This document shows, one piece after another, positions 1 through 64,000 of a stretch of 64,000 bases of DNA. Position 1 is the first letter of the stretch; each line of letters begins with the position of its first letter. Position numbers and translations under genes: made by a program. The DNA is from Microcaldota archaeon (GTDB taxonomy: Archaea > Micrarchaeota > Micrarchaeia > Micrarchaeales > Micrarchaeaceae). The notes beneath the pieces were generated by a model. It was given only the letters and a program-made list of their open reading frames with translations, searched no databases and was not told the origin of the DNA. Location: NCBI GenBank assembly GCA_021818545.1, contig JAKATX010000002.1, forward strand, positions 1-64,000. The letters are read 5' to 3'.

Positions 1-1
1 G

Positions 2-106
2 GTCTTCAAAGGTGCATTCGGTGAGTACACATTTTCCAGAAACGTAAAAATGAAGAAGAAGGAACTGCTTTTGAAAGCAGTGGTCTACAATAGATTTTTG
101 GCTTGA
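2..106 (+). CDS. Transposase-like C-terminus (partial, cut by window edge)
   Basis: Frame 2 is open from the window edge to a TGA at 104-106 and encodes 34 residues, including FGEYTFSRN and KELLLKAVVYNRFL. This resembles the C-terminal end of IS4/IS5-type DDE transposases, which often finish with an FGE...K..ELLLKA..YN segment. The catalytic region would lie left of the window, so an intact element cannot be told from a remnant. No terminal inverted repeat could be recognised in the following 100 bases. The family call rests on the tail pattern alone and is moderate to weak. Confidence 0.4.
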   Translation, partial: VFKGAFGEYTFSRNVKMKKKELLLKAVVYNRFLA

Positions 107-181
107 ATCATAGGACTCCGCAAAAAGCGAGAGCAATTTTTGTTTATCGTGAATTATTGGACACAGTCCGGCAAACGAATG

Positions 182-191
182 ATTTAAATAC
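182..191 (+). promoter_or_regulatory. TATA box of the winged-helix gene
   Basis: ATTTAAATAC is a good archaeal TATA element. With the usual spacing, transcription would start near position 210, at the first of the TGATTC-type repeats and about 70 bases ahead of the start codon. Confidence 0.5.
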
Positions 192-207
192 TTATTTATT
201 CACAATA

Positions 208-269
208 GAATCATGAATGAATCATGAAGGATTTGAAATTGATTCATTACCAAATCTCCCATGATTCAT
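208..269. promoter_or_regulatory. Four TGATTC half-sites, candidate operator
   Basis: GAATCATGAAT (208-218) and GAATCATGAAG (219-229) form a near-perfect tandem. TTGATTCAT (239-247) and ATGATTCAT (261-269) carry the same hexamer on the other strand. The four copies sit between the predicted transcription start and the start codon of the winged-helix gene. Autoregulation by that protein is the simplest reading, but it is inferred from position only. Confidence 0.45.
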
Positions 270-280
270 GAACCAATGGT

Positions 281-850
281 GTGACAATGCCATCAAGACG
301 CCAACTTGAAAAAGATGTTGCCTCAATAAATGGGATAAAGAGGCAAGTGAAGCGTCTAAAGCGCAAGACCACTGCCAGCAGATCAAAGCTTAAGGCGATC
401 CGAGCAGAAAAAGTCGGTTCCGACCTACTTACACTCCTAAAGTACCTAATGGACGAGAATCGCTCTACCAAGCTTCTACTTGACCAGATATCAAAATCCG
501 TAAACAAGATAGAGCAGGAGCTAAACGAGGTTGAAGAAGTAGAAGAGATAAACCCGCCACCTGCACCAACGCAGGAAATCCAGGCAGAACAACCTCGCCG
601 CGAGCTGCCGATATCTAGGATAGACGCTGACATAATAGAGTTCATACAGCGTTCTCCCAACGGTATGGTCTGCGCTGACGATGTCAAGACAAAATTACGC
701 TACAAGGGCCGCAATGCGGCATGCACAAGGCTGAACAAGCTTTACAGGGAAGGGCTTCTAGAGAGGCACCAACTGGGTCACAGAGTTTATTACAAATTTG
801 ATGCTGGCAAGGCGACTAAAGAAGTGCTTATTCTTTCACCCCCACAGTAA
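281..850 (+). CDS. Coiled-coil plus winged-helix DNA-binding protein, probable regulator
   Basis: A 187-189 residue protein. Residues ~1-85 are strongly charged and predicted helical or coiled-coil (KRQVKRLKRK, QISKSVNKIEQELNEVEEVEE). A proline-rich linker follows (~90-100). The C-terminal ~75 residues read as a winged helix (DADIIEFIQRSPNG...CTRLNKLYREGLLERHQLGHRVYYKF). The start could be GTG 281 or ATG 287; ATG is preferred. It stands alone, with its own TATA box, a repeat-rich leader and a downstream terminator. It is likely a DNA-binding regulator, with no known target and no specific family recognised. After the TAA the same frame stays open to position 1021 (see findings). Confidence 0.7.
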   Translation: MTMPSRRQLEKDVASINGIKRQVKRLKRKTTASRSKLKAIRAEKVGSDLLTLLKYLMDENRSTKLLLDQISKSVNKIEQELNEVEEVEEINPPPAPTQEIQAEQPRRELPISRIDADIIEFIQRSPNGMVCADDVKTKLRYKGRNAACTRLNKLYREGLLERHQLGHRVYYKFDAGKATKEVLILSPPQ

Positions 851-946
851 AAAGGAGCCTGCATTGAGAACCTGCGGGCTCCTTTTTTAAAGCTTAGGGG
901 TGAAATCCTGCCCGTTTCGGGCAAACATACTGGCAAGGCGACTAAA
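804..946. repeat. 17-bp direct repeat, 126-bp period
   Basis: CTGGCAAGGCGACTAAA occurs at 804-820, inside the end of the winged-helix gene, and again at 930-946, after its stop codon. The spacing of 126 bases keeps both copies in the same frame (GKATK). Identity stops immediately outside the 17 bases. It may be a remnant of a tandem duplication or of recombination. Confidence 0.7.
849..888 (+). terminator. Hairpin terminator after the winged-helix gene
   Basis: AAAAAGGAGCC (849-859) pairs perfectly with GGCTCCTTTTT (877-887) around a 17-base loop, and the 3' arm ends in a T-run. The stem begins inside the TAA stop codon. Confidence 0.65.
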
Positions 947-983
947 CCAGGGAGGGCGGCAACGCCCCAAAAATACAACAACC

Positions 984-995
984 AATATATAGTTT
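984..995 (+). promoter_or_regulatory. TATA box of the class III aminotransferase gene
   Basis: AATATATAGTTT lies about 30 bases upstream of ATG 1023, so the transcript would be nearly leaderless. This supports ATG 1023 over the TTG at 1020 used in the ORF track. Confidence 0.5.
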
Positions 996-1022
996 ATTCG
1001 CGCAATAAAAGCGGTTGATTTG

Positions 1023-2354
1023 ATGAAGGTAAAAATAGGGAAGAAGACTAATGATATAATAAAAAGGGATTCAAAGGTCATATTGACAGTTACGCGAGAA
1101 ACCTACCCTTTCATGCCAGATCATGTGGATGGCGAATTCGTCTATGACGTTGAGGGCAACAAGTTCATTGACTTTTCAAGCTTCATAAGTGTATATAATA
1201 TCGGAATGAATGGCAACAAGGAGATCAGAAGTGCAATAAAGAAACAGGTAGACAAGCTAATGCACCCTGCATTCGCCGACTTCTACAATGAGATGCCAGT
1301 GAGATTCGCGGAAAAGCTAATGAAAATGACACCTCCTTCGTTCAACGGCAAAGTGTTCTTCTCGAATTCAGGCACCGAAGCGGTAGAAGCCGCGATAAAG
1401 TTCTCCAAGATATTCACGAAGAGGCAGTATCTGATGGCCTTCTATGGGGGCTTTCACGGAAGGACGATGGGCTCCCTATCGCTTACTGCATCAAAGATAG
1501 TGCAGAAGGAAATGTTCGGGCCTTTCAATTCCTCCATCCACGTTCCATACGCCTACTGCTACAGGTGCCCGCTTCATCTTGAGTACCCATCATGTGGCAT
1601 AGCATGCGCTGATTATATAAGGAAATATCCGCTTGCAAAAGAGATATCAAAGAATGAACTGGCCGCCATAGTGATGGAACCGATACAAGGGGAGGGCGGC
1701 TATGTCGTCCCGCCAAAGGAATTCGTCAAAGAAATCAGGAAAATAGCTGATGATGCCGGTGCCATACTCGTATCCGATGAGGTCCAGGCAGGCTACATGA
1801 GGACCGGAAAGTTCTTTGCCATGGACAATTTCGGCGTCCAGGCTGACATATACACAATGGCGAAATCCATAGGCGGAGGAGTACCAATGGGTGCCACTCT
1901 CGTAAGGGGATCCCTAGGTAACATACCTGCAGGTTCACACTCCACTACATTCGGCGGCAATCTTCTGGCCATAGCGGCTGCAGAGGCCTCAATAGATTAC
2001 ATAAACAAGAATATGCCGAGCCTACAGACCGGAATAATAAGAAAGGGCGCCTATGTCATGAAAAGACTGGAGGAGATGAAGGACAAGTACGAGATAATAG
2101 GCGATATCAGGGGCATTGGCCTGATGATAGGCGTAGAATTCGTTAAGAACAGGAAAACTAAGGAGCCTGCCATAACGGAGAAAGATAAAATCGCCGATGA
2201 CTGTTTCGCAAACGGACTAATAGTACTGCCTGCGGGGCAGTCTTGCATAAGGATAATACCTACGCTGACAATAGATGACAAGGTGCTTGCCAACGGGATG
2301 GACGTGTTCGAGGAAGCCGTTCGCAGTGCGAACTCAAAGCTTCTCAAGAAGTAA
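1023..2354 (+). CDS. Class III PLP aminotransferase (GABA/ornithine-type or amino-acid racemase)
   Basis: A PLP enzyme of 443 residues from ATG 1023, a normal length for the family. It shows the GTEAVEAAIK segment, the FHGRTMGSLSLT substrate/cofactor region, the PLP-ring aspartate in SDEVQAGYMRTG (~253) and the Schiff-base lysine in MAKSIGGG (~282), followed by the STTFGGNLL loop. A cysteine-rich insert (CYRCPLHLEYPSCGIAC) is typical of archaeal members annotated as 4-aminobutyrate aminotransferase. Some of those act as ornithine aminotransferases or broad amino-acid racemases, so the substrate cannot be fixed from sequence. The gene stands 29 bases upstream of lysS on the same strand. Confidence 0.85.
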   Translation: MKVKIGKKTNDIIKRDSKVILTVTRETYPFMPDHVDGEFVYDVEGNKFIDFSSFISVYNIGMNGNKEIRSAIKKQVDKLMHPAFADFYNEMPVRFAEKLMKMTPPSFNGKVFFSNSGTEAVEAAIKFSKIFTKRQYLMAFYGGFHGRTMGSLSLTASKIVQKEMFGPFNSSIHVPYAYCYRCPLHLEYPSCGIACADYIRKYPLAKEISKNELAAIVMEPIQGEGGYVVPPKEFVKEIRKIADDAGAILVSDEVQAGYMRTGKFFAMDNFGVQADIYTMAKSIGGGVPMGATLVRGSLGNIPAGSHSTTFGGNLLAIAAAEASIDYINKNMPSLQTGIIRKGAYVMKRLEEMKDKYEIIGDIRGIGLMIGVEFVKNRKTKEPAITEKDKIADDCFANGLIVLPAGQSCIRIIPTLTIDDKVLANGMDVFEEAVRSANSKLLKK

Positions 2355-2383
2355 AGCGGGGTTTGTCAAATTAAAGGGATTCG

Positions 2384-3802
2384 ATGGATGAACCCATAAG
2401 CGAGCTTATTTCTGGATTGCCTTATTCGTATGAGGCAAGCCATGTAGCGGCGCAAATAAAAGATGACTATGATAAATACGAAGGCAAAGATGTTTCATTA
2501 GCCGGTCGCATAGTTGCTGTCAGGGCTTCCGGCAAACTAATTTTCCTGGACGTGCTGGACGAAAGCGGAAAGATACAGTGCTATATAGAGTTCTCCGCTA
2601 TAGGGGAGTCACAATTCTCGCAGGCAAAATCGTACAATGCAGGAGACATAATAGGGGTAGCCGGAACCGTATTTAAGACGAAGGCAGGTGAGATAACAAT
2701 CAAAGTGGTCAAGGTCGTTCTTCTGGCCAAGTCCATTAAGCAGCTACCTGACAAATGGCATGGCCTGCAAGACGTTGAGATAAGATACAGAAAGCGCTTC
2801 CTGGACCTCATAGTAAATCCAGAAGTAAGGATCATATTCAAGAAGAGAAGCGCAATAATAAGGGCGATGCGCGCGTTCCTGGAAGGCAAGGGTTTCATAG
2901 AGATTGAGACTCCCGTGATACAGCCCCTGTATGGCGGAGCCGATGCAGAGCCATTCAAGACATTCGTCAACACCCTGGCGGAGGAAGATTATCTTAGGAT
3001 AGCTAACGAGCTTTACCTGAAAAGGCTCGTGATAGGTGGCTTCAATAAGGTTTACGAGATATACAAAGCCTTTAGGAACGAGGACATAGACACCACGCAT
3101 AGCCCCGAATTCACCATGGTAGAGCTGTACCAAGCGTATACTGACTATAACGGCATGATGGAGACTGCAGAAAACATGCTGCAACACATAGTAAAATCTG
3201 TGTGCCAATCAACCACGGTCAAGTACGCAGACAAAGACATAAATTTCGCGCCGCCGTTCAAGCGCATAGGCTTCATAGACAGCATAAACAAGAAGCTAAA
3301 CGTCGACGTGCTGAAGCTGAGCGATCAAGAACTGTTTGAAGTTGCAGAATCCCACAAAATAAAATTCGACAAGGGCAAGCGAAATAGGGCGCATGCATAT
3401 GAAAAACTTTTGGAAACGCTCGTTCAGCCGGAGATTCTGGATCCAACATTCGTTGTCGATTTCCCAAAAGAGACATCCCCGCTAACGAGGCCCAAACGCG
3501 GCAATCCCGATCTTGTAGAACGCTTTGAACTTTATGTGTGTGGGATCGAACTTGCAAACGCATATTCCGAACTGAACAACCCCTTCATTCAAAGAAAAAA
3601 TTTCGAGCAGCAGGAGGAGCGTGCCCGTTCGGGCGACAAGGCCGCCGAACCTCTGGACAGCGATTTCGTGGATGCGCTCGAATACGGCATGCCACCCACG
3701 GGCGGCATGGGATTGGGGGTTGACAGGCTGGTAATGTTCCTTACGGACAAGCAGTCCATAAAGGAAGTAATACCGTTCCCAATGGAGAAAAGGCAGAAGT
3801 GA
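2384..3802 (+). CDS. lysS: Lysyl-tRNA synthetase, class II
   Basis: Charges tRNA-Lys in the cytoplasm. The 472-residue protein has an N-terminal OB-fold anticodon-binding domain (~35-115; VSLAGRIVAVRASGKLIFLD) and a class II catalytic core. Motif 2 is FRNEDIDTTHSPEF (~230-243) and motif 3 is GGMGLGVDRLVMFLTD near residue 445. The length is slightly below bacterial LysS, with no missing motif. Many archaea use the unrelated class I LysK, so a class II enzyme is a useful taxonomic marker. The gene ends 4 bases before the convergent Nudix-UDG gene. Confidence 0.95.
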   Translation: MDEPISELISGLPYSYEASHVAAQIKDDYDKYEGKDVSLAGRIVAVRASGKLIFLDVLDESGKIQCYIEFSAIGESQFSQAKSYNAGDIIGVAGTVFKTKAGEITIKVVKVVLLAKSIKQLPDKWHGLQDVEIRYRKRFLDLIVNPEVRIIFKKRSAIIRAMRAFLEGKGFIEIETPVIQPLYGGADAEPFKTFVNTLAEEDYLRIANELYLKRLVIGGFNKVYEIYKAFRNEDIDTTHSPEFTMVELYQAYTDYNGMMETAENMLQHIVKSVCQSTTVKYADKDINFAPPFKRIGFIDSINKKLNVDVLKLSDQELFEVAESHKIKFDKGKRNRAHAYEKLLETLVQPEILDPTFVVDFPKETSPLTRPKRGNPDLVERFELYVCGIELANAYSELNNPFIQRKNFEQQEERARSGDKAAEPLDSDFVDALEYGMPPTGGMGLGVDRLVMFLTDKQSIKEVIPFPMEKRQK

Positions 3803-3805
3803 AAG

Positions 3806-4771
3806 TCAGCCGAGCCCACTTACCACGCCCTTAAGTTTGACAAAGTCTGCTTCTATCAATGGGAGGTTTGTCCTAATCCTAACTGCAGCTGCCGGATGTA
3901 GCGTTATGAATAACTTACGCCCTTCGCGTTCGATTACTGTACCATGGTTATGTGATACTGATGTTATCCCTGCAAGTGTTTTTGCTGATACTGTGCCAAG
4001 TAGCACCACAAATTCTGGATTTACGATATCTATCTGCCGCATCAGGAACGGCTTGCACAGGGCGATCTCTGAATCATTAGGCACCCTGTTATTCGGGGGA
4101 AAGAACTGGACCACGCTTGTTATGTAAAGGTTTTGCCTTCGCAATCCCGCTTTCCTTATCAAGCTGTCCAAAAGCTTTCCACTGCGCCCAACAAAAGGCC
4201 TGCCCATCATGTCCTCCTTCTGCCCCGGGGCCTGCCCAACTAGCATGACTTTGGCATCCGCCCTGCCTTCCCCAGGCACAAATCTCCTGCTTAGCCCCCA
4301 GTTGCCATGCTTTTTGTGCAATCCTGAATATTCGCGATTGAGCTCCTGGAGCCGTTCCAGTTTATCTATGTACGCATCAGCGCATTTTATCAGCGCTATA
4401 TGGTTTTTGAACTTAAGCTCTGTAACGGCTTTATCCGTGCTGAGCCATCTGTAACCAGCATGTTCATGTGATACCATAACAGTGCTTTTGCCGTTTGCCT
4501 CTCCAAGGAACATCATTACCTCTTTTTTTATCTTGGACTTGCCGCGCATAAGCCAATAAGTCATGCTTTCGCGGAAGAACGGCAATGGCTTTATGGACAG
4601 TCCTGCCTCCTCATATGTCTCCCTTACGGCGGCTTCAAGCGCGCTCTCGCCTTTCTCTATATGCCCTTTCGGCAGGTCAAGCAACCCATCACTGTGGCAT
4701 AAGAACAGGAATTCTCTTTTCGAGGCGGCATAACGATATACCAGTATGCCTGCAGAGAATTCAAATTCCAT
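3806..4771 (-). CDS. Nudix hydrolase-uracil-DNA glycosylase fusion
   Basis: A 321-residue two-domain protein. Residues ~1-140 form a Nudix domain of the Ap4A-hydrolase type, with a complete Nudix box (GHIEKGESALEAAVRETYEEAGL, split here: GX5EX7REXXEEXGX). Residues ~160-321 match family-4/5 uracil-DNA glycosylase: VPGEGRADAKVMLVGQAPG, then GRPFVGRSGKLLD, then PPNNRVP, then HPAAAVR. Family-4 UDGs hold a 4Fe-4S cluster with four cysteines. Here the N-terminal CxxC is absent (HKKHGNWGLS), the KC before RPP is QF, and only the cysteine in ALCKPF remains. A role in nucleotide-pool cleaning plus uracil repair is plausible. The fusion and cysteine loss are seen directly; activity is inferred. Confidence 0.85.
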   Translation of the reverse strand: MEFEFSAGILVYRYAASKREFLFLCHSDGLLDLPKGHIEKGESALEAAVRETYEEAGLSIKPLPFFRESMTYWLMRGKSKIKKEVMMFLGEANGKSTVMVSHEHAGYRWLSTDKAVTELKFKNHIALIKCADAYIDKLERLQELNREYSGLHKKHGNWGLSRRFVPGEGRADAKVMLVGQAPGQKEDMMGRPFVGRSGKLLDSLIRKAGLRRQNLYITSVVQFFPPNNRVPNDSEIALCKPFLMRQIDIVNPEFVVLLGTVSAKTLAGITSVSHNHGTVIEREGRKLFITLHPAAAVRIRTNLPLIEADFVKLKGVVSGLG

Positions 4772-4780
4772 CGTAATACC

Positions 4781-6376
4781 TCAGGCCAATTGGTTGGCCA
4801 CATTGTATGCTGGGCACAGCGCCCCATTCAATTCCTGGGGCTGGGAACCGCCGCTGAAGAAATCGTAAACTTCGCTTTCGAAATAGTTGGTTGCAATAAG
4901 GTTTAAAGTGCAGAAAGGCCCGCCCGCGCCGCTGCTGTTGTAAGCCGGCGCTATGAACTGGTAATTCGCATATGCATTCTGTGGCGCACTGCCTGCAGTT
5001 GTGCTGCTTATAACATACGGCACAGAGAAATATGCAAGGTTAAGGTATGTGCCATTATACACCACTGCTTCATGCAGTGAAATGCCATTATTCAGCAGAA
5101 GCGTGCCAGCCTTTAGTACTGTCCCGCCGATTGGAAGTGTGAATGTGGAAATAGGCGCGTTGCTTGGCGTCACTACAACAAAAATAGATCCATTTCCATC
5201 ATACGTTGAATTGTGCAGGGAGAATAGATAGCTTTGCATGCCATCGGGCAGGTTTAGCTGCAGCTGCCCCAGCACGGTGATATTCATTTTGGCGTACTCC
5301 AGAGAGCTGCCTATTCTGGAAGCCTCGCCTGACGCCCCGACGCTGCTGTGGTTAAGGGCGGATAACGGTGCAAGGTTAAGCGCTTGGCCATACGGCAGCG
5401 CCAAGACGAGCACGATTACCGCCATGGCGAGAGATACGATAATCGGTATTAGAAGGGCATTATCAAAGCGCCACACTTTCCTGTTGCGTTTCGCTGCTTT
5501 CCTTATCCTGTAAAGTTTCAAGCCGTATTTATCCGCTGCCAATATAATTATTACAAGCGCAGCATAAAAAAGCAATTGCCCTGCAAATTCATGGAAGGTG
5601 CTTAGCCCAGCGCTGGGCCCCACAGTTATCCATGTATACGATATGTAAAACATCCTGATTATGTTGAATACTAGCATCAGGGCGACTGCCGATGCAATCC
5701 ATATGGACTTCCTCAAAATACTCCCTTTCATAAGATAGGCTATCGGGACCAGGAGCATGACCAGCGCTATGAAGAGCCCCAAGTCTGTGCATGTGCTTGC
5801 TATTGTTATGGGTACAGAAGACGCGCTTCCATACAATATTCCGCTGCTAGCCACATTCAATCCTGCCAGATGCAGCAATCCATAGACACCGGCTGCACTG
5901 CCAGCAGTAAAACCGCCGTTAAGGGCAACTATCGGAGTAAGGATGAGCGGGGAGGCGAAAAGCGCATATATCATGACAAACTTTAGTTTATTGAGGCCAT
6001 CAATTCCGAATATAACTAGTATGAGCGCTGCCAATAGAACGGCAGATAAAAGCGCGTCTACCCTATATAGCACAAACAGGTAAGAAAGCGCAACGCGCAT
6101 GTAGGATAGCAACGCAACATACGCCGCAAATACTGCTATGCCGTATGTCACCCTTTTTCTATCAAAGCGGAAATCAACATCCTCTTTAAGCGAGAAAATA
6201 AGGAACAGCGGCAGCATCAGCATTACTACTGCTATGTAAGTATTCGGGTTGCTGTCACTTATCGTAAGGCTGGTTATACCAAGCGTAGGCGCGAAACCAA
6301 TCAGGAATGTGACCAAAAGGGTCGCCATACCCAAAAGCTTTGTTTTATCATCGGCGACAGCCTTTTTGATGACCAA
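4781..6376 (-). CDS. Archaeosortase/exosortase family protein
   Basis: A 531-residue membrane protein starting at TTG. About eight or nine transmembrane segments fill residues ~10-295. The exosortase/archaeosortase catalytic triad is visible: Cys~196 in ASTCTDLG, Arg~241 in NIIRMFYI and His~262 in STFHEFAGQ. These transpeptidase-like enzymes cleave C-terminal sorting signals of surface proteins and transfer them to a membrane anchor. A basic patch and another membrane segment (~300-330) precede a ~200-residue, probably external, Ser/Thr/Asn-rich domain not found in minimal archaeosortases. The gene lies 9 bases from the downstream Nudix-UDG gene on the same strand. A possible client is the YVTN protein at 57.4 kb. 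Confidence 0.8.
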   Translation of the reverse strand: MVIKKAVADDKTKLLGMATLLVTFLIGFAPTLGITSLTISDSNPNTYIAVVMLMLPLFLIFSLKEDVDFRFDRKRVTYGIAVFAAYVALLSYMRVALSYLFVLYRVDALLSAVLLAALILVIFGIDGLNKLKFVMIYALFASPLILTPIVALNGGFTAGSAAGVYGLLHLAGLNVASSGILYGSASSVPITIASTCTDLGLFIALVMLLVPIAYLMKGSILRKSIWIASAVALMLVFNIIRMFYISYTWITVGPSAGLSTFHEFAGQLLFYAALVIIILAADKYGLKLYRIRKAAKRNRKVWRFDNALLIPIIVSLAMAVIVLVLALPYGQALNLAPLSALNHSSVGASGEASRIGSSLEYAKMNITVLGQLQLNLPDGMQSYLFSLHNSTYDGNGSIFVVVTPSNAPISTFTLPIGGTVLKAGTLLLNNGISLHEAVVYNGTYLNLAYFSVPYVISSTTAGSAPQNAYANYQFIAPAYNSSGAGGPFCTLNLIATNYFESEVYDFFSGGSQPQELNGALCPAYNVANQLA

Positions 6377-6492
6377 CCGAACACCTTAGTCCTCAGCCGA
6401 AATGGGCTTCATCACCTTTTCAGTAGTTACTCTTTTCCTCACAGGACAGAGATAATTTATACCTAAGTATTAATAACTATTGCGTGAAGCCG

Positions 6493-6948
6493 ATGCCTGC
6501 CTCCTCTAAAAAAATTAAAAAATACGTTTATGTTAAGCACACGGCTGACATCGAATTTTTTGCATTTGGCAATACGCCAAGCAGCCTCCTTAAAAATTCC
6601 GTTCTTGCCCTTTCCAACGTTATTGCAGATACAAAAATGGTCTCTTCAAAAAAATCTGCAGTGCGAAGCATAAACCTGACCGCGTCATCCTATTCATTGG
6701 AGGACTTGCTGTGGAAAATCCTGCAGCGCGCTCTTTCGCATACGGATGCGGACAAACTTTTTGCCTATGCCGTAAGGTCGATGGCTATTAAAAAGCGCGG
6801 CAAAAAATATGAGGCAAAAGGCGTAATACTGTGCAAGGACAGTTCGCCAGAAGCTTCAATGCTTGATGTAAAGGGCGTATCCAAATATGACATGCACATA
6901 AGTTCAGTGCGCGGCATTTTAAAGGCGAGTGTGGTCCTTGACGTGTGA
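6493..6948 (+). CDS. Archease
   Basis: A small cytosolic protein that activates the RNA ligase RtcB in tRNA splicing and RNA repair. It shows the hallmark HTADIEFFAFG near the N-terminus (the Asp is a metal ligand), SLEDLLWKIL in the middle and a C-terminal segment ending SVVLDV. The length (~151 residues) is normal. The track starts at GTG 6484; ATG 6493 is the alternative. The gene is immediately followed by the endonuclease III gene with a 4-base gap, so the two are probably co-transcribed. No rtcB is in this window. Confidence 0.8.
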   Translation: MPASSKKIKKYVYVKHTADIEFFAFGNTPSSLLKNSVLALSNVIADTKMVSSKKSAVRSINLTASSYSLEDLLWKILQRALSHTDADKLFAYAVRSMAIKKRGKKYEAKGVILCKDSSPEASMLDVKGVSKYDMHISSVRGILKASVVLDV

Positions 6949-6952
6949 TTGA

Positions 6953-7618
6953 GTGGCAGATGCGAGATCGCACAAGAAAGAATTCATCAAGCGCGTTTTG
7001 GTGAGGCTAAAGGCGAGATACCGCACACAGATGCGCACGTCCTTGGACCATAGCGATCCATGGCAGCTTACGGTAGCTACAATCTTATCCGCCCAATCCC
7101 AGGATGTGCAGGTCAACAAAGTCACTGCCAGGTTATTCAAAGATTTTCCAACATCGGCATCGTTCTCACGAAGCCGCCCTAACAACTTATACCCTTACAT
7201 AAAAACCCTGGGGTTATATCGCAGCAAAGCCAAGAACATAATAAAAGCCGCCAAGGTGCTGGAAAGCAAGTTTGGGGGTAATGTTCCACACACCATAGAA
7301 GAACTCACGGAGATGCCGGGAGTCGGGCGTAAGACTGCAAATGTCGTGCTGTCAAACGCTTTCGGGATAAACGAAGGCATTGCGATAGATACGCATTGCA
7401 TAACGGTTTCCAATAGGCTGCATCTTGTCCACACGAAGGACGCAAAGAAAATAGAAAGTGCAGTAATGGGGATTACGCCTAAAAAAGACTGGAGCAACAT
7501 CTCACTCCTTTTCATAGCTCTTGGCAGGGATGTCTGCACTGCAAGGGCGAAATATTGCTCCAAGTGCATACTCAACGATATGTGCCCTTCCAGCGAAATA
7601 AAAGTGGTTAAACGATAG
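6953..7618 (+). CDS. nth: Endonuclease III (DNA glycosylase/AP lyase), copy 1
   Basis: Removes oxidised pyrimidines and nicks abasic sites. The 221-residue protein has the helix-hairpin-helix MPGVGRKTAN with catalytic Lys~127, the catalytic Asp~146 in AIDTHC, and a C-terminal C-x6-C-x2-C-x5-C 4Fe-4S loop (CTARAKYCSKCILNDMC). It starts with GTG 6953, just after archease. Its stop codon TAG (7616-7618) overlaps the predicted AUA start of dph6, giving ATAG. A second paralogue lies at 56.6-57.2 kb. Confidence 0.93.
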   Translation: MADARSHKKEFIKRVLVRLKARYRTQMRTSLDHSDPWQLTVATILSAQSQDVQVNKVTARLFKDFPTSASFSRSRPNNLYPYIKTLGLYRSKAKNIIKAAKVLESKFGGNVPHTIEELTEMPGVGRKTANVVLSNAFGINEGIAIDTHCITVSNRLHLVHTKDAKKIESAVMGITPKKDWSNISLLFIALGRDVCTARAKYCSKCILNDMCPSSEIKVVKR

Positions 7619-8280
7619 GCTGTCTTTTTAGCGGAGGTAAGGATTCTACATTGGCGCTATACAAAGCTGCGCAAGAAGGCAAACGCGCAGACGTCCTAAT
7701 AACGATGTTTGCGGAAAACGAATACAGCTACATGTTCCATAAACCTGCTGTAGAGTTCACGAGCCTGCAGGCGGAAGCCCTAGGAATAAAACAGATAATA
7801 GGGAAGACAATTGGGAAGAAGGAAGCCGAACTGCGCGACCTAGAAGACATAATAGTTCGAAGTGGGGTAAAAGAACTAATTACCGGAGCGGTTGCCAGCA
7901 AATACCAGAAGGACAGGATAGACGCAATATGCGAGAAGCACGGCATAAAGGCAATAGCGCCCCTATGGGGCATAGAGCCGCTGTCCGAACTTCGCGAGAT
8001 AGCCGCATCGTTTGATGCGATAGTAACACACGTTTCTGCGGAGGGTTTTGATCAAAGTTTCCTTGGTAAAAAGATAGATGATGAAATGATAGAAAGACTT
8101 ATTAAATTGTACAACAAGTATAAGGTCAACATGTCCTTCGAAGGAGGCGAGGCCGAGTCGTTCGTCCTGGATATGCCTTTATTCGCTAAAAAGATAAGGA
8201 TTCTGAAGGCGCATACACTTTGGGATGGACAGGTTGGCACGTACGTGATAGACAAGGCGGAACTTGAGGTCAAAGCATGA
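7615..8280 (+). CDS. dph6: Diphthine-ammonia ligase, predicted AUA start
   Basis: Catalyses the last step of diphthamide synthesis on elongation factor 2, an ATP-dependent amidation. The ORF track starts at TTG 7651, which would cut off the ATP PP-loop. The frame upstream is open to TAA 7609-7611 and reads GCLFSGGKDSTLALYKA, giving the family's SGGKDS signature at residues ~5-10. Further family blocks are TGAVASKYQKDR, the PLWG segment and SFEGGEAESFVLD. No ATG, GTG or TTG exists between the stop and 7651. The only sensible start is ATA 7615, which overlaps the nth TAG. The gene overlaps the next one by ATGA (8277-8280). A nth-dph6 frameshift product is the alternative. Confidence 0.85.
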   Translation: MGCLFSGGKDSTLALYKAAQEGKRADVLITMFAENEYSYMFHKPAVEFTSLQAEALGIKQIIGKTIGKKEAELRDLEDIIVRSGVKELITGAVASKYQKDRIDAICEKHGIKAIAPLWGIEPLSELREIAASFDAIVTHVSAEGFDQSFLGKKIDDEMIERLIKLYNKYKVNMSFEGGEAESFVLDMPLFAKKIRILKAHTLWDGQVGTYVIDKAELEVKA

Positions 8281-9494
8281 AGGATTTATTCTCAAAGAGG
8301 AGTGCATTTGCCGTCAATCCCATAAGGGAGGAAGACACTGCAGCGGAAGAAATGAAAAGAAGCGGGATAGACGTCATAAAACTAAATACCGGCGACCCGG
8401 CAGTCTATATGCCAACTCCAGACTATATAACTGATGCTTACATAAATGCGCTTAAGCAAAAGAAGACTTCATATTCGCGGGCAGAAGGCGTGCCCGAGCT
8501 CCTCAATGCAGTCTCAAACAGGTACAAGAGGCTATTCAACGTAGATTTCGATCCAGAGAGCGTAATAACCACGCAGGGACTTTCAGAGGCCCTCGGCATA
8601 ATAAACAGCGCGCTCATAAACGAGTCTGAATATGCTTTCATCTTCAGGCCCCATTATCCTGCTTACATGACAAACATACGCCTGGCAGGAGGCGATGCGA
8701 TTTTCGGCCGGTATTACGAAGACAAAAACTGGGCGACTAATGTAGACGACGTCAAGCGCACGCTGAAGGACTCTGCCGGCAAGAGGATCAAGTACATGAT
8801 GATTACAAATCCAAACAACCCTACGGGAACTGTTCTGGACGCGAACGTGCTCAAGGAACTGGTCGACATAGCAAACGAGTATGACCTGCTGCTGATAAGC
8901 GACGAGATATATGACGAGATAGTCTTTAATGGCGCGAGGTTCACGAGCATATGCCAGATAGCCAAAGGCATCCCACATATGGTAATGAACGGAGTGTCAA
9001 AGAATTTCGATTCGACAGGTTTCAGGGTCGGCTTCATGATAGTGCCAGAAGAGGACGAAGTATCCAAGGCCCTAAAGAAAAAGTTCTCGGACTACGCCCG
9101 CATAAGGCTTTCCGTGAATACGCCTGCAGAATACGCCAGCGCAGAGGCGCTGAACAATGTAAAGCAGCATGACATCGAAATAAAGCATATGGTTAGCGAG
9201 ATACAGGACAGGATAAACCATGCCTGCAGCATACTGGATGAAAATCCATACCTGAGCTACGTGAAGCCAAATGGCGCTTTCTACATATTCCCAAAAATAG
9301 ATCTGGATAGGCTTGCCTTTAAGGATGACAAGGAATTCGTCAGCAGCCTGCTTCGTGAGGAGCATGTGCAAATAACCAGGGGTTCGGGCTTCGGGGAGCC
9401 GTCCCATATAAGGATAGTAAGCTTACCACCTAAAGAGATATTAGGTGAAGCAGTAAAAAGGATTAATCGGTTCTGTAAGAATCACGCTAAGTAG
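8277..9494 (+). CDS. Class I/II aminotransferase (aspartate/alanine type)
   Basis: A 405-residue fold-type I PLP enzyme. It shows the TTQGLSEAL cofactor region, TNPNNPTGT with the PLP-contacting Asn (~183), the ring Asp/Tyr in SDEIYDEIVF (~212), the Schiff-base Lys in NGVSKNFDSTGFRVGF (~243) and the carboxylate-binding Arg near GEPSHIRI. It resembles archaeal AlaT/AspC-like enzymes with an N-terminal AVNPIREED segment. The exact amino-acid pair is not resolved. Its ATG overlaps the dph6 stop (ATGA), which suggests translational coupling in an archease-nth-dph6-aminotransferase operon. Confidence 0.85.
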   Translation: MKDLFSKRSAFAVNPIREEDTAAEEMKRSGIDVIKLNTGDPAVYMPTPDYITDAYINALKQKKTSYSRAEGVPELLNAVSNRYKRLFNVDFDPESVITTQGLSEALGIINSALINESEYAFIFRPHYPAYMTNIRLAGGDAIFGRYYEDKNWATNVDDVKRTLKDSAGKRIKYMMITNPNNPTGTVLDANVLKELVDIANEYDLLLISDEIYDEIVFNGARFTSICQIAKGIPHMVMNGVSKNFDSTGFRVGFMIVPEEDEVSKALKKKFSDYARIRLSVNTPAEYASAEALNNVKQHDIEIKHMVSEIQDRINHACSILDENPYLSYVKPNGAFYIFPKIDLDRLAFKDDKEFVSSLLREEHVQITRGSGFGEPSHIRIVSLPPKEILGEAVKRINRFCKNHAK

Positions 9495-9499
9495 GATAT

Positions 9500-9570
9500 G
9501 GGCTCGTGGTCCAACGGTATGATGCTAGCCTTACACGCTTGAGATCGGAGTTCGACTCTCCGCGGGCCCA
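9500..9570 (+). tRNA. tRNA-Val(TAC)
   Basis: The sequence folds as a tRNA. Acceptor GGGCTCG pairs with CGGGCCC, and the T arm is CGGAG-TTCGACT-CTCCG. The anticodon loop CTTACAC gives anticodon TAC (9532-9534), and the discriminator is A. The anticodon stem has one T-T mismatch. No intron and no encoded CCA. It lies 5 bases after the aminotransferase stop codon and may be processed from that transcript. Confidence 0.9.
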
Positions 9571-9592
9571 TTTCAGGAATTGCTGTTCCAAA

Positions 9593-9928
9593 TCAAGCCT
9601 TCTGCTTTTTGGCGGTTTTGCCCATAATCCTGTCAATTTTGTATTTTGCGGTTTCCTGCTTGTCCAGCCTGTGGTCTACCCTCAATATGATGTAAACGCG
9701 TTTTGCTCCAATATCGACAAGGGTTTTATGCGCGCTCTTGGCAGCCGCCATAACGCCATCAAAATCATCCGCTTCTATAACAGTAGCCATCGCGTTGGGG
9801 GAAAACTTGAGGCGCTTTATCCGTTTCATCGACTTAAACGCCTTACTGACGTAAGTGCCCACGCTGGGTCCGACCCCTACCGGGAATATAGTTATATCAG
9901 CTATAACTTTCGACTTGCCTTTTGCCAT
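9593..9928 (-). CDS. MTH1187/YqgV-family thiamine-binding-like protein
   Basis: A 111-residue protein from ATG 9928; the track's longer start adds an unlikely MFSALIHC prefix. The family pattern is clear: ADITIFPVGVGPSVGTYVSKA near the N-terminus (split motif), then FSPNAMATVIEA, then a C-terminal strand VYIILRVDHRLDK. Members form ferredoxin-like tetramers and some bind thiamine or related hydroxymethylpyrimidine compounds. The C-terminal ~20 residues are lysine-rich and extend beyond the fold. The gene is isolated and reads towards the tRNA-Val. Confidence 0.75.
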   Translation of the reverse strand: MAKGKSKVIADITIFPVGVGPSVGTYVSKAFKSMKRIKRLKFSPNAMATVIEADDFDGVMAAAKSAHKTLVDIGAKRVYIILRVDHRLDKQETAKYKIDRIMGKTAKKQKA

Positions 9929-10086
9929 ACAATGTATTAAGGCAGAAAACATTAAAAGCAGCTCTAGGTCCTAGTTCCACAGCCATAGCCCCTAAAAGCT
10001 CAATGCTGCAGATTTAATAAGTCGCAATTTTAAACCAATATACTAAAAATATCTATAGTGTTATCTTAGTTACGAATTAATCCGGT

Positions 10087-10314
10087 GTGTTGGTGGTATA
10101 CTACTGCAAAATCTGTGGGCAGGAGCTTGATGTCGAGACATATAGGTACATCGCTTGGGGCGGCATGGCGCAAGGCCCAATATCAGATAAGGGAAATTAT
10201 ACGGAGGAAACGTTCTGCGTCAACTGCTTCACCTTGTTAAAAGCCAACCTGCTTGTTATGATAAACAAGGCAACTGCGGATCGGAAAAAGAACCAGGCGC
10301 CGCCCAATAAGTAA
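10087..10314 (+). CDS. Small zinc-ribbon-like protein, unknown function
   Basis: 75 residues starting at GTG 10087. Two CxxC pairs (YYCKICGQEL near residue 7 and TFCVNCFTLL near residue 43) are spaced as in a treble-clef or zinc-ribbon site. The C-terminus is basic (ADRKKNQ). The family is not recognised. Its TAA is followed directly by the GTG of the spermidine-synthase-like gene, so the two form an operon. TATA-like AT-rich sequence lies at ~10020-10060. Confidence 0.55.
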   Translation: MLVVYYCKICGQELDVETYRYIAWGGMAQGPISDKGNYTEETFCVNCFTLLKANLLVMINKATADRKKNQAPPNK

Positions 10315-11037
10315 GTGGGCCAAAATGCAGTGCTAACGATGTTTCTCAAAAAGCCCCAAATAAAGATAAGTGAAACGGATGAAGAGAAGATCCTCACATT
10401 TGACGGCGCGGTTTTTTCCATAATCAAAAAGAGGTCAATCTATACTGGCCTCTATTGGGACTATTTCACGCCGCTGCCGTTGCTTTATGATAAGGCCAAA
10501 ATCCTGATCATAGGGCTTGGCGGCGGCACAATGCCATATCAGCTGCATCAGATATATGGAGACAAAGTCAGCGTGGACGTGGTGGAAATTAGTGGCGAGA
10601 TGGTAAGGAAAGCCGCGGAATTCAATCCCACCGTGGAGAAAATCGCAAACATAGTGGTTGGTGACGGGATAGCATATCTGAGCAATTGCGATTCCAAGTA
10701 CGATATAGTCATACTGGACGCCTATGAAAGGGGCCTCCGCATTCCAAACGAATTCTTATCGAGGTCTTTCATAGACAAGGTGGACTCCGTGCTGAAGCCC
10801 AATGGCGTATTTGGCATAAACTACATATTCAACCTCGGCCAGCTCCTTAAGTTCTACCGCTATATGGGCATGCTTAAAAGCCGCTTCAATGTGTATAGCA
10901 TAAGCGAAGGCATGTACTTGATGAGCAATCTTATCCTATTCTGCTTCAAGGGCATGGAAATCAACAGCATGCGCACTAAAATACGCGAGGGGCTAGCGCC
11001 GGATCCAAATGCCAGGCATATTTTTAGGAGGTTTTAA
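10315..11037 (+). CDS. Spermidine-synthase-like Rossmann methyltransferase-fold protein
   Basis: A 240-residue protein, or 232 if ATG 10339 is the start. It has the SAM-binding-type glycine loop ILIIGLGGGTMPYQL (~67-81), an acidic strand end VDVVEIS and the second loop VVGDGIAYL (~123). The next block is DIVILDAYERG, where true aminopropyltransferases carry an aspartate-rich DS(S/T)DP loop. The fold is therefore spermidine-synthase-like, but aminopropyl transfer is not assured. Agmatinase at 44.3 kb offers a weak link to polyamine synthesis. It is co-transcribed with the upstream zinc-ribbon gene. Confidence 0.7.
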   Translation: MGQNAVLTMFLKKPQIKISETDEEKILTFDGAVFSIIKKRSIYTGLYWDYFTPLPLLYDKAKILIIGLGGGTMPYQLHQIYGDKVSVDVVEISGEMVRKAAEFNPTVEKIANIVVGDGIAYLSNCDSKYDIVILDAYERGLRIPNEFLSRSFIDKVDSVLKPNGVFGINYIFNLGQLLKFYRYMGMLKSRFNVYSISEGMYLMSNLILFCFKGMEINSMRTKIREGLAPDPNARHIFRRF

Positions 11038-11234
11038 TAAAATGGGATTCTGCATTATGGCCATGCGTTGTCACACATTTGACCTTTGCATATCCTGTTT
11101 CCTAAATGATGGATACAGAGAGGCCAAAGCTGCGTTATGGCCTTGCATAAACGCCCATAATGCACTTTGGCGGTATATCATTTGATACCTTCTGCCTTTT
11201 AAGGAGAAAGCCGTGCATTCATCCTATGTATTTT

Positions 11235-12785
11235 ATGTCTACTCAAAAAAATGATGATAACGAATATTCCGATGCTCCACTTGGCAATGATGCACCGGCC
11301 AAAGGCACTGCCGGGGCGAAATCCGGCGTCCTGGACGATATAAAGCTCGTCGCTGAAGATTACACCATAAAGAGCGGTCCATCCTATGGCAACAACTTCT
11401 TCTTCACTATAGGTGTCTACCTTTTGCTTCTTTTCGGCATCCTAGCCGTTAGCGGCATGGTGATGGCGTTGTTCGGCCCATATTGGTGGAACATGACTCC
11501 ACTTGGCACATTTTTGCGCAGCATTCATCTGTGGGCCGCAGAGGCGTTCGTCACGTTGCTGTTCGTGCATCTTTTGGTAAACTTCACTACTTCGGCATTC
11601 AAGCACAGGAAGCTGATGTGGCTCGTGGGCAGCCTGATGCTGCTCCTTGTGCTTTTTGAGTACGCTTTTGGTGTAGGTCTGGGTGGCAGTCTGGTCGCGC
11701 AAACAAACCAGCAGGCCGGCGCCGATTTGTGGAACGGAATGGGACTGGGCTTTTGGATAAACCCTATGAATTCTGGCGCCGTTTATGGCTGGCACGTTGC
11801 CATAATACCAATACTCCTAATGGCTTTGATGTTTCTGCATTACGGGATTGTGCGTAAGAGAGGCTTAAGCACCCCGTACAGAAAGGATATACCATACAGC
11901 ATAGCACCGATAGACCATAAGATCATGTACAAAAGGATAGTCTATATCCTGGCGCTTGTTGTCATATTCGCCCTGGTATTCAGCGCGCCTTACATACCGC
12001 CGCTCACAATAAGCCAGGCAGCAGTGCAGCATCCCGATGCAGTAGCAAGCGCGTTCCTGAATGAATCGAATATGTCATCCGCCACTGCGACCTATTTGGA
12101 TACCATAAATCCGTATACGTTCAATACGAGGACCGTCTATGTTACGGAGCCGTATGCAGTATACCTAAACTTGACCCATTCAAATAACTCGGAGGCGCAG
12201 TTCATTGCAGAAAATGCTACGCAGCAAAACGCTACTTTATCGGATGCATATGCTTACTTCGTAGCAAATGGCAGCATATCAACAGGCATGAATTCAAGCA
12301 ATCCAATGATAAAACTGGCTTCCCAGCTTACATACATGGCACAGACCGGGGCGTACCAGCCAATACTGCAAGGAGAGGTGGAAAGCGGCGCAAACACGAC
12401 ATACGTGATAAGGTTCCTGTTTGATACCGGAGTGCTATGGGATGTGGCCACCGAGTACAATCTAACGGTGCCACAGTGGGGCATGCTAAGCGTTGGCGAG
12501 CCTCCATGGTCGCTGCAATACTGGCTCGCGCCATATAACGAGCTGGAGAATGCGACTGGCAATATCCCGTGGTGGAACGACATCGAGAATGGCACCACAG
12601 GAGCGTTTGCATTCTTGATACTCATATTGTTGCCATACATACCTGGCATAAGGGCGATACCAGACAAGCTGAAGCTTTACAAGCTCTTCTGGAACAGGTA
12701 TACGGTACCTGAAATGAGGGAGAATGCGCGCAAGGGAAAGGGGCTGTCAAAGGCATTCAAAGACGACCACCGCCCCAAGGACTGA
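11235..12785 (+). CDS. Cytochrome b/b6-type membrane protein
   Basis: A di-haem quinol-oxidising membrane subunit. From ATG 11235 it has ~516 residues: a hydrophilic N-terminal ~45 residues, four core helices, then a long external Asn/Ser/Thr-rich loop and a last membrane helix with a basic tail. Haem ligands appear in two helices: SIHLWAAEAFVTLLFVH has its His pair 14 apart, and GWHVAIIPILLMALMFLH has its pair 15 apart. The 14/15 spacing is that of cytochrome b6 rather than mitochondrial cytochrome b. No Rieske protein, cytochrome c or b-type subunit IV is adjacent. The start was chosen because the track's start adds a non-homologous prefix. Confidence 0.85.
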   Translation: MSTQKNDDNEYSDAPLGNDAPAKGTAGAKSGVLDDIKLVAEDYTIKSGPSYGNNFFFTIGVYLLLLFGILAVSGMVMALFGPYWWNMTPLGTFLRSIHLWAAEAFVTLLFVHLLVNFTTSAFKHRKLMWLVGSLMLLLVLFEYAFGVGLGGSLVAQTNQQAGADLWNGMGLGFWINPMNSGAVYGWHVAIIPILLMALMFLHYGIVRKRGLSTPYRKDIPYSIAPIDHKIMYKRIVYILALVVIFALVFSAPYIPPLTISQAAVQHPDAVASAFLNESNMSSATATYLDTINPYTFNTRTVYVTEPYAVYLNLTHSNNSEAQFIAENATQQNATLSDAYAYFVANGSISTGMNSSNPMIKLASQLTYMAQTGAYQPILQGEVESGANTTYVIRFLFDTGVLWDVATEYNLTVPQWGMLSVGEPPWSLQYWLAPYNELENATGNIPWWNDIENGTTGAFAFLILILLPYIPGIRAIPDKLKLYKLFWNRYTVPEMRENARKGKGLSKAFKDDHRPKD

Positions 12786-12795
12786 AAGCTAAAAA

Positions 12796-12820
12796 GTGAA
12801 AGCGGTTTAGCCGCTTTCAC
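12796..12820 (+). terminator. Strong hairpin after cytochrome b
   Basis: GTGAAAGCGG and CCGCTTTCAC form a perfect 10-bp stem with the 5-base loop TTTAG, 11 bases past the stop codon. There is no following T-run, so termination or 3'-end protection are both possible. Confidence 0.55.
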
Positions 12821-12962
12821 GGCTTTCAAGCCCCAATGTCGTAGAAATGGTCATCCTAAAAGCACACCGAAACGGAGTTATACTAAAAAGTAGTCGTTTG
12901 CATATCGAAGCATAAGAAAGGCATAAATAGGTTCTAAAACCTTAGCTCTACTTGGTGTAAGT

Positions 12963-13514
12963 ATGACAATCGAGAAACCTTATAAGTTCACAGATATTGG
13001 GTTAGGCGTTTATCTTATAGAAACACGAGCTTTTGAGGACCACAGAGGGTACTTTATGGAAGGGTACAATAAGGAAGAGTTCGCAAAGAATGGAATAACT
13101 GCTGATTTTAACCAATATAATGTGTCTCTATCTAAGAAAGGTACTATGCGAGGGCTGCATTATCAGACAGAGCCTTACGGTCAAGCCAAGATGTTCAGGT
13201 GCGTGCAGGGAGAGATATTTGATGCTTGTGTAGATGTTAGGAAAGGATCACCGACATTCGGGCAGTCCGTATCTGCCACATATTCTGCAAATGACAAGAA
13301 GATGATGTTCGTTCCAAAAGGCTTTGCAAACTCTATATTCGCAGTAAGTGATGAGGATGCGGTAGTAGTATACATGGTTGAGGGATACCACGTTCCGGAA
13401 GCAGAGACTGGCTTAAGATGGAACGATCCTGTGTTAAGGATAAACTGGCCGATGGAACCCACGCTTTTATCTAAAAAGGACCAGAATTGGCCTCTGCTGA
13501 ATGATATAAAGTGA
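12963..13514 (+). CDS. rfbC: dTDP-4-dehydrorhamnose 3,5-epimerase
   Basis: A cupin-fold epimerase of the dTDP-rhamnose pathway, 183 residues. It shows DHRGYFMEGY, the catalytic His region MRGLHYQ (~62) and the substrate-binding GQAKMFRCVQGEIFD. VPKGFAN replaces the common VPxGFAH, and WNDPVLRINWP sits near the C-terminus. It is the first gene of an AT-richer three-gene block with rfbD and an SDR. rfbA and rfbB, which make the substrate, are not in the window. A decayed copy of the start of this gene lies near 32.76 kb. Confidence 0.92.
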   Translation: MTIEKPYKFTDIGLGVYLIETRAFEDHRGYFMEGYNKEEFAKNGITADFNQYNVSLSKKGTMRGLHYQTEPYGQAKMFRCVQGEIFDACVDVRKGSPTFGQSVSATYSANDKKMMFVPKGFANSIFAVSDEDAVVVYMVEGYHVPEAETGLRWNDPVLRINWPMEPTLLSKKDQNWPLLNDIK

Positions 13515-14386
13515 CTTTGGTGGAAAGACTACTAGTTATAGGTGCCAGCGGGTTACTTGGCTCTAAGATATTGGAGCGTGGAAGTAATAAATATGAAGTT
13601 TATGGCACATATTCGAAGAACGCCGGGGGTGGCTTGACACAACTAGATGTTACTGACAGGAAAAAGGTGTTCGAATTGGTAGATAGCATAAAACCAAATC
13701 TTGTCATAGACTCTCACGGGCTAAACAATGTTGATTATGCAGAGTTGCATCATGAAGAAATGTGGGCTACAAATGTTGAAGGGTCAAAGAATGTGGCAGA
13801 GGCAAGTCAGGGGATAGGTGCGAAATACGCTTTCATATCAAGTGATTATGTTTTCAGCGGCAATAAGAGCCTTTACACAGAAAAAGACGCTCCAGACCCT
13901 GTGAATTATCTCGGGAAAGGTAAATGGGCACTAGAATCCATTTTAGATATATTGGACATCGATTATATAGTTGCAAGGACATCTGGTTTATACGGTATCG
14001 GCAGCAGCACAGGAAAGAAAAGTTTCATACAGTTCATAAAAGAGAATTTGCAAAAAGGCGTCAAGACGGATGTAATATCCGACCAATACAGCAGCCCTAC
14101 CCTTGTTGATGACGTTGCGGATTCATTATTCGCTCTGAGCGAATTAAATCAGAAAGGAATATTCAATATTGTGGGCAGTGATTGCATAACAAAGTATGAT
14201 TTTGCAAAATACATCTGCAACGAGTTCAATCTTGACAGCAGATTGATAAGCCCATGTAATACTGCAAGCCTATCGCAAGCAGCCAAGAGGCCAAAAATGG
14301 TAAAAATGAGCACGGACAAGCTAAAAAAAATAACGCTTAAAGTTCCAGTTGGGGTTAAAGAAGGGCTTCATATAATAAATAGATAG
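13511..14386 (+). CDS. rfbD: dTDP-4-dehydrorhamnose reductase (RfbD-like SDR)
   Basis: A 291-residue Rossmann SDR. The N-terminus carries the NAD(P) loop VIGASGLLGSK, followed by DVTDRKKVFELVDSIKPN, SHGLNNVDYAE and SSDYVFSG. The active-site block reads NYLGKGKWALE where the family normally has NxYGxSKxxGE. Aligned on the lysine, the catalytic Tyr position is Leu and a Tyr sits one residue earlier. Whether this preserves activity is unclear. GTG 13511 overlaps the rfbC stop (GTGA), a sign of translational coupling. Confidence 0.85.
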   Translation: MTLVERLLVIGASGLLGSKILERGSNKYEVYGTYSKNAGGGLTQLDVTDRKKVFELVDSIKPNLVIDSHGLNNVDYAELHHEEMWATNVEGSKNVAEASQGIGAKYAFISSDYVFSGNKSLYTEKDAPDPVNYLGKGKWALESILDILDIDYIVARTSGLYGIGSSTGKKSFIQFIKENLQKGVKTDVISDQYSSPTLVDDVADSLFALSELNQKGIFNIVGSDCITKYDFAKYICNEFNLDSRLISPCNTASLSQAAKRPKMVKMSTDKLKKITLKVPVGVKEGLHIINR

Positions 14387-14393
14387 TGATTTA

Positions 14394-15386
14394 ATGAAAA
14401 TATTTTTAACAGGAGGTGCAGGTTATATAGGATCGGTATTGACAAGGGAACTGGTAAAAGCGGGCCACGATGTTACTGTGTATGACACATTCTACTTCGG
14501 AAAGGAAGCACTAAATGATGTTGAGGAAAAAGTGAGGTTAATACGAGGAGACATAAGAAAGATGACAGAAAAGGACGTTGAAGGGCAAGACGTTGTGATA
14601 GACCTTGCAGCTATGTCAAACGATCCGGCCGGAGCGCTCAATCCTGCACTTACCGAATCAGTAAATTATCGGGGAAGGGTTCATGTTGCAATGCTGAGCA
14701 AGAAGGTTGGTGTGAAGAAGTATATAGCTCCGTCTTCTGCAGGTAACTATGGATGGAGCGAGAAGCCAGTGAATGAGACTTCCCAAGTAAGCCCAATAAC
14801 TACGTATACTATATCAAACCATAAGTGGGAGCAAGATATACTTCCAATGTCAGACAAGAACTTCTGCGTTACTGTGCTTAGGCAGTCAACGGTGTACGGA
14901 GTTTCCTGGAGGATGAGATTTGACATAATAGTTAATGATTTCACCCTCCAAGTCTTCCGCGACAAGAAGATAACAATAAAGGGCAACGGAATGGAGTTCA
15001 GGCCTTTCGTGCACATCAAGGATGATTGTCAAGCCTTCATAAAAGTTATAGAAGCAGATGAAGCTCTTGTAAACAAGGAAATATTCAATGTTGGGACCAT
15101 AGGCCAAAGCCTAAGAATAAAAGATGTCATGGAAAGGGTATTCAAAACTTTGAATATAGAACCTAATTATGGTTTCGGAGAATTCATAGATAAGCGGAAC
15201 TACATAATGGACTGCAGTAAGATAGCGCGTGTTCTTGGATTCAAGCCCAAATATACGGTAGAAGACGGCGCGAAAGAAGTTTACAAAGCACTTGAAGACG
15301 GCTTCTTGAAGGTAGATGACCCCAAGACAGTTACACTCAAATGGTATAAAAGTTTAATAGAGAAGGGATTGATGCCGTCATCATAA
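14394..15386 (+). CDS. NAD-dependent epimerase/dehydratase (SDR), atypical active site
   Basis: A 330-residue extended SDR with the glycine loop TGGAGYIGSVL, VIDLAAMSNDP and SSAGNYG. A C-terminal substrate domain contains GNGMEFRPFVHIKDDCQAF. The expected YxxxK is TYTISNHKWEQD, in which the residue four after Tyr is Asn and a Lys occurs two later. It probably acts on an NDP-sugar made with rfbC and rfbD, 7 bases downstream of rfbD. It is not a clear RfbB (no dehydratase TDEVYG signature). Specific activity unknown. Confidence 0.75.
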   Translation: MKIFLTGGAGYIGSVLTRELVKAGHDVTVYDTFYFGKEALNDVEEKVRLIRGDIRKMTEKDVEGQDVVIDLAAMSNDPAGALNPALTESVNYRGRVHVAMLSKKVGVKKYIAPSSAGNYGWSEKPVNETSQVSPITTYTISNHKWEQDILPMSDKNFCVTVLRQSTVYGVSWRMRFDIIVNDFTLQVFRDKKITIKGNGMEFRPFVHIKDDCQAFIKVIEADEALVNKEIFNVGTIGQSLRIKDVMERVFKTLNIEPNYGFGEFIDKRNYIMDCSKIARVLGFKPKYTVEDGAKEVYKALEDGFLKVDDPKTVTLKWYKSLIEKGLMPSS

Positions 15387-15544
15387 TAAAAAGCAAGGAT
15401 TTTAGGTAGCAAACGGTGCTCTGGTCCTCTTGTGCTTCCTGTTCCACTGCAGAGCACTGCAGAAACGCGCCTTTAAAATTAATTCCCTAGCGTTCCTTTA
15501 ATAATACTTGATTTGAACCTACGATTATTAACTACAAACACCAA

Positions 15545-15616
15545 TGGGCCCGGGGAGAATCGAACTCCCGGTCTTTACCTTGTGAAGGTAACGTCTTACC
15601 ACTCGACTACGAGCCC
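15545..15616 (-). tRNA. tRNA-Val(CAC)
   Basis: On the minus strand the acceptor GGGCTCG pairs with CGGGCCC. The anticodon stem TTACC/GGTAA holds the loop TTCACAA, giving anticodon CAC. The T arm is GGGAG-TTCGATT-CTCCC and the discriminator is A. No intron, no encoded CCA. It shares its acceptor with tRNA-Val(TAC) at 9.5 kb. It marks the right-hand end of the rfbCD-SDR block. Confidence 0.9.
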
Positions 15617-15646
15617 CCAAGTATTCCGTTAGAATTTGGCAGATAA

Positions 15647-15656
15647 CTTTATTAAT
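15647..15656 (+). promoter_or_regulatory. TATA box of the adenosyltransferase gene
   Basis: CTTTATTAAT lies about 35-40 bases before ATA 15688, so transcription should begin only a few bases upstream of that codon. It also lies upstream of the divergent tRNA-Val(CAC). Confidence 0.4.
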
Positions 15657-15687
15657 CCTTTAATTTCCAATCCATACTAGTGATAGC

Positions 15688-16233
15688 ATAACAAGATTCT
15701 ACACAGGACACGGGGATTCCGGATACACTGGCACAATAGCCAGAATCAAGGTAAAGAAAGACGACAAGCTTATGGAAGCCATCGGCAATATGGACGAGCT
15801 TAACTCTGCCATCGGGGTGGCCATAGCCGAGATGCCGGATGAGCATGTATCAGAAATGCTGAAAGTGCTGCAGAACAAGCTCTTCATAGCCGGTGCGGAG
15901 CTTGCTTCATCCGGTGGTGCAAGAAGCCAGAAGGGCAAGCGCATAAGCGCAGCCGATCTAAAAGAGCTGGAAGAGGGCATAGAAGAATTGGGCGCAGCCC
16001 TGCCTAAGCTCACAAAATTCGTTTTGCCAGGGGGCAGCGCCGGCGCAGCTCACCTGCATATGGCCAGGGCGATTGCGAGAAGGGCGGAACGCGCCGTCGT
16101 CGCGCTCGATGGCAGGCATGCTGCGAGCGATGAGATGCTAAGCTTCCTCAATCGGGCATCCTCATTCCTCTTCGTATCCGCGTTATACATAAACGTGAAA
16201 GAGGGCATAGACGAGTACAACCCCGTTTACTGA
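15688..16233 (+). CDS. Cob(I)alamin adenosyltransferase (PduO type), predicted AUA start
   Basis: Makes adenosylcobalamin from ATP and cob(I)alamin. The track's ATG 15772 would remove the conserved ATP-binding N-terminus. The upstream frame reads TRFYTGHGDSGYTGTIARI..., matching the family's YTxxGDxGxTxL segment, then MDELNSAIG. No ATG, GTG or TTG lies between the in-frame TAA at 15661 and 15772, so ATA 15688 is the likely start (~181 residues, normal). Later blocks FVLPGGS (~115), ARAIARRAER and FLNRASSFLFVSAL are all present. The 3' end overlaps the convergent scpB by 7 bases. Confidence 0.82.
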   Translation: MTRFYTGHGDSGYTGTIARIKVKKDDKLMEAIGNMDELNSAIGVAIAEMPDEHVSEMLKVLQNKLFIAGAELASSGGARSQKGKRISAADLKELEEGIEELGAALPKLTKFVLPGGSAGAAHLHMARAIARRAERAVVALDGRHAASDEMLSFLNRASSFLFVSALYINVKEGIDEYNPVY

Positions 16234-16742
16234 GCGCTCTCCACGTTGAAGTACTCCTTGAACTTGTCCGTTGTCTCTATCCTCTTCGTGCGGCCGACCT
16301 GCTTTCTAATAACGAACTCCTTCTCGACGAGCTCCTTCATGTAATCATAAGTGGTCGTGCCGAACGCCTTTACTACTGCGCTCTGCATCACTGGCTCGTT
16401 CTTGCTTATGTAAGCGAGTATCCTAAGCGCACCCCTGGATATGTCAGGCGCCCCTGCGAGGCCGTTCACCTTGCTGGCATACGGCTCGCGTATGCTCATC
16501 ACGTACTTGCTGCCAAGCTTTTGTATCTCAATCGCGCTGTCCCTGCCGGCGTACTCGTTGACAAGGGAGTCCATTATAGACTCCAACGAACCTATCGAGC
16601 CGAGCCCTATCGCCTTCGCCAGCTCGTCTATGCCCATGGCACGGCCGGACGCGAACAGGGCCGCTTCAGCCACCTTCTTATAATCAAGCTGTCCCGTTTC
16701 CTGCATCTGCATCACCCTCGCCAATCTTGATGAATATCTCAT
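16227..16742 (-). CDS. scpB: Segregation and condensation protein B
   Basis: The winged-helix kleisin-associated subunit of the SMC condensin complex. It has about 171 residues, or 161 if a downstream ATG (MQMQETG) is used. Family features are DYKKVAEAALFASGRAM, IDELAKAIGL in the first winged helix and SRGALRILAYISKNEPV in the second. The gene start overlaps the end of scpA by about 60 bases on the same strand, so the two are co-transcribed and probably coupled. No smc is present in the window. Confidence 0.85.
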   Translation of the reverse strand: MRYSSRLARVMQMQETGQLDYKKVAEAALFASGRAMGIDELAKAIGLGSIGSLESIMDSLVNEYAGRDSAIEIQKLGSKYVMSIREPYASKVNGLAGAPDISRGALRILAYISKNEPVMQSAVVKAFGTTTYDYMKELVEKEFVIRKQVGRTKRIETTDKFKEYFNVESAQ

Positions 16743-17418
16743 TGAAGAACTCTTCCTGGAATAGCACTATATCACCCTTGTGGGCAAGGAATAATAGCGG
16801 CACGAAAAGGTCCAGCAGCATGCTCTCCGCGTAGTTGAACTTGTTCGCGAGCGCAGCAAAAGTCACCATTCCTGTGACATCCGCGTTATCCCTCACCATG
16901 GACAAGGTGTTGTCAAGCTTCTTGTCAATATCATCAACATTTATGAGCATTGGCACAGGTGTGTTCTCCATCTCTATCCTGTACTCCCTGTGCTGCTGCG
17001 CCTTCATTGCCTCGTCGAGCGCGTCCAGCAGCTCCTCCAGCGTGACCTTCCTATGTGGCTGCATCCTGGCCCTGAGGCTGAGGGGCGTGACTTCTGGCAT
17101 GATCCTCTGGGCATGTTCCTCGTCCGCCTGGGGTTGCTGTTCCTCTATGCTGGGCAGCCCCAGCATGTCGCTTTTCATCCTGAGCAATATAGATGCTGCA
17201 AGTATTATGTTGGCGGGCACGGACAGGTCCATTGCCTTCATCGCCCTCTTGGCGGCGAGGTAGCTATCTACTATGAGCGATATGTCTACGTCCCATGGGT
17301 CGATCTGGCTGCTCTCAACGAGTTCGATCAGCAATTCGCGCCATGTGGCCTTTTTGACTAGCTCCTCTAAGTCCAGAGTACGTCCAGTATATACAACTTC
17401 GTTTACCGTGGTCGCCAT
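16684..17418 (-). CDS. scpA: Segregation and condensation protein A (kleisin)
   Basis: A kleisin bridging the SMC heads. The ATG at 17418 (MATTVNEV) is preferred to the longer track start. The N-terminal SMC-neck-binding helices include LEELVKKATWRELLIELVE and DPWDVDISLIVDSYLAA, followed by NIILAASILLRMKS. A Gln/Glu-rich linker spans ~110-130. The C-terminal winged helix contains MVTFAALANKF and a conserved-looking FVPLLFLAHKGDIVLFQEEFF (split) ScpA ending. It is upstream of scpB, and its promoter is the minus-strand TATA element at 17511-17522. Confidence 0.85.
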   Translation of the reverse strand: MATTVNEVVYTGRTLDLEELVKKATWRELLIELVESSQIDPWDVDISLIVDSYLAAKRAMKAMDLSVPANIILAASILLRMKSDMLGLPSIEEQQPQADEEHAQRIMPEVTPLSLRARMQPHRKVTLEELLDALDEAMKAQQHREYRIEMENTPVPMLINVDDIDKKLDNTLSMVRDNADVTGMVTFAALANKFNYAESMLLDLFVPLLFLAHKGDIVLFQEEFFNEIFIKIGEGDADAGNGTA

Positions 17419-17510
17419 TTGATTTACCTTAGGCAAGCGCAAGCATGCTAAGGATTGTTGGGTCGCTTCGAACCAACGCCTTCTATCGCCTATATTCTAA
17501 TATATTGGAA

Positions 17511-17522
17511 AACTATTTATAT
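17511..17522 (-). promoter_or_regulatory. TATA box for scpAB
   Basis: On the minus strand ATATAAATAGTT lies about 95 bases upstream of ATG 17418. It is the best archaeal TATA match in the 150-base gap before scpA. The track start at 17442 also lies downstream of it. Confidence 0.4.
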
Positions 17523-17593
17523 GGATTGTATACGTTCGCCAGCTGAAAAAGTCCTACAAATACGCATACTGCAAAAAGGGTTGCAACGCCTTT

Positions 17594-18775
17594 CTAGAAG
17601 TTTGTAAGAAGCGGTATCAGCATCTCATCGTCCGTAAGACCTCCGTGCATGCCGAGCATCGGCGGCCTTTCCTTCATCCTGGTTGACGTATTCGGGTACT
17701 TGTACGGCACAGCGAAATTGTCGTATGGCATTATTATGTGGGTGCCGAACCTGTACCGCAGGTCATCATCCACTTCCTTATCGCCGAAAAGGCCCGCTTT
17801 TATGGCTTCTTCAGATTCTACGAGCATCGCATGCTTGCCAAGCTTCCTGCTGAAATAATCCTCAAGCATGCGCTCCTTCCCATCTATAACGTGCAGGAAG
17901 AGCGCCCTCGGCTCGCCCCATGGCGGCATCTGCAGGAACTTCAGCATCTCGTCGTCGCTTTTCAGCTCCATGTCGTTTTTGTGCGGTATGCTGGCTTGGC
18001 CGTGATCCGCAGTTATTATCAAGTCGTATCCATGCTTCTCCAATGCCTGTCTTAGAGTAGCGCCAATCGCAGATAAAATCCCCGACATCAATGCTTCCGT
18101 CTGCTCGGTGTACGGCCCGTACTGGTGCTGCATGTGGTCCAGCATGTCATAGTAGGCGAATATGTACCTGGTTCCGCTTCTTACGTGCTCTCTTATGCTT
18201 ATCAGCATGTCCTCTAATGCTATGAAAGGCTGCACATCGCCATAACCGAACACTGCAGTCGAGAGCCCGGTGCCCAAAATGTTTTCGTTCAGCAGCGACC
18301 TGAAGCTTCCCCGCTTTTTAAGGCCATCAATCATCTTCGGCTTAGGGTAAAATGTTTTGGGGTCGACACGCCACAATTTGAGATCCTTCCCGAGCGCCGC
18401 GGAGAAGCCCAGCACGTTTATCATCATACCGGCTTCCTTGAACGGCACCTTAGTGCCCACCACTCCATGTTCGGAAGTCGGCATTCCGCTGTATATGCTT
18501 GAAAGCACGTTTCCAGTAGTGGACGGGAATATGGACGTGATCTGCCGCATGCCCAGCCATTTTGCATCCGGTATGGTTCCTGCGCGTTTATTTAGCGTGT
18601 CATTCGCAATCTTGTACCCCATTCCGTCTATTATGATGAAGACCTTGTTTCTGCTGTTGCCTATCAGGCTTCCGTGATCCGATTGCATTAGTTGCTTCGC
18701 TACGCCCAGGTTGCTGTTCTGAAAGTCCGGCAGGCGCCATCCCATAGATACAAATTCATCCTCAAGTGCGCCCAT
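17594..18775 (-). CDS. Type I phosphodiesterase/nucleotide pyrophosphatase (alkaline-phosphatase superfamily)
   Basis: A 393-residue metal-dependent phosphohydrolase. The first metal Asp is in VFIIIDGMGY (~50), the Thr nucleophile is in FPSTTGNVLSSIYSGMPTSEHG (split; ~84) and later metal ligands are in YYDMLDHMQH and IITADHGQA. A C-terminal HGGLTDDEMLIPL supplies the last His. No signal peptide is visible, so it is probably cytoplasmic. The substrate is unknown; the family covers nucleotide pyrophosphatases, phosphodiesterases and phosphonate hydrolases. It lies 10 bases from the upstream apt gene on the same strand, which hints at nucleotide metabolism. Confidence 0.8.
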   Translation of the reverse strand: MGALEDEFVSMGWRLPDFQNSNLGVAKQLMQSDHGSLIGNSRNKVFIIIDGMGYKIANDTLNKRAGTIPDAKWLGMRQITSIFPSTTGNVLSSIYSGMPTSEHGVVGTKVPFKEAGMMINVLGFSAALGKDLKLWRVDPKTFYPKPKMIDGLKKRGSFRSLLNENILGTGLSTAVFGYGDVQPFIALEDMLISIREHVRSGTRYIFAYYDMLDHMQHQYGPYTEQTEALMSGILSAIGATLRQALEKHGYDLIITADHGQASIPHKNDMELKSDDEMLKFLQMPPWGEPRALFLHVIDGKERMLEDYFSRKLGKHAMLVESEEAIKAGLFGDKEVDDDLRYRFGTHIIMPYDNFAVPYKYPNTSTRMKERPPMLGMHGGLTDDEMLIPLLTNF

Positions 18776-18785
18776 AAGATCATCC

Positions 18786-19310
18786 TCAGTACTTGGCGAG
18801 GGATATAACGTTCTCTATGGCGATGTTTGCCCTGCCGTTAAGTCCTGTCAGTTCCACAAGGTAAGCGGCACCGATAATATTGGCGCCTATCTGCTTTACC
18901 AGATTCATCGTTGCGAGCGTAGTGCCTCCCGTTGCCAGAAGGTCATCCACTATTACTACTTTTGCGCCTTCCTCCATGGCATCCTTGTGCATCTCTATGG
19001 TCTCCTCGCCATATTCGAGCGAATAGCTGACTGACACCTTGGCGTGCGGCAGCTTCCCCTTCTTCCTGGCTGGCACGAAACCTATGCCTAATTTGTAGGC
19101 TATGACCGAGCCAACTATGAACCCCCTGGCCTCTATTCCGACCACATAATCCGGATGCAGGCTTTTTATCTCATCTGCCATCCTGTCCATGCACGCGGAG
19201 AACAGAGCGCTGTCCTTTAGCAGAGGAGTTATGTCCCGGAATATTATGCCCTTCTTAGGGTAATCAGGTATGTTGCGTATACTGCGCTTCATAGACTCTT
19301 CCAAATCCAT
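18786..19310 (-). CDS. apt: Adenine phosphoribosyltransferase
   Basis: Salvages adenine to AMP with PRPP. It has 174 residues from ATG 19310 (MDLEESMKRSIRNIPDYPKKG); the track's longer start adds 12 non-conserved residues. Family landmarks are GIIFRDITPLLKD, VVGIEARGFIVGSVIAYKLG, the flexible loop with KKGKLPH, and the PRPP site VVIVDDLLATGGTT (~120). It shares an operon with the downstream phosphodiesterase. It diverges from a glycosyltransferase gene with about 150 bases between the start codons. Confidence 0.92.
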   Translation of the reverse strand: MDLEESMKRSIRNIPDYPKKGIIFRDITPLLKDSALFSACMDRMADEIKSLHPDYVVGIEARGFIVGSVIAYKLGIGFVPARKKGKLPHAKVSVSYSLEYGEETIEMHKDAMEEGAKVVIVDDLLATGGTTLATMNLVKQIGANIIGAAYLVELTGLNGRANIAIENVISLAKY

Positions 19311-19423
19311 GGAATTCCCCCACCGTATAATTGAGCGGAAAGGCATAATATTTTATTCATTGCTCGCCTCCAGCCACAAATTCCAGCCTAGCCTGCAATT
19401 ACCTTTCCGATTTTGGTTATGTG

Positions 19424-19435
19424 ATAATATATAAT
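19424..19435 (+). promoter_or_regulatory. TATA box of the glycosyltransferase-transketolase operon
   Basis: ATAATATATAAT lies about 25-30 bases before GTG 19458 and 35 before ATG 19467, giving a leaderless or nearly leaderless transcript. Confidence 0.45.
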
Positions 19436-19457
19436 ACTCTTTACTACAAAATATCTC

Positions 19458-20147
19458 GTGAATTGCATGCTACGACTTAGCGTGATCGTCCCAACCAAAA
19501 ATGAGGCGACTGCGCCACGCATAATAAGCGAGCTTTATTCGAAGCTCGGAAAGGACACTGAAATAATAGTTGTAGACAAAAGCAAGCCGGATATGCTGAA
19601 GCCCCTATACGTAACCGGCGCAAAGATAATGGTCCAAAAGTCGAGCGGGTATACTGCTGCATTGATGGAGGGATTCTCCGTAGCCCACGGCGACATACTG
19701 TCAACTATAGACCCAGACGGAACTTATGAAGTTGATGACTTCAAAAAGGTAGTAGAGACGCTTAAGGCCGGCAATGCCGACTTTGTCAGCGGCGATAGGT
19801 CTAATAACAAGGAAGTGATAGGCTCATACCTGATGTTCGGCAACAAGTTCCTTACATCAGTCTTCAACGTCTTCTACAACCAAAAAATGCACGACGCGCT
19901 AAGCGGCTCATTCGCAATGCGCAGATCCGCCTTCGATGCAATCCGCAAGGTAAACCCCGGATCGAATAAGGCGGGCACGCTGTTCTTCGAAGCCGCTCTT
20001 GCGCTGCACGGCAAGCGCATAGCCGAGATACCGATAACTTACAAGGAAAGGCAGGGCTCCAAGCCGCAAGTGACGCGGTCAAAGCCAATGCTAGGTATTA
20101 AAATTGCTTTTTACACATTAAAGACACGTATAATTGGTGCCAAATGA
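19458..20147 (+). CDS. Family 2 glycosyltransferase (dolichol-phosphate sugar synthase-like)
   Basis: A 229-residue GT-A enzyme, or 226 from ATG 19467. It has the N-terminal strand LSVIVPTKNE, then TEIIVVDKS, the metal-binding region STIDPDGTYEVDD and a C-terminal LSGSFAMRR segment. It is like DPM1-type enzymes that move a sugar from NDP-sugar to polyprenyl phosphate. It has no C-terminal membrane helices. It overlaps or abuts the transketolase N-subunit and is 31-33% of a typical two-domain GT2. A related paralogue lies at 22.7 kb on the opposite strand. Confidence 0.8.
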   Translation: MNCMLRLSVIVPTKNEATAPRIISELYSKLGKDTEIIVVDKSKPDMLKPLYVTGAKIMVQKSSGYTAALMEGFSVAHGDILSTIDPDGTYEVDDFKKVVETLKAGNADFVSGDRSNNKEVIGSYLMFGNKFLTSVFNVFYNQKMHDALSGSFAMRRSAFDAIRKVNPGSNKAGTLFFEAALALHGKRIAEIPITYKERQGSKPQVTRSKPMLGIKIAFYTLKTRIIGAK

Positions 20148-20157
20148 GTGGTGTCAG

Positions 20158-21024
20158 ATGGCTGATATAGATTTCAAGGATCCGAATAGGCGCATTGGAG
20201 CGCCAGAGCTCAAGTCCATAGCATCGGAAATCAGGGAGGACATACTCAGGATGCTCAGCGAAGCAAAATCCGGCCATCCAGGCGGCTCACTTAGCTGCAC
20301 CGACATACTGGTTTCGATTTATTTCGGCAAGATGCGCCATGACCCAACGAATCCCAAGTGGAATGATAGGGACCGACTTCTGCTTTCAAAAGGCCATGCT
20401 GCGCCGGCTCTTTATTCGGTGCTGTCCAAGTGCGGCTACTTCCCGAAAGAGGAACTCATGACGCTCAGGAAGATGGATAGCAGGCTGCAGGGGCATCCCG
20501 ATCCGAAAAAATTACCGGGAGTTGAGATACCGGGCGGTCCGGAAGGCATCGGGCTTTCAGAAGGCATAGGCATGGCTCTGGCTGCAAGGATAGACAAGAA
20601 GCCCATAAGGGTTTACGTAATAACAGGGGACGGGGAGCTGGACGAGGGTGAAGTGTGGGAGGCAGCCATGGCAGCTGCGAAGTTCAAGCTTGACAACCTC
20701 GTTGCGATAGTCGACCAAAACGGCCTGCAGCAGGAGGGCCCGACCGCAAACATAATGCCGTCAGATCCTGTGTCCGCAAAGTTCAAAGCATTCAACTGGA
20801 ACGTCATCGAGATAGACGGTAATAACATACAGGAGGTCCTTAACGCGTTGGGTCAGGCCGATAAGGCCAAAAGGATCCCTACCGCGATAGTGGCAAAAAC
20901 CAAAAAGGGCAAGGGTGTAAGCTTCATGGAAGGCAAAGTGGAATACCACAGCAAGACAATAAGTGGTGAAGTGCTGGATAAGGCCATAGCCGAAATACGC
21001 AATGGCAGCAAAGAGGGTGCTTAA
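20158..21024 (+). CDS. Transketolase, N-terminal subunit
   Basis: Part of a split thiamine-diphosphate transketolase interconverting pentose, tetrose and heptose phosphates. 289 residues from ATG 20158. It has SGHPGGSLSCTDIL, the LSKGHAAPALYSVL segment and the ThDP/Mg motif ITGDGELDEGEVWEAAM...VDQN (GDG-x~26-N). The start at GTG 20134 in the track would overlap the glycosyltransferase; ATG 20158 removes the overlap. It is followed 2 bases later by the C-terminal subunit and then transaldolase, forming a non-oxidative pentose-phosphate operon. Confidence 0.93.
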   Translation: MADIDFKDPNRRIGAPELKSIASEIREDILRMLSEAKSGHPGGSLSCTDILVSIYFGKMRHDPTNPKWNDRDRLLLSKGHAAPALYSVLSKCGYFPKEELMTLRKMDSRLQGHPDPKKLPGVEIPGGPEGIGLSEGIGMALAARIDKKPIRVYVITGDGELDEGEVWEAAMAAAKFKLDNLVAIVDQNGLQQEGPTANIMPSDPVSAKFKAFNWNVIEIDGNNIQEVLNALGQADKAKRIPTAIVAKTKKGKGVSFMEGKVEYHSKTISGEVLDKAIAEIRNGSKEGA

Positions 21025-21026
21025 AA

Positions 21027-21959
21027 ATGGAACAAAAACCGGAATCCCTAAGGGAAGCGTTCGGGCAAGTTCTAGAGGAGCTTGGCTCCACAATGCCGGA
21101 AATCGTAGCGGTTGGCGCTGATACAACAGAGTCCATACGCACGAGCCTTTTCGGCGACAAGTTCCCGGACAGGCTATTTAACGTAGGCATAGCGGAGCAG
21201 AACATGATAGGCGTATCATCCGGCCTTGCTTTGTACGGCAAGAAGGTGATATGCGGCACTTACATGGTATTCATAGAGCGCGCCATAGACCAGATAAGGA
21301 ATACAATAGGGTATTGCAATCTGGATGTTAAAATAGTGGGCACGCACACAGGGATATCGGTTGGCCCGGATGGGGGAAGCCACCAGACCATAGAGGACAT
21401 AGCCATAATGCGTGCTCTGCCCAACATGAAAGTTGTCGCTCCGTGCGATTTTTATTCTACAAAAGCGATAACGCGGGAAGCCATAACCGCAAAAGGGCCG
21501 TTCTACATAAGGCTGCCTAGGTCAAGCCTGCCTGGCGTATACACCGATGAGAGCATCAAGATAGGCAAGGCGAACTTATTGCGCGATGGGAAGGACATAA
21601 CAATAATAGCAAACGGTATAATGGTCCAGGAGGCGCTGAAGGCCGCCGTCTCGCTCAAGGATGCCGGCATAAGCGCAAGCGTTATGGACTTCCATACGAT
21701 AAAACCTATAGACGCCGAAGCGATAATAAAGGCGGCAACCGATACCGGCAGAATAATAACCGCGGAAGACCATAACATAATCGGCGGACTGGGCTCTGCA
21801 GTGGCTGAAGTGTTATCTACGCGCCGCCCCACAATGATTAGAATGGTGGGGGTCAATGATACGTTTGGCGAATCTGGGCAGCCTGCAGAATTGATGTCAA
21901 AGTATGGAATATCAGACCGTAGCATATTTGAGAATGCCAAGGAAATGGTGAAACTATGA
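21027..21959 (+). CDS. Transketolase, C-terminal subunit
   Basis: 310 residues carrying the pyrimidine-binding and C-terminal transketolase domains. Blocks are [20 protein letters not shown] (the Glu activates ThDP), [25 protein letters not shown] and, in the C-terminal domain, [14 protein letters not shown]. It forms the active enzyme with the preceding subunit. Its stop overlaps the transaldolase start (ATGA, 21956-21959), indicating coupled translation. Confidence 0.93.
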
Positions 21960-22633
21960 AATTCTTTATAGATAGCGCGAATATACCTATGATAGAGAAG
22001 TTTATCGACATGGGGATAGTAGATGGGGTCACAACAAACCCATCACTGCTGGCCAAGGAAGGCGCCAGCCATCCGATAGACCATCTGAAAAAAATATTGG
22101 AACTTGTCACTGGCCCCGTGAGCATAGAAGTCGTCGCCACGGATTACGAAAACATGCTTAAGGAGGCTAGATCCATAGCAAAATTGGGCAAGAACGTCGT
22201 GGTGAAGTTGCCCATGACCAAGGATGGCATGCACGCACTGCACACGCTGTCGAAAGAGGGCATAAAAGTAAACGTTACGCTTATCTTCTCCGCGAATCAG
22301 GCGCTCATAGCCGCAAAAGCTGGTGCAACCTACGTCAGCCCTTTCATAGGAAGGCTGGACGACATCAGCTTTAACGGGATGGACCTGATCAGGGACATAG
22401 TGCAGATATTCAAAAACTACCCGATAAAAACCGAAGTCCTTGTTGCAAGCGTCAGGAATCCAGTGCAGGTCATAGACGCAGCAAAGCTTGGCGCAGGCAT
22501 AGCCACGCTTCCTCCTGATGTGCTTGACAAAATGTTCATGCACCCTCTGACTGATATAGGGATAAGCAGATTCTTGGCGGATTGGAAGGGCGTTGAACAA
22601 AAATACGGCAATATATTTGATTCATTAAAGTAA
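21956..22633 (+). CDS. tal: Transaldolase/fructose-6-phosphate aldolase family
   Basis: A short (225-residue) transaldolase of the TalC/FSA type. It shows [37 protein letters not shown] with the Schiff-base Lys (~83), [31 protein letters not shown] (split) and [11 protein letters not shown]. It exchanges dihydroxyacetone units and, with transketolase, makes sedoheptulose-7-phosphate. That is the entry point to the heptose pathway encoded at 25.9-30 kb. Translationally coupled to the transketolase C-subunit by ATGA. Confidence 0.92.
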
Positions 22634-22705
22634 TGCAATAATTTAGCGTGATTCTGCTCGCTATCAGGTAATCCTGTTCAAAGATTATAGGTACCTGCAT
22701 TTATG

Positions 22706-23377
22706 CTAAAAGCGATTCTTTAACATGTAAATCGCAGTGCTTAAGCCATACATGAATTTAGACTTGGTGAGCCTCGAATTCCCGTACCTTCTCTTGTGGT
22801 ACTTAATCGGGACTTCCTCCACCTTGAAACCTCTCTTTGCTATCTGCACCTGGAAAAATGCTATTGGATTGCCACCTGGTTGTACGTTCTTCACCGCATC
22901 AAGTGCTTCCCTGTCCATTATCAGCATTCCGGTAAGTAAGTCGTGTACATGTTGACCGTAAATAATGTTATAAATAAAAGATAATGCAGTATTCCCGAAC
23001 TTAAGATATCCGCCCATAGAACCTGGGTCTAAGCCATCCATCCTGTTGCCAAGTACGAGATCCGCTTCCCCACGATTTATCATCGCCATCCCTCTCTTGA
23101 TTCCTTCTAAGCCGTGGGTTCCATCGGCGTCGAGACTGACTATCACTTCACCAGTCGCTTTCCTCAGCCCTTCGATCATAGCATTTTCAACCCCCTTGCT
23201 GTGCTGTTTGAAAGCCCGTACTCCAGTCTTCTTAATCTTAAGGAAAAATTCATTATCGCTCTTATCAACGACTATTATTTCAAGTCCTACTGGTAGCAGT
23301 TTCCTTAAATTGGAGATGGTTTCGAAAGCCGCTCTCTCCTCTTTGGTCGGCAACACTACGCTTATTGATGGTTTCAT
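22706..23377 (-). CDS. Family 2 glycosyltransferase (dolichol-phosphate sugar synthase-like)
   Basis: A paralogue of the 19.5-kb glycosyltransferase. ATG 23377 (MKPSISVV) is the probable start, giving ~223 residues. Motifs are SVVLPTKEE, LEIIVVDKSDN, the metal site VSLDADGTHGLE and LTGMLIMDREAL, with the basic C-terminal KYHKRRYGNSRLTKSKF. It converges with transaldolase and diverges from a large membrane protein gene, the first gene of the AT-rich glycan island. Likely substrate: a polyprenyl-phosphate sugar. Confidence 0.8.
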   Translation of the reverse strand: MKPSISVVLPTKEERAAFETISNLRKLLPVGLEIIVVDKSDNEFFLKIKKTGVRAFKQHSKGVENAMIEGLRKATGEVIVSLDADGTHGLEGIKRGMAMINRGEADLVLGNRMDGLDPGSMGGYLKFGNTALSFIYNIIYGQHVHDLLTGMLIMDREALDAVKNVQPGGNPIAFFQVQIAKRGFKVEEVPIKYHKRRYGNSRLTKSKFMYGLSTAIYMLKNRF

Positions 23378-23572
23378 ACAAATCAAATACACGTATTTAT
23401 GGAGCTCAAAATAATTAATAAAGTAATCAAATCTTATATGAATAGGAATTTAATTTATACTGTATCGCCCTCTGGCAATACTTTTAAATAAAATTGAAAA
23501 AGTAACCATTATTTATCCTTTATCCCAAATAATAAGCTAAAGGCAGATTAGCTTTTTATCGGTGCATAATAG

Positions 23573-25921
23573 ATGGTTTTTGATCAAGCAGGGCAACATT
23601 ATCCGCAGAGCGGCACCAAGGACGGGCCAAAAAATGTTTTTGAAAATTTATTCAAAACTGCGGATTTAAAATTGGGCATTCTGCTATTTGTCGCCTACCT
23701 GATAATTGCCATTGTGGTTTTTGCGCCATTGTCCTCCAGGATGGCTACTGTAGCTCCGGGTTCTGGTGGTGACACATATCAGAATTTATGGGATATCTGG
23801 TGGATTGGTTACTCAACTTTTGCGCTTCATACCAGCTTCTACAGCACAAATCTGTTATATTGGCCGATTGGTGCAAACTTGGCTTACCAAACTATGGCAC
23901 CTATAGCATCGCTCATTTTTGTGCCATTCCAAGCAGTAAACTTGCAGTTTGCGTACAATGTCATGCTTCTCGTAGGCTTCGCATTATCGGGCCTTACAAT
24001 GTTTATACTGAGCGACTACGTAGTCAAAAATAAAACCGCGTCCTTCATCGCCGGCGTCGTATTCGCATTCAGCGCATTTCATATAGCACAAGCGTATGCC
24101 CACATAGATTGGATAAATATAGGCTGGGTTCCGCTAGCCATATACTTTTTCATGCGTATAGTTCATGAGAACGGCGGATTCAAAAATGCCTTGGGGTTGG
24201 GGGCATCATTCGTGCTTATTACATTCATGGGGGATATAGAGCAGTCGATAGAACTGTTGCTGGCCATATCCCTAATGCTGGCTGCATATGTTATTTTCAA
24301 CGAAACACGTAAAAAAATAATGAATAAAAAATTCATAACGTTTATTGTTTTGGCTGCCTTTATCGCATTTATTCTGGGGGCTTGGGGTTTCATTCCAATA
24401 ATCGGCGCAATCTCCCAGCCCGGCGGCCTATCGCAAGCGAATCAGCTTAACAACGTAACCTATAGCAGTATTTGGAGCACAAATCTCGGCACATTCTTGA
24501 TACCCAGCTACTATAACGGTCTATTCGATACAAATCCTGGTTCGTACTTTAATTCGACATTCGGTCCTGATCCGACAGAGACCGTTGCGTATATAGGTTA
24601 CGGTGCAATTTTGTTCGCGTCATATGGGATATACTCAGATTATAAAAAGAAGGACTATAAGCGGAGCGGTTTGTGGATAGGTCTTGCAGTGATATTCGGA
24701 CTGCTATCCATGGGCCCATCCGCAGGCTTATACCTAATTTACCATCTTCTCGGTCCATTTAACGTCATAAGGGAACCGGGCAGGTTCGACCTCATATTCA
24801 GCATGGCGATGGCGATCCTCGTTGCATTCGGATTTAACGATATCCAGATTAAAATCAATCATGGAGAAAACGCCAAGCGCAATGTCATGCTTCTTGCCAT
24901 AGCATTCGTATTAATATTAATAATAGAAAACAACGGCATTGCAATAAGTGCATCGCTTTTAAGCCAAGTCACAACACATGCGCACATACCAGTATTTTAC
25001 AGCGCTCTTGCGAATGTATCCGGTAACTTCTCCGTCCTTGAGCTTCCAGTCATGCCTAATCAATACTCAAGTCAACCAGGGTTGTACGAGGCGGAGGACA
25101 CGTACTACGTTACTGCCTCCCACAAACCAATAGTTGGCGGCGACATAACAAGGTCAAACACCACCCAAGAATTATCCCTTTACAGTATACCGATAGTGCC
25201 AGCTGCTACTGCCCTTCAACAAAATGCAACCCTATCATTTCTCCCATCCCCAGTTAATCAGGATCCTGGAAACGAATCAATACTATCCTTAAGACAATTG
25301 AATACTGCATTCATCACAGTTAATCTGGATGCCTATAGCAAAGCTTCGTCATATGTCCTAACGAGTTATCTCGAAAGCCTATTCGGCACGCCAGTTTATG
25401 CAGATAACCAAACCGTAGTCTTCTCAACATTAAACGCGACAATGAAACCAACTAGCAGTCTTTATAGGGCGTATAAAAGCTTTGTCATGTATCCATCTTT
25501 GACCCAGTGGCATCAGATAAATGTCCGGGTTAACGGCACAACCGAGTATCTATGGACGCCGGCCGTAAACGCCAGCGCCCTTTATGGAGAAATGCTGGTA
25601 TTTGCCCCATATGCAAATCAGTCGAATGCAAATTTTGATGTGATGCCTGCTTCTTACCCAATTCCTGCTAAAATAAGATTCCAAGCCACTACGAGCTTTG
25701 GAAAAGCCAATTTATCTATAGATGCATTAAACAGCGCTGGCTCACTAACGCAATTGGCCAGTATCCCAATATCCAATGGTATTGGGCCATATGTAGCAAA
25801 TGTAACGCTATCTTCAGGTCCAACCATAAATACATTAATTTTCATTCAAAATGTGGGCGGCCCAAGTTTCAATGGCACCGAGCAACTAATATTGCTGCGA
25901 AATATAACAATTACGAAATAA
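23573..25921 (+). CDS. Large multi-pass membrane protein, GT-C glycosyltransferase-like
   Basis: 782 residues. About 12 membrane helices fill residues ~35-480, followed by a ~300-residue external domain rich in Asn-X-Ser/Thr. The first external loop has PGSGGDTYQNLWDIWW, an acidic pattern in the place where GT-C glycosyltransferases (PMT, Aglb, YfhO-like) keep the catalytic Asp. The motif FNVIREPGRFDLIFSMAM precedes the last helix group and is characteristic of this uncharacterised archaeal/bacterial group. A role in adding sugars to surface proteins or lipids from lipid-phosphate donors is inferred. The exact family is not resolved. Confidence 0.65.
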   Translation: MVFDQAGQHYPQSGTKDGPKNVFENLFKTADLKLGILLFVAYLIIAIVVFAPLSSRMATVAPGSGGDTYQNLWDIWWIGYSTFALHTSFYSTNLLYWPIGANLAYQTMAPIASLIFVPFQAVNLQFAYNVMLLVGFALSGLTMFILSDYVVKNKTASFIAGVVFAFSAFHIAQAYAHIDWINIGWVPLAIYFFMRIVHENGGFKNALGLGASFVLITFMGDIEQSIELLLAISLMLAAYVIFNETRKKIMNKKFITFIVLAAFIAFILGAWGFIPIIGAISQPGGLSQANQLNNVTYSSIWSTNLGTFLIPSYYNGLFDTNPGSYFNSTFGPDPTETVAYIGYGAILFASYGIYSDYKKKDYKRSGLWIGLAVIFGLLSMGPSAGLYLIYHLLGPFNVIREPGRFDLIFSMAMAILVAFGFNDIQIKINHGENAKRNVMLLAIAFVLILIIENNGIAISASLLSQVTTHAHIPVFYSALANVSGNFSVLELPVMPNQYSSQPGLYEAEDTYYVTASHKPIVGGDITRSNTTQELSLYSIPIVPAATALQQNATLSFLPSPVNQDPGNESILSLRQLNTAFITVNLDAYSKASSYVLTSYLESLFGTPVYADNQTVVFSTLNATMKPTSSLYRAYKSFVMYPSLTQWHQINVRVNGTTEYLWTPAVNASALYGEMLVFAPYANQSNANFDVMPASYPIPAKIRFQATTSFGKANLSIDALNSAGSLTQLASIPISNGIGPYVANVTLSSGPTINTLIFIQNVGGPSFNGTEQLILLRNITITK

Positions 25922-25945
25922 TGGCTATTTGATTGGAAGATTCAC

Positions 25946-26479
25946 ATGAACCCAACATTATTCATCGATAGGGATGGAACCATAAATAAGGATTGTCCAT
26001 ACTGTAAGAATGCGTCTGAAATAAGCATATACGAAGACGTGTACGCGCCGCTTGCAGAACTTAGCAAGAGATATCTGATAATAATAGTTACAAACCAATC
26101 CGGCGTTGCGAGGGGCTATTTCAGCGAAAACGACTTAAAGTCGATGAATGAAAGAATACAAAGCGACATAAAATCAAGAGGCGGCACAGTAGACGCCATA
26201 TACTATTGCCCCCATATGCCTGGCGCAGGCTGCAGGTGTAGGAAGCCTGCTTTGGGGATGATAGAGGATGCTAAGCGTGATTTTGAGATAGATATAAATA
26301 AGTCTTTTGTTATTGGTGATGCCGAAGTAGACATAGAAATGGCCAAATCTGCAGGGATAAAATTCATAGGCGTAAGGAACGGATCCATAAAAGACAGGGT
26401 TGAGCTTTACGCAGTTGATTTCTCAGAGGTTCTGAAAATAATAAAGATGGAAGAAGAAAAGTCAAAGCAAGAAAAATGA
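25946..26479 (+). CDS. gmhB: HAD-family heptose-bisphosphate phosphatase (GmhB-like)
   Basis: A 177-residue HAD phosphatase of the HisB/GmhB type. It has the nucleophile motif LFIDRDGTINKD (~5-16), VTNQSGVARGYF with the motif II Ser/Thr region (~49), the zinc loop YYCPHMPGAGCRCRKPALGM (~92) and motif IV VIGDAEVDIEMA (~127). In the heptose pathway it removes the 7-phosphate (or 1-phosphate) of heptose-1,7-bisphosphate. It heads a run with an epimerase, GmhA, another SDR and an HddA-like kinase, which supports a heptose role over histidine biosynthesis. Confidence 0.82.
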   Translation: MNPTLFIDRDGTINKDCPYCKNASEISIYEDVYAPLAELSKRYLIIIVTNQSGVARGYFSENDLKSMNERIQSDIKSRGGTVDAIYYCPHMPGAGCRCRKPALGMIEDAKRDFEIDINKSFVIGDAEVDIEMAKSAGIKFIGVRNGSIKDRVELYAVDFSEVLKIIKMEEEKSKQEK

Positions 26480-26489
26480 AGGTTGTTTT

Positions 26490-27449
26490 ATGCCTAAAAT
26501 AAGCGGGAAAACCATATTAGTGACGGGCGGCGCGGGATTTATAGGCAGCAATATGGTGGAATTGCTGATCAGCAAAGCTTCTAAGGTGATTGTATACGAT
26601 AACTTGAGTTCAGGCAGTTTTGATCTTATAAAACAATTTTCCACTTCTACCAAATTCAGATTTGTAAAGGCCGACTTGTTGGACGTGCCGCGGCTTAAAA
26701 AAATCATGATAGAGGAGGAACCAGATGCAATAATACATTTCGCAGCGAATCCGGACATACAATTAGGCACAAAAAATACCGGTCTCGATCTTGAACAAGG
26801 GCCAATAGCAACCCATAATCTCCTTGAAGCAGCAAGGCTAAGTAATGTCAAGTCAATTCTATATTCTTCATCCAGCGCAGTATATGGAAAGGCAGATATA
26901 AAACCAACACCAGAGAACTATGGCCCGATGAAGCCCATATCCTTATATGCAGCTTCAAAGTTGGCCTGCGAGGGTCTGATAACTGCATATAGCAACCTTT
27001 ATGGCATTAATTATTACATATACAGATTTGCTAATGTAGTAGGTAAAAATCAGACGCATGGAGTAATAGTGGATTTCATAAAAAAATTGAATAAAAATAA
27101 AAGATACTTAGAAGTCTTGGGCGATGGCAAACAGAAAAAGTCATATATAGATGTTATTGACTGTGTAGCTGCAATTATTTATGCTTATGAAAAGGCAAAA
27201 CCTAATGAGATCCTTAATCTTGCAACACGTGGCCAAACGAGTGTCGATTCAATAGCTGCGCAGGTCATTTCAAAAATTGCGCCAAAAGCAAAAATACATT
27301 ATACTGGAACTGAGCAAGGCTGGCCGGGCGATGTATCAAATACATACATAGATAATAAAAAGATGCAGAGTGTTGGAATAAAGCTTAAGTATGGGTATTC
27401 TGATGATGTAGTTAAGCATGCAATAAAAATACTTACAAATAAATACTAA
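26490..27449 (+). CDS. NAD-dependent sugar epimerase/dehydratase (SDR)
   Basis: A 319-residue extended SDR with the glycine loop VTGGAGFIGSNMVE, DNLSSG, IIHFAANPD, SSSAVYGKAD and a canonical YAASKLACE active site. A UDP-glucose 4-epimerase-like C-terminal part follows (KSYIDVIDCVAAIIYAYE). It begins 10 bases after gmhB and probably acts on an NDP-sugar in the same glycan pathway. The exact sugar is unknown. Confidence 0.85.
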   Translation: MPKISGKTILVTGGAGFIGSNMVELLISKASKVIVYDNLSSGSFDLIKQFSTSTKFRFVKADLLDVPRLKKIMIEEEPDAIIHFAANPDIQLGTKNTGLDLEQGPIATHNLLEAARLSNVKSILYSSSSAVYGKADIKPTPENYGPMKPISLYAASKLACEGLITAYSNLYGINYYIYRFANVVGKNQTHGVIVDFIKKLNKNKRYLEVLGDGKQKKSYIDVIDCVAAIIYAYEKAKPNEILNLATRGQTSVDSIAAQVISKIAPKAKIHYTGTEQGWPGDVSNTYIDNKKMQSVGIKLKYGYSDDVVKHAIKILTNKY

Positions 27450-27541
27450 TAACAAAGAGCAGCCAAAATTTGTAATATATAAAAATATTTATAATATGAA
27501 AGTTTACTGATGATTTTAATTAAAATGTGAATGGTCATATA

Positions 27542-28099
27542 ATGGATATAAAAAATGTTGAGGATTATATAAAGGAGGGAGTCGAAGCGAGGTCCTCGGT
27601 AGACCCTAAATTTATACATGAAATGGGAGAAGATATAGCAAAAAGAATGCTTAATGGTGGCAAGCTTATACTGATGGGAAATGGTGGTAGCGCCGCGGAT
27701 GCACAACACATAGCTGCAGAATTCGTATGTAAATTTGAAAAGGATAGGAAGCCTATGCCTGCATTAGCCCTCCATGCAAATACCTCCTCTTTGACTGCAA
27801 TTGGAAATGATTACGGATATGACTATGTTTATTCAAGGCAAATAGAAGCTTTTGCATCAAAGAATGACATAGTGATAGGCATCTCAACAAGCGGAAATTC
27901 AGAAAATGTAATCAAGGCAATAGACAAAGCTAACGAAATTGGGTGTCTTACAATAATTTTTACCGGTAGAAACGGTGGTAAATTGGCATCAAAAGGCAAA
28001 TATATTCTGAAAGTCAATAACGATAGAACGTCAATAATACAAGAAGTGCACATTGCCGTAGGCCACATAATATCAAAAATTGTCGAGGATAAAATATAA
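27542..28099 (+). CDS. gmhA: Sedoheptulose-7-phosphate isomerase
   Basis: An SIS-domain isomerase converting sedoheptulose-7-phosphate to heptose-7-phosphate. From ATG 27542 it has ~185 residues, the normal length. Motifs are LMGNGGSAADAQHIAAEFV, KPMPALALHANTSSLTAIGNDYG (split), IGISTSGNSENVIKAI and VQEVHIAVGH-like IIQEVHIAVGHI, which carries the catalytic His/Glu region. It sits among gmhB, epimerases and the hddA-like kinase; AT content is higher than in the housekeeping genes. Confidence 0.92.
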   Translation: MDIKNVEDYIKEGVEARSSVDPKFIHEMGEDIAKRMLNGGKLILMGNGGSAADAQHIAAEFVCKFEKDRKPMPALALHANTSSLTAIGNDYGYDYVYSRQIEAFASKNDIVIGISTSGNSENVIKAIDKANEIGCLTIIFTGRNGGKLASKGKYILKVNNDRTSIIQEVHIAVGHIISKIVEDKI

Positions 28100-28127
28100 T
28101 AAAATTAAATTAACGCTCAGTGATTAT

Positions 28128-29054
28128 ATGGAAAAACTAAATGGTAGAAAAGTAATAGTGACAGGTGGTGCAGGTTTTATAGGTAGCAATTTAGTCGAAA
28201 GACTAGCGGATAACAATAAGGTATACGTCATAGATAACTTGAACACCGGATCAATAAAAAATCTTGAGCTTGCTCAAAAAACTGGTAATGTCCAATTCAT
28301 ACATGATGATTCCAAGAATATAAATAAGCATAATTTGGATGCAGATCTCATAATCCATTTGGGCATGTACTCGTCTTCTCCTATGTACAAGAAAAATCCA
28401 AGTCTCCTAAACGAAGTTGTGGAAGGGATGTTAAATATTCTTGAATATGCAAAGAAAAATAAAGCAGCAATAGTTTTTGCCTCAACTTCATCTATCTATA
28501 ATGGGATTAAACCACCTCATAGCGAAAGTATCGTTCCCCCAGTTACTGATTATTATACTGAAGGTAGGATATTTGCAGAACGCTTATCTGAATTGTATGC
28601 TAAACTTTTTGGGTTAGACATAGCTGCAATGCGCTTTTTTTCTGTTTATGGAAGGCACGAAGAATCTAAGAAGGAATATGCAAATTTGGTCACCCAATTT
28701 CTTTGGTCAATGGGAAAGGGCGAGCAGCCAGTCGTGTATGGAGATGGCACTCAAAAGAGAGACTTCATATTTGTTGATGATGTAGTCGATGCGCTTCTAA
28801 AAGCCTCTAAAATAAAAGGCTTTGATATATTCAATGTAGGAACGGGTAAAAGCTATACATTAAATGAGCTAATTTCTAAACTTAACAAAGTTCTGGGTAC
28901 AAGTATACAGCCCAGATATGTTAGTATGCCATCTAGCAATTACGTGATGGAGACCTTAGCAGATACTTCAAAAGCGGAAAAGCTGATAAATTTCAAGGCA
29001 CGTATAGGTTTAGATGAAGGTATATCAAAGCTTTTAAGCGAAAATAAAAATTGA
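28128..29054 (+). CDS. NAD-dependent sugar epimerase/dehydratase (SDR), YxxxR active site
   Basis: 308 residues from ATG 28128. It has the glycine loop VTGGAGFIGSNLVE, VIDNLNTGS, LIIHLGMYSSSP, FASTSSIYNG and FDIFNVGTGKSYTLNEL. The catalytic block reads DYYTEGRIFAERL, so the residue normally Lys in YxxxK is Arg. The C-terminal half matches UDP-glucose 4-epimerase-like enzymes (GDGTQKRDFIFVDDVVDALL). It sits between gmhA and the hddA-like kinase. Substrate unknown. Confidence 0.8.
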   Translation: MEKLNGRKVIVTGGAGFIGSNLVERLADNNKVYVIDNLNTGSIKNLELAQKTGNVQFIHDDSKNINKHNLDADLIIHLGMYSSSPMYKKNPSLLNEVVEGMLNILEYAKKNKAAIVFASTSSIYNGIKPPHSESIVPPVTDYYTEGRIFAERLSELYAKLFGLDIAAMRFFSVYGRHEESKKEYANLVTQFLWSMGKGEQPVVYGDGTQKRDFIFVDDVVDALLKASKIKGFDIFNVGTGKSYTLNELISKLNKVLGTSIQPRYVSMPSSNYVMETLADTSKAEKLINFKARIGLDEGISKLLSENKN

Positions 29055-29074
29055 TGACCTTGTACGGCGAACGA

Positions 29075-30052
29075 ATGATAATGACAAAGACGCCACTTAG
29101 AATAACGTTCGTTGGGGGTGGCACTGATCTTCCGGGTTATTATAGAAATAATGGTTCTGGCGCAGTAGTTTCCGCAGCTATAAACAAATATATACACATA
29201 ATCGTCAATAAGAAGTTCGACAACCACATAAGAGTAAGCTACTCGAAAACAGAAATAGTAGATAGTATAGATAAAGTGCAACACCCTACAGTAAGGGAAG
29301 CGTTAAGGCTACTTAACATAGATGGGGGTATCGAAATTGTCAGTATATCCGATATACCTTCTGGAGGTACTGGTTTGGGCTCAAGTAGCACTTTCTTAGT
29401 TGGTTTATTGAACGCTTTGCATGCATGGAAAGGCGAATTCGTAAGCCCGAAGGAGCTAGCAGAGGAAGCGGTGAAGATAGAACGCGGGATATTAAGGGAG
29501 CCTGGCGGTAAGCAAGATCAGTACATAGCAGCATATGGCGGAATAAAGCTTTTGGAATTTAATGAAGATGAAAGCGTGGCCATAAAGCCCATCATAGCTA
29601 AGGAATCGGACAACGAAGCACTAAAAAATCACTTAATGTTATTATACACCGGCATACAACGCAGTTCATCCAGCATACATTCTAAGCAGTCAAGCGAGAT
29701 ACATAAACACCTGAATGAGTACAATAAGATGCGTGATATGTCGTATGAACTATTCAATTCCATATGTTCAGGGAAATGGGCAGAGACTGGAAGGCTGCTT
29801 GACCAGAACTGGCAGCTTAAGAAGGCACTTAGTGATGGCATAAGTGATGCATCTATAGATAAAATGTATAGTAAAGCAATGGCCGCCGGAGCCGAAGGCG
29901 GTAAGCTCATAGGTGCTGGTGGTGGAGGATTCCTCCTAATATTTGCTCCTCCTGAAAAGCACGAAAATATCAGGAAGGCACTGCCTCAGCTTAAGGAAGA
30001 GCGCTTCAAGTTTGAGGCTCTTGGAAGCAATATAGTATACGTAGGAGAATAA
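29075..30052 (+). CDS. hddA: GHMP kinase, D-glycero-D-manno-heptose 7-phosphate kinase-like
   Basis: A GHMP-superfamily kinase of ~325 residues. The start at ATG 29075 gives MIMTKTPLRITFVGGGTDLP, which matches HddA N-termini. Other motifs are GTGLGSSSTFLVGLL (ATP loop), ILREPGGKQDQYIAAYGG (phosphate/substrate site) and the C-terminal GAEGGKLIGAGGGGFLL. HddA phosphorylates heptose-7-phosphate at C1. Together with GmhA and GmhB it covers three of the four GDP-heptose steps. The guanylyltransferase HddC is not in the window. A fucokinase-like role is the alternative. Confidence 0.85.
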   Translation: MIMTKTPLRITFVGGGTDLPGYYRNNGSGAVVSAAINKYIHIIVNKKFDNHIRVSYSKTEIVDSIDKVQHPTVREALRLLNIDGGIEIVSISDIPSGGTGLGSSSTFLVGLLNALHAWKGEFVSPKELAEEAVKIERGILREPGGKQDQYIAAYGGIKLLEFNEDESVAIKPIIAKESDNEALKNHLMLLYTGIQRSSSSIHSKQSSEIHKHLNEYNKMRDMSYELFNSICSGKWAETGRLLDQNWQLKKALSDGISDASIDKMYSKAMAAGAEGGKLIGAGGGGFLLIFAPPEKHENIRKALPQLKEERFKFEALGSNIVYVGE

Positions 30053-30073
30053 AAATAAAGTCGGTGTAGAAGA

Positions 30074-30979
30074 ATGAGGCAAAAAATGAGGCTACTTATA
30101 ACCGGGTGTTCAGGCTTCATAGGCTCAAATCTGGCGCGTCACGCATTAAATGTTGGTTATGAAGTAGTAGGTTTTGATAAGAAGGCCTGTAAAATAGATG
30201 GCATCAAGATGATTATTGGTAGTATAACCGATTTGGAAGCGGTTAAGGGGGCCATGGAAGGCGTAGATATGGTTGTACATCTTGCAGCAGTGACGTCAAA
30301 CGTTGAATTTGAAAAAAACCCTGCAAAATGCTATAACATTAACGTAAATGGCTTCATAAATACTCTAGATGCAGCAGTTTTAAATAGCTGCAAAAAATTC
30401 ATTTATGCCTCTAGCGCGGCAGTGTATACTGCAGAAAGCGGTTTTTCCGAAAGCTCGTTGATAGACATAAAGAAGCAAAGGAATCATTATGCCAAATCCA
30501 AGCTCATGAATGAGATGATAGCGGATTCATATGCAGACATATACAAGATGAACATAGTCGGTATGCGACTTTTCAATGTATTCGGTCCAGGGGAGAATGA
30601 TAAGGGCGATTACGCTAGTATAATGTCAATTTTCATAAGAGAAAATGAACAGGGTAAGCCACTGGCGGTATATGGTGATGGTAATCAGGCGCGTGATTTC
30701 ATATTCGTCGATGATGTATCAAAAGTTATATTATCTCTTCTTGAAAAAAGCATTGCACCTATATATAACGTTGGTACTGGGAAGACAACTACTTACAATG
30801 AAATTGCAGATATCATAAATAAGGATAAAAAAGTGTATGTCAAGAATCCTCTTTCAAGTTATCAACGCTTCACTAAAGCCGATACTACTAGACTATCAGG
30901 AATAATAGGTACAATGGAATTTACCTCTGTAAAAAATGGCATACAAAAGCTCCTCAAGCATGCTAATAATGCATCTTAA
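30074..30979 (+). CDS. NAD-dependent sugar epimerase (SDR)
   Basis: A 301-residue extended SDR (or 297 from ATG 30086). It has ITGCSGFIGSNLARHA, VVHLAAVTSN, ASSAAVYTAE, a canonical HYAKSKLMNE active site and GDGNQARDFIFVDDVSKVIL. It is the last gene of the plus-strand sugar run. It ends 2 bases from the convergent flippase gene. Substrate unknown, probably an NDP-hexose or NDP-heptose. Confidence 0.82.
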   Translation: MRQKMRLLITGCSGFIGSNLARHALNVGYEVVGFDKKACKIDGIKMIIGSITDLEAVKGAMEGVDMVVHLAAVTSNVEFEKNPAKCYNINVNGFINTLDAAVLNSCKKFIYASSAAVYTAESGFSESSLIDIKKQRNHYAKSKLMNEMIADSYADIYKMNIVGMRLFNVFGPGENDKGDYASIMSIFIRENEQGKPLAVYGDGNQARDFIFVDDVSKVILSLLEKSIAPIYNVGTGKTTTYNEIADIINKDKKVYVKNPLSSYQRFTKADTTRLSGIIGTMEFTSVKNGIQKLLKHANNAS

Positions 30980-30981
30980 CG

Positions 30982-32538
30982 TCATATGAATGATTCTGTA
31001 TATCGCAGAGTTAGATTGAGAAGCCGGCCTATAAAAGGTACGCTATCTCCTACCTTGTGCAATACCTGTATTTCATCGAGATTCAAAGCCCGCATCTTTA
31101 CCAGCACTATCGGATAAACGATAAATCCTTCTACAAGCCCAAGCGCAAGTATGTACAGTGGCCTGATTGGCAGTAGCAACAATGGCAATAGAGAAATTCC
31201 AAATATTGCACCACATATTACTACTCTAATAAGTGGCCATACATCTATTTTTATGCCTAGACTGTTCAATCCTCTAGTATATAATAAAGCTAAAATTACA
31301 TTGCCTATATAAAAGTAGGCCACTATAACGCCTATTACTTGGAAAAAATAACCCAATATAAGTATGGAGATGAATTGCGCGGCAATTGCAAGTGATGTAT
31401 ACTTAAGTGCCATAACAACCTTTCCCATGCTTACTAAAAGCGAATATGAATACCCTGCAAAAATGCTCAATAAAACGCCTACACTTATGAGCGGCATATA
31501 AATAACTGTCAATTCATACGCCGAGGTAAAAACCGTTATTATTATCTGATAAGACAATACTGAGGAGTATGCTATCATAGGCACGCTAAATATAAGCCCA
31601 AAAAACAGAGAACTCTGGTAAAGATTTGCCAGTTTAAGCTTTGCCCTACGTTTTTGTATTGCATTAGCGAACATAGGAATAAGCACTGTCGATATTGAAC
31701 CGGCAACCAGATCTATTACATTGCCTATCCTCGTGGCCAATCCATACTGGCCGATTACACTAGTCGAAACCAGCAATATGCCCAAAAATATTACCGGAAA
31801 AGTGCTGAGAATGGTGTTCAACAGTCCTGTTAAAGTTATCGGCAAAGAGAACTTTAGCATATCAACTAGCCTAGCCTTAATCCCAGAAAGTCGGATTCTG
31901 AGTCTTACGTGCTTACGTATATAATAAAGCGGAACCAAAACCGCAGTTACTAACCCCGCAATGTAACCTAATATTGCTCCTAGCGGGCCAAAACCAATCA
32001 AGACTAAAAGTATGCTTATTATAGTTTGCACCAATACAAATGATACTAAAGCAATCGCAACTTCAATGTTGCTACCGAAACTAACAAGTATAGCGGTCAA
32101 TATTGGATATGTTATTGCAAAGCCGATGCTTAATAGTGCTATATAAACATAGCCCAGATACTCATACTGGGCTGTAAAATATCCTGCGATTAAATTCAGC
32201 ATTATCGCACTTACTACTGTCAAAATAATTGAAACCGCAATTAAAAAAAGTAGTGCATCAACTATGCGTATACCTATTCCATCTTTTTTATTTTTAGCTA
32301 AAAGTAGTGGTATCTCTCTATTGAAATATGCACCAAAATTCAAGCTTCCAAATGCTCCTGCAAACCCCGCTATTGCGAGAGCAACTGTATAAATTCCATA
32401 TTGCTGTGATCCTAATACTCTTGCAACTACAATAAGCATTATCGCCCCTAGTAGTAGCGATATTAGTTTAGCAATAAAAACCGAAGAGGCTATAGACGCA
32501 TGCTTTACGCCAAGGTCCCGAGCTTCTTTACTACGCAT
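30982..32538 (-). CDS. Polysaccharide/lipid-linked oligosaccharide flippase (Wzx/MATE-like)
   Basis: A 518-residue integral membrane protein with about 14 hydrophobic helices. N-terminal features (ASSVFIAKLISLLLGAIMLIVVARVLG, split; QYGIYTVALAIAGF) are those of the Wzx/RfbX polysaccharide-biosynthesis family, which flips lipid-linked sugar units across the membrane. It lies convergent with the epimerase run. Its upstream side holds a decayed rfbC-rfbD fragment. No partner polymerase was recognised. Confidence 0.85.
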   Translation of the reverse strand: MRSKEARDLGVKHASIASSVFIAKLISLLLGAIMLIVVARVLGSQQYGIYTVALAIAGFAGAFGSLNFGAYFNREIPLLLAKNKKDGIGIRIVDALLFLIAVSIILTVVSAIMLNLIAGYFTAQYEYLGYVYIALLSIGFAITYPILTAILVSFGSNIEVAIALVSFVLVQTIISILLVLIGFGPLGAILGYIAGLVTAVLVPLYYIRKHVRLRIRLSGIKARLVDMLKFSLPITLTGLLNTILSTFPVIFLGILLVSTSVIGQYGLATRIGNVIDLVAGSISTVLIPMFANAIQKRRAKLKLANLYQSSLFFGLIFSVPMIAYSSVLSYQIIITVFTSAYELTVIYMPLISVGVLLSIFAGYSYSLLVSMGKVVMALKYTSLAIAAQFISILILGYFFQVIGVIVAYFYIGNVILALLYTRGLNSLGIKIDVWPLIRVVICGAIFGISLLPLLLLPIRPLYILALGLVEGFIVYPIVLVKMRALNLDEIQVLHKVGDSVPFIGRLLNLTLRYTESFI

Positions 32539-32949
32539 CTATACCTACCATACTTTCATTATATGAGATTGCAATAACTATTAGAGATCTAATCGCATAA
32601 ATACTGCGCTTTATGCTCCATATCAACGGCAACCCGTTCCACTATTGCCCACAAGATTTTTAGAAATATACCTATAAAACATTACTGGTAATCTAATGAT
32701 TTTTATACATTATAAGTTTACTGCGCTTAGTAATGGTACATATTCTATCAACACGCCATTTCTGATGATGAACGTGGATATTTCACGGAACCTAATAGCA
32801 GTTCAAAAGTAATTCAAAGTGAATGCTGATGGATAAGTTGCTGATCATAGGTGCAATCTGCGCACTGTGCTCTAAGAATTATGAATTTGGCCAGGATGGG
32901 CATGGAACGTGCGGTACTTATTCGCATTGAAAGTATTAAGAGTGGGTTT
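32539..32949. other. 411-base AT-rich gap
   Basis: Between the flippase start and the glycosyltransferase start. The first ~200 bases hold AT-rich promoter-like sequence (TTTTTATACATTATAAG around 32698-32715). The rest is the rfbC-rfbD relic. No intact gene or RNA gene was recognised. Confidence 0.5.
32752..32948 (+). pseudogene. Decayed rfbC-rfbD remnant
   Basis: The frame at 32752-32829 reads ISDDERGYFTEPNSSSKV, matching the RfbC start region (compare DHRGYFMEGYNKEEF in the intact copy), and then stops. One base later, ATG 32829 opens MDKLLIIGAICALCSKN..CGTYSH, matching the RfbD start (LLVIGASGLLGSK...YGTYSKN). It ends at TGA 32930, and IESIKSG in another frame resembles VDSIKP. The order rfbC then rfbD with overlapping stop/start is preserved, but most of rfbC is deleted. 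It is a shrunken relic of an operon like that at 12.96 kb. Confidence 0.6.
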
Positions 32950-33969
32950 ATGCCAAGTACCTTCTACATCCTTAATTCGTTTTTACTCCCGACTGGTTAT
33001 AACCATATGTTTTTTGCGCAGAAAGTGGCTAATGGATTCAAGTATAACGGTTTTAATGTAAAAATTATACGCCATATACGTGATATAACCGATCCCGGTT
33101 TTGTTTTGATCTGTGATCATCCAGTATACTATAGCTTTGGTGCTAGGGATAATAAAAACGGAAACATCATGCGAGCAATACCATGGGCCATAAACCATAT
33201 AGATAAGTATGGATTCATAATGGCGCTATCTAATATGCTTAGGCACAGGGCGCTTAGGTCGCTACAGTCGCAAATAAAAGACAAGAGGATAGTAGTTATA
33301 GGCTGGTTTGTGCAAGGAGATAAGGATTTTTTTGATAAATTGGGCATGAAAATAATATTTACTGGCGAGTACTTCACTGGAAAGCCAAGATGGAGACAGC
33401 AATTGCTCTGGTATAAATTCTATACGAATAAAAAAGTAAAAAATGTTCTTCCATTGAGGCATTCGGCTGATGTAGATCCAAATAGAATAGGAGAACATTG
33501 TAAAAATGATAAATATATAGCTTCCTATGTTGGAGATAAGTCTTACATAAGGCCATACATGGATCTTTTCCAAGGTGACAATAAATATAAGATAGTGCCC
33601 ACACCGCCATATATAACAGAGGGAAAGAAGAGGGCAATATATCAAAATTCAGCAATCATAATGGGATTAAACAGTGAGCAGAATATAAAGAACAAAATGG
33701 TAGCAGAGAGAATATTTGAAGCTATGGCATATGGCGCCGTGTGCCTTACTAATAATCCGGCTGCTTTGATGGTAACTAACAGATGTGCAATCTTAATAAA
33801 TAAGAAGCAAGATTTTAAGGCCCAAATAATACGGCTATCAAATAACAAAAGGAAAATGGCATTATTAAGGAAAAAAGGACTAAAATTTATAAAAATGCAT
33901 GGCACATGGCATATAAGAGCACGTGAAGTAATACGGCTTTCAAATAAACTATACGGCGTAGGTTTATAA
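32950..33969 (+). CDS. Glycosyltransferase, GT-B-like
   Basis: The track start at 32851 lies inside the rfbD relic, so ATG 32950 (MPSTFYILNSFLLPTGYNHM) is preferred, giving ~339 residues. The C-terminal half has GLNSEQNIKNKMVAERIFEA and MAYGAVCLTNNPAALM, the usual nucleotide-sugar-binding region of GT-B enzymes (E/D-x7-E type; here ERIFEAMAYG). The N-terminal half is divergent. Donor and acceptor unknown. It is followed 16 bases later by a FkbM methyltransferase. Confidence 0.65.
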   Translation: MPSTFYILNSFLLPTGYNHMFFAQKVANGFKYNGFNVKIIRHIRDITDPGFVLICDHPVYYSFGARDNKNGNIMRAIPWAINHIDKYGFIMALSNMLRHRALRSLQSQIKDKRIVVIGWFVQGDKDFFDKLGMKIIFTGEYFTGKPRWRQQLLWYKFYTNKKVKNVLPLRHSADVDPNRIGEHCKNDKYIASYVGDKSYIRPYMDLFQGDNKYKIVPTPPYITEGKKRAIYQNSAIIMGLNSEQNIKNKMVAERIFEAMAYGAVCLTNNPAALMVTNRCAILINKKQDFKAQIIRLSNNKRKMALLRKKGLKFIKMHGTWHIRAREVIRLSNKLYGVGL

Positions 33970-33985
33970 TATATACAATGATTAC

Positions 33986-34876
33986 ATGTATAAAATTATA
34001 AGAAGCGGGCTTTTTGACTTATTTGACTTAATATCAAATATAAAAAACTGGTATTCTGTAATCCTTTTTAAATATGGCATACTTAAAAAAGCAACGTTTA
34101 TAACAAAGAATAATACAAAAGCAGAAATAAAAACAATGTCTGATTATTATGACTTCTTCAATAGCAGTCTGATTTGGTGGAATCAGAAGTTATCGCATTA
34201 CGGCAATAGGATTTCTATACAGAAAAACGTTGTTATTTTTGATGACAAAATAAAATTTATATATCATAATAAAGAGGACTTCAGTAAGACGATGCATGCA
34301 GTTCACGACGTTTTTTTATCAAATGAATATAAAGTAGGGGTAAATAATAAGAACATTGTAGATATAGGTGCTAATATAGGTGACACTGCGCTTTATTTCA
34401 TGTCAAAAGGTGCAAATAGCGTGGTTGGTTTTGAACTATTTCCAAATACTTTTGAAGTGGCGCAAGAAAACATAAAATTAAATGATGCACAAAAAAATAT
34501 AAAAATATTAAACTTTGGGGTAGACGGTAGTAAGTCAGAAATATTCATACACAGAAATGTTGTCAAAAGTAATACCGATAATATCAACTATGCACTAAAA
34601 AATAAGGACGGTGGATTGCGTAAAAAAGTCAAAATAATAACACTCGAAGACATAATAGAGCGCTTTGGGAAGCCCAATCAAATCCTAAAAATAGATTGCG
34701 AAGGGTGCGAATACGGCATAATACTAAAATCAAAGCCAAGTGTATTGCGATCATTTGAAGAAATAATATTGGAATATCATGGGGATTCAAGAAGTTTAGA
34801 AGAAAGATTATCAAATGCAGGTTTTGAAGTCGAGATACATAAAAATATAATGCACGCCCGATTGGTAAATGTGTGA
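33986..34876 (+). CDS. FkbM-family SAM methyltransferase
   Basis: 296 residues. The C-terminal ~190 residues hold the FkbM domain: NIVDIGANIGDTALYFMSKGA (motif I, split), SVVGFELFPNT, ITLEDIIERFG and ILKIDCEGCEYGII. The N-terminal ~110 residues are a variable region. Such enzymes O-methylate sugars or lipids. Strong AT bias and tandem placement with a glycosyltransferase support sugar modification in the surface glycan. A second, inserted family member is at 51.0 kb. Confidence 0.85.
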   Translation: MYKIIRSGLFDLFDLISNIKNWYSVILFKYGILKKATFITKNNTKAEIKTMSDYYDFFNSSLIWWNQKLSHYGNRISIQKNVVIFDDKIKFIYHNKEDFSKTMHAVHDVFLSNEYKVGVNNKNIVDIGANIGDTALYFMSKGANSVVGFELFPNTFEVAQENIKLNDAQKNIKILNFGVDGSKSEIFIHRNVVKSNTDNINYALKNKDGGLRKKVKIITLEDIIERFGKPNQILKIDCEGCEYGIILKSKPSVLRSFEEIILEYHGDSRSLEERLSNAGFEVEIHKNIMHARLVNV

Positions 34877-34969
34877 AAATATGTAATATAGATTCTATAA
34901 AACAAACATAATAAGCGAACTTAGCTAAAAGATTAATACACGCAAAATAGCGATACTGCAGAGTTCTAC

Positions 34970-36157
34970 TTAACGCTCATGTAGTTCTGATTTTACGATG
35001 TGCATTATAGCATCATAATAGCGCTCGCCTACTCTTATCCAATCATATTGTAATGCAATTTTTCTGGCATTTTTCTTACACTTATCTAATCTGTCTATTC
35101 TATCAATGAGCTTAACTATGATATCTGCATAATGTTTAGGGTCAAAATCCGGAGAAACAAAAACACCAGAGCTACTACCTGCAATCTGTTCAATCCCAAC
35201 CATATTAGATACGACCATCGGCAGCCCAGAACTCAGTGCATCTAAAGAAACAAGCGCTATGCCTTCATATCTGCTTGGGAAGAAAAGTAAATCAGACGCT
35301 TTATAATATTTAATCTTTTCATCCTCATTTATTTTCCCAATGAAACTTATCCTATCAGCATCTAAATGCTTTATGTAGTTATTTCTAATAAAATTTAAGC
35401 CGTTGTCATTATCAATGCCTATAACATTCAGATGTATTGGCATGTCTCTTAATAATTCCATGCTTCTTAATACTATATCAAGGCCTTTCCTAGACGGATC
35501 TGTACCTATATAAAGTATGTATACCATTCCATCATAAAATCGCATGCTACTGCGCAGTTCAGCTTTTTTTGCTTTGCCCAAAGGCTTATACTTTTTCGTA
35601 TCCGTTCCAGATACAATAACCTTAATTCGAGATTTATTTATTTTATAATATTTTATTAGTTCATTCCTGACAGAATACGAAACGCAAAACGAATAATCAG
35701 CTAGAATAAATTGATATCGTTCAATAATTTCAGCCATAAGTCTGCCAAGTATTCTCATATGTAAGCTCTTTTTCTGTGTAGATAAAATCAAATTCATATG
35801 TGTGCCATGGGCACGTTCTATGTGTATAGTATTTGGTTTTCTAATTAAAGACGCAATTAAGCTGCCCCCAAAATTACTTGGCCCTTCGCCTATAAGTACG
35901 TCGGGTTTAAGTTTTCTAGCTAGCAATGCAGAACGTATTGGATAAGTCAGCAGTTTTAATAGTTCATTATCATATGTTTTTATTGCTATTACCTTACCCA
36001 TCTTACTTTCCTTTACAAAGCTCTCATTTGCAAAGCATATATTGATTACTTCTATGCCATGCCTAACCAATGCACTGTTAATGTGGAATGTTGTGCTGCC
36101 TACTCCACCTGATTTATAATCTAATGGATTGAAAGAACATATATCAACTACCCTCAT
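34970..36157 (-). CDS. Family 4 glycosyltransferase
   Basis: A 395-residue GT-B enzyme. The N-terminus has DYKSGGVGSTTFHINSALVRHG (typical GG..... acceptor loop, split). The C-terminal domain has ILYIGTDPSRKGLDIVL, ISFIGKINEDEK and FFPSRYEGIALVSLDALSSGLPMVVSN (split), which includes the E-x7-E catalytic pattern. It is 21 bases from the upstream glycosyltransferase on the same strand, in a three-gene minus-strand glycan operon with it and a GT2. Confidence 0.88.
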   Translation of the reverse strand: MRVVDICSFNPLDYKSGGVGSTTFHINSALVRHGIEVINICFANESFVKESKMGKVIAIKTYDNELLKLLTYPIRSALLARKLKPDVLIGEGPSNFGGSLIASLIRKPNTIHIERAHGTHMNLILSTQKKSLHMRILGRLMAEIIERYQFILADYSFCVSYSVRNELIKYYKINKSRIKVIVSGTDTKKYKPLGKAKKAELRSSMRFYDGMVYILYIGTDPSRKGLDIVLRSMELLRDMPIHLNVIGIDNDNGLNFIRNNYIKHLDADRISFIGKINEDEKIKYYKASDLLFFPSRYEGIALVSLDALSSGLPMVVSNMVGIEQIAGSSSGVFVSPDFDPKHYADIIVKLIDRIDRLDKCKKNARKIALQYDWIRVGERYYDAIMHIVKSELHER

Positions 36158-36178
36158 AAAATGCCACCGCAGATAATA

Positions 36179-37357
36179 TCAATCTAACAACTTATTAAAC
36201 ATCGCCAAAAACCTATTCAAAATAATCTTTTTGTCGAAGTACTTTAGCGCAAGTGAATGGTTCTCAAATCTTTTAGAATAAAAAGAACGGTCACTATTTT
36301 TCCTTTTGAAAAGGCGTTCTAATTGTGTCACATATGCTGTGGTGTCATTTCCATTTGTTATGGACATCTTACCGCCTAATTTCTTTATTTCAACTGCAGC
36401 CGGGTTCATTCCATTAGCCATAATATACAATCCACTAGCTAGACCTTCTAGCATACTCCTTGAAAATGTTTCGATGGCCGGAACTATCATAATATCCATC
36501 TTTCTTAGTAGTTTTATCTTTTCATAATCACTTATTTCGTTGAGGCAATGTATGTTACTATAAAAATCTGCTAATCTTTCCAGTTCCTTGGGTTGTTCCT
36601 TCCCAACAAAATAGAAATCAAAATGCCCCATTTTATCGGTCTTCCCCAAAGCAGTTATTATATCTAGCATAGCTTCCGCATTCTTGTTTTTGCCACCAAT
36701 ATGTACGACCTGCAATCTTTTTGCAGAATTAGGTCCAAATTCAAAAGAGCTTACGTCTATGAAAGTTGGTATGTAAATTATTTTACTCCTTTTGATTCCT
36801 AAACTCTTAAGATATTCTGCCTCTTCGAGATTTATAACATGATAGTAAACGTTGTTAATCACTTCCTTATTTGATAATACAAAATTCCTTAAAAACCAAT
36901 TAAAAACACTTTCTACAAACCTATGCCCAGCTATAATATATCCATTCTTTAAGTGCATACTGTGTGCTGCAATAACGTATATTTGACCCTTCCTTTTAGT
37001 AATTATATTTAAAAAATGGTCATAAATGCTATATGGAAAATATATCACTTCAGAGCCAGGCAACCTTGGATAAAAGTATAAATGATAATTTAATGGCAGA
37101 GATAATTTTATGCAATCAATGTATTTTATCGAAACAGAATCAAATCGTTTTGATATCTCTAAATAATCTTTCCTTGGCGCGCTTTTCATATCTTCGTATT
37201 TAGGTACTAGAACATCCGTTTTTATTTGATTTTCGGCAAGAAACTTTGCGATTTCATACATTTGTGCTTCTGTAGCCCTATAACTATATTTTATACTTAC
37301 TGGTGCAATCAAATCTACTTGCAAGTAATCACCATTTAGAGGCTTTCGATTTCGCAT
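36179..37357 (-). CDS. Glycosyltransferase, GT-B-like
   Basis: About 392 residues from ATG 37357. A TTG at 37324 preceded by GGTGAT (a good Shine-Dalgarno-like match) would start LQVDLIAPVSIKYS and avoid overlap with the upstream gene. The C-terminal domain has LQVVHIGGKNKNAEAML, FYFVGKEQPKE and MIVPAIETFSRSMLEGLASGL (split), with the E-x7-E pattern. The N-terminal acceptor domain is divergent. Donor unknown. Confidence 0.75.
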   Translation of the reverse strand: MRNRKPLNGDYLQVDLIAPVSIKYSYRATEAQMYEIAKFLAENQIKTDVLVPKYEDMKSAPRKDYLEISKRFDSVSIKYIDCIKLSLPLNYHLYFYPRLPGSEVIYFPYSIYDHFLNIITKRKGQIYVIAAHSMHLKNGYIIAGHRFVESVFNWFLRNFVLSNKEVINNVYYHVINLEEAEYLKSLGIKRSKIIYIPTFIDVSSFEFGPNSAKRLQVVHIGGKNKNAEAMLDIITALGKTDKMGHFDFYFVGKEQPKELERLADFYSNIHCLNEISDYEKIKLLRKMDIMIVPAIETFSRSMLEGLASGLYIMANGMNPAAVEIKKLGGKMSITNGNDTTAYVTQLERLFKRKNSDRSFYSKRFENHSLALKYFDKKIILNRFLAMFNKLLD

Positions 37358-38331
37358 TCCCTTACCTTGTTGGGTGGCCACTCGCTATTTATTGCTTCTT
37401 TTGTTATATCATAACCCAAACTATAGCCATAATTTTTATTCAATGTAATTATCCTAGCAATAAGATTATCAATCAGAGTTCTCCAGTGCAATACCCTTAT
37501 GTTTACATCATAAAATTTGGACACATAGTAAGAAAATAGCACGCTCTCTACAGTCAATTCTAATGGCAGCGAAGAAATAGATGTGCTTCTGCTATCTGAT
37601 CCATGCAAAGGATGATAATTTATACCCCTTTTAAACCATATCGCTTTGAACCCCCTCTTTATGGCTTCTAATGCCGCAGCTGCTTCATTACGCCCTCCCT
37701 GTTTAGTATAACAAGGCAGTTTGAAGCCTTCTAAAGCATCTCTCTTCCAGCTCATATTAACTCCATGCTGCTTAAATGTCTTAATCATATTAAATCTCTT
37801 GCCAGTGTCAACAAGCATGCCTGAAACGCCTATATACATTCCATAATTATAAAACTGTTTATCTATCGGCCTATCAATAAAAGTGTGCCTATTCATTCTC
37901 CACTTTTGCGAATCCAAAAAGGCACCTATCTTGTCAACAACATAGTTTTCTTCAGGTCTCGTTTCGATTACCAATCCTGTTGCTATGCCAACAGAATAAT
38001 ATTTGTTATGCAGTCCCACATGATCGCTAACCCAACTCTTAGATGCATAGGCATCACCATCAGTATTAATTATTATATCCGCGTCGATTTTGCCATAAGC
38101 GATATTCATGGCCTCTTCAAATCTACCTGCACTTTGCTTTATTATTTTTATATCTAAATTGTCATGGGCATCTATAGTTTCAAATACCCTCCTATCGCAA
38201 TTTTTGTCAGATGATGGCTTAAAAATAATATTTATTGCGAAATTCTTGTAAGATTGACTAGCTAAAGAATCTAGAAGTCGTGACAGTGTGCCGTTATCCC
38301 TATATACCGGAACACTTACTGCAACTTCCAT
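37336..38331 (-). CDS. Family 2 glycosyltransferase
   Basis: A 331-residue GT-A enzyme. VAVSVPVYRDNGTLSRLLDSLASQS (split) opens the protein, and the DxD-type metal site is IIINTDGDAYAS (~90-101). A C-terminal half of ~180 residues includes the acceptor region KRDALEGFKLP. It leads the minus-strand operon with the two GT-B genes, and its stop lies just inside the next gene. The divergent AT-rich region behind it probably holds promoters for both directions. Confidence 0.82.
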   Translation of the reverse strand: MEVAVSVPVYRDNGTLSRLLDSLASQSYKNFAINIIFKPSSDKNCDRRVFETIDAHDNLDIKIIKQSAGRFEEAMNIAYGKIDADIIINTDGDAYASKSWVSDHVGLHNKYYSVGIATGLVIETRPEENYVVDKIGAFLDSQKWRMNRHTFIDRPIDKQFYNYGMYIGVSGMLVDTGKRFNMIKTFKQHGVNMSWKRDALEGFKLPCYTKQGGRNEAAAALEAIKRGFKAIWFKRGINYHPLHGSDSRSTSISSLPLELTVESVLFSYYVSKFYDVNIRVLHWRTLIDNLIARIITLNKNYGYSLGYDITKEAINSEWPPNKVRECEIESL

Positions 38332-38679
38332 TAGATCAACTTTGGTGCCTTACATACTTATTAAATTATCGATTTATAAAAATGTAAAACATTTTGCGAT
38401 AACCATTTAACAAGATTTTTATATAACTGTGCTCTTGATTGCCATAGCGAAGCGCTACCAGCGTAAAATCTGAATAATAAAATATATACCTATTGGTGGT
38501 TATTACAGTTATTAAATTATTGAATTTAGAGATAGAAATTTTATATTGGTTCACTATAATAAAAATCAAATTCTAAGAAAATGTGTAAATTGAATTTAGT
38601 TAAAAATTTAAATATACGTATCCTTATCTATCCTCTGCAATGGTCACATTGCGTGGCAAAAACAAAGTAGTTGGAATTA
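38332..38679. other. 348-base AT-rich divergent intergenic region
   Basis: Lies between the minus-strand glycosyltransferase operon and the plus-strand membrane-protein genes. It is very AT-rich with several TATA-like stretches (AAAAATTTAAATATAC around 38600-38615 for the plus strand). The 67-codon minus ORF in the track has no recognisable pattern. I see no RNA gene, inverted repeat or other clear element. Confidence 0.5.
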
Positions 38680-41001
38680 ATGTCCATATCTTTAACTAAG
38701 CTCAAATTAGTCACATCGATTAAGATAGACTTATTTATATGTACAATAATTTCACTCATATCGCTAGTTAATGTCGGATTTTTCACAAACTTTGGCTATC
38801 TAATATACAACGATAACGCCCCACCACTATATCATCTAATAGATGCCTATAGAAGTCTATTTATCTGGTCTAACATACAATATTCTGGGGTTCCTAGCGT
38901 TGCATCTTCAATACCTTACATCATAATATTTAGGTTATTCGGCCATCTAGTTACAATGCTAAGTAATGCTGCGATGGGCCAAGTGTTTGTGCTTTGGTTT
39001 GTATTTAGCATAGGTGGCATAGGAACGTTCTTTTTGGTCAGAGAATTAACAAATAGCATTGGTCGATGGCAATCATATCTGGGCAGTTTTATAAGCGCGT
39101 TACTATTCTCATTGCCGCTTATAAGATATAACATAATGATACCTGCGCTATTTTTGCCATTATCTCTATTCCTAATAATAAAATGTATAAAAGCAGTAGA
39201 AATGAAAGATAACAATATCCTGCTTTATGTTTTCTTATCAATACTAAGTATTTCAACACTTTTTTCGATAAGCGGTGCATCGTTTATAATTCAAAATACA
39301 TTGATATTCTGTGTCGTAGCAATAATATTTACGGCAACATCTGGAAAAGGCACAAAGGCTTCTATTGTAAAATACTTATCCGCAATATTCCTATTATCTC
39401 TAATGATAAACGTGTCTTGGATAGTGAATCCGGCTTTTTTCACAAAAACACAATATACAAATTTCTTCAATTCTCCAATAGGTACATTTGATGTACCCAG
39501 CACTCTAATCCTAGAAAATCTTGTGTTATTCACTCCATTTCCAATTTATGAACTTAGTGTTGCTGGCATCATCTCAGTTTGCCTTATATTCATAATAAGC
39601 ATGCTGGCCTTATTAAAGGTCATACGTTCGTATAATCTAACGGGAAGGTTCATGCTCGGCATGGCGATCTCGTACCTCTTACTTTCTGGCCTAGGTTCAT
39701 TGTACGGCAAGCCATTCAATCCTATTCTCAGTACAATGATACACATTTTCCCTTACATAAACTTTATCGCTACCCCCTCAACTTCAATAAGCTATGTAAT
39801 AACGTTGTTTTTTGATATACTATTTGGTATAGGGATAGCAACTATACTTTCTTTCAGCAGCATTAAAAAATCTAAGATAATCACATTAATATGTTTAGTG
39901 GGTTTGGCATTCCTTATAATGTCATTCTTGTATACTGATTATTTTAATTCCCAGTTATATAACACGAGGTACTTAACAATATATAAATACAATTCAATCC
40001 CACCATACGTGTTCAATGCATCTTCCTACATGAACGCGCAAAACGGAGCATTCGCTATAGCAACATTGCCATCTGTTAACAATTGGCAGACTACAACATG
40101 GTATACCGGAGTAAATATATATTCTGACTTCATTTATGAGCACCCTGTATATACCGGAGGTGAAACATTTTACGATTACTTAATATATCCTTATTCTTCC
40201 ACAGAATACGCAGGAAATGTAGGTATACCTATAAGCGATGGCAATCTTACAAATGCATCTACGGCATCTAAATATTTTGGCATATTCGGAATAAAATATA
40301 TTTTACTGCAAACAGATGCTGTACAAGACACTGACTGTTGGTGCTCTGGTCATTATATATTTGATATGAATTCGATTGAAAATGTCCTAAACCAATCGGC
40401 ATATTTTAGTTTTGATAAAAAATTTAGAAATTTGACAATTTACGAGAATAAAAATTACGTCCCATTAATATATGCAGCTAACATATACGACGCTGGCAAT
40501 GCTACGGCAAATGGGATACTAACTTTGATAGGAAACAAAACATTTAATATACAAGATTCCGTAGTTTATTCGTCATATTTTAATTATTCATCTTCAAATC
40601 TCAATCAATCAAATGTAATAAACATAAGAAAATTTGATCCTCCTAAAATAACATTTGTTGAGGATTCACCTGTATCTGTTAATATAAATATAAGTAATGC
40701 AACAACGCCTTATTATCTAGTATTTCGCAATACATATAATTCGGGATGGATCGCTTCCTACAGTAACGGCACAACAATTAATTCATCAAATCATGTATTA
40801 GTAAACGGTTTTGCAAATGCCTGGTATATCAGTAAGCTAGGTAACTACTCTGTAGCTTTATATTATTCACCACAGACAATCGTATGGGCGGCGTGGTCCA
40901 TAAGTATTATGGGCATATGTACCGCATTTTATCTTTTATATGTGTGGTACGCACATGGACGGATGTTAGGGGCAAGAAAACCACGCATATCAAAGAGATA
41001 A
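38680..41001 (+). CDS. Large multi-pass membrane protein with external domain
   Basis: About 773 residues from ATG 38680 (the track uses TTG 38671). About 11-12 membrane helices fill residues ~15-430. An external domain (~430-735) rich in Tyr, Asn and Ser/Thr with many Asn-X-Ser/Thr sequons follows, then a last helix (~740-765) and a basic tail ARKPRISKR. The architecture is like the 23.6-kb membrane protein and YfhO/GT-C-type proteins, and an acidic motif YNDNAPPLYHL occurs in the first loop. Function is inferred as glycan transfer or assembly; the family is not firmly recognised. Confidence 0.6.
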   Translation: MSISLTKLKLVTSIKIDLFICTIISLISLVNVGFFTNFGYLIYNDNAPPLYHLIDAYRSLFIWSNIQYSGVPSVASSIPYIIIFRLFGHLVTMLSNAAMGQVFVLWFVFSIGGIGTFFLVRELTNSIGRWQSYLGSFISALLFSLPLIRYNIMIPALFLPLSLFLIIKCIKAVEMKDNNILLYVFLSILSISTLFSISGASFIIQNTLIFCVVAIIFTATSGKGTKASIVKYLSAIFLLSLMINVSWIVNPAFFTKTQYTNFFNSPIGTFDVPSTLILENLVLFTPFPIYELSVAGIISVCLIFIISMLALLKVIRSYNLTGRFMLGMAISYLLLSGLGSLYGKPFNPILSTMIHIFPYINFIATPSTSISYVITLFFDILFGIGIATILSFSSIKKSKIITLICLVGLAFLIMSFLYTDYFNSQLYNTRYLTIYKYNSIPPYVFNASSYMNAQNGAFAIATLPSVNNWQTTTWYTGVNIYSDFIYEHPVYTGGETFYDYLIYPYSSTEYAGNVGIPISDGNLTNASTASKYFGIFGIKYILLQTDAVQDTDCWCSGHYIFDMNSIENVLNQSAYFSFDKKFRNLTIYENKNYVPLIYAANIYDAGNATANGILTLIGNKTFNIQDSVVYSSYFNYSSSNLNQSNVINIRKFDPPKITFVEDSPVSVNINISNATTPYYLVFRNTYNSGWIASYSNGTTINSSNHVLVNGFANAWYISKLGNYSVALYYSPQTIVWAAWSISIMGICTAFYLLYVWYAHGRMLGARKPRISKR

Positions 41002-41055
41002 TTAAGTATTCCTAATTTATTATAAAAATGATGATAGATTGATCGGTGACAATAA

Positions 41056-42612
41056 ATGAATGCAAATCATCTGCTCAAAATATTTAGAACAAGCTTATAT
41101 GCAATACTTACTATAATGTTCTTAGCGTACTTTATATTGCTTAATAACATCACTCTCATTTTTTATTCAGTTTTTATATTTATCGCCTTCGGGCTATTGC
41201 TTTCTATTTATAATAATTATGTAGTGCATATAATTGTGATTGCAATTATATTGATTTCATCCGGTTTGATCACCTATTTTGTAAATATATTTGAGATACT
41301 CCAAATTTATGTAATAACTATTATTGCAACTATGATTCTTTCACTTATTTTAACCAGTAAATTTTCATCTAAAGTATATCTAAATTATGCCCTAGCTGCC
41401 CTAGTTGCACCTACCTTTCTTTCGATAATGGGATTTACTGACAGTTCGTTAGCTATAAATATAGTTATTGTCGGCTATTATTTGCTAGTTAGCGCTATAA
41501 TCTCAATTTCGATTAATTTTATTATGCATTACAACTGGTCGAACAGCCTAGAAAATCTTAGGAATCAGATTAACACTGTATCGGAAAAGACGAAATATAT
41601 AACGTTGATAATACCTATTATACTTCTAATGCTGCCGATTTGGCCATCTAGCTCAAATTTGGTTATAAGCAGCCTCCCATACATAAATATTACATTATAT
41701 AATCCAACAAATCTTTCTGTGAACCATCCGTTCTTATACCCAATTGAGATAAATGCGGACACCTATATAAAGATAGAAAATTATAGCACTAATAGTAATC
41801 TCGACAATCTGAGATTTTTCTATTCCAATAATTCTGAGATAAACTCATTTATAGATGTGCATGAATACCCTCATGCAATAGCACTAATGTTAAATGGCTT
41901 TGGTGCCAACGAACAAAAAACTGTAAAATTAGTATTCTTCCCAATTTATTACGGATTTAGTAATTATACCAATACAATATCAAACTCTTCATTAGCCAAT
42001 AATCTGAGTAGAGTTGTTATATCTAAGTACATAAAAGCATCATTTGGTAATCTAAGTGGAGCATACAGTAAAGTATACGTAAATAAAACAGTAACTACAT
42101 ATTATACAGAAGTAAAAAATTACACTAAAAATTTTAATGTATCTATAATTCCGTACTATTCAATAGAATCATCCTGCGTGCCATCTACAAACATATCAAC
42201 AAAAATAAATGTAACATCAGGCAGTAGAATAAGTGCTTTTGTAATCAAAAACCTTTCTGACATGCTAAATGCAGTAACGTTAAATACGACGGACCATTTG
42301 ACATACCAGTATTACCTAACCAAATTCAAGCAAAATAGTTACAACAGCAAACTTAATAGTACATCCATCCACATTAGCGCTCTTATCATGAATGAGAGTT
42401 GCATATATTATGTATTGGCAAGTCCAGTCCCAATCAAAGCAGATACATCAATAACTGAAGTTTATCCGCAAAAGCTCTCTAAATCCTATACTATTGTTGT
42501 GCCAAAGACATTAGTACATCCATACAAATCCAATTTTTCATTTATAAATAATGGGCTATCCTATCTGATAAGTTTTTATAATCACGAAATATACTATTCA
42601 TATTCAAACTAA
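41056..42612 (+). CDS. Membrane protein with large sequon-rich external domain, unknown
   Basis: 518 residues, very AT-rich gene. Six to seven hydrophobic helices occupy residues ~10-215. The remaining ~300 residues are external, hydrophilic and rich in Asn, Ser, Thr and Tyr with frequent Asn-X-Ser/Thr sites. No catalytic motif or known domain was recognised. It lies 54 bases after the previous membrane protein and just before a glycosyltransferase, so it is probably part of the surface-glycan machinery or one of its glycosylated products. Confidence 0.55.
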   Translation: MNANHLLKIFRTSLYAILTIMFLAYFILLNNITLIFYSVFIFIAFGLLLSIYNNYVVHIIVIAIILISSGLITYFVNIFEILQIYVITIIATMILSLILTSKFSSKVYLNYALAALVAPTFLSIMGFTDSSLAINIVIVGYYLLVSAIISISINFIMHYNWSNSLENLRNQINTVSEKTKYITLIIPIILLMLPIWPSSSNLVISSLPYINITLYNPTNLSVNHPFLYPIEINADTYIKIENYSTNSNLDNLRFFYSNNSEINSFIDVHEYPHAIALMLNGFGANEQKTVKLVFFPIYYGFSNYTNTISNSSLANNLSRVVISKYIKASFGNLSGAYSKVYVNKTVTTYYTEVKNYTKNFNVSIIPYYSIESSCVPSTNISTKINVTSGSRISAFVIKNLSDMLNAVTLNTTDHLTYQYYLTKFKQNSYNSKLNSTSIHISALIMNESCIYYVLASPVPIKADTSITEVYPQKLSKSYTIVVPKTLVHPYKSNFSFINNGLSYLISFYNHEIYYSYSN

Positions 42613-42641
42613 TCTATGCCATAATTTAATAGTTGATTGTA

Positions 42642-43784
42642 ATGAAGATTGCTTTTGTGTCAGATGTCGCCTATCCATGGAACATAGGTGGGGTAGCCAC
42701 CATGGAAGAAATTGAAGCTACGATGCTGAGCAAAAAGCACGAAGTCCATTTCTTTTCCATGAGGTGGCCTGGCATGAAAAATCACTTCATTTATAAAGGC
42801 GTGCAGTACCACACATACCACAATGTAACGCAAGAAAAACTGTTCTCCCACGGCCGCCGCTCTATACGAAAAGCCATATTATTCTCAATCAATATGGTAA
42901 GGATTTTCAGATATAAATTCGACGTCATAGAAGCAAATGCATTTCCCTATCTTCATCTACCAGTTCTTAAACTATACTGTAAAATTACAGGATGCAAACT
43001 CATAATAGACGTGGCAGAGGTGTGGGATAAAAAATACTGGGATGAATATTTGGGCAAACACTTGAGCTCATTGGCTTTCTTATTTGTCAATTTCTTCTTT
43101 GGTTCTGCTGATATGTACATAATAAATTCCACAATCACAGAAAAAAAGTTAAGGGATTTTGGCATAGGTGAGCATAGGATTGGTGGCGTTTTTGCACCAG
43201 TTACTGATATGGAAATATTGTTCAAGATTAGAGAAAAGCATCATGATTATAACAAGCATAAAATAGTATTCTCTGGACGTCTCATAAAAGAGAAAAGAAT
43301 CGATCTGATGCTCAAGGTAATAAAAAAAGTTACGAAATCAGTGCCTGATGTGAACGCAGTAATAATAGGCAACGGGCCGGAAAGGGCCACCATACGAAAA
43401 ATTATAAATGAGTTAGGTATTAAGCGCAATGTCCAGCTTAAGCCATTCTACAGCCATAGTCAAAAATCAGAATTATACAATGAAATAGCCACATCTGCCA
43501 TTTTCCTGATGATGTCTGAACGCGAAGGGCTTAGTATAATAACGATAGAGAGTATAGCACTAGGCACGCCAGTCATCCTGCCTGATTACTCTCCGATACC
43601 AAAGGAAGTCAGGGACATGTGCGTAGTTGGTACTGAAGAGGAACTACCGGGCAAGATAGCCGAGATCCTTAATGGCTCTAGCAAAAGAAAGTACATTAAG
43701 CACGATGGTAACTTGTCTATCTTTTCCGCAGCAAGAACACATGAATTCTACAGCAATGTATTCGGTAAGTTGGGGCTTGAATAA
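42642..43784 (+). CDS. Family 4 glycosyltransferase
   Basis: A 380-residue GT-B enzyme from ATG 42642 (MKIAFVSDVAYPWNIGG). The N-terminal acceptor loop is NIGGVATMEEIEATML. The C-terminal donor domain has KIVFSGRLIKEKRIDLML, AVIIGNGPER and MMSEREGLSIITIESIALGTPVILPD (split) with the E-x7-E pattern. It closes the AT-rich island on the right. Its stop is immediately adjacent to the stop of the convergent parvulin gene. Confidence 0.88.
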   Translation: MKIAFVSDVAYPWNIGGVATMEEIEATMLSKKHEVHFFSMRWPGMKNHFIYKGVQYHTYHNVTQEKLFSHGRRSIRKAILFSINMVRIFRYKFDVIEANAFPYLHLPVLKLYCKITGCKLIIDVAEVWDKKYWDEYLGKHLSSLAFLFVNFFFGSADMYIINSTITEKKLRDFGIGEHRIGGVFAPVTDMEILFKIREKHHDYNKHKIVFSGRLIKEKRIDLMLKVIKKVTKSVPDVNAVIIGNGPERATIRKIINELGIKRNVQLKPFYSHSQKSELYNEIATSAIFLMMSEREGLSIITIESIALGTPVILPDYSPIPKEVRDMCVVGTEEELPGKIAEILNGSSKRKYIKHDGNLSIFSAARTHEFYSNVFGKLGLE

Positions 43785-44057
43785 TTATTCCAGCCTCTTT
43801 ATTATATGGTATCCAAATTCTGTCTTCACGATGTTTGAAACGTCGCCTTTGTTCAATTTGAAGGCTGCCTCCTCAAATGGCTTTACCATCTCCCCGCGTC
43901 CAAAAAGGCCCAAATCTCCACCATGTTTCCTGGATCCGTCTAGAGAATACTGTTCGGCAAGTTTCGCGAAGCTTTCCCCGGCCTTTATCTTACCAAGTAC
44001 TTCCTGGGCTGTGGCTTCATTCTTCACAAGTATGTGCGCGCACCTTATTTTGTTTGA
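43785..44057 (-). CDS. Parvulin-type peptidyl-prolyl isomerase
   Basis: 90 residues from ATG 44057 ([14 protein letters not shown]). The parvulin fold is clear: [50 protein letters not shown] (split) and [14 protein letters not shown], with the conserved active-site Cys/His positions largely kept. It is a single domain without signal peptide, so a cytoplasmic folding helper. The track's longer start adds an unconserved hydrophobic prefix. Confidence 0.88.
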
Positions 44058-44152
44058 CATAAAAACCCAATAAAATACTACGACATGCAATAATAAAAAT
44101 ACCGCAGCAACGGCGAAGTCATATTACCGGCATACATATAATAAAAAGCAAT

Positions 44153-44164
44153 TTTTTTAATATT
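44153..44164 (+). promoter_or_regulatory. TATA box of the leader ORF-speB unit
   Basis: TTTTTTAATATT lies about 25-30 bases before the small ATG at 44186, so the transcript would start at or close to that codon rather than at speB. Confidence 0.4.
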
Positions 44165-44185
44165 CCACATTGTAGCCTATAACAC

Positions 44186-44257
44186 ATGGAAGTGTTCAGG
44201 ACGCCATATCGATGTGCCATATCAAGTGAGATACCAATAAACCACGTGCTAAGATGA
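44186..44257 (+). CDS. Possible 23-codon leader peptide overlapping speB
   Basis: ATG 44186 opens MEVFRTPYRC... and ends at TGA 44255-44257, which overlaps the speB ATG (ATGA). The position right after a TATA box and the stop/start overlap would fit a leaderless upstream ORF coupled to speB. No conservation can be tested here, and a chance ORF of 23 codons is quite possible. Confidence 0.25.
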   Translation: MEVFRTPYRCAISSEIPINHVLR

Positions 44258-45141
44258 AATTACTAAACTCAATGCCGCCATACAACCTTTTCGGTCTTGA
44301 AGAGCAGGACTATAAGTCTGCCAAAGTAGTTGCCATACCCGTCCCATACGACTCCACTGTCACATACAAGTCTGGTAGCAGGGAGGGGCCAAGAGCCATA
44401 ATAGAAGCGAGCAGGAACATGGAGCTATACAGCGATGAATTGCGGGATAATCCAAGCAAGATAGGTATCTATACCACGGAGGAACTGGAACCGGACTTCA
44501 GCTCTCCGCAAAATACAATATCTAGGATCGAAAAAGAGGTATCCATAGTTTTAGATGAAGGCAAGATACCGTTGCTGCTTGGCGGTGAGCATACAATATC
44601 ATTGGGATCCATAAACGCGCTTTCAAAGAGGGACAAGAATTTCACAGTGCTACATTTCGATGCGCATTCGGATTCTAGGGACGAGCTTTTCGGGACTAAG
44701 TATTCGCATGGGTGCATTATGGCGCGCGCCAGGGAGTTAGTCAAGAGTTGTTATAGCGTAGGGGTAAGGAGCATAGATGACCAAAGCGCGGCAAAATATT
44801 CGGACGAGATACTTTTTATGAAAGACCTCTACGGCATGAGCACCGTAGACGCAATAAACACGATTAGGAGCAATACGCTGAAGGACATATACCTTACTAT
44901 AGATCTGGACGTATTGAATCCAAGCGAAATGCCCAGTGTAGGAACGCCAGAACCTGGCGGTTTTAGTTACCAGAAACTCAGGGAGATACTGAAGGGCTCA
45001 CTAGTGGCTAAGAACGTGATAGGCCTAGATTTTACAGAGTTAAGCCCCATACCTGCGCTTGTTGCTCCAAATTATCTTGCAGCCAAGTTGATATACGATA
45101 CGATAGGGTACATATGGTCGCCATCAGCGCAGCAATTCTAA
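44254..45141 (+). CDS. speB: Agmatinase/ureohydrolase
   Basis: A binuclear manganese ureohydrolase turning agmatine into putrescine and urea. 295 residues. Metal motifs are GGEHTISLGS (~111), HFDAHSDSRDE (~135-145) and TIDLDVLNPSEMPSVGTPEPGG (split; ~213). GSREGPRAIIEASRNMELY at the N-terminus is typical of the family. Arginase or another ureohydrolase remains possible, but archaeal members of this type are usually agmatinases. With the spermidine-synthase-like protein it suggests polyamine synthesis. Confidence 0.88.
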   Translation: MKLLNSMPPYNLFGLEEQDYKSAKVVAIPVPYDSTVTYKSGSREGPRAIIEASRNMELYSDELRDNPSKIGIYTTEELEPDFSSPQNTISRIEKEVSIVLDEGKIPLLLGGEHTISLGSINALSKRDKNFTVLHFDAHSDSRDELFGTKYSHGCIMARARELVKSCYSVGVRSIDDQSAAKYSDEILFMKDLYGMSTVDAINTIRSNTLKDIYLTIDLDVLNPSEMPSVGTPEPGGFSYQKLREILKGSLVAKNVIGLDFTELSPIPALVAPNYLAAKLIYDTIGYIWSPSAQQF

Positions 45142-45166
45142 TAGAATAAGCCGTAATAGCGATAAT

Positions 45167-45622
45167 ATGCCTGAAAATCAATGCCTTTTTTGCTCAATAG
45201 CCAACGGGGATAGCAAATCGTATAAGGTATTCGAGAATAACAAATACGTTGCATTCCTTGATATATTTCCGAATATAAGGGGACAAACGCTTGTCATACC
45301 AAAGGAGCACTATGATAGCTACGTATTCAATTTGAACGACAGCGAGATATCCGACTTCTTCATAGCAGTAAAACATGTGGCAGGTCTGTTAGAAGCCAAA
45401 TTGGGTGTTGGAAGGGTGAACATGGTGCTTGAGGGTACAGGAGTTAACCACCTCCATGCGAAGCTGTATCCTGCCATAGGCATGAAAAAGAAGGGATTCA
45501 AGGAGGTTATAGCGAAGGATACAATATACTTTGAAAACTATAGCGGCTATGTAACTACCCTGATGGGACCAAAGGCCAGCGAAGCAGAGCTTCTTGCCCT
45601 ACAAAATGAGATACTAAAGTAA
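45167..45622 (+). CDS. HIT-family nucleotide hydrolase/transferase
   Basis: A 151-residue HIT protein. CLFCSIANGD near the N-terminus, FLDIFPNIRGQTLVIPKEH (split) and the signature NHLHAKLYP (~101) are visible. The usual HxHxH signature reads HxHxK. The central nucleophilic His is kept while the third His is Lys. Related proteins with HxHxK exist, so it may still be active on adenosine-type dinucleotides or AMP conjugates. It follows speB by 25 bases on the same strand. Confidence 0.85.
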   Translation: MPENQCLFCSIANGDSKSYKVFENNKYVAFLDIFPNIRGQTLVIPKEHYDSYVFNLNDSEISDFFIAVKHVAGLLEAKLGVGRVNMVLEGTGVNHLHAKLYPAIGMKKKGFKEVIAKDTIYFENYSGYVTTLMGPKASEAELLALQNEILK

Positions 45623-45663
45623 CCATGCCATAAGAAATCTATTGCATCGAAGTGCGGTACATT

Positions 45664-45737
45664 CGCCCTTGCCGGGATTTGAACCCGGATCATAGGCTCC
45701 GCAAGCCCATGTTCTATCCAAGTTATACTACAAGGGC
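45664..45737 (-). tRNA. tRNA-Arg(GCG)
   Basis: On the minus strand the acceptor GCCCTTG pairs with CAAGGGC. The anticodon loop TTGCGGA is closed by TGGGC/GCCTA and gives anticodon GCG. The T arm is CCGGG-TTCAAAT-CCCGG, with discriminator G. No intron and no encoded CCA. The D-arm was fitted by eye. Confidence 0.88.
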
Positions 45738-45811
45738 ATATCAGCGAAAGTGAAATAATATGTATAAATATAATAGCCTATGTTAATTAAAGACTACTGC
45801 GGTAATGCACC

Positions 45812-46858
45812 ATGGCGTACCATAATTATCTGACCATACTAATACCGTGTGCAGTGGCATTTGCCATATCCGTAATATCGCTGCTCTTCATAAAAGGCTA
45901 TATGTTAGAATCCGGCGTAACTTCGCCAGACCACAATAAGAAAACGAAACCTACGCTACCTAGCAGCGGAGGCGTTGCAGTTGCGTTTGGGTTTACACTT
46001 GGTGTTCTTACCTACATTTTTGGTTCAAGTTTCAGCTTTTTCAATCCCGCTATAGCCTCATTGGAATACCTGTTCGCAACATTGCTGTCCGTTATGCTTA
46101 TCGCATTTGTGGGCTTTTTGGATGACATAAACGTCAAGAGGGATATGGTTAAGACAACCGATATGATGGACACCAGGAAAGGCCTGAAGCAATGGCAGAA
46201 ACCGTTGCTTACACTGATAGGCGCAGTGCCGCTGATTGCAATCAATGCGGGAGTTAGCATAGTACGCATCCCATTCATAGGCACGGTGTCATTTGGCGTG
46301 CTATACCCTTTGGTTATAATACCGCTGGCCGTGGTTTTTGCATCAAATGCATTCAATCTTCTCGGCGGTTTTGATGGGATCGCAGGCGGTACGGGTCTGG
46401 TCGCAAGCTTGGCAATGCTCGTATACAGCGTCGTATACGGCTCGCCAGCAGGCGCCTTGATAACGGCTGCCCTGTCCGCTTCCATAGCAGCATTCCTGCT
46501 GTTCAACATTTATCCTTCAAAAATTACCCCTGGTGACAGTTTCACATATTTCGTAGGCACGACCTTGGTGGTTGCCATGATATTGGGCAACATGGAGTCA
46601 TTCGGCATCATGGTATTCATGCCATGGATAATAGAGTTCGTGCTTCATGCAAGAAAGAAGTTCAAGGTTACTGATCTGGGCAAACTAAGGGGCGACGGCA
46701 CCCTTGAACCGCCGTATGGCAAGAAAATATACAGCTGGACGCATGTGATAATGAACCTAAAGCGCTGCAAGGAGTGGGAAGTATCTATGTACATGTGGCT
46801 TATAGAATTTGGCTTCGTCCTGCTGGCATTCGGGCTTAAGGCAGCTTCATTGCTTTAG
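45812..46858 (+). CDS. Glycosyltransferase family 4 (MraY/WecA/GPT-type sugar-phosphate transferase)
   Basis: A 348-residue membrane enzyme with about 10 helices that links a sugar-1-phosphate (often GlcNAc-1-P) to polyprenyl phosphate, the first step of lipid-linked oligosaccharide synthesis. Signature loops: KPTLPSSGGVAVAFG, FVGFLDDINVKRD (the Asp pair), SNAFNLLGGFDGIAGGTGL (~193) and a C-terminal cytosolic loop with FVLHARKKFK. It converges on the histone gene, overlapping its 3' end by 12 bases. The neighbouring lipid-carrier genes (dolichol kinase-like, uppS) fit this role. Confidence 0.88.
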   Translation: MAYHNYLTILIPCAVAFAISVISLLFIKGYMLESGVTSPDHNKKTKPTLPSSGGVAVAFGFTLGVLTYIFGSSFSFFNPAIASLEYLFATLLSVMLIAFVGFLDDINVKRDMVKTTDMMDTRKGLKQWQKPLLTLIGAVPLIAINAGVSIVRIPFIGTVSFGVLYPLVIIPLAVVFASNAFNLLGGFDGIAGGTGLVASLAMLVYSVVYGSPAGALITAALSASIAAFLLFNIYPSKITPGDSFTYFVGTTLVVAMILGNMESFGIMVFMPWIIEFVLHARKKFKVTDLGKLRGDGTLEPPYGKKIYSWTHVIMNLKRCKEWEVSMYMWLIEFGFVLLAFGLKAASLL

Positions 46859-47161
46859 GACAAGCTTGCTGCGCGCATTTACGTGCTTCTTCAGCGCCTT
46901 CTTCTTGAAGTTGCTGCTCCTTACTATGTAAAGCCGCGTTCTCTTCCTGTGGCCTTTCGCAAGCTCTATGTCAGATAAGTTTATGAGGCGCTTGCGTCCT
47001 GCATAATTGGCGTACATCGAGGCCTCATTTACAAGGTCCTTGACCGTGTCTTCGAGTTCCTTTTCAAGGCTGACTACCGCCTTTTCATTGACCTTCTCGG
47101 CGCCAGCCTCCCTTATAAACTGTTCGATGTCATAAAGGCTAAAACCGCGCTGCTTGGCCAA
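46847..47161 (-). CDS. Archaeal histone with basic C-terminal tail
   Basis: About 104 residues from TTG 47161 (or TTG 47164), supported by a GAGGGGGTG Shine-Dalgarno-like stretch just upstream and by the TATA box at 47205-47214. The histone fold is recognisable: FIREAGAEKVNEKAVVSLEKE (split), TVKDLVNEASMYANYAGRKRLINLSDIELA. The KxxxxxDIELA end corresponds to the TVKAEDIKLA of canonical archaeal histones. A 35-residue tail follows (from KGHRKRTRLY), in which 13 residues are Lys or Arg. Most archaeal histones lack a tail. The track's longer start adds an unrelated prefix. Confidence 0.75.
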   Translation of the reverse strand: MAKQRGFSLYDIEQFIREAGAEKVNEKAVVSLEKELEDTVKDLVNEASMYANYAGRKRLINLSDIELAKGHRKRTRLYIVRSSNFKKKALKKHVNARSKLVLKQ

Positions 47162-47204
47162 CAAAGCACCCCCTCGTAGAACAAAGATAGCTTTGCAAAG
47201 GAAA

Positions 47205-47214
47205 GTTTTTAAAT
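47205..47214 (-). promoter_or_regulatory. TATA box of the histone gene
   Basis: Minus-strand ATTTAAAAAC is about 45-50 bases upstream of TTG 47161, giving a leader of roughly 20 bases that contains the purine-rich ribosome-binding site GAGGGGGTG. Confidence 0.5.
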
Positions 47215-47296
47215 GAACCTCAAAGTCACGAATAGTGGCATTCATTAAAAACGGAAAAATATCGTCACAAAATACTTTTACCCAAAAAATACAGAA

Positions 47297-48295
47297 TCAG
47301 ATTAAAGATACTACGACTGTAAACAGGGCCACGGCTATATTGTCGTCTATGTGCAGCCTAATGCTCTCCACAACCGCGAAAACCAACCCTATGAGCGGGG
47401 AGTAGATGCCTATAACGAAATAGCCTAGCACGGTTACAACAGCGAAATATCCAAGCAGCCCTTGCAGCGACTTGGACTTGTTGTGCGGCAGTTTTATGCT
47501 CCCAAACAGCGTCCCGGTTATAGTCGCTGCAGAATCTCCAAATAAAAGCGCTATTAGGCCAAGGAGTGCCAGTTGGCTATTGGCTACCATTCCAAGTATT
47601 ATGGTAACGCCTATGGCGAGATAGAAAGCTCCAAGCCCAAAAGTCGTCTTGCCTCTTTCCATAGAGTGCAGGAATTCTCCGAACGGGGCGTCGGGCGACC
47701 CGCTTACCACATTGCTGTATATAAGGCCCAGGATAATGGCTGCGAACACAATCGTCCTGGAGTAAATTCCGAAGATTAGCATGGCTGCCATTACGCCAGC
47801 CCCTATCGCTATCTGAAAGATGTCGCGCTTTATCTCCAGATTTCCCCTCCTGGATCCAGATTTGAACTTGGTCTTATTGCTATTAAGGCGGAATACCTTC
47901 TCGTTTGATATGAGCCCTATTGTACCGCCAATAGCCATGGATGCCATGAAGTCAATCGTATGCACGCCGAATGCTGTAGACAGGCAAAGCATGAGTAGGA
48001 GTGCGCTTATGATGAATACGTTGAATCCGCTCGCGTAGCTTGCGTAGCAGAACGATACCAGTGCGAAGAACATTGTCAAGGAGAGGAGTCCTATCACCAT
48101 GGGCAGGGATGTCACGCCAGCAGGCCCGGCATACCAAGCCAGTGCCACTACAAGTGAGAGCAGGAATGTGGCTGCGAACATCACCCGTGTCCTGAGGTCC
48201 TTTGACGTGCTGAGCGTGAACAGTGCGGCGCCCCCTAGGCTCAGGAGGAGGAACAATGCGAAGAAGGCATAATACAAGGTATCAACCTGTTGCAT
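47297..48295 (-). CDS. Dolichol kinase/phosphatidate-cytidylyltransferase-like membrane protein
   Basis: 332 residues with about 9-10 helices. The C-terminal half carries the conserved CTP-dependent lipid-kinase blocks: ERGKTTFGLGAFYLAIG, FGDSAATITGTLFG and HNKSKSLQGLLGYF, then VVESIRLHIDDNIAV. These define the SEC59/DGK1/VTE5 family that phosphorylates polyprenols and related lipids with CTP. In archaea it would recycle dolichol to dolichyl phosphate. Operon: uppS, DUF2070, then this gene, with gaps of 9 bases. Confidence 0.8.
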   Translation of the reverse strand: MQQVDTLYYAFFALFLLLSLGGAALFTLSTSKDLRTRVMFAATFLLSLVVALAWYAGPAGVTSLPMVIGLLSLTMFFALVSFCYASYASGFNVFIISALLLMLCLSTAFGVHTIDFMASMAIGGTIGLISNEKVFRLNSNKTKFKSGSRRGNLEIKRDIFQIAIGAGVMAAMLIFGIYSRTIVFAAIILGLIYSNVVSGSPDAPFGEFLHSMERGKTTFGLGAFYLAIGVTIILGMVANSQLALLGLIALLFGDSAATITGTLFGSIKLPHNKSKSLQGLLGYFAVVTVLGYFVIGIYSPLIGLVFAVVESIRLHIDDNIAVALFTVVVSLI

Positions 48296-48304
48296 GCGAC
48301 TACA

Positions 48305-50152
48305 TCATATTATAGAAATTATCCACGCCGCGATTATAAAGCAGCCTACTATTGTTATTGGCACAAGAACCTTGGCCAAGGCTATTACGGAATTGGCCAC
48401 CTGCAGCATCCTCTCCCTGACGTTCCTACCCCATATCTGGAAGTTCTTTATGCTTGTATTGGCGTAGAACGCATCAACCGGTGCCATGTCCTTCAGCGCC
48501 GCTTCTATCGCCTTGTCAACGAGGCCCACTAGCTTTGTGTAGCCCGTATGCCTGCCTAGCACGTTGCTTGCGTTCTTGCTAAGCGAGTTGACCTCGTGCG
48601 TGTCGGTCGTGTATACCTCGGCAGTTATCTTGTACTTGCCCTTTATATGCTCCACCAAGCGGGTCCTTAGGGAAGGCAGCATGTTGTTGGCGTTGAACTG
48701 CACAATCCCGACTCTCAGTTTGTTTATGTCGAATACTGCCGCGTTTATGTTTCCGTGCGCAATGTCCTCCGGGGTGCCTAGCTTGTAATAAGCCTCCATG
48801 CGTGCGGAGCCGAACGCCAGCCCCTTGCTCGCGCCCCTTAGCGGCTTGCCCATCCTATTTATCGCCTCCATGTAATCGTTCATGTACTGGGAGTTGAATC
48901 CCACTCCTTCGAGTTCCTTCTTGTCCGCACCCTCAAGGCGCGAGTTATGGGCGTCAATTAGCATGACATAGCTGCTCGTGTTCTTTATGAGCTGTGCGAA
49001 TAGCAGCGCGGCATCGGGCGATATGTCCTCCGTTACCTTGGGTGCCCTAGTGAAAGTAACGAATGCAAGCTTTCCTAATCCAATCTTCTTCACAGTAGCA
49101 TTATTGTAAGTGCTTTCGAAATACTCCGCTGCGCCGCCGAGCTTCGCCGCATTGGATACTGATGAGTCGAGCGCGGAATACAGCTGCGTTATCTGCCAGG
49201 ACGATACCGGATTGAAGTCCTCATTGACCGCAGCGTGCATAACAAAGCCATCGGCGCCATACCTGTCGTTGATTCTTTTTTCGAGTATATATGGGAAATT
49301 GCTTCCGCCTATGGTTCCTGCAGGGCCGTAATGTATCGCAGGCAGGAAGAATATGGACTTTATCCCGCCCGCCTTGTCCTTAATCACCAGAGTACCGCAT
49401 TCTATATCCGCGGTGCTTCCGAATTTCGGGCCGAAAGGCGACGTTATCTTGGTATCAAATAGCAGGCTCTGGAACATCTTTGAGAAGGCATCTATTGCAG
49501 GGAAACCCATGCTCTTCTCCATAGGCTTGTCGAATATGTATAGTATCCCGTAAGTCATCATTATGAAGATGAATATGCCTACGTAAAGCTTTATGAAAAG
49601 CAGTTGTATAGATTTTGATACTATGAATAGGAAGCTGGCTGCAGGTATGAACGTCAGTACGTTTAGCGTAGGCTGTACAAGCGCGCTAAGGACGCCGCCC
49701 TTCTTCCTGCCGAACATTACCTTGTTTACGAATAGCCACCACGCCACTATGCTAGCGTCGCCGACCAGCACTATAACTCCGGCTATGCCATACAGCGCAT
49801 GCAGCATTGTCGTAGCGCTGGCCACTATAACAAATACGGAATAAAACATCTGACCTGCAACCGCAACGAATAATATGTGCTTTATCCCTGCCTTCCACCT
49901 AAGCACTTTTATGAATATCGCAGTAAGGACCGTCGGCAGCGTTATGCCTATGATTCCGGTTATGAGTCCGCCAACCACTATCCTGTCGGCATCTAACCCC
50001 AACTTTCCCCAATTGACCAGTGCAACGGCGGCTATGCCGGTTATGACGCTAAACGCTAGCAGGAAGGTAAAAATGGAAGATTTGCTGGGCAACTGCTTCC
50101 TGAAAAGCTCGTTGTTGGAAAATAAGTTACCCCCATCCTTTGCAGGCGGCAT
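48305..50152 (-). CDS. DUF2070-family archaeal membrane protein
   Basis: 615 residues. Seven or so helices at residues ~25-235, then a large soluble domain with FLPAIHYGPAGTIGGSNFPY (~273-292), MLIDAHNSRLEGADK and DTHEVNSLSKNASNVLGRH-like segments (split), and one C-terminal helix. The HxGPxGxxGGSN-type motif and the DAHN and DTHE blocks are the known marks of DUF2070, a family of unknown function found mainly in archaea. The His/Asp-rich motifs suggest a metal-dependent hydrolase. Its location between uppS and the dolichol kinase-like gene suggests work on polyprenyl (pyro)phosphate. Confidence 0.75.
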   Translation of the reverse strand: MPPAKDGGNLFSNNELFRKQLPSKSSIFTFLLAFSVITGIAAVALVNWGKLGLDADRIVVGGLITGIIGITLPTVLTAIFIKVLRWKAGIKHILFVAVAGQMFYSVFVIVASATTMLHALYGIAGVIVLVGDASIVAWWLFVNKVMFGRKKGGVLSALVQPTLNVLTFIPAASFLFIVSKSIQLLFIKLYVGIFIFIMMTYGILYIFDKPMEKSMGFPAIDAFSKMFQSLLFDTKITSPFGPKFGSTADIECGTLVIKDKAGGIKSIFFLPAIHYGPAGTIGGSNFPYILEKRINDRYGADGFVMHAAVNEDFNPVSSWQITQLYSALDSSVSNAAKLGGAAEYFESTYNNATVKKIGLGKLAFVTFTRAPKVTEDISPDAALLFAQLIKNTSSYVMLIDAHNSRLEGADKKELEGVGFNSQYMNDYMEAINRMGKPLRGASKGLAFGSARMEAYYKLGTPEDIAHGNINAAVFDINKLRVGIVQFNANNMLPSLRTRLVEHIKGKYKITAEVYTTDTHEVNSLSKNASNVLGRHTGYTKLVGLVDKAIEAALKDMAPVDAFYANTSIKNFQIWGRNVRERMLQVANSVIALAKVLVPITIVGCFIIAAWIISII

Positions 50153-50161
50153 CGAAACACT

Positions 50162-50869
50162 CTACTTCCCGAATCTCCTTTGTCTTGTTGAAAAGTTCCT
50201 AATGGCCCTCTCCAAATCCTTCTTGTTGAAATCGGGCCAGTACTTCCTAGCAAAATAAAGCTCGGAATAACCCGACTGCCATGGAAGGAACCCTGAAAGC
50301 CTCCTTTCCCCGGATGTCCTTATTATAAGGTCGGCATCTGGCAGGCTCGAAGTCCTTAGATACGCCCTTATTATGTTCTCGTTTATGCTGCGTATCCTGT
50401 TGCCCTTCTCAGCTATGAGGCGCTTTACTGCATGCACTATGTCATCCTTGCCGCCATAGCCTATCAATATGTTTATGGAGAAATCCTTGAAGTTGCGGGT
50501 TCTGCGTTCCAGGCCGTGCAGGGCAGTCCTAACTGGCACGGGAAGCATCGTAAGGTTCCCCATCACCCTTATCCTCGCCCCGTTGTTCTTGAGCGTCTGG
50601 AATATCTGCTTGTCATTCGCCATCTTGGTGTATAAGCCGTAAAGGATTGACAGTTCAGTCTTGCTTCTGCTGGAGATATTTTCAGTCGACAACGCCCATA
50701 CTGTAAGCGTCTTTACCCCGAAGTCCTTGGCCCATGTGCTGAAATTTATGAACTTCTCTATGCCTAAATTATAGCTGCTGTAAAGCCTGGACCTATGGCT
50801 CTTGGACCAGCGCCTGTTTCCGTCAGGTATCAGGGCAATATGGTTAGGTACGTACTCTAATCTTGCCAT
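50162..50869 (-). CDS. uppS: Cis-prenyltransferase (undecaprenyl/dolichyl diphosphate synthase)
   Basis: Makes the long polyprenyl diphosphate used as glycan carrier. 235 residues with HIALIPDGNRRWSK (catalytic Asp at ~17), GIEKFINFSTWAKDFGVKTLTVWALSTEN (split), ILIGYGGKDDI and the C-terminal RTSGERRLSGFLPWQSGYSELYF (split) substrate/metal block. It heads the minus-strand operon with DUF2070 and the dolichol kinase-like gene. It diverges from rfcL, with an inserted fkbM gene in between. Confidence 0.93.
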   Translation of the reverse strand: MARLEYVPNHIALIPDGNRRWSKSHRSRLYSSYNLGIEKFINFSTWAKDFGVKTLTVWALSTENISSRSKTELSILYGLYTKMANDKQIFQTLKNNGARIRVMGNLTMLPVPVRTALHGLERRTRNFKDFSINILIGYGGKDDIVHAVKRLIAEKGNRIRSINENIIRAYLRTSSLPDADLIIRTSGERRLSGFLPWQSGYSELYFARKYWPDFNKKDLERAIRNFSTRQRRFGK

Positions 50870-50923
50870 AGGTTCACATCCACACCCAATGCTAGGATGT
50901 CAAATAGTTCTTAAAATATCACT

Positions 50924-50990
50924 TATATATGCCTGCAATTCTTAAATACCTTAGCGTTTCAACTACATCTGCAGACCGTCGTGAAACGCC
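50924..50990. repeat. 67-bp direct repeat, copy 1
   Basis: Identical to 51778-51844 except for four transitions; weaker similarity extends about 12 bases further left. It contains the TATA-like TTCTTAAATACC and an 8-bp inverted repeat GCGTTTCA (50954-50961)/TGAAACGC (50982-50989). It lies beside the 3' end of the inserted fkbM gene, so its promoter has no gene of its own in the plus direction. Confidence 0.85.
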
Positions 50991-51019
50991 AGTGTCCACT
51001 CCTATCCTAAAAATCATGA

Positions 51020-51742
51020 TTATCTCTCTGCACACATTATGCCGCCGTTAACCGATACATTATAATCTTTTTTGATTGAGAATCCATTTGCTTCTAAGTC
51101 CCGCCTTGCAGCTATACGTCTAGGTTGTTTGTGCCATTCAAGCATTACGCCGTATACTCTTTTGTTCATAGGTTCTCGGAATATCAGTTCTTCTCCACCT
51201 TCTATATCACACTTTATTGCTATCGGCCCGCTTGTCTTATCAATCAAGGTTGCTAGTGGTAATATCCTTACCTTTATGCCTCCTCTGTCCCCTTCAGACA
51301 GAGCATTCAGCCCTATGACATTCTTCCTAAATAATGAAAGCTCCGTTTTTCCATGGTAATTGGATACTGCAACATTAATTGGTTTTATCTTTGCCTTGAG
51401 TGGGCACTTCTCAACCTTTTTAACTAGTTCGGAATACGCAAATGGTGAGGGTTCGCATGCTATAACCCTTCTGACGTTTTGGAACTGCGCGAAGTAAATA
51501 GAACTATCTCCAATATTTGCACCTAAATCTATAACAGTGGTGTTCTTTTGCATGTGTGAAGCGAGCCACCAATATTCTTGCATCATGAACCTATCCGTGA
51601 ACAGCAGCCATTCAGAATATATCTGTTCCATCCTATCTATTGTCCTTATAGGGTGGAGTATAATGTTTTTTAGGTTAGGTCTTATGGGTGAATAAAGGTG
51701 CACCAGTAATTCACGGTTGATCAAATGCACAATAACCAACAT
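51020..51742 (-). CDS. FkbM-family SAM methyltransferase, probable insertion
   Basis: 240 residues with VIDLGANIGDSSIYFAQF (SAM motif I), VIACEPSPFAYSEL, NVAVSNYHGKTELSLF (split), LATLID and IAIKCDIEGGEELIF. The domain is complete; a short N-terminal ~60-residue segment precedes it. The gene lies between direct repeats (50924-50990 and 51778-51844), in the space that would otherwise separate uppS and rfcL. This suggests arrival by insertion with duplication of the flank. It is probably a sugar O-methyltransferase related to the glycan island. Confidence 0.85.
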   Translation of the reverse strand: MLVIVHLINRELLVHLYSPIRPNLKNIILHPIRTIDRMEQIYSEWLLFTDRFMMQEYWWLASHMQKNTTVIDLGANIGDSSIYFAQFQNVRRVIACEPSPFAYSELVKKVEKCPLKAKIKPINVAVSNYHGKTELSLFRKNVIGLNALSEGDRGGIKVRILPLATLIDKTSGPIAIKCDIEGGEELIFREPMNKRVYGVMLEWHKQPRRIAARRDLEANGFSIKKDYNVSVNGGIMCAER

Positions 51743-51777
51743 TTAGTATGTACTACTAATAATCCTAAATCATCGCC

Positions 51778-51844
51778 TATATATGCCTGCAATTCTTAAA
51801 TACCTTAGCGTTTCAACTACACTTGCAGGCCGCCGTGAAACGCC
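51778..51844. repeat. 67-bp direct repeat, copy 2 (rfcL promoter/leader)
   Basis: The copy next to rfcL. TTCTTAAATACC (51793-51804) would serve as TATA box, placing the transcription start near 51830 and leaving a leader before ATG 51877. The inverted repeat GCGTTTCA (51808-51815)/TGAAACGC (51836-51843) is unchanged between copies, while all four differences fall in its 20-base loop. Confidence 0.85.
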
Positions 51845-51876
51845 TCCTTTGATACGGCAATGTGCTTGGTGTGCGA

Positions 51877-53106
51877 ATGGAAAGCTCTCAGTACGGCATA
51901 ACCGCAGAATCGCTTGATGAGATAATAGGCAATTCAGCAGCGGTGGCAGAGTTGCGGAAGTTCGCCAGTGACATAGAGCGCGGCGTGAAGCGCCGCCCAA
52001 TGCTGATATACGGTCCGTCAGGTACAGGAAAGACCGCGGCTGCGCATGCATTGGCATCAGAGTTCAAATGGAACATAGTGGAGCTTAGCGCCAGCGATTA
52101 CAGGGATAAGGAGACAATCGAGAAGGTGCTGGTTTCAGCATCCAATTCCAGGACGCTATTCGGCAAGAGGAACGTGATAATACTGGACGAGATAGATGAA
52201 CTGGCCCCGAAGTTCGACAAGGGGGCCAATACCGCAATTCCCAGGCTGATACGCGAGTCTAAGAGCCCAATACTCCTGATAGCGAACGATAAGTGGGACA
52301 AGAGCATAACATTCCTGCGCGGGCTTACCGATGACGCCATGTTCATGAAGGTGCCGAACGAGACGATGGCGGCTGCCTTGGCAAAGCTTTCCCGAAGCCA
52401 TGGCTTGGGACTCAGCAGCAATACAATAGCAGCCATAGTGAAGACGGCATCCGGCGACGTACGCAGCGCTTTCATAGACGCATTCGCACTCTCGGGGGCC
52501 GGCGACGAAGCCGCAGACATAATAGGGTTGCGCAACAGGAAGGCCGACGTGTTCACCGCGCTGGACCGCATATTCGCAGCGTACACGATAAACGCATCGC
52601 AGACGGCCGCACGCTCTATGCCGGAGGACATGGAGCTGGAGATGGTGGTGAATTGGATGGAGGAAAACATCCCTAACAGGTACACGTACGCATCTGAACT
52701 ATCTGCCGCTTATGATTCCATCGCGCGGTCGACAATGTTCCTATCGAGGGCCACAAGATCGCAGAACTACGGCTACTGGAAATACTCGGGCCTGCTGGCG
52801 TCTAGCGGAGTGGCGCTTGCAAAGCAGCACACCCCGTCAACGTTCAAGAGATACGCGTTCCCAAGGATAATAAAGGAGCTGAGCGTGTCAAAGGAGGACA
52901 GGGGCGCAGGCAAGGAAATAGCAGCCAAGATGCGGCGCAAGATACACGCAAGCATGAGGGTCATAGTCAACGACTACATCCCAATGTCCAAAATGATGAT
53001 TGACATGGCAGGAAAGCGCGGCATGTCCGATGATGCGAAGAGGTTCTTCGAATCCACATACGGCCTGTCCGAAAAGGAAATAAAATGGCTTTCAAAGAAG
53101 ATTTGA
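51877..53106 (+). CDS. rfcL: Replication factor C large subunit (clamp loader)
   Basis: An AAA+ ATPase that loads the PCNA clamp onto DNA with the small RFC subunits. ATG 51877 (MESSQYGITAESLDEIIGN) is preferred over GTG 51862; about 409 residues. Walker A is GPSGTGKT (~46), Walker B IILDEIDEL (~98), then a sensor-like ILLIANDKWDKS and TASGDVRSAFIDAFAL (sensor 2 region). The C-terminal collar domain is present (ENIPNRY...). It lacks the long charged C-terminal tail with PIP box seen in many euryarchaeal RfcL proteins. rfcS is not in the window. Confidence 0.92.
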   Translation: MESSQYGITAESLDEIIGNSAAVAELRKFASDIERGVKRRPMLIYGPSGTGKTAAAHALASEFKWNIVELSASDYRDKETIEKVLVSASNSRTLFGKRNVIILDEIDELAPKFDKGANTAIPRLIRESKSPILLIANDKWDKSITFLRGLTDDAMFMKVPNETMAAALAKLSRSHGLGLSSNTIAAIVKTASGDVRSAFIDAFALSGAGDEAADIIGLRNRKADVFTALDRIFAAYTINASQTAARSMPEDMELEMVVNWMEENIPNRYTYASELSAAYDSIARSTMFLSRATRSQNYGYWKYSGLLASSGVALAKQHTPSTFKRYAFPRIIKELSVSKEDRGAGKEIAAKMRRKIHASMRVIVNDYIPMSKMMIDMAGKRGMSDDAKRFFESTYGLSEKEIKWLSKKI

Positions 53107-53117
53107 AACGGCATGGC

Positions 53118-53157
53118 AATATCGGGAAAAAAGGAACCAATTATATATGTGCTGTAG
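53118..53157 (+). promoter_or_regulatory. Duplicated promoter, copy 1
   Basis: ATATCGGGAAAAAAGGAACC followed by AATTATATATGTGCTG resembles the promoter at 54491-54530 (ATATCGTCAGGAAAAGGAACC, then TCTTATATATGTAACTG). TTATATATG is the TATA box and the GGAACC block resembles a B-recognition-type element. Both copies drive paralogous genes. Confidence 0.6.
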
Positions 53158-53184
53158 CAAAGTAAAAATAGTAGAGGTGTGGTT

Positions 53185-53934
53185 TTGGCTGAACACGAGG
53201 CAACTATTCTTGGGAAAAACAACTGGACTCCGGAGACTTTACCTTCTTTGCTTAGGCATGACGAGACTTCATTGCGAAGTGGCACGTTTGAGGTATCCAG
53301 CTTCAACGAGAAGGATGACAAGAATCTTGACGTTGTCCTACTTTCAAGTTTCGAGGAGCGCGTGGAAGATATACTTAACAACCTGCAGATACGCCATATA
53401 ACCCAGCACCATATAAACTACAGCGACAGCAATGGCAGCAAGACGTGGACAGACGAGACCGGCCAGCAGAAGCCATACATATACACGCCTGATTTCGATT
53501 TGGATAGCCCAAAGTACAACGGCAAGACCGTGATACTGGAACCGCACGGAGGCAGGTACTTCAAGGACAAGTTCTTTGATAAGATGATACGCTTCATGGA
53601 TTCTAAGGAGCACAACAGCGACTACTACCTCATAATGATAACCGAGAGGCCGGTAGAAGAGATAAACGCTATGCTCGAGAGCTATGCCAGGCGGCGCCAC
53701 ATACAAAGGAAGCTGGACGTGTCGAACATATGCGACAAGATAGTGAATACGCGGGAGAGGACGGACGATGAGATGCATAGCAGGGTCGAAACAACTGACC
53801 CGAAGGATGCCGCAAAACCGCACTGGGCCGATGCCCAGAAGGTCAGCGACGAACTCGGAGGCATGAAACGTTTTGATGACCGCGAGTTCATACGCACTCT
53901 TATAAGGCTTAAGGAAGACGACATTGTGGATTAG
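53185..53934 (+). CDS. Nuclease-like protein, PD-(D/E)XK pattern, paralogue 1
   Basis: About 249 residues from TTG 53185, which follows GAGGTG; the track uses GTG 53179. The first ~50 residues are variable. Then come a helix with SFEERVEDILNNLQIRHITQHHINY (split), a strand YTPDFDL (~100) and KTVILEPHGGRYF (~117). Glu on a helix, Asp in PDF and Glu in a strand with a following polar residue (ExH in place of ExK) match the PD-(D/E)XK nuclease plan. The C-terminus ends ELGGMKRFDDREFIRTLIRLKE (split), shared with its paralogue. No fused domain. Function unknown; nuclease activity is inferred. Confidence 0.55.
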   Translation: MAEHEATILGKNNWTPETLPSLLRHDETSLRSGTFEVSSFNEKDDKNLDVVLLSSFEERVEDILNNLQIRHITQHHINYSDSNGSKTWTDETGQQKPYIYTPDFDLDSPKYNGKTVILEPHGGRYFKDKFFDKMIRFMDSKEHNSDYYLIMITERPVEEINAMLESYARRRHIQRKLDVSNICDKIVNTRERTDDEMHSRVETTDPKDAAKPHWADAQKVSDELGGMKRFDDREFIRTLIRLKEDDIVD

Positions 53935-53999
53935 TCCATCCGTTGCCTAATGCGGTGCATCGCTTACTGCTTCGGTCTTGCGCGGACCGCCCAAGCAAA

Positions 54000-54009
54000 T
54001 GTTTATAAG
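54000..54009 (+). promoter_or_regulatory. TATA box of the gene between the paralogues
   Basis: TGTTTATAAG sits about 40 bases ahead of GTG 54044. It supports a start at or after 54044 and argues against the track start at 53978, which would lie upstream of the TATA box. Confidence 0.4.
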
Positions 54010-54043
54010 AGCGCAATCAGATAACATCAATATCGGTGTCAGC

Positions 54044-54472
54044 GTGTGGTATAACATATACTGTATTGTGAAGGCTACTGCGAAGCCCAATGGCCAGCCC
54101 GGCGAGAACAAGCAATGGCATGAGCCAAAAGAGCTTGTGTACCTGATATTCAATTCATTGCGCGGCATAGAGTATGACCACAGGGGCAAGGATTCCAGCA
54201 TATTCATGGACGCTTTGGACTCCCCCGGCGGCCAGAAACTGATGGAATCGGCGAAGAAGGAGAAATTTGAGGAGGACAATGCGGAGATATACTACGAAAG
54301 CAAAGATTTCAGCGACCTCAACAGCGGGGAACACAGCTTCAGCATAGCAATAGATTCTTTTGATACGGCAGCGGCGCTAAATGACTACATAAAAGGCAAG
54401 AAAGCGGAGGAGACCATCTGGATAGCCGGAATGTACGTGCATGTGGGTGACCTGGTCCTGCCAGCGCTCTGA
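54044..54472 (+). CDS. Unknown protein between the nuclease-like paralogues
   Basis: About 142 residues from GTG 54044 (WYNIYCIVKATAKPNG); GTG 54068 is an alternative. No known family is recognised. Visible features: an N-terminal strand IYCIVKATA, a charged middle (AKKEKFEEDNAEIYYESKDFSD, split) and a C-terminal strand WIAGMYVHVGDLVLPAL. The protein is acidic and probably cytosolic. It has its own promoter and is framed by the two nuclease-like genes on the same strand, so a functional link is possible. Confidence 0.5.
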   Translation: MWYNIYCIVKATAKPNGQPGENKQWHEPKELVYLIFNSLRGIEYDHRGKDSSIFMDALDSPGGQKLMESAKKEKFEEDNAEIYYESKDFSDLNSGEHSFSIAIDSFDTAAALNDYIKGKKAEETIWIAGMYVHVGDLVLPAL

Positions 54473-54490
54473 TGGTTCCCCGGGCCAAGA

Positions 54491-54530
54491 ATATCGTCAG
54501 GAAAAGGAACCTCTTATATATGTAACTGCA
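54491..54530 (+). promoter_or_regulatory. Duplicated promoter, copy 2
   Basis: Related to 53118-53157: AGGAACC, TTATATATGT and an ACTG/GCTG block in the same order and spacing. It lies ahead of GTG 54559. Confidence 0.6.
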
Positions 54531-54558
54531 TCTAATAAAATTGATTGAGGGTGTAGCT

Positions 54559-55263
54559 GTGACTGAGGAAACGAACCCTGCTTCTACCAAGGGCCGGGAA
54601 TTTGTTGACGCTGTGTCAAAGCTTTTGAGGCAGAATACGGGCCCATCGGCCTTGGATGCTCCGGCAGAAAAAAACAATTCCTTCAACGCGGTCCTTGCAT
54701 CTAGTTTCGAGGAGCGCGTGGAAAGCATACTGAACAAGCTGCAGATGGGGTACATAGAGCAGCACCATATTCAATACCTTAACAAGCAGGACGGACGCAT
54801 GCACGTCTATACTCCAGACTTCGACCTGACAGACACCAAGTACAACGGAAAGACTGTGATACTCGAGCCGCACGGCGGCGACTACTTCAACTACGATTTC
54901 ATAAGGAAGATGAAGGCATTCATGGAGTCCAAAGAGCATGATGATTACTACCTTGTCATAATAACCGAGATGCCTGTGGAAGAGATAAAAAAGAGGCTGG
55001 CAACCACCATGGTATCCAAGCATTCCGGCCAGTACTTCAAGGACCTGGAAATTTCAGACATATGCGACAAGCTCATAAACACCAGAAAGAGGGGCTCAGA
55101 AGAGATGGCCCAGCCTTACGGGCTGCCCCCTGAGATGGCCGACAAGCCGTACGCATCAGATGCCGCAAAGTTGGCCGAAGACTTGGGCGGCATGGGTGAG
55201 TTCGACGAGCTGGAATTCATGCGCCAGCTAATCAAGTTCAAGCGCGAAGGATCAATGGATTGA
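54559..55263 (+). CDS. Nuclease-like protein, PD-(D/E)XK pattern, paralogue 2
   Basis: 234 residues from GTG 54559, preceded by GAGGGTG. It aligns with paralogue 1 from SFEERVESILNKLQMGYIEQHHIQY (split) onward: YTPDFDL (~86), KTVILEPHGGDYF (~103), MESKEHDDYYLVIITEMPVEEI (split), ISDICDKLINTR and the C-terminal DLGGMGEFDELEFMRQL. The N-terminal ~45 residues differ. Conservation is concentrated in the putative catalytic core and C-terminus, so both copies are under selection. Nuclease function is inferred from the PDF...ILExH pattern only. Confidence 0.55.
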   Translation: MTEETNPASTKGREFVDAVSKLLRQNTGPSALDAPAEKNNSFNAVLASSFEERVESILNKLQMGYIEQHHIQYLNKQDGRMHVYTPDFDLTDTKYNGKTVILEPHGGDYFNYDFIRKMKAFMESKEHDDYYLVIITEMPVEEIKKRLATTMVSKHSGQYFKDLEISDICDKLINTRKRGSEEMAQPYGLPPEMADKPYASDAAKLAEDLGGMGEFDELEFMRQLIKFKREGSMD

Positions 55264-55286
55264 AATTGGCTGCGGACTCTGTGTTC

Positions 55287-56561
55287 CTACTTGAATTCTG
55301 ACATGCTTCTTTGTTTCTTTTTCCTGCCTACTGCGCCCACTCCTTTGTTATCTATAAGATCAAGCTTCCCGAAAACCCCGTCGTATCCCGGGGTTATTCG
55401 TATGGTCTCGTCGCGTATGTTGCGTATGGCATCGGCAATCAGGTCATTCGACAGTTCGCCTATCTTCTCAATGTCAACCGCGCCCAATATGCCGAACTCC
55501 GATCCTAGCGCCGCTATCATGCTGTCATACGTGCTATTGACTACTGGCGAGTAAGTGGTCTTCTTCAAAACGTACGCTATGACTTCCCTGAGGGGCACCA
55601 TGTGTACATACGGCACCGCCCAGGCGGGTGTGTAGCCGACCGGCCTGTCCGCAAGGTCGTTTACCCTATGCAGCACCCCTATAACCAGCCTCTTGCCGCA
55701 GACAGGGCACTTGGTCAGCTTGTTGGTATCAGGATCAACGGAGAAGTTGCATTGCCTGTGGCCGTCATAATGGTATTTGCCCTCTTCCGGATAGAATTCT
55801 ATGGTCTGCTTGAACGAACGGCTTTCCCTGTCCGTTATGGCCTTTATAACGGAGCTGTACCTGATCTCATCGTCTTTTATCTCTAAAACATTCGCCTCCC
55901 TCCCCATCTTCTCCGGCGAGTGCATGTCGCTGTTTGAAATCAATGCGTACTTATCCAGCGCGGATACCCTCCAATTCATTTTCGGATCCGAACTTAGCCC
56001 GGTCTCAAGCGCATGTATATGCTTCTCTTGGTCCTGGTACGCCTCCTTCATGGAGTCGAATCCCGAGAACGCCCCGAAAACCCCGAAGTACGGTGTCCAC
56101 GCGTGTGCAGGGAAGACGAACGCATTCTTGTCTGCGCCGAATGCCTTCTCTACCAGCTCCGCGGCCGACATGGACAGCGCCGGCCTTCCATCGGAGCGCA
56201 GAGAGCCGAACCTCGAAAGCTCCGCGTTAAGCGCGTCCACCGACTCTATGGATGGCATGAGCATGCAGTTGTGTATCTTTTTTACGGTGTTGTCCCTTCC
56301 GGTGAATATGGTGGATACCTCAGAGCCCAAGACGAACCTGACCTTGGATACCGATCCCTTGATTTTGAATAGGCCGCTATCCCCTACTGGCTCCAATGTC
56401 CTTTTGATCTCGGCGAGCCAGTCAGGATGCGTAAAGTCGCCTGTGCTTATGAGGTTTATGCCCTTCTCCAGTGCGGCAGCCTCAAGCACCTCGAGCGTTA
56501 TTCTGCTGCTGCATGCCATGGCGTACCTGGAGTGTATGTGCAGGTCAGCTACAACTTCCAT
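55287..56561 (-). CDS. Endonuclease Q (PHP-domain DNA repair nuclease)
   Basis: 424 residues. The N-terminal PHP domain has DLHIHSRYAMACS (metal His), STGDFTHPDW, LGSEVSTIF, HNCMLMPS, PAHAWTPYFGVFG and SNSDMHSPEKMGREA. A zinc site follows (CNF...CPVCGKRL, ~267-285) and then HRVNDLADRP. The length, PHP-zinc finger order and C-terminal half are those of archaeal endonuclease Q, which cuts 5' to deoxyuridine, hypoxanthine, xanthine and abasic sites. It follows an endonuclease III gene by 1 base on the same strand. Confidence 0.88.
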   Translation of the reverse strand: MEVVADLHIHSRYAMACSSRITLEVLEAAALEKGINLISTGDFTHPDWLAEIKRTLEPVGDSGLFKIKGSVSKVRFVLGSEVSTIFTGRDNTVKKIHNCMLMPSIESVDALNAELSRFGSLRSDGRPALSMSAAELVEKAFGADKNAFVFPAHAWTPYFGVFGAFSGFDSMKEAYQDQEKHIHALETGLSSDPKMNWRVSALDKYALISNSDMHSPEKMGREANVLEIKDDEIRYSSVIKAITDRESRSFKQTIEFYPEEGKYHYDGHRQCNFSVDPDTNKLTKCPVCGKRLVIGVLHRVNDLADRPVGYTPAWAVPYVHMVPLREVIAYVLKKTTYSPVVNSTYDSMIAALGSEFGILGAVDIEKIGELSNDLIADAIRNIRDETIRITPGYDGVFGKLDLIDNKGVGAVGRKKKQRSMSEFK

Positions 56562-56562
56562 A

Positions 56563-57219
56563 TCATGACCTCTTATCCACGCCGTTCATCGGGCATATGC
56601 CATTAACCGGGCACTTGCTGCAAATCGGAACGGCGCCGCAGATGCTCTTGCCATGCGCCTTTAGGACGTACGCAAAGTTGTGCCAGTAATCTTTCGGTAT
56701 CTCGGCCTTTAAGTCGGCTTCGATCTTGTCGGGGTCCTTGTTCTGGCTCAAGCCCAGCCTGTATGACAGCTTTATCACCCACGTATCAACCGGTATGCCG
56801 CTGATTATGCCGTATGCGTTTATGAGTATGGTATTCGCAGTCTTCCTGCCTATCCCGGGCAGCATGGTCAGCGCCTCCATCGAGTCAGGCACCTTCCCGC
56901 CATGCTCGTCGCGTATTATGGTGCACGCCTTTATGATGTTCCTTGCCTTATTGCCGGCGAAGCTCGAGCTTCTTATGTAACCGATGAGCTCCTGCTCGTC
57001 CGCCATTGCATAATCGCCAGCCGCCTTGTATCTGGAAAATAATTTTGGCGTCAGCCTGTTCACGACCTCGTCCCGCGTCTGCGCCGAAAGTATGGCTGCC
57101 ACGAGGAGATCGATCGGGCTGCCGAAGTCAAGATAATACTTGGCTCCTCTGTAATGGTTCTCTAGCCTCTTGGCCAGTAACTTCGCGCCGTCCTTGTCGA
57201 GAAGCTTTGCGGATCCCAT
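56563..57219 (-). CDS. Endonuclease III (DNA glycosylase/AP lyase), copy 2
   Basis: 218 residues, a paralogue of the 7.0-kb gene. Helix-hairpin-helix LPGIGRKTANTIL with Lys~126 and catalytic Asp~145 in VDTWVIK (Trp where copy 1 has His). The iron-sulphur loop is C-x5-C-x2-C-x5-C (CGAVPICSKCPVNGIC), one residue shorter than canonical. LDFGSPIDLLVAAILSAQTRDE (split) is conserved. It heads an operon with EndoQ, separated by 1 base. Together the two would handle oxidised and deaminated bases. Confidence 0.92.
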   Translation of the reverse strand: MGSAKLLDKDGAKLLAKRLENHYRGAKYYLDFGSPIDLLVAAILSAQTRDEVVNRLTPKLFSRYKAAGDYAMADEQELIGYIRSSSFAGNKARNIIKACTIIRDEHGGKVPDSMEALTMLPGIGRKTANTILINAYGIISGIPVDTWVIKLSYRLGLSQNKDPDKIEADLKAEIPKDYWHNFAYVLKAHGKSICGAVPICSKCPVNGICPMNGVDKRS

Positions 57220-57356
57220 AGCATTAATTCATAAGCCAGATATTAATATTGCATGTGTGCGCGTGCGATCGCGTATCATCGAATGCGGTAATGCATAGCT
57301 TATTAAAATATCCTATCCATTCTTAAATGAAATAGGCAACCTAAATTCGTGATGCT

Positions 57357-58589
57357 ATGCAAGTTTTGTATCCCAAGCGATTCCATGTTTTCATGCTGTT
57401 CACTCTGATCTCAATGTCATTGCTGGGATCCTGCGTGTCATACGCATCGCCCGCCAACGCCACCCAATACACCGTAAATTCGATAAACATAGGCCTGGGA
57501 GCATATTGGTTGGCATTTTCACCTTCAGGCACGCTTGCTTACGTAACGAATCAAGGCAGTTCAAGCGTCAGCATAATAGACGTTGTTAACGGTACGCTAA
57601 TACACAGCGTAAAAGTCGGATTGTCACCTTATGGTGTGGCTTTCAGCCCTTCCGGTTCCGTGGCTTACGTCACTAATGGCGGGGGCACGGCTGTCAGCGT
57701 GATAAACACCACTACGAGCAATGTCGTTAATACCATAACGGTAGGCTCAAACCCTTCCGGCATCGCATTCTCTCCGTCAGGGAAGTTCGCCTATGTAACG
57801 AACTTCGACAGCCAGAGCGTCAGCGTGATAAATGTAACGTCCAGCAAGGTGGTAGGGACCATAGGCGTAGGCCTTAGCCCGTTTTGGATTGCGATAAACC
57901 CTTCAGGCACGCTGGCTTACGTAGTCAATTCCAACAGCAACAACGTGAGCGTGATAAGCCTGGCAGCGAACAAGGTTGTAGGGTCAATAAACGTGGGGTC
58001 CTACCCAAATTCAGTCGCTTTCTCGCCATCAGGCGCAATAGCGTACGTAACGAACAGCCGTGACAACGATGTGAGCGTCATAAACGTAAGTGAAGGCAAA
58101 GTCACTGCCACAATACAGGTAGGCGGTGCGCCCGACGCCGCCGCATTTGCCCCGTCAGGCGATTTGGCTTACGTGACTAACTGGGATGACAATGACGTGA
58201 GCGTGATAAATGTAAGTGAAGGGAAGGTGGTATCAACAATAGGCGTCGGCACCAGCCCATCGTGGATTGCGATAAACCCTTCAGGCACGCTTGCTTACAC
58301 CTCAAATTATGGCGATGGCACTGTCAGCTCAATAGTACTTGCACAGCCAAGTGTCAATGTCTCATCCACCAGCACGGTAACAACTGCGCCTACGACTACA
58401 GTGGCGCAGGCGCCTGCGGCTAATACAACCACCTCTATCGCTCCGCAGAATTCAAACTCCTCAACGCAGCCCATGCACCAAGCAGCCCAGCAAGGCGGAA
58501 GTCCGAGTTCATACCTCCTAATACTGGGTGCCGTAGTGGTTGTTATAATAGTCGCGGCCGGCTATCTCATAGTTTCCAAGAAAAAGTGA
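57357..58589 (+). CDS. YVTN beta-propeller surface protein
   Basis: 410 residues. A signal peptide (~1-28, MLFTLISMSLLGSCVSYASPA region) precedes seven ~42-residue repeats of the form GxLAYVTNxxxxxVSVIN, as in archaeal surface-layer and YVTN proteins; together they make a seven-bladed propeller. A Thr/Pro/Gln-rich stalk (~330-375) follows, then one membrane helix (LLILGAVVVVIIVAAGYLIV) and KKK at the C-terminus. The extracellular part is anchored by that tail. It could be a client of the archaeosortase at 4.8-6.4 kb, though no PGF-type motif is evident. Confidence 0.85.
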   Translation: MQVLYPKRFHVFMLFTLISMSLLGSCVSYASPANATQYTVNSINIGLGAYWLAFSPSGTLAYVTNQGSSSVSIIDVVNGTLIHSVKVGLSPYGVAFSPSGSVAYVTNGGGTAVSVINTTTSNVVNTITVGSNPSGIAFSPSGKFAYVTNFDSQSVSVINVTSSKVVGTIGVGLSPFWIAINPSGTLAYVVNSNSNNVSVISLAANKVVGSINVGSYPNSVAFSPSGAIAYVTNSRDNDVSVINVSEGKVTATIQVGGAPDAAAFAPSGDLAYVTNWDDNDVSVINVSEGKVVSTIGVGTSPSWIAINPSGTLAYTSNYGDGTVSSIVLAQPSVNVSSTSTVTTAPTTTVAQAPAANTTTSIAPQNSNSSTQPMHQAAQQGGSPSSYLLILGAVVVVIIVAAGYLIVSKKK

Positions 58590-58683
58590 GGGATACCGCA
58601 CATCGCGTTGGGATGCGCCATAATCGTACCATGGCGCCTTGCGGCAATTGATTTACCTGCGCCCACACCGCGTCTCAATTACG

Positions 58684-58694
58684 TATTTAAATAA
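58684..58694 (+). promoter_or_regulatory. TATA box of the aconitase gene
   Basis: TATTTAAATAA centres ~30 bases before ATG 58720, giving a leaderless transcript. This supports that ATG over the track's 58639 start, which lies upstream of the TATA box. Confidence 0.55.
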
Positions 58695-58719
58695 TTTCGT
58701 GCATATGTTACTGTTAATC

Positions 58720-61518
58720 ATGTCAAACGCAAATCCTGATATAAAGGTAGGCAGCCTTTCTAGCTTCAAACTTTCAGACGGCAAGCAGGTCAACTACTAC
58801 TCCTTGCCATACCTGGAATCTAATGGCATAGGCAAGGTATCAAAACTCCCGTTCTCAATAAGGGTGGTCCTCGAGTCGTTACTCCGGAATTTGGACGACC
58901 ACGAGGTCACACACGATGACGTTGTAGAGCTGGCCAACTGGGACGCAAAGGCGCCGAAGGACATTGACATACCGTTCAAGGTTTCGCGCATACTGATGCA
59001 GGACTTCACCGGAGTGCCTGCGGTGGTGGACATCGCCGCGATGCGGGATTACGTAGTGGGGATTGGCAAGCCCGCAGGCCTTATACACCCTATAGTTCCT
59101 ATTGATTTGATAATAGACCATTCAGTGCAGGTCGACGCGTTCAGCGTGGCCAACGCGATAGAGATAAACCAAGAAAAGGAGATGGAAAGGAACGCGGAAC
59201 GCTACCAACTGCTGAAGTGGGGCAGCCAGGCGTACGAAGGCTTCAGGGTGTTCCCGCCATCGGCGGGCATATGCCACCAGGTAAACCTGGAGTACCTTGC
59301 GACATGCGTTTCTACTAAGCAGACGAAGGATGGCGCAGTCGCCATGCCAGACACGCTGGTAGGGACCGACTCCCATACCACCATGATAAACGGCCTGGGC
59401 GTTGTGGGTTTCGGGGTGGGCGGCATAGAAGCCGAAGCTGCCCTTCTTGGGCAACCTGTGTCCTTCGTGATGCCGAAGGTGCTTGGCGTCCACCTAAAAG
59501 GAAAGCTGAACGACGGAATAACCGCGACTGATTTTGCGCTTACGCTTACAAGAATGCTCAGGGAGAAGGGCGTTGTCAGCATGTTCGTCGAGTTCTTCGG
59601 GGACGGGCTGAAAAGCCTATCGCTACCCGACAGGGCCACGCTGTCAAACATGTGCCCCGAATACGGCGCGACAATAGCGTTCTTCCCTGTCGATGAAGAG
59701 ACGCTCAGGTACATGAAGAGCACGGGCAGAAGCGATGCACAGATAGAGCTGGTCCGGAAGTACTACGAGGCCCAGCAGATGTTCAACGTAGATTACTCCA
59801 AGGTGGAATACAGCGACGTATTGGACGTCGACCTAAGCAAGATAGTGCCTAGCGTATCGGGACCGAGCCAGCCGAAGCAGCAGATACCGCTGGGCAGCAT
59901 AGCCAAGGAATTCTATGACATATTCATGCTTGAGACAGGGAAGGAGGCCCATGAACACGAGGTGGCCAAGGAAGACAGCACGCGCTGGAACGAGGAAAGC
60001 CCGCTGACCGGCAATGGCACTAATGGGGCGGACCATCCTCTGCGCAAGATCAAAAGCGTAAATATAAAGTACGATGACGGCTACGAGACCACGCTATCTG
60101 ACGGCGACGTGGTGATATCCTCCATAACAAGTTGCACCAACACGAGCAACCCGTACGTAATGATTGCAGCAGGCCTGCTGGCCAAGAAGGCGCTGGAGAG
60201 GGGCCTGAAGGTCGATACAAGGAAGGTAAAGACGAGCCTGGGGCCGGGATCAAGGGTGGTCACGCGCTATCTGGAGAAGGCGGACCTGATAAAGCCGCTT
60301 GAAAAGCTCGGCTTCGACCTGGTAGGATACGGATGCATAACGTGCATAGGCAACAGCGGCAAACTAATAGACAAGCAGAGCGATGCGATAAATTCAAACG
60401 GCCTCGCCGTGGCCGCCGTATTGTCCGGCAACAGGAACTACGAGGCCAGGATACACAGGGACGTCAAGGCGAATTACCTTATGTCCCCGCCCCTACTGGT
60501 GGCTTTCGCCATAGCGGGCACGGTGCTGAAGGATCTTACGAATGAGCCTCTGTCCAAGAACGACAAGGGAGAGGACGTCTACCTTAAGGACATATGGCCC
60601 ACCAAGGATGAGATAAACGAGACGATAAAAAATGTGCTCAGCACGGACATGTTCGACAAGGAGTACGGCAGCAACATATTCAAGGTCAACCCCTACTGGA
60701 ACGACCTCAAGAGCCCGACCGGGGAGATGTATGGCTGGGAGGATAGGAGCACATACATAAGGCGCCCGCCTTTCTTCGATGGCTTCAGCGTGAATGGCGA
60801 GAGGGCAATAGAGCAGATAAAGGGCGCAGCCGTATTGGCCGTTTTCGGGAATTCATTGTCAACCGACCACATATCTCCGGCAGGCGCAATAGGGACGGAC
60901 AGCCCTGCAGGCAAATACTTAATGGAACACGGGGTCAACTCGTCTAATTTCAATACGTACGGATCAAGGAGGGGCAACCACGAGGTCATGATGCGCGGCA
61001 CTTTTGCGAACAACAGGATAAAGAACCTGATGCTTCCAGGGATCGTCGGGGGCTTCACCATCCACATCCCGACAAATCAGAAAGTGCCCATATACGACGC
61101 CGCAATGCTTTACAATGCCTCGGGTACACCATTGGTGGTGATAGCAGGGGAAGAGTACGGGTCCGGGAGCTCAAGGGACTGGGCTGCAAAAGGCCCTATG
61201 CTATTGGGCGTAAAGGCAGTCATGGCAAAAAGCTTTGAGAGGATACACAGGAGCAACCTGATAGGGATGGGCGTCATGCCATTGCAGTTCACAAGCGGCC
61301 ATGATGCGGAATCGCTGCAGATAGACTTCGCCAAGCCCATAGACATAGGCATATCCGCTGGCATGAAGCCAAGGGACAAGATATCGATTCACTATTTCAG
61401 GCGCGACGGCTCGGAGGGCAGCGCAGAACTCCTCAGCCGCATAGACTCCCAGGTGGAGTTAGAGTATTATAAAGCTGGTGGTATACTAAATTATGTGATA
61501 AAGAAGCTGGCCAAATAG
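58720..61518 (+). CDS. acnA: Aconitate hydratase A
   Basis: Interconverts citrate and isocitrate in the TCA cycle. 932 residues from ATG 58720 (MSNANPDIKVGSLSSF); the track's extra 27 residues are non-homologous. Motifs are VDHSVQVDAF-type IIDHSVQVDAF, GTDSHTTMINGLGVVGFGVGG (split), the 4Fe-4S cysteines in SSITSCTNTSNPYVM and YGCITCIGNSG, and the swivel-domain GEEYGSGSSRDWAAKGP. Full length for the AcnA/IRP1 type. It is followed 50 bases later by mqo, with citrate synthase convergent beyond. Confidence 0.95.
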   Translation: MSNANPDIKVGSLSSFKLSDGKQVNYYSLPYLESNGIGKVSKLPFSIRVVLESLLRNLDDHEVTHDDVVELANWDAKAPKDIDIPFKVSRILMQDFTGVPAVVDIAAMRDYVVGIGKPAGLIHPIVPIDLIIDHSVQVDAFSVANAIEINQEKEMERNAERYQLLKWGSQAYEGFRVFPPSAGICHQVNLEYLATCVSTKQTKDGAVAMPDTLVGTDSHTTMINGLGVVGFGVGGIEAEAALLGQPVSFVMPKVLGVHLKGKLNDGITATDFALTLTRMLREKGVVSMFVEFFGDGLKSLSLPDRATLSNMCPEYGATIAFFPVDEETLRYMKSTGRSDAQIELVRKYYEAQQMFNVDYSKVEYSDVLDVDLSKIVPSVSGPSQPKQQIPLGSIAKEFYDIFMLETGKEAHEHEVAKEDSTRWNEESPLTGNGTNGADHPLRKIKSVNIKYDDGYETTLSDGDVVISSITSCTNTSNPYVMIAAGLLAKKALERGLKVDTRKVKTSLGPGSRVVTRYLEKADLIKPLEKLGFDLVGYGCITCIGNSGKLIDKQSDAINSNGLAVAAVLSGNRNYEARIHRDVKANYLMSPPLLVAFAIAGTVLKDLTNEPLSKNDKGEDVYLKDIWPTKDEINETIKNVLSTDMFDKEYGSNIFKVNPYWNDLKSPTGEMYGWEDRSTYIRRPPFFDGFSVNGERAIEQIKGAAVLAVFGNSLSTDHISPAGAIGTDSPAGKYLMEHGVNSSNFNTYGSRRGNHEVMMRGTFANNRIKNLMLPGIVGGFTIHIPTNQKVPIYDAAMLYNASGTPLVVIAGEEYGSGSSRDWAAKGPMLLGVKAVMAKSFERIHRSNLIGMGVMPLQFTSGHDAESLQIDFAKPIDIGISAGMKPRDKISIHYFRRDGSEGSAELLSRIDSQVELEYYKAGGILNYVIKKLAK

Positions 61519-61568
61519 ACAGTACGGCCACTTTTACATCCTTGAAATACAAAGCGGGTTCAATTTCT

Positions 61569-62915
61569 ATGGCTAAAGAGTATGATGTAATAATAGTCGG
61601 CGGCGGCATAATAGGGTCCGCGCTCCTGTACACTATAAGCAGGTACGTGAGGCCCAAGAGCATACTGCTCATGGAGAAGTACGGAGACGTTGCGATGCTC
61701 AACTCCAACAGCATAAGCAATTCTCAGACGCTGCACTGGGGGGACGTCGAGACAAACTACTCGATAGACAAGGCCAAGAAGACGAAGGCGGCATCAGAGC
61801 GCGTGCTCAGGTTCACGTCCAAGCTGCCCAGCGCAGAGCGCGCAGCCGATATACAGGAGTGCCAGAAGATGGTGCTTGGGGTCGGCGACAAGGAAATCGA
61901 TATAATAGACAAGATATTCTCGCCGCAGTTTAGGGGGCTCTTCCCTGGCGCGAAGAAGATAGGCCGCGAAGAGCTGGCCAAGATAGAGCCAAATGTCGTA
62001 AATGGCAGGGATCCAAAGGAGAAGCTGTCGGCCATACTATCCGATACAGGCCATATGGTTAACTTCAATGCCTTGGCCCATTCCCTTGTAAACCAGGCCA
62101 TTGCAACGAAGGGCGTCAAGGTCGATGTGCTGTTCAACACGAACGCGGACATGATAGAGGAGCGCGAGAGCGACAACAGCGTGTTCGCCAATGGAGAAGA
62201 GTACAAGGCCAGGTTCGTGGACGTAGCGGCCGGCACGTACAGCCTCTTCTTCGCGAAGAGGATGGGGTACGCGCAAGACCTGTCATCGTTGTCCGTCGGC
62301 GGAAACTTCTACTACTCAAACAAGGTTCTCAACGGGAAGGTCTACAGGGTCCAGATCGGCGGCATACCGTTCGCTGCGGTGCACGGCGACCCAGATATAA
62401 CTGACCCGAATATCACCAGGTTCGGCCCGACCGTATCAATTGCGCTCAGGCTGGAAAGGTATGAACCTGGCACAAGAATGGACTACCTCAAGACGGTAAA
62501 GTTCGACGCCGCCACAATGTCAACCATAAGCAAGATATTCCTGGGCGACAAGGACGTGAGGCACATACTTAAGAACAACATGCTTTACATGCTGCCCGGG
62601 ATAGGCAAGAGCCTTTTCCTGAAGAACGAGGTGCAGACAATAGTCCCATCGCTAAAGGGAGGGGACCTGCACTTCGCCAAGGGCATAGGCGGCATAAGGC
62701 CGCAGATAATAGATGAGAAGAAGAAGGCCTTGATGCTTGGCGAGTCGAAGATACCCGGCAGGCACAACATAATATTCAACATAACCCCGTCGCCCGGCGC
62801 AACTTCGTGCCTATCAATAGCGTTGGAGGATGCGATACACATAGCGAAAGTCCTCGACATCGGATTCGAAAGCGAGGCGTATGAGAAGGAGCTAGGGCCG
62901 ATAAAGTACAAGTAG
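61569..62915 (+). CDS. mqo: Malate:quinone oxidoreductase-like FAD enzyme
   Basis: 448 residues from ATG 61569 (MAKEYDVIIVGGGIIGSALL). A Rossmann FAD loop VIIVGGGIIGSAL, NSNSISNSQTLHWGDVETNY (the Mqo-type conserved N-terminal segment), MVNFNALAHSLVNQ, GGIRPQII and the C-terminal TPSPGATSCLSIALED (split) follow Mqo. The enzyme oxidises malate and passes electrons to the quinone pool at the membrane, bypassing NAD-malate dehydrogenase. With aconitase and citrate synthase alongside, it fits a TCA role. A related FAD dehydrogenase for another hydroxy acid is the alternative. Confidence 0.8.
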   Translation: MAKEYDVIIVGGGIIGSALLYTISRYVRPKSILLMEKYGDVAMLNSNSISNSQTLHWGDVETNYSIDKAKKTKAASERVLRFTSKLPSAERAADIQECQKMVLGVGDKEIDIIDKIFSPQFRGLFPGAKKIGREELAKIEPNVVNGRDPKEKLSAILSDTGHMVNFNALAHSLVNQAIATKGVKVDVLFNTNADMIEERESDNSVFANGEEYKARFVDVAAGTYSLFFAKRMGYAQDLSSLSVGGNFYYSNKVLNGKVYRVQIGGIPFAAVHGDPDITDPNITRFGPTVSIALRLERYEPGTRMDYLKTVKFDAATMSTISKIFLGDKDVRHILKNNMLYMLPGIGKSLFLKNEVQTIVPSLKGGDLHFAKGIGGIRPQIIDEKKKALMLGESKIPGRHNIIFNITPSPGATSCLSIALEDAIHIAKVLDIGFESEAYEKELGPIKYK

Positions 62916-64000
62916 CTACTTCCTTTCGCCTACTGGCACGTACTGCAGATCAAGCGGTCCGGAGTAGTATTCTAGCGGCCTGAATATCCTATTGTCCTTC
63001 CAGTATTCTATCATGTGCGCGCACCAGCCGACTATCCTGCTCGCCGCGAATATCGGCGTGAACATCTCTATCGACATGCCCATCGAAACGTATATCGGCC
63101 CGGCGAAGAAGTCTATGTTGGGCCATATCCCATGCGTCTTGCCCAGCCTGTCTATCATCATCTTTTCGGCCCTTAGCGCTATCGCGGTAAGGGTCTTTAC
63201 CTCCTGCGACTCGTTCTCCTGCAGCGACATAAGATCGTTCTTGATTATCATGGCACGGGGGTCATACGTCTTATAGACGCGGTGCCCGAAGCCCATTATC
63301 TTATTCTTGCCCTTTAGCGCCTCGTCTATGTAAGTTTCCGTGTTATCCGGGTCGCCTATCGTCTTCATCATCTTTAGCGCTGCCTCGTCCGCGCCTCCGT
63401 GCAGCGGCCCCTTAAGCGCGGCTATCCCTGATGTCACAGCCGAGTACAAGTCAGCCAGGGTGGAACCGGCCACGAGCGTGGAGAAAGTGGATGCGTTGGA
63501 GCTGTGCTCCGCATGCAGTATCAGCATAAGGTCCAGGAGCTTCGCGTCCTTCTGCGACGGCTTTGTGCCGTTCATCATGTAAAGCAGGTTCTCTGCATGG
63601 CTTAGCGAGCTGTCAGGCTGCACATAGCCGCCTCCTCTCCTGTATCTTCCTATCGTGGCAACGATGCTGGCCATCTTGGATATGAGATTCACGCCCCTGT
63701 CCAGGTTGGCGGATTCCGTCCTGTCATCCATCTTGTTGTCGTATGCCGACAGCGCGGAAACTGCACTCCTGAGCGTGTCCATCGGATCCTGCTTCTTTGC
63801 GAATTCCTCTATGACATCTATTACCATATCGGGCAACGGCCTTGCATCGATCAACTTCTTCTTGAACGAATCCAGCTCCTCATTTGTCGGCAGGTGCCCG
63901 TAAAGTATTAGGTAACACACCTCCTCATAGCTTGAATTCTTGGCGAGTAGGTCTATAGAATAACCGCGGTAGTAAAGCCTTCCAGCCGTCCCGTCAACTT
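62916..64000 (-). CDS. gltA: Citrate synthase (partial, 5' end beyond window)
   Basis: The track starts at GTG 63920, but the frame continues upstream to the window edge and reads GRLYYRGYSIDLLAKNSSYEEV (split), the normal N-terminus of type I/II citrate synthases. Thus ~360 residues are visible and the start is outside. Motifs are ILHAEHSSNASTFS (catalytic His), LKGPLHGGADEAAL, MGFGHRVYKTYDPRA (second His) and NIDFFAGPIYVSMGM (catalytic Asp). It converges with mqo with no gap between stop codons. Confidence 0.95.
   Translation of the reverse strand, partial: VDGTAGRLYYRGYSIDLLAKNSSYEEVCYLILYGHLPTNEELDSFKKKLIDARPLPDMVIDVIEEFAKKQDPMDTLRSAVSALSAYDNKMDDRTESANLDRGVNLISKMASIVATIGRYRRGGGYVQPDSSLSHAENLLYMMNGTKPSQKDAKLLDLMLILHAEHSSNASTFSTLVAGSTLADLYSAVTSGIAALKGPLHGGADEAALKMMKTIGDPDNTETYIDEALKGKNKIMGFGHRVYKTYDPRAMIIKNDLMSLQENESQEVKTLTAIALRAEKMMIDRLGKTHGIWPNIDFFAGPIYVSMGMSIEMFTPIFAASRIVGWCAHMIEYWKDNRIFRPLEYYSGPLDLQYVPVGERK

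What the first reader, a model, noticed from the sequence alone, without database searches (positions are those of the whole stretch)
7609..7660. dph6 appears to start at AUA inside the upstream stop codon (ATAG)
The frame of dph6 upstream of the first listed start (TTG 7651) encodes the ATP PP-loop GCLFSGGKDSTLALYKA that the family cannot lose. Between the in-frame TAA (7609-7611) and that TTG there is no ATG, GTG or TTG. The remaining candidate is ATA 7615, whose last two bases plus the next form the TAG stop of nth (ATAG). Changing ATA to ATG would turn that stop into TGG and remove the nth terminus, so the overlap would itself preserve the AUA. Natural AUA starts are very rare. A -1 frameshift from nth is the alternative.
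Basis: partly seen in the sequence, partly recalled or inferred. Interest (0 to 1): 0.7.

Follow-up and report, generated by a model that had tools for sequence, protein, structure and literature searches.

The report
Archaeal dph6 gene starting with ACG
In this uncultured archaeon one base change turned the normal start codon of a protein-making gene into ACG (not AUA), and the same change is found in a second genus, which suggests that these cells can begin proteins at codons thought to be almost unusable.

Summary
The sequence facts hold: dph6 has no ATG, GTG or TTG between the in-frame TAA (7609-7611) and TTG 7651, and a TTG 7651 start would lose the ATP P-loop. The reading "AUA 7615 start" is not the best one. 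In relatives the dph6 ATG aligns with ACG 7612-7614, not with ATA. The sister species reads TAA-ATG-ATA-GGC; this window reads TAA-ACG-ATA-GGC. A single T>C difference at 7613 changes both dph6 ATG to ACG and the nth stop TGA (usual ATGA overlap) to CGA, so nth runs one codon on to the TAG behind it. Two species of another genus have the same ACGATAG junction, a separate event on the tree, with dph6 under strong purifying selection (dN/dS 0.07), so it is not only a sequencing error. Of 92 dph6 genes classified, 87 have an NTG at the expected place; five have ACG (3), CTG (1) or ATA (1). A second window gene, a cobalamin adenosyltransferase, has ATA (15688) where the sister has ATG. Initiator tRNA and aIF1 of the clade look ordinary. 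Most likely: low-level initiation at ACG. Rivals: AUA 7615, a consensus error or strain variant, recent loss. No peptide or ribosome data were available.

The parts
6953..7618 (+). nth (endonuclease III-like, HhH-GPD); one codon longer than in relatives because its usual TGA is CGA (7613-7615); ends in TAG 7616-7618
   Evidence: (TIGR01083 207.4 bits, just under the cut-off 211.7)
7609..7611 (+). in-frame TAA upstream of dph6; rules out any start further upstream
7612..8280 (+). dph6 (diphthine--ammonia ligase), 222 codons from ACG plus TGA
7612..7614 (+). ACG: position of the ATG start in relatives; most likely start codon
7613..7613 (+). C where the sister species has T: one substitution that changes dph6 ATG>ACG and nth TGA>CGA
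   Evidence: L003/L032 against window
7615..7617 (+). ATA: second codon of dph6 in many relatives; rival start; its last two bases with G7618 make the nth stop TAG
7604..7609 (+). GTGGTT, modest Shine-Dalgarno-like stretch just upstream of ACG
   Evidence: -5.6 kcal/mol; random window 20-mers: median -2.9, best tenth -6.6
7630..7647 (+). P-loop SGGKDS, lost if translation began at TTG 7651
15688..16233 (+). PduO-type cobalamin adenosyltransferase (PF01923) with ATA at the start position; no NTG from the upstream stop to codon 37 of the open frame

Best explanation
dph6 began at an ATG at 7612 that overlapped the nth stop (ATGA). In this lineage a T>C change at 7613 made the start ACG and the nth stop CGA, nth then stopping at the TAG just behind it (shown by comparison). 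The gene is still needed and translated, most probably by the ordinary CAU initiator tRNA pairing imperfectly with ACG, helped by ribosomes that have just terminated on nth (the stop ends four bases beyond the ACG codon) and perhaps by a modest Shine-Dalgarno-like stretch (inferred). The result would be a correct Dph6 starting Met-Ile-Gly-Cys at reduced yield (inferred).
For: Ungapped alignment of ACG 7612 with ATG in the sister G002 (78% identical; TAA ATG ATA GGC TGC CTT TTC) and with the start codon of most relatives. 87 of 92 classified dph6 genes have an NTG 3-9 codons before the P-loop; the five exceptions are ACG in G000, G021 and G100, CTG in G079, ATA in G046. G021 and G100 (genus g18) carry GGTGGTCAAACGATAG, the same ACGATAG; G000 and g18 are separate on the nth+Dph6 tree, G000 being sister to ATG-bearing G002 (support 0.996, 56 genomes). 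Purifying selection: G021/G100 dS 0.46, dN/dS 0.074; G000/G002 dN/dS about 0.06 with dS near saturation; amino-acid changes unique to G000 against G002 are 19:13 in dph6 and 17:10 in nth, so no special acceleration. 38 of 59 nth-dph6 pairs overlap by four; three overlap by seven, and these are the ACG genomes (their identity follows). Other conserved genes without NTG starts in the same clade. Initiator-type tRNA with anticodon CAU found in the stretches of G000, G021 and G100; aIF1 in 12 of 13 genomes.
Against: One MAG, 60% complete, no reads: C7613 could be a consensus error or a minority strain. ACG is a very poor start in general (recalled; Hecht 2017 is not in the library). The Shine-Dalgarno-like pairing in the window is unexceptional. 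In g18 an in-frame ATG lies 17 codons before the P-loop inside nth, so those two species might start there; against that, all three differences between them in that stretch change the amino acid of the extended dph6 frame, while two of three are silent in nth (read by eye). No protein-level data.
Confidence: 0.6

Rival explanations
1. Initiation at AUA 7615, overlapping the nth stop as ATAG, by termination-reinitiation.
For: AUA touches the stop itself; AUA sits where other genes have their start: cobalamin adenosyltransferase in this window and dph6 of G046.
Against: Not the homologous start; loses one residue before the first strand; ATA is the usual second codon in relatives with ATG, so its presence needs no special cause; in G046 no nth was found upstream, so AUA there is not held by an overlap.
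Confidence: 0.13
2. C7613 is a consensus error or a strain variant; the true or major sequence is ATG with nth ending in TGA.
For: Single MAG; one base restores the usual arrangement; the sister has it.
Against: The same base change in the same context in two species of another genus; other NTG-less conserved genes in this genome but no convincing nonsense mutation in the conserved genes compared. A hand-assembled comparison of NTG-losing start changes against transition-to-stop sites gave 5 of 830 against 1 of about 3,600 (Fisher p 0.0012) and, without dph6, the weak G021 case and a decayed G002 gene, 3 of 830 against 0 (p 0.0066); it is approximate.
Confidence: 0.15
3. dph6 is freshly inactivated in this lineage.
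For: No NTG start.
Against: Intact 222-codon frame aligned over the whole family model, no acceleration relative to nth; g18 keeps the gene under selection with the same ACG.
Confidence: 0.07
4. dph6 is made as an Nth-Dph6 fusion by -1 frameshifting.
For: The frames are offset by -1 at the junction.
Against: Separate genes with their own start in relatives; no fused frame in the loci examined; no slippery site.
Confidence: 0.03
5. The ACG is edited to AUG in the RNA.
For: Known in chloroplasts (passage in PMC9845219).
Against: Would not explain the ATA cases; no such editing of archaeal mRNA is known to me (recalled).
Confidence: 0.02

Closest known systems
infC (ATT/ATC) and Streptomyces sigR (GTC), bacterial genes with non-canonical start codons (PMC5472188, passages read)
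   Same: Conserved gene, no NTG start, a mismatched start codon; a fidelity factor (IF3 there, aIF1 here) is expected to repress it
   Different: Those are in bacteria, are experimentally studied, and serve regulation; here archaeal, ACG, no experiment, and no sign of autoregulation
ATGA four-base overlaps with termination-reinitiation in Haloferax and E. coli (PMC10666635, passages read)
   Same: nth-dph6 in many relatives is a typical -4 overlap
   Different: Here the start is ACG and the overlap has grown to -7
ACG start codons of eukaryotes and viruses, and of chloroplasts after editing (PMC9845219, passages and reference titles)
   Same: Same codon at the start position
   Different: Other initiation machinery, or RNA editing
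aIF1 control of start-codon choice in archaea (PMC6237735, passages read)
   Same: aIF1 discriminates against non-canonical starts, so it would set the yield here
   Different: No natural ACG start gene in the passages read; 'ACG' does not occur in that text

Membership tests
Archaeal Dph6 (diphthine--ammonia ligase) | Score above curated cut-offs, P-loop SGGKDS | tested here: met
Genes with a non-canonical start codon | No NTG codon that could start a full-length product | tested here: met
   window; in g18 only partly, a distant upstream ATG exists
Genes with a non-canonical start codon | Same non-NTG codon kept in related species | tested here: inconclusive
   ACG shared by G021 and G100; G000's congeners G001, G002, G003 have ATG
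Genes with a non-canonical start codon | N-terminal peptide, ribosome profile or mutated reporter | not testable with these tools
   no such data held
Termination-reinitiation gene pairs | Overlap or gap within about -8 to +6 | tested here: met
   -7 with ACG as start
Programmed -1 frameshift fusion | Slippery site and fused homologues | tested here: not met
Altered initiator tRNA | Initiator with an anticodon other than CAU | tested here: inconclusive
   a CAU initiator-type tRNA found in G000, G021 and G100 stretches, but the genomes were not covered whole

The most novel reading that the evidence does not exclude
This micrarchaeal family uses ACG and AUA as working start codons in roughly one per cent of its conserved genes, with an ordinary CAU initiator tRNA and aIF1: a relaxed start-codon rule that standard gene finding would miss or truncate.
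Probability: 0.35. Interest if true: 0.75.

Novelty: new variant of a known kind. Interest (0 to 1): 0.58.

Why it matters
Natural ACG starts in archaea were not found in print in the searches made here. A conserved, clearly constrained gene with ACG, arisen twice at the same overlap, would show that archaeal initiation tolerates a mismatch in the middle base of the start codon, and would mean that gene finders cut or miss conserved proteins in these lineages. It is directly testable with reads, peptides or reporters.

Tried and rejected
AUA as the ancestral start: rejected by alignment. Slippage from nth: no site, no fused relatives. Initiator tRNA with a changed anticodon: the Met tRNA found has CAU, A1:U72 and three G:C pairs in the anticodon stem (hallmarks recalled; sequence). 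Loss of aIF1: present in 12 of 13 genomes, missing only in the 60%-complete G000. Pattern scan of the phylum for a codon whose middle base is not T before ATH-GS at the P-loop: 10 of 301 genomes, only G000, G021 and G100 with ACG; of the other seven, six have an upstream ATG and one (G185, L155) was not resolved. A first survey script was swamped by shadow frames and was replaced. Candidates dropped: G000 C13:3627-3947 (low-complexity, shadow-like), G000 C7:61473 (ATG at codon 33), G100 C18:8470 (shadow of an opposite-strand frame), G002 C1:92564 (decayed copy), G003 C21:5011 (weak), G002 C6:127 (ATC, or a TTG some 15 codons on; unresolved). Internal stops listed were dismissed only in part after inspection: G000 C1:30721 against G002, the short G002 C13:93 case and G021 C8:284793 against G000 were not fully resolved. 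The tally itself counted dph6 as 'shared NTG' through an internal Met and did not contain the G021 C7 gene; both were added by hand to the comparison. The G021 C7:47486 ACG case has a one-base indel beside the start relative to G100 and is weak.

Full report
What is there. The window is contig C7 of a 711-kb MAG, 60% complete, from the Micrarchaeota to judge by the titles of near relatives. nth (6953-7618) is followed by dph6, whose frame opens at 7612, directly after an in-frame TAA, and reads ACG ATA GGC TGT CTT TTT AGC GGA GGT AAG GAT TCT. The protein is archaeal Dph6 by TIGR03679 and PF01902 and aligns from its second residue with the solved relative 2d13. No ATG, GTG or TTG precedes TTG 7651, and that TTG lies behind the P-loop.

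Where the start was. In the sister species G002 (78% identical; its contig C1 has the length and dph6 position of JAJZOR010000003.1, a Micrarchaeota MAG) the junction is TAA ATG ATA GGC TGC CTT TTC, with nth ending in the TGA of ATGA. The window differs by T>C at 7613. This one base changes dph6 ATG to ACG and nth TGA to CGA; nth gains an Arg and stops at the next codon, TAG. So the start position is 7612, and ATA 7615 is the ordinary second codon.

How common. I classified dph6 in 72 family genomes (73 of 85 searched have a match; G026 lacks the P-loop part) and in the 20 genomes of a second family that had a match: 87 of 92 have an NTG 3-9 codons before the P-loop (77 ATG, 4 GTG, 6 TTG), five do not: G000, G021 and G100 with ACG, G079 with CTG, G046 with ATA. 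G000, G046 and G079 have no NTG at all in the open frame before the P-loop; G021 and G100 have an ATG 17 codons before it, inside nth. Their extended frame shows no sign of being kept: the three differences between them there all change the amino acid, two of the three being silent in nth (read).

Independent and functional. On a tree of Nth plus Dph6 for 56 genomes G000 groups with G002 (0.996) and then G003, while G021 and G100 group together elsewhere, so ACG arose at least twice by parsimony. Between G021 and G100 dS is 0.46 and dN/dS 0.074; between G000 and G002 dN/dS is about 0.06 with dS near saturation; G000 shows no extra acceleration in dph6 compared with nth. The gene has been under constraint.

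Why this site. Of 59 nth-dph6 pairs in the family, 38 overlap by four bases, and 23 of these read ATGATAG, with a TAG directly behind the TGA; the three 7-base overlaps are the ACG genomes. The tandem stop makes T>C almost harmless to nth. That explains why the change can happen; it does not explain how dph6 survives it.

Other genes. In this window the cobalamin adenosyltransferase (PF01923) has ATA at 15688 where the sister has ATG; all 29 other loci shown from its family search have an NTG at or near the start, out of 66 genomes with a match. An ABC ATPase on G000 contig C11 has ATA ACG near the beginning of its open frame and no NTG until codon 44, just before Walker A. In G002 an epimerase-like gene starts TAA ACG GAA ATA CTT, where G000 has ATG; the nine other loci with strong matches that I read have NTG. 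A HhH-GPD gene of G002 has ATA GTA ACG where G000 has ATG. G021 has one weaker ACG case. In a strict tally 136 genes of G000 and 158 of G002 were compared. Convincing nonsense mutations in conserved genes were absent in G000 and limited to one decayed gene in G002, although sites one transition from a stop outnumber start-codon sites several-fold; this speaks against simple error or decay, with the caveats given under tried and rejected. No control outside this clade was run, so I cannot say that the rate is special to it.

Mechanism. Shown: the change, its double effect, its recurrence, constraint on the gene, a CAU initiator-type tRNA and tRNA-Ile(UAU), aIF1 in 12 of 13 genomes. Inferred: initiation at ACG by the normal initiator, aided by ribosomes terminating on nth. 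The 16S tail in G002, G003, G021 and G100 contains ATCACCTC; pairing of the leader with a generic archaeal tail is strong in g18 (-12.8 kcal/mol) but unexceptional in the window (-5.6), so Shine-Dalgarno rescue is not established there.

Literature. Passages read: PMC6237735 (aIF1 opposes non-AUG starts), PMC10666635 (ATGA coupling; ATT about 0.3% of ATG, citing Hecht 2017), PMC5472188 (infC, sigR), PMC9845219 (chloroplast), PMC5622118, PMC8211752, PMC11445065. Searches for ACG or non-canonical starts in archaea and for Micrarchaeota start codons listed no report of this (titles and abstract beginnings seen).

Noticed in passing
window 15664-16233 (+): Cobalamin adenosyltransferase with ATA (15688) where sister species have ATG; no NTG until codon 37 of the open frame.
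   Followed up: yes
L180 7552-8253 (+) (G000 contig C11): ABC transporter ATPase whose open frame begins GGT GCT TGC ATA ACG GAT and has no NTG until codon 44, just before Walker A.
   Followed up: partly
L192 5951-6787 (-) (G002 contig C12): Epimerase-like gene in the sister species: in-frame TAA directly followed by ACG GAA ATA CTT, where the window's own genome has ATG.
   Followed up: yes
L051 692-694 (+) (G046): dph6 of a second family with ATA at the start position and no NTG in the open frame before the P-loop, without an adjacent nth.
   Followed up: partly
L127 (G079): dph6 with CTG at the start position in a CTGA overlap with the nth stop.
   Followed up: no
L342-L345, 16S rRNA 3' end: The 16S tail reads ATCACCTCGAA or ATCACCTCAAA, apparently lacking the final CCT of the usual CCTCCT anti-Shine-Dalgarno.
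   Followed up: no
L074 12564-12965 (-) (G002:C1:92564-92965): Decayed copy of a membrane-protein-like gene intact in G000 (C7:102456-103097): lacks a start and has an internal stop.
   Followed up: partly
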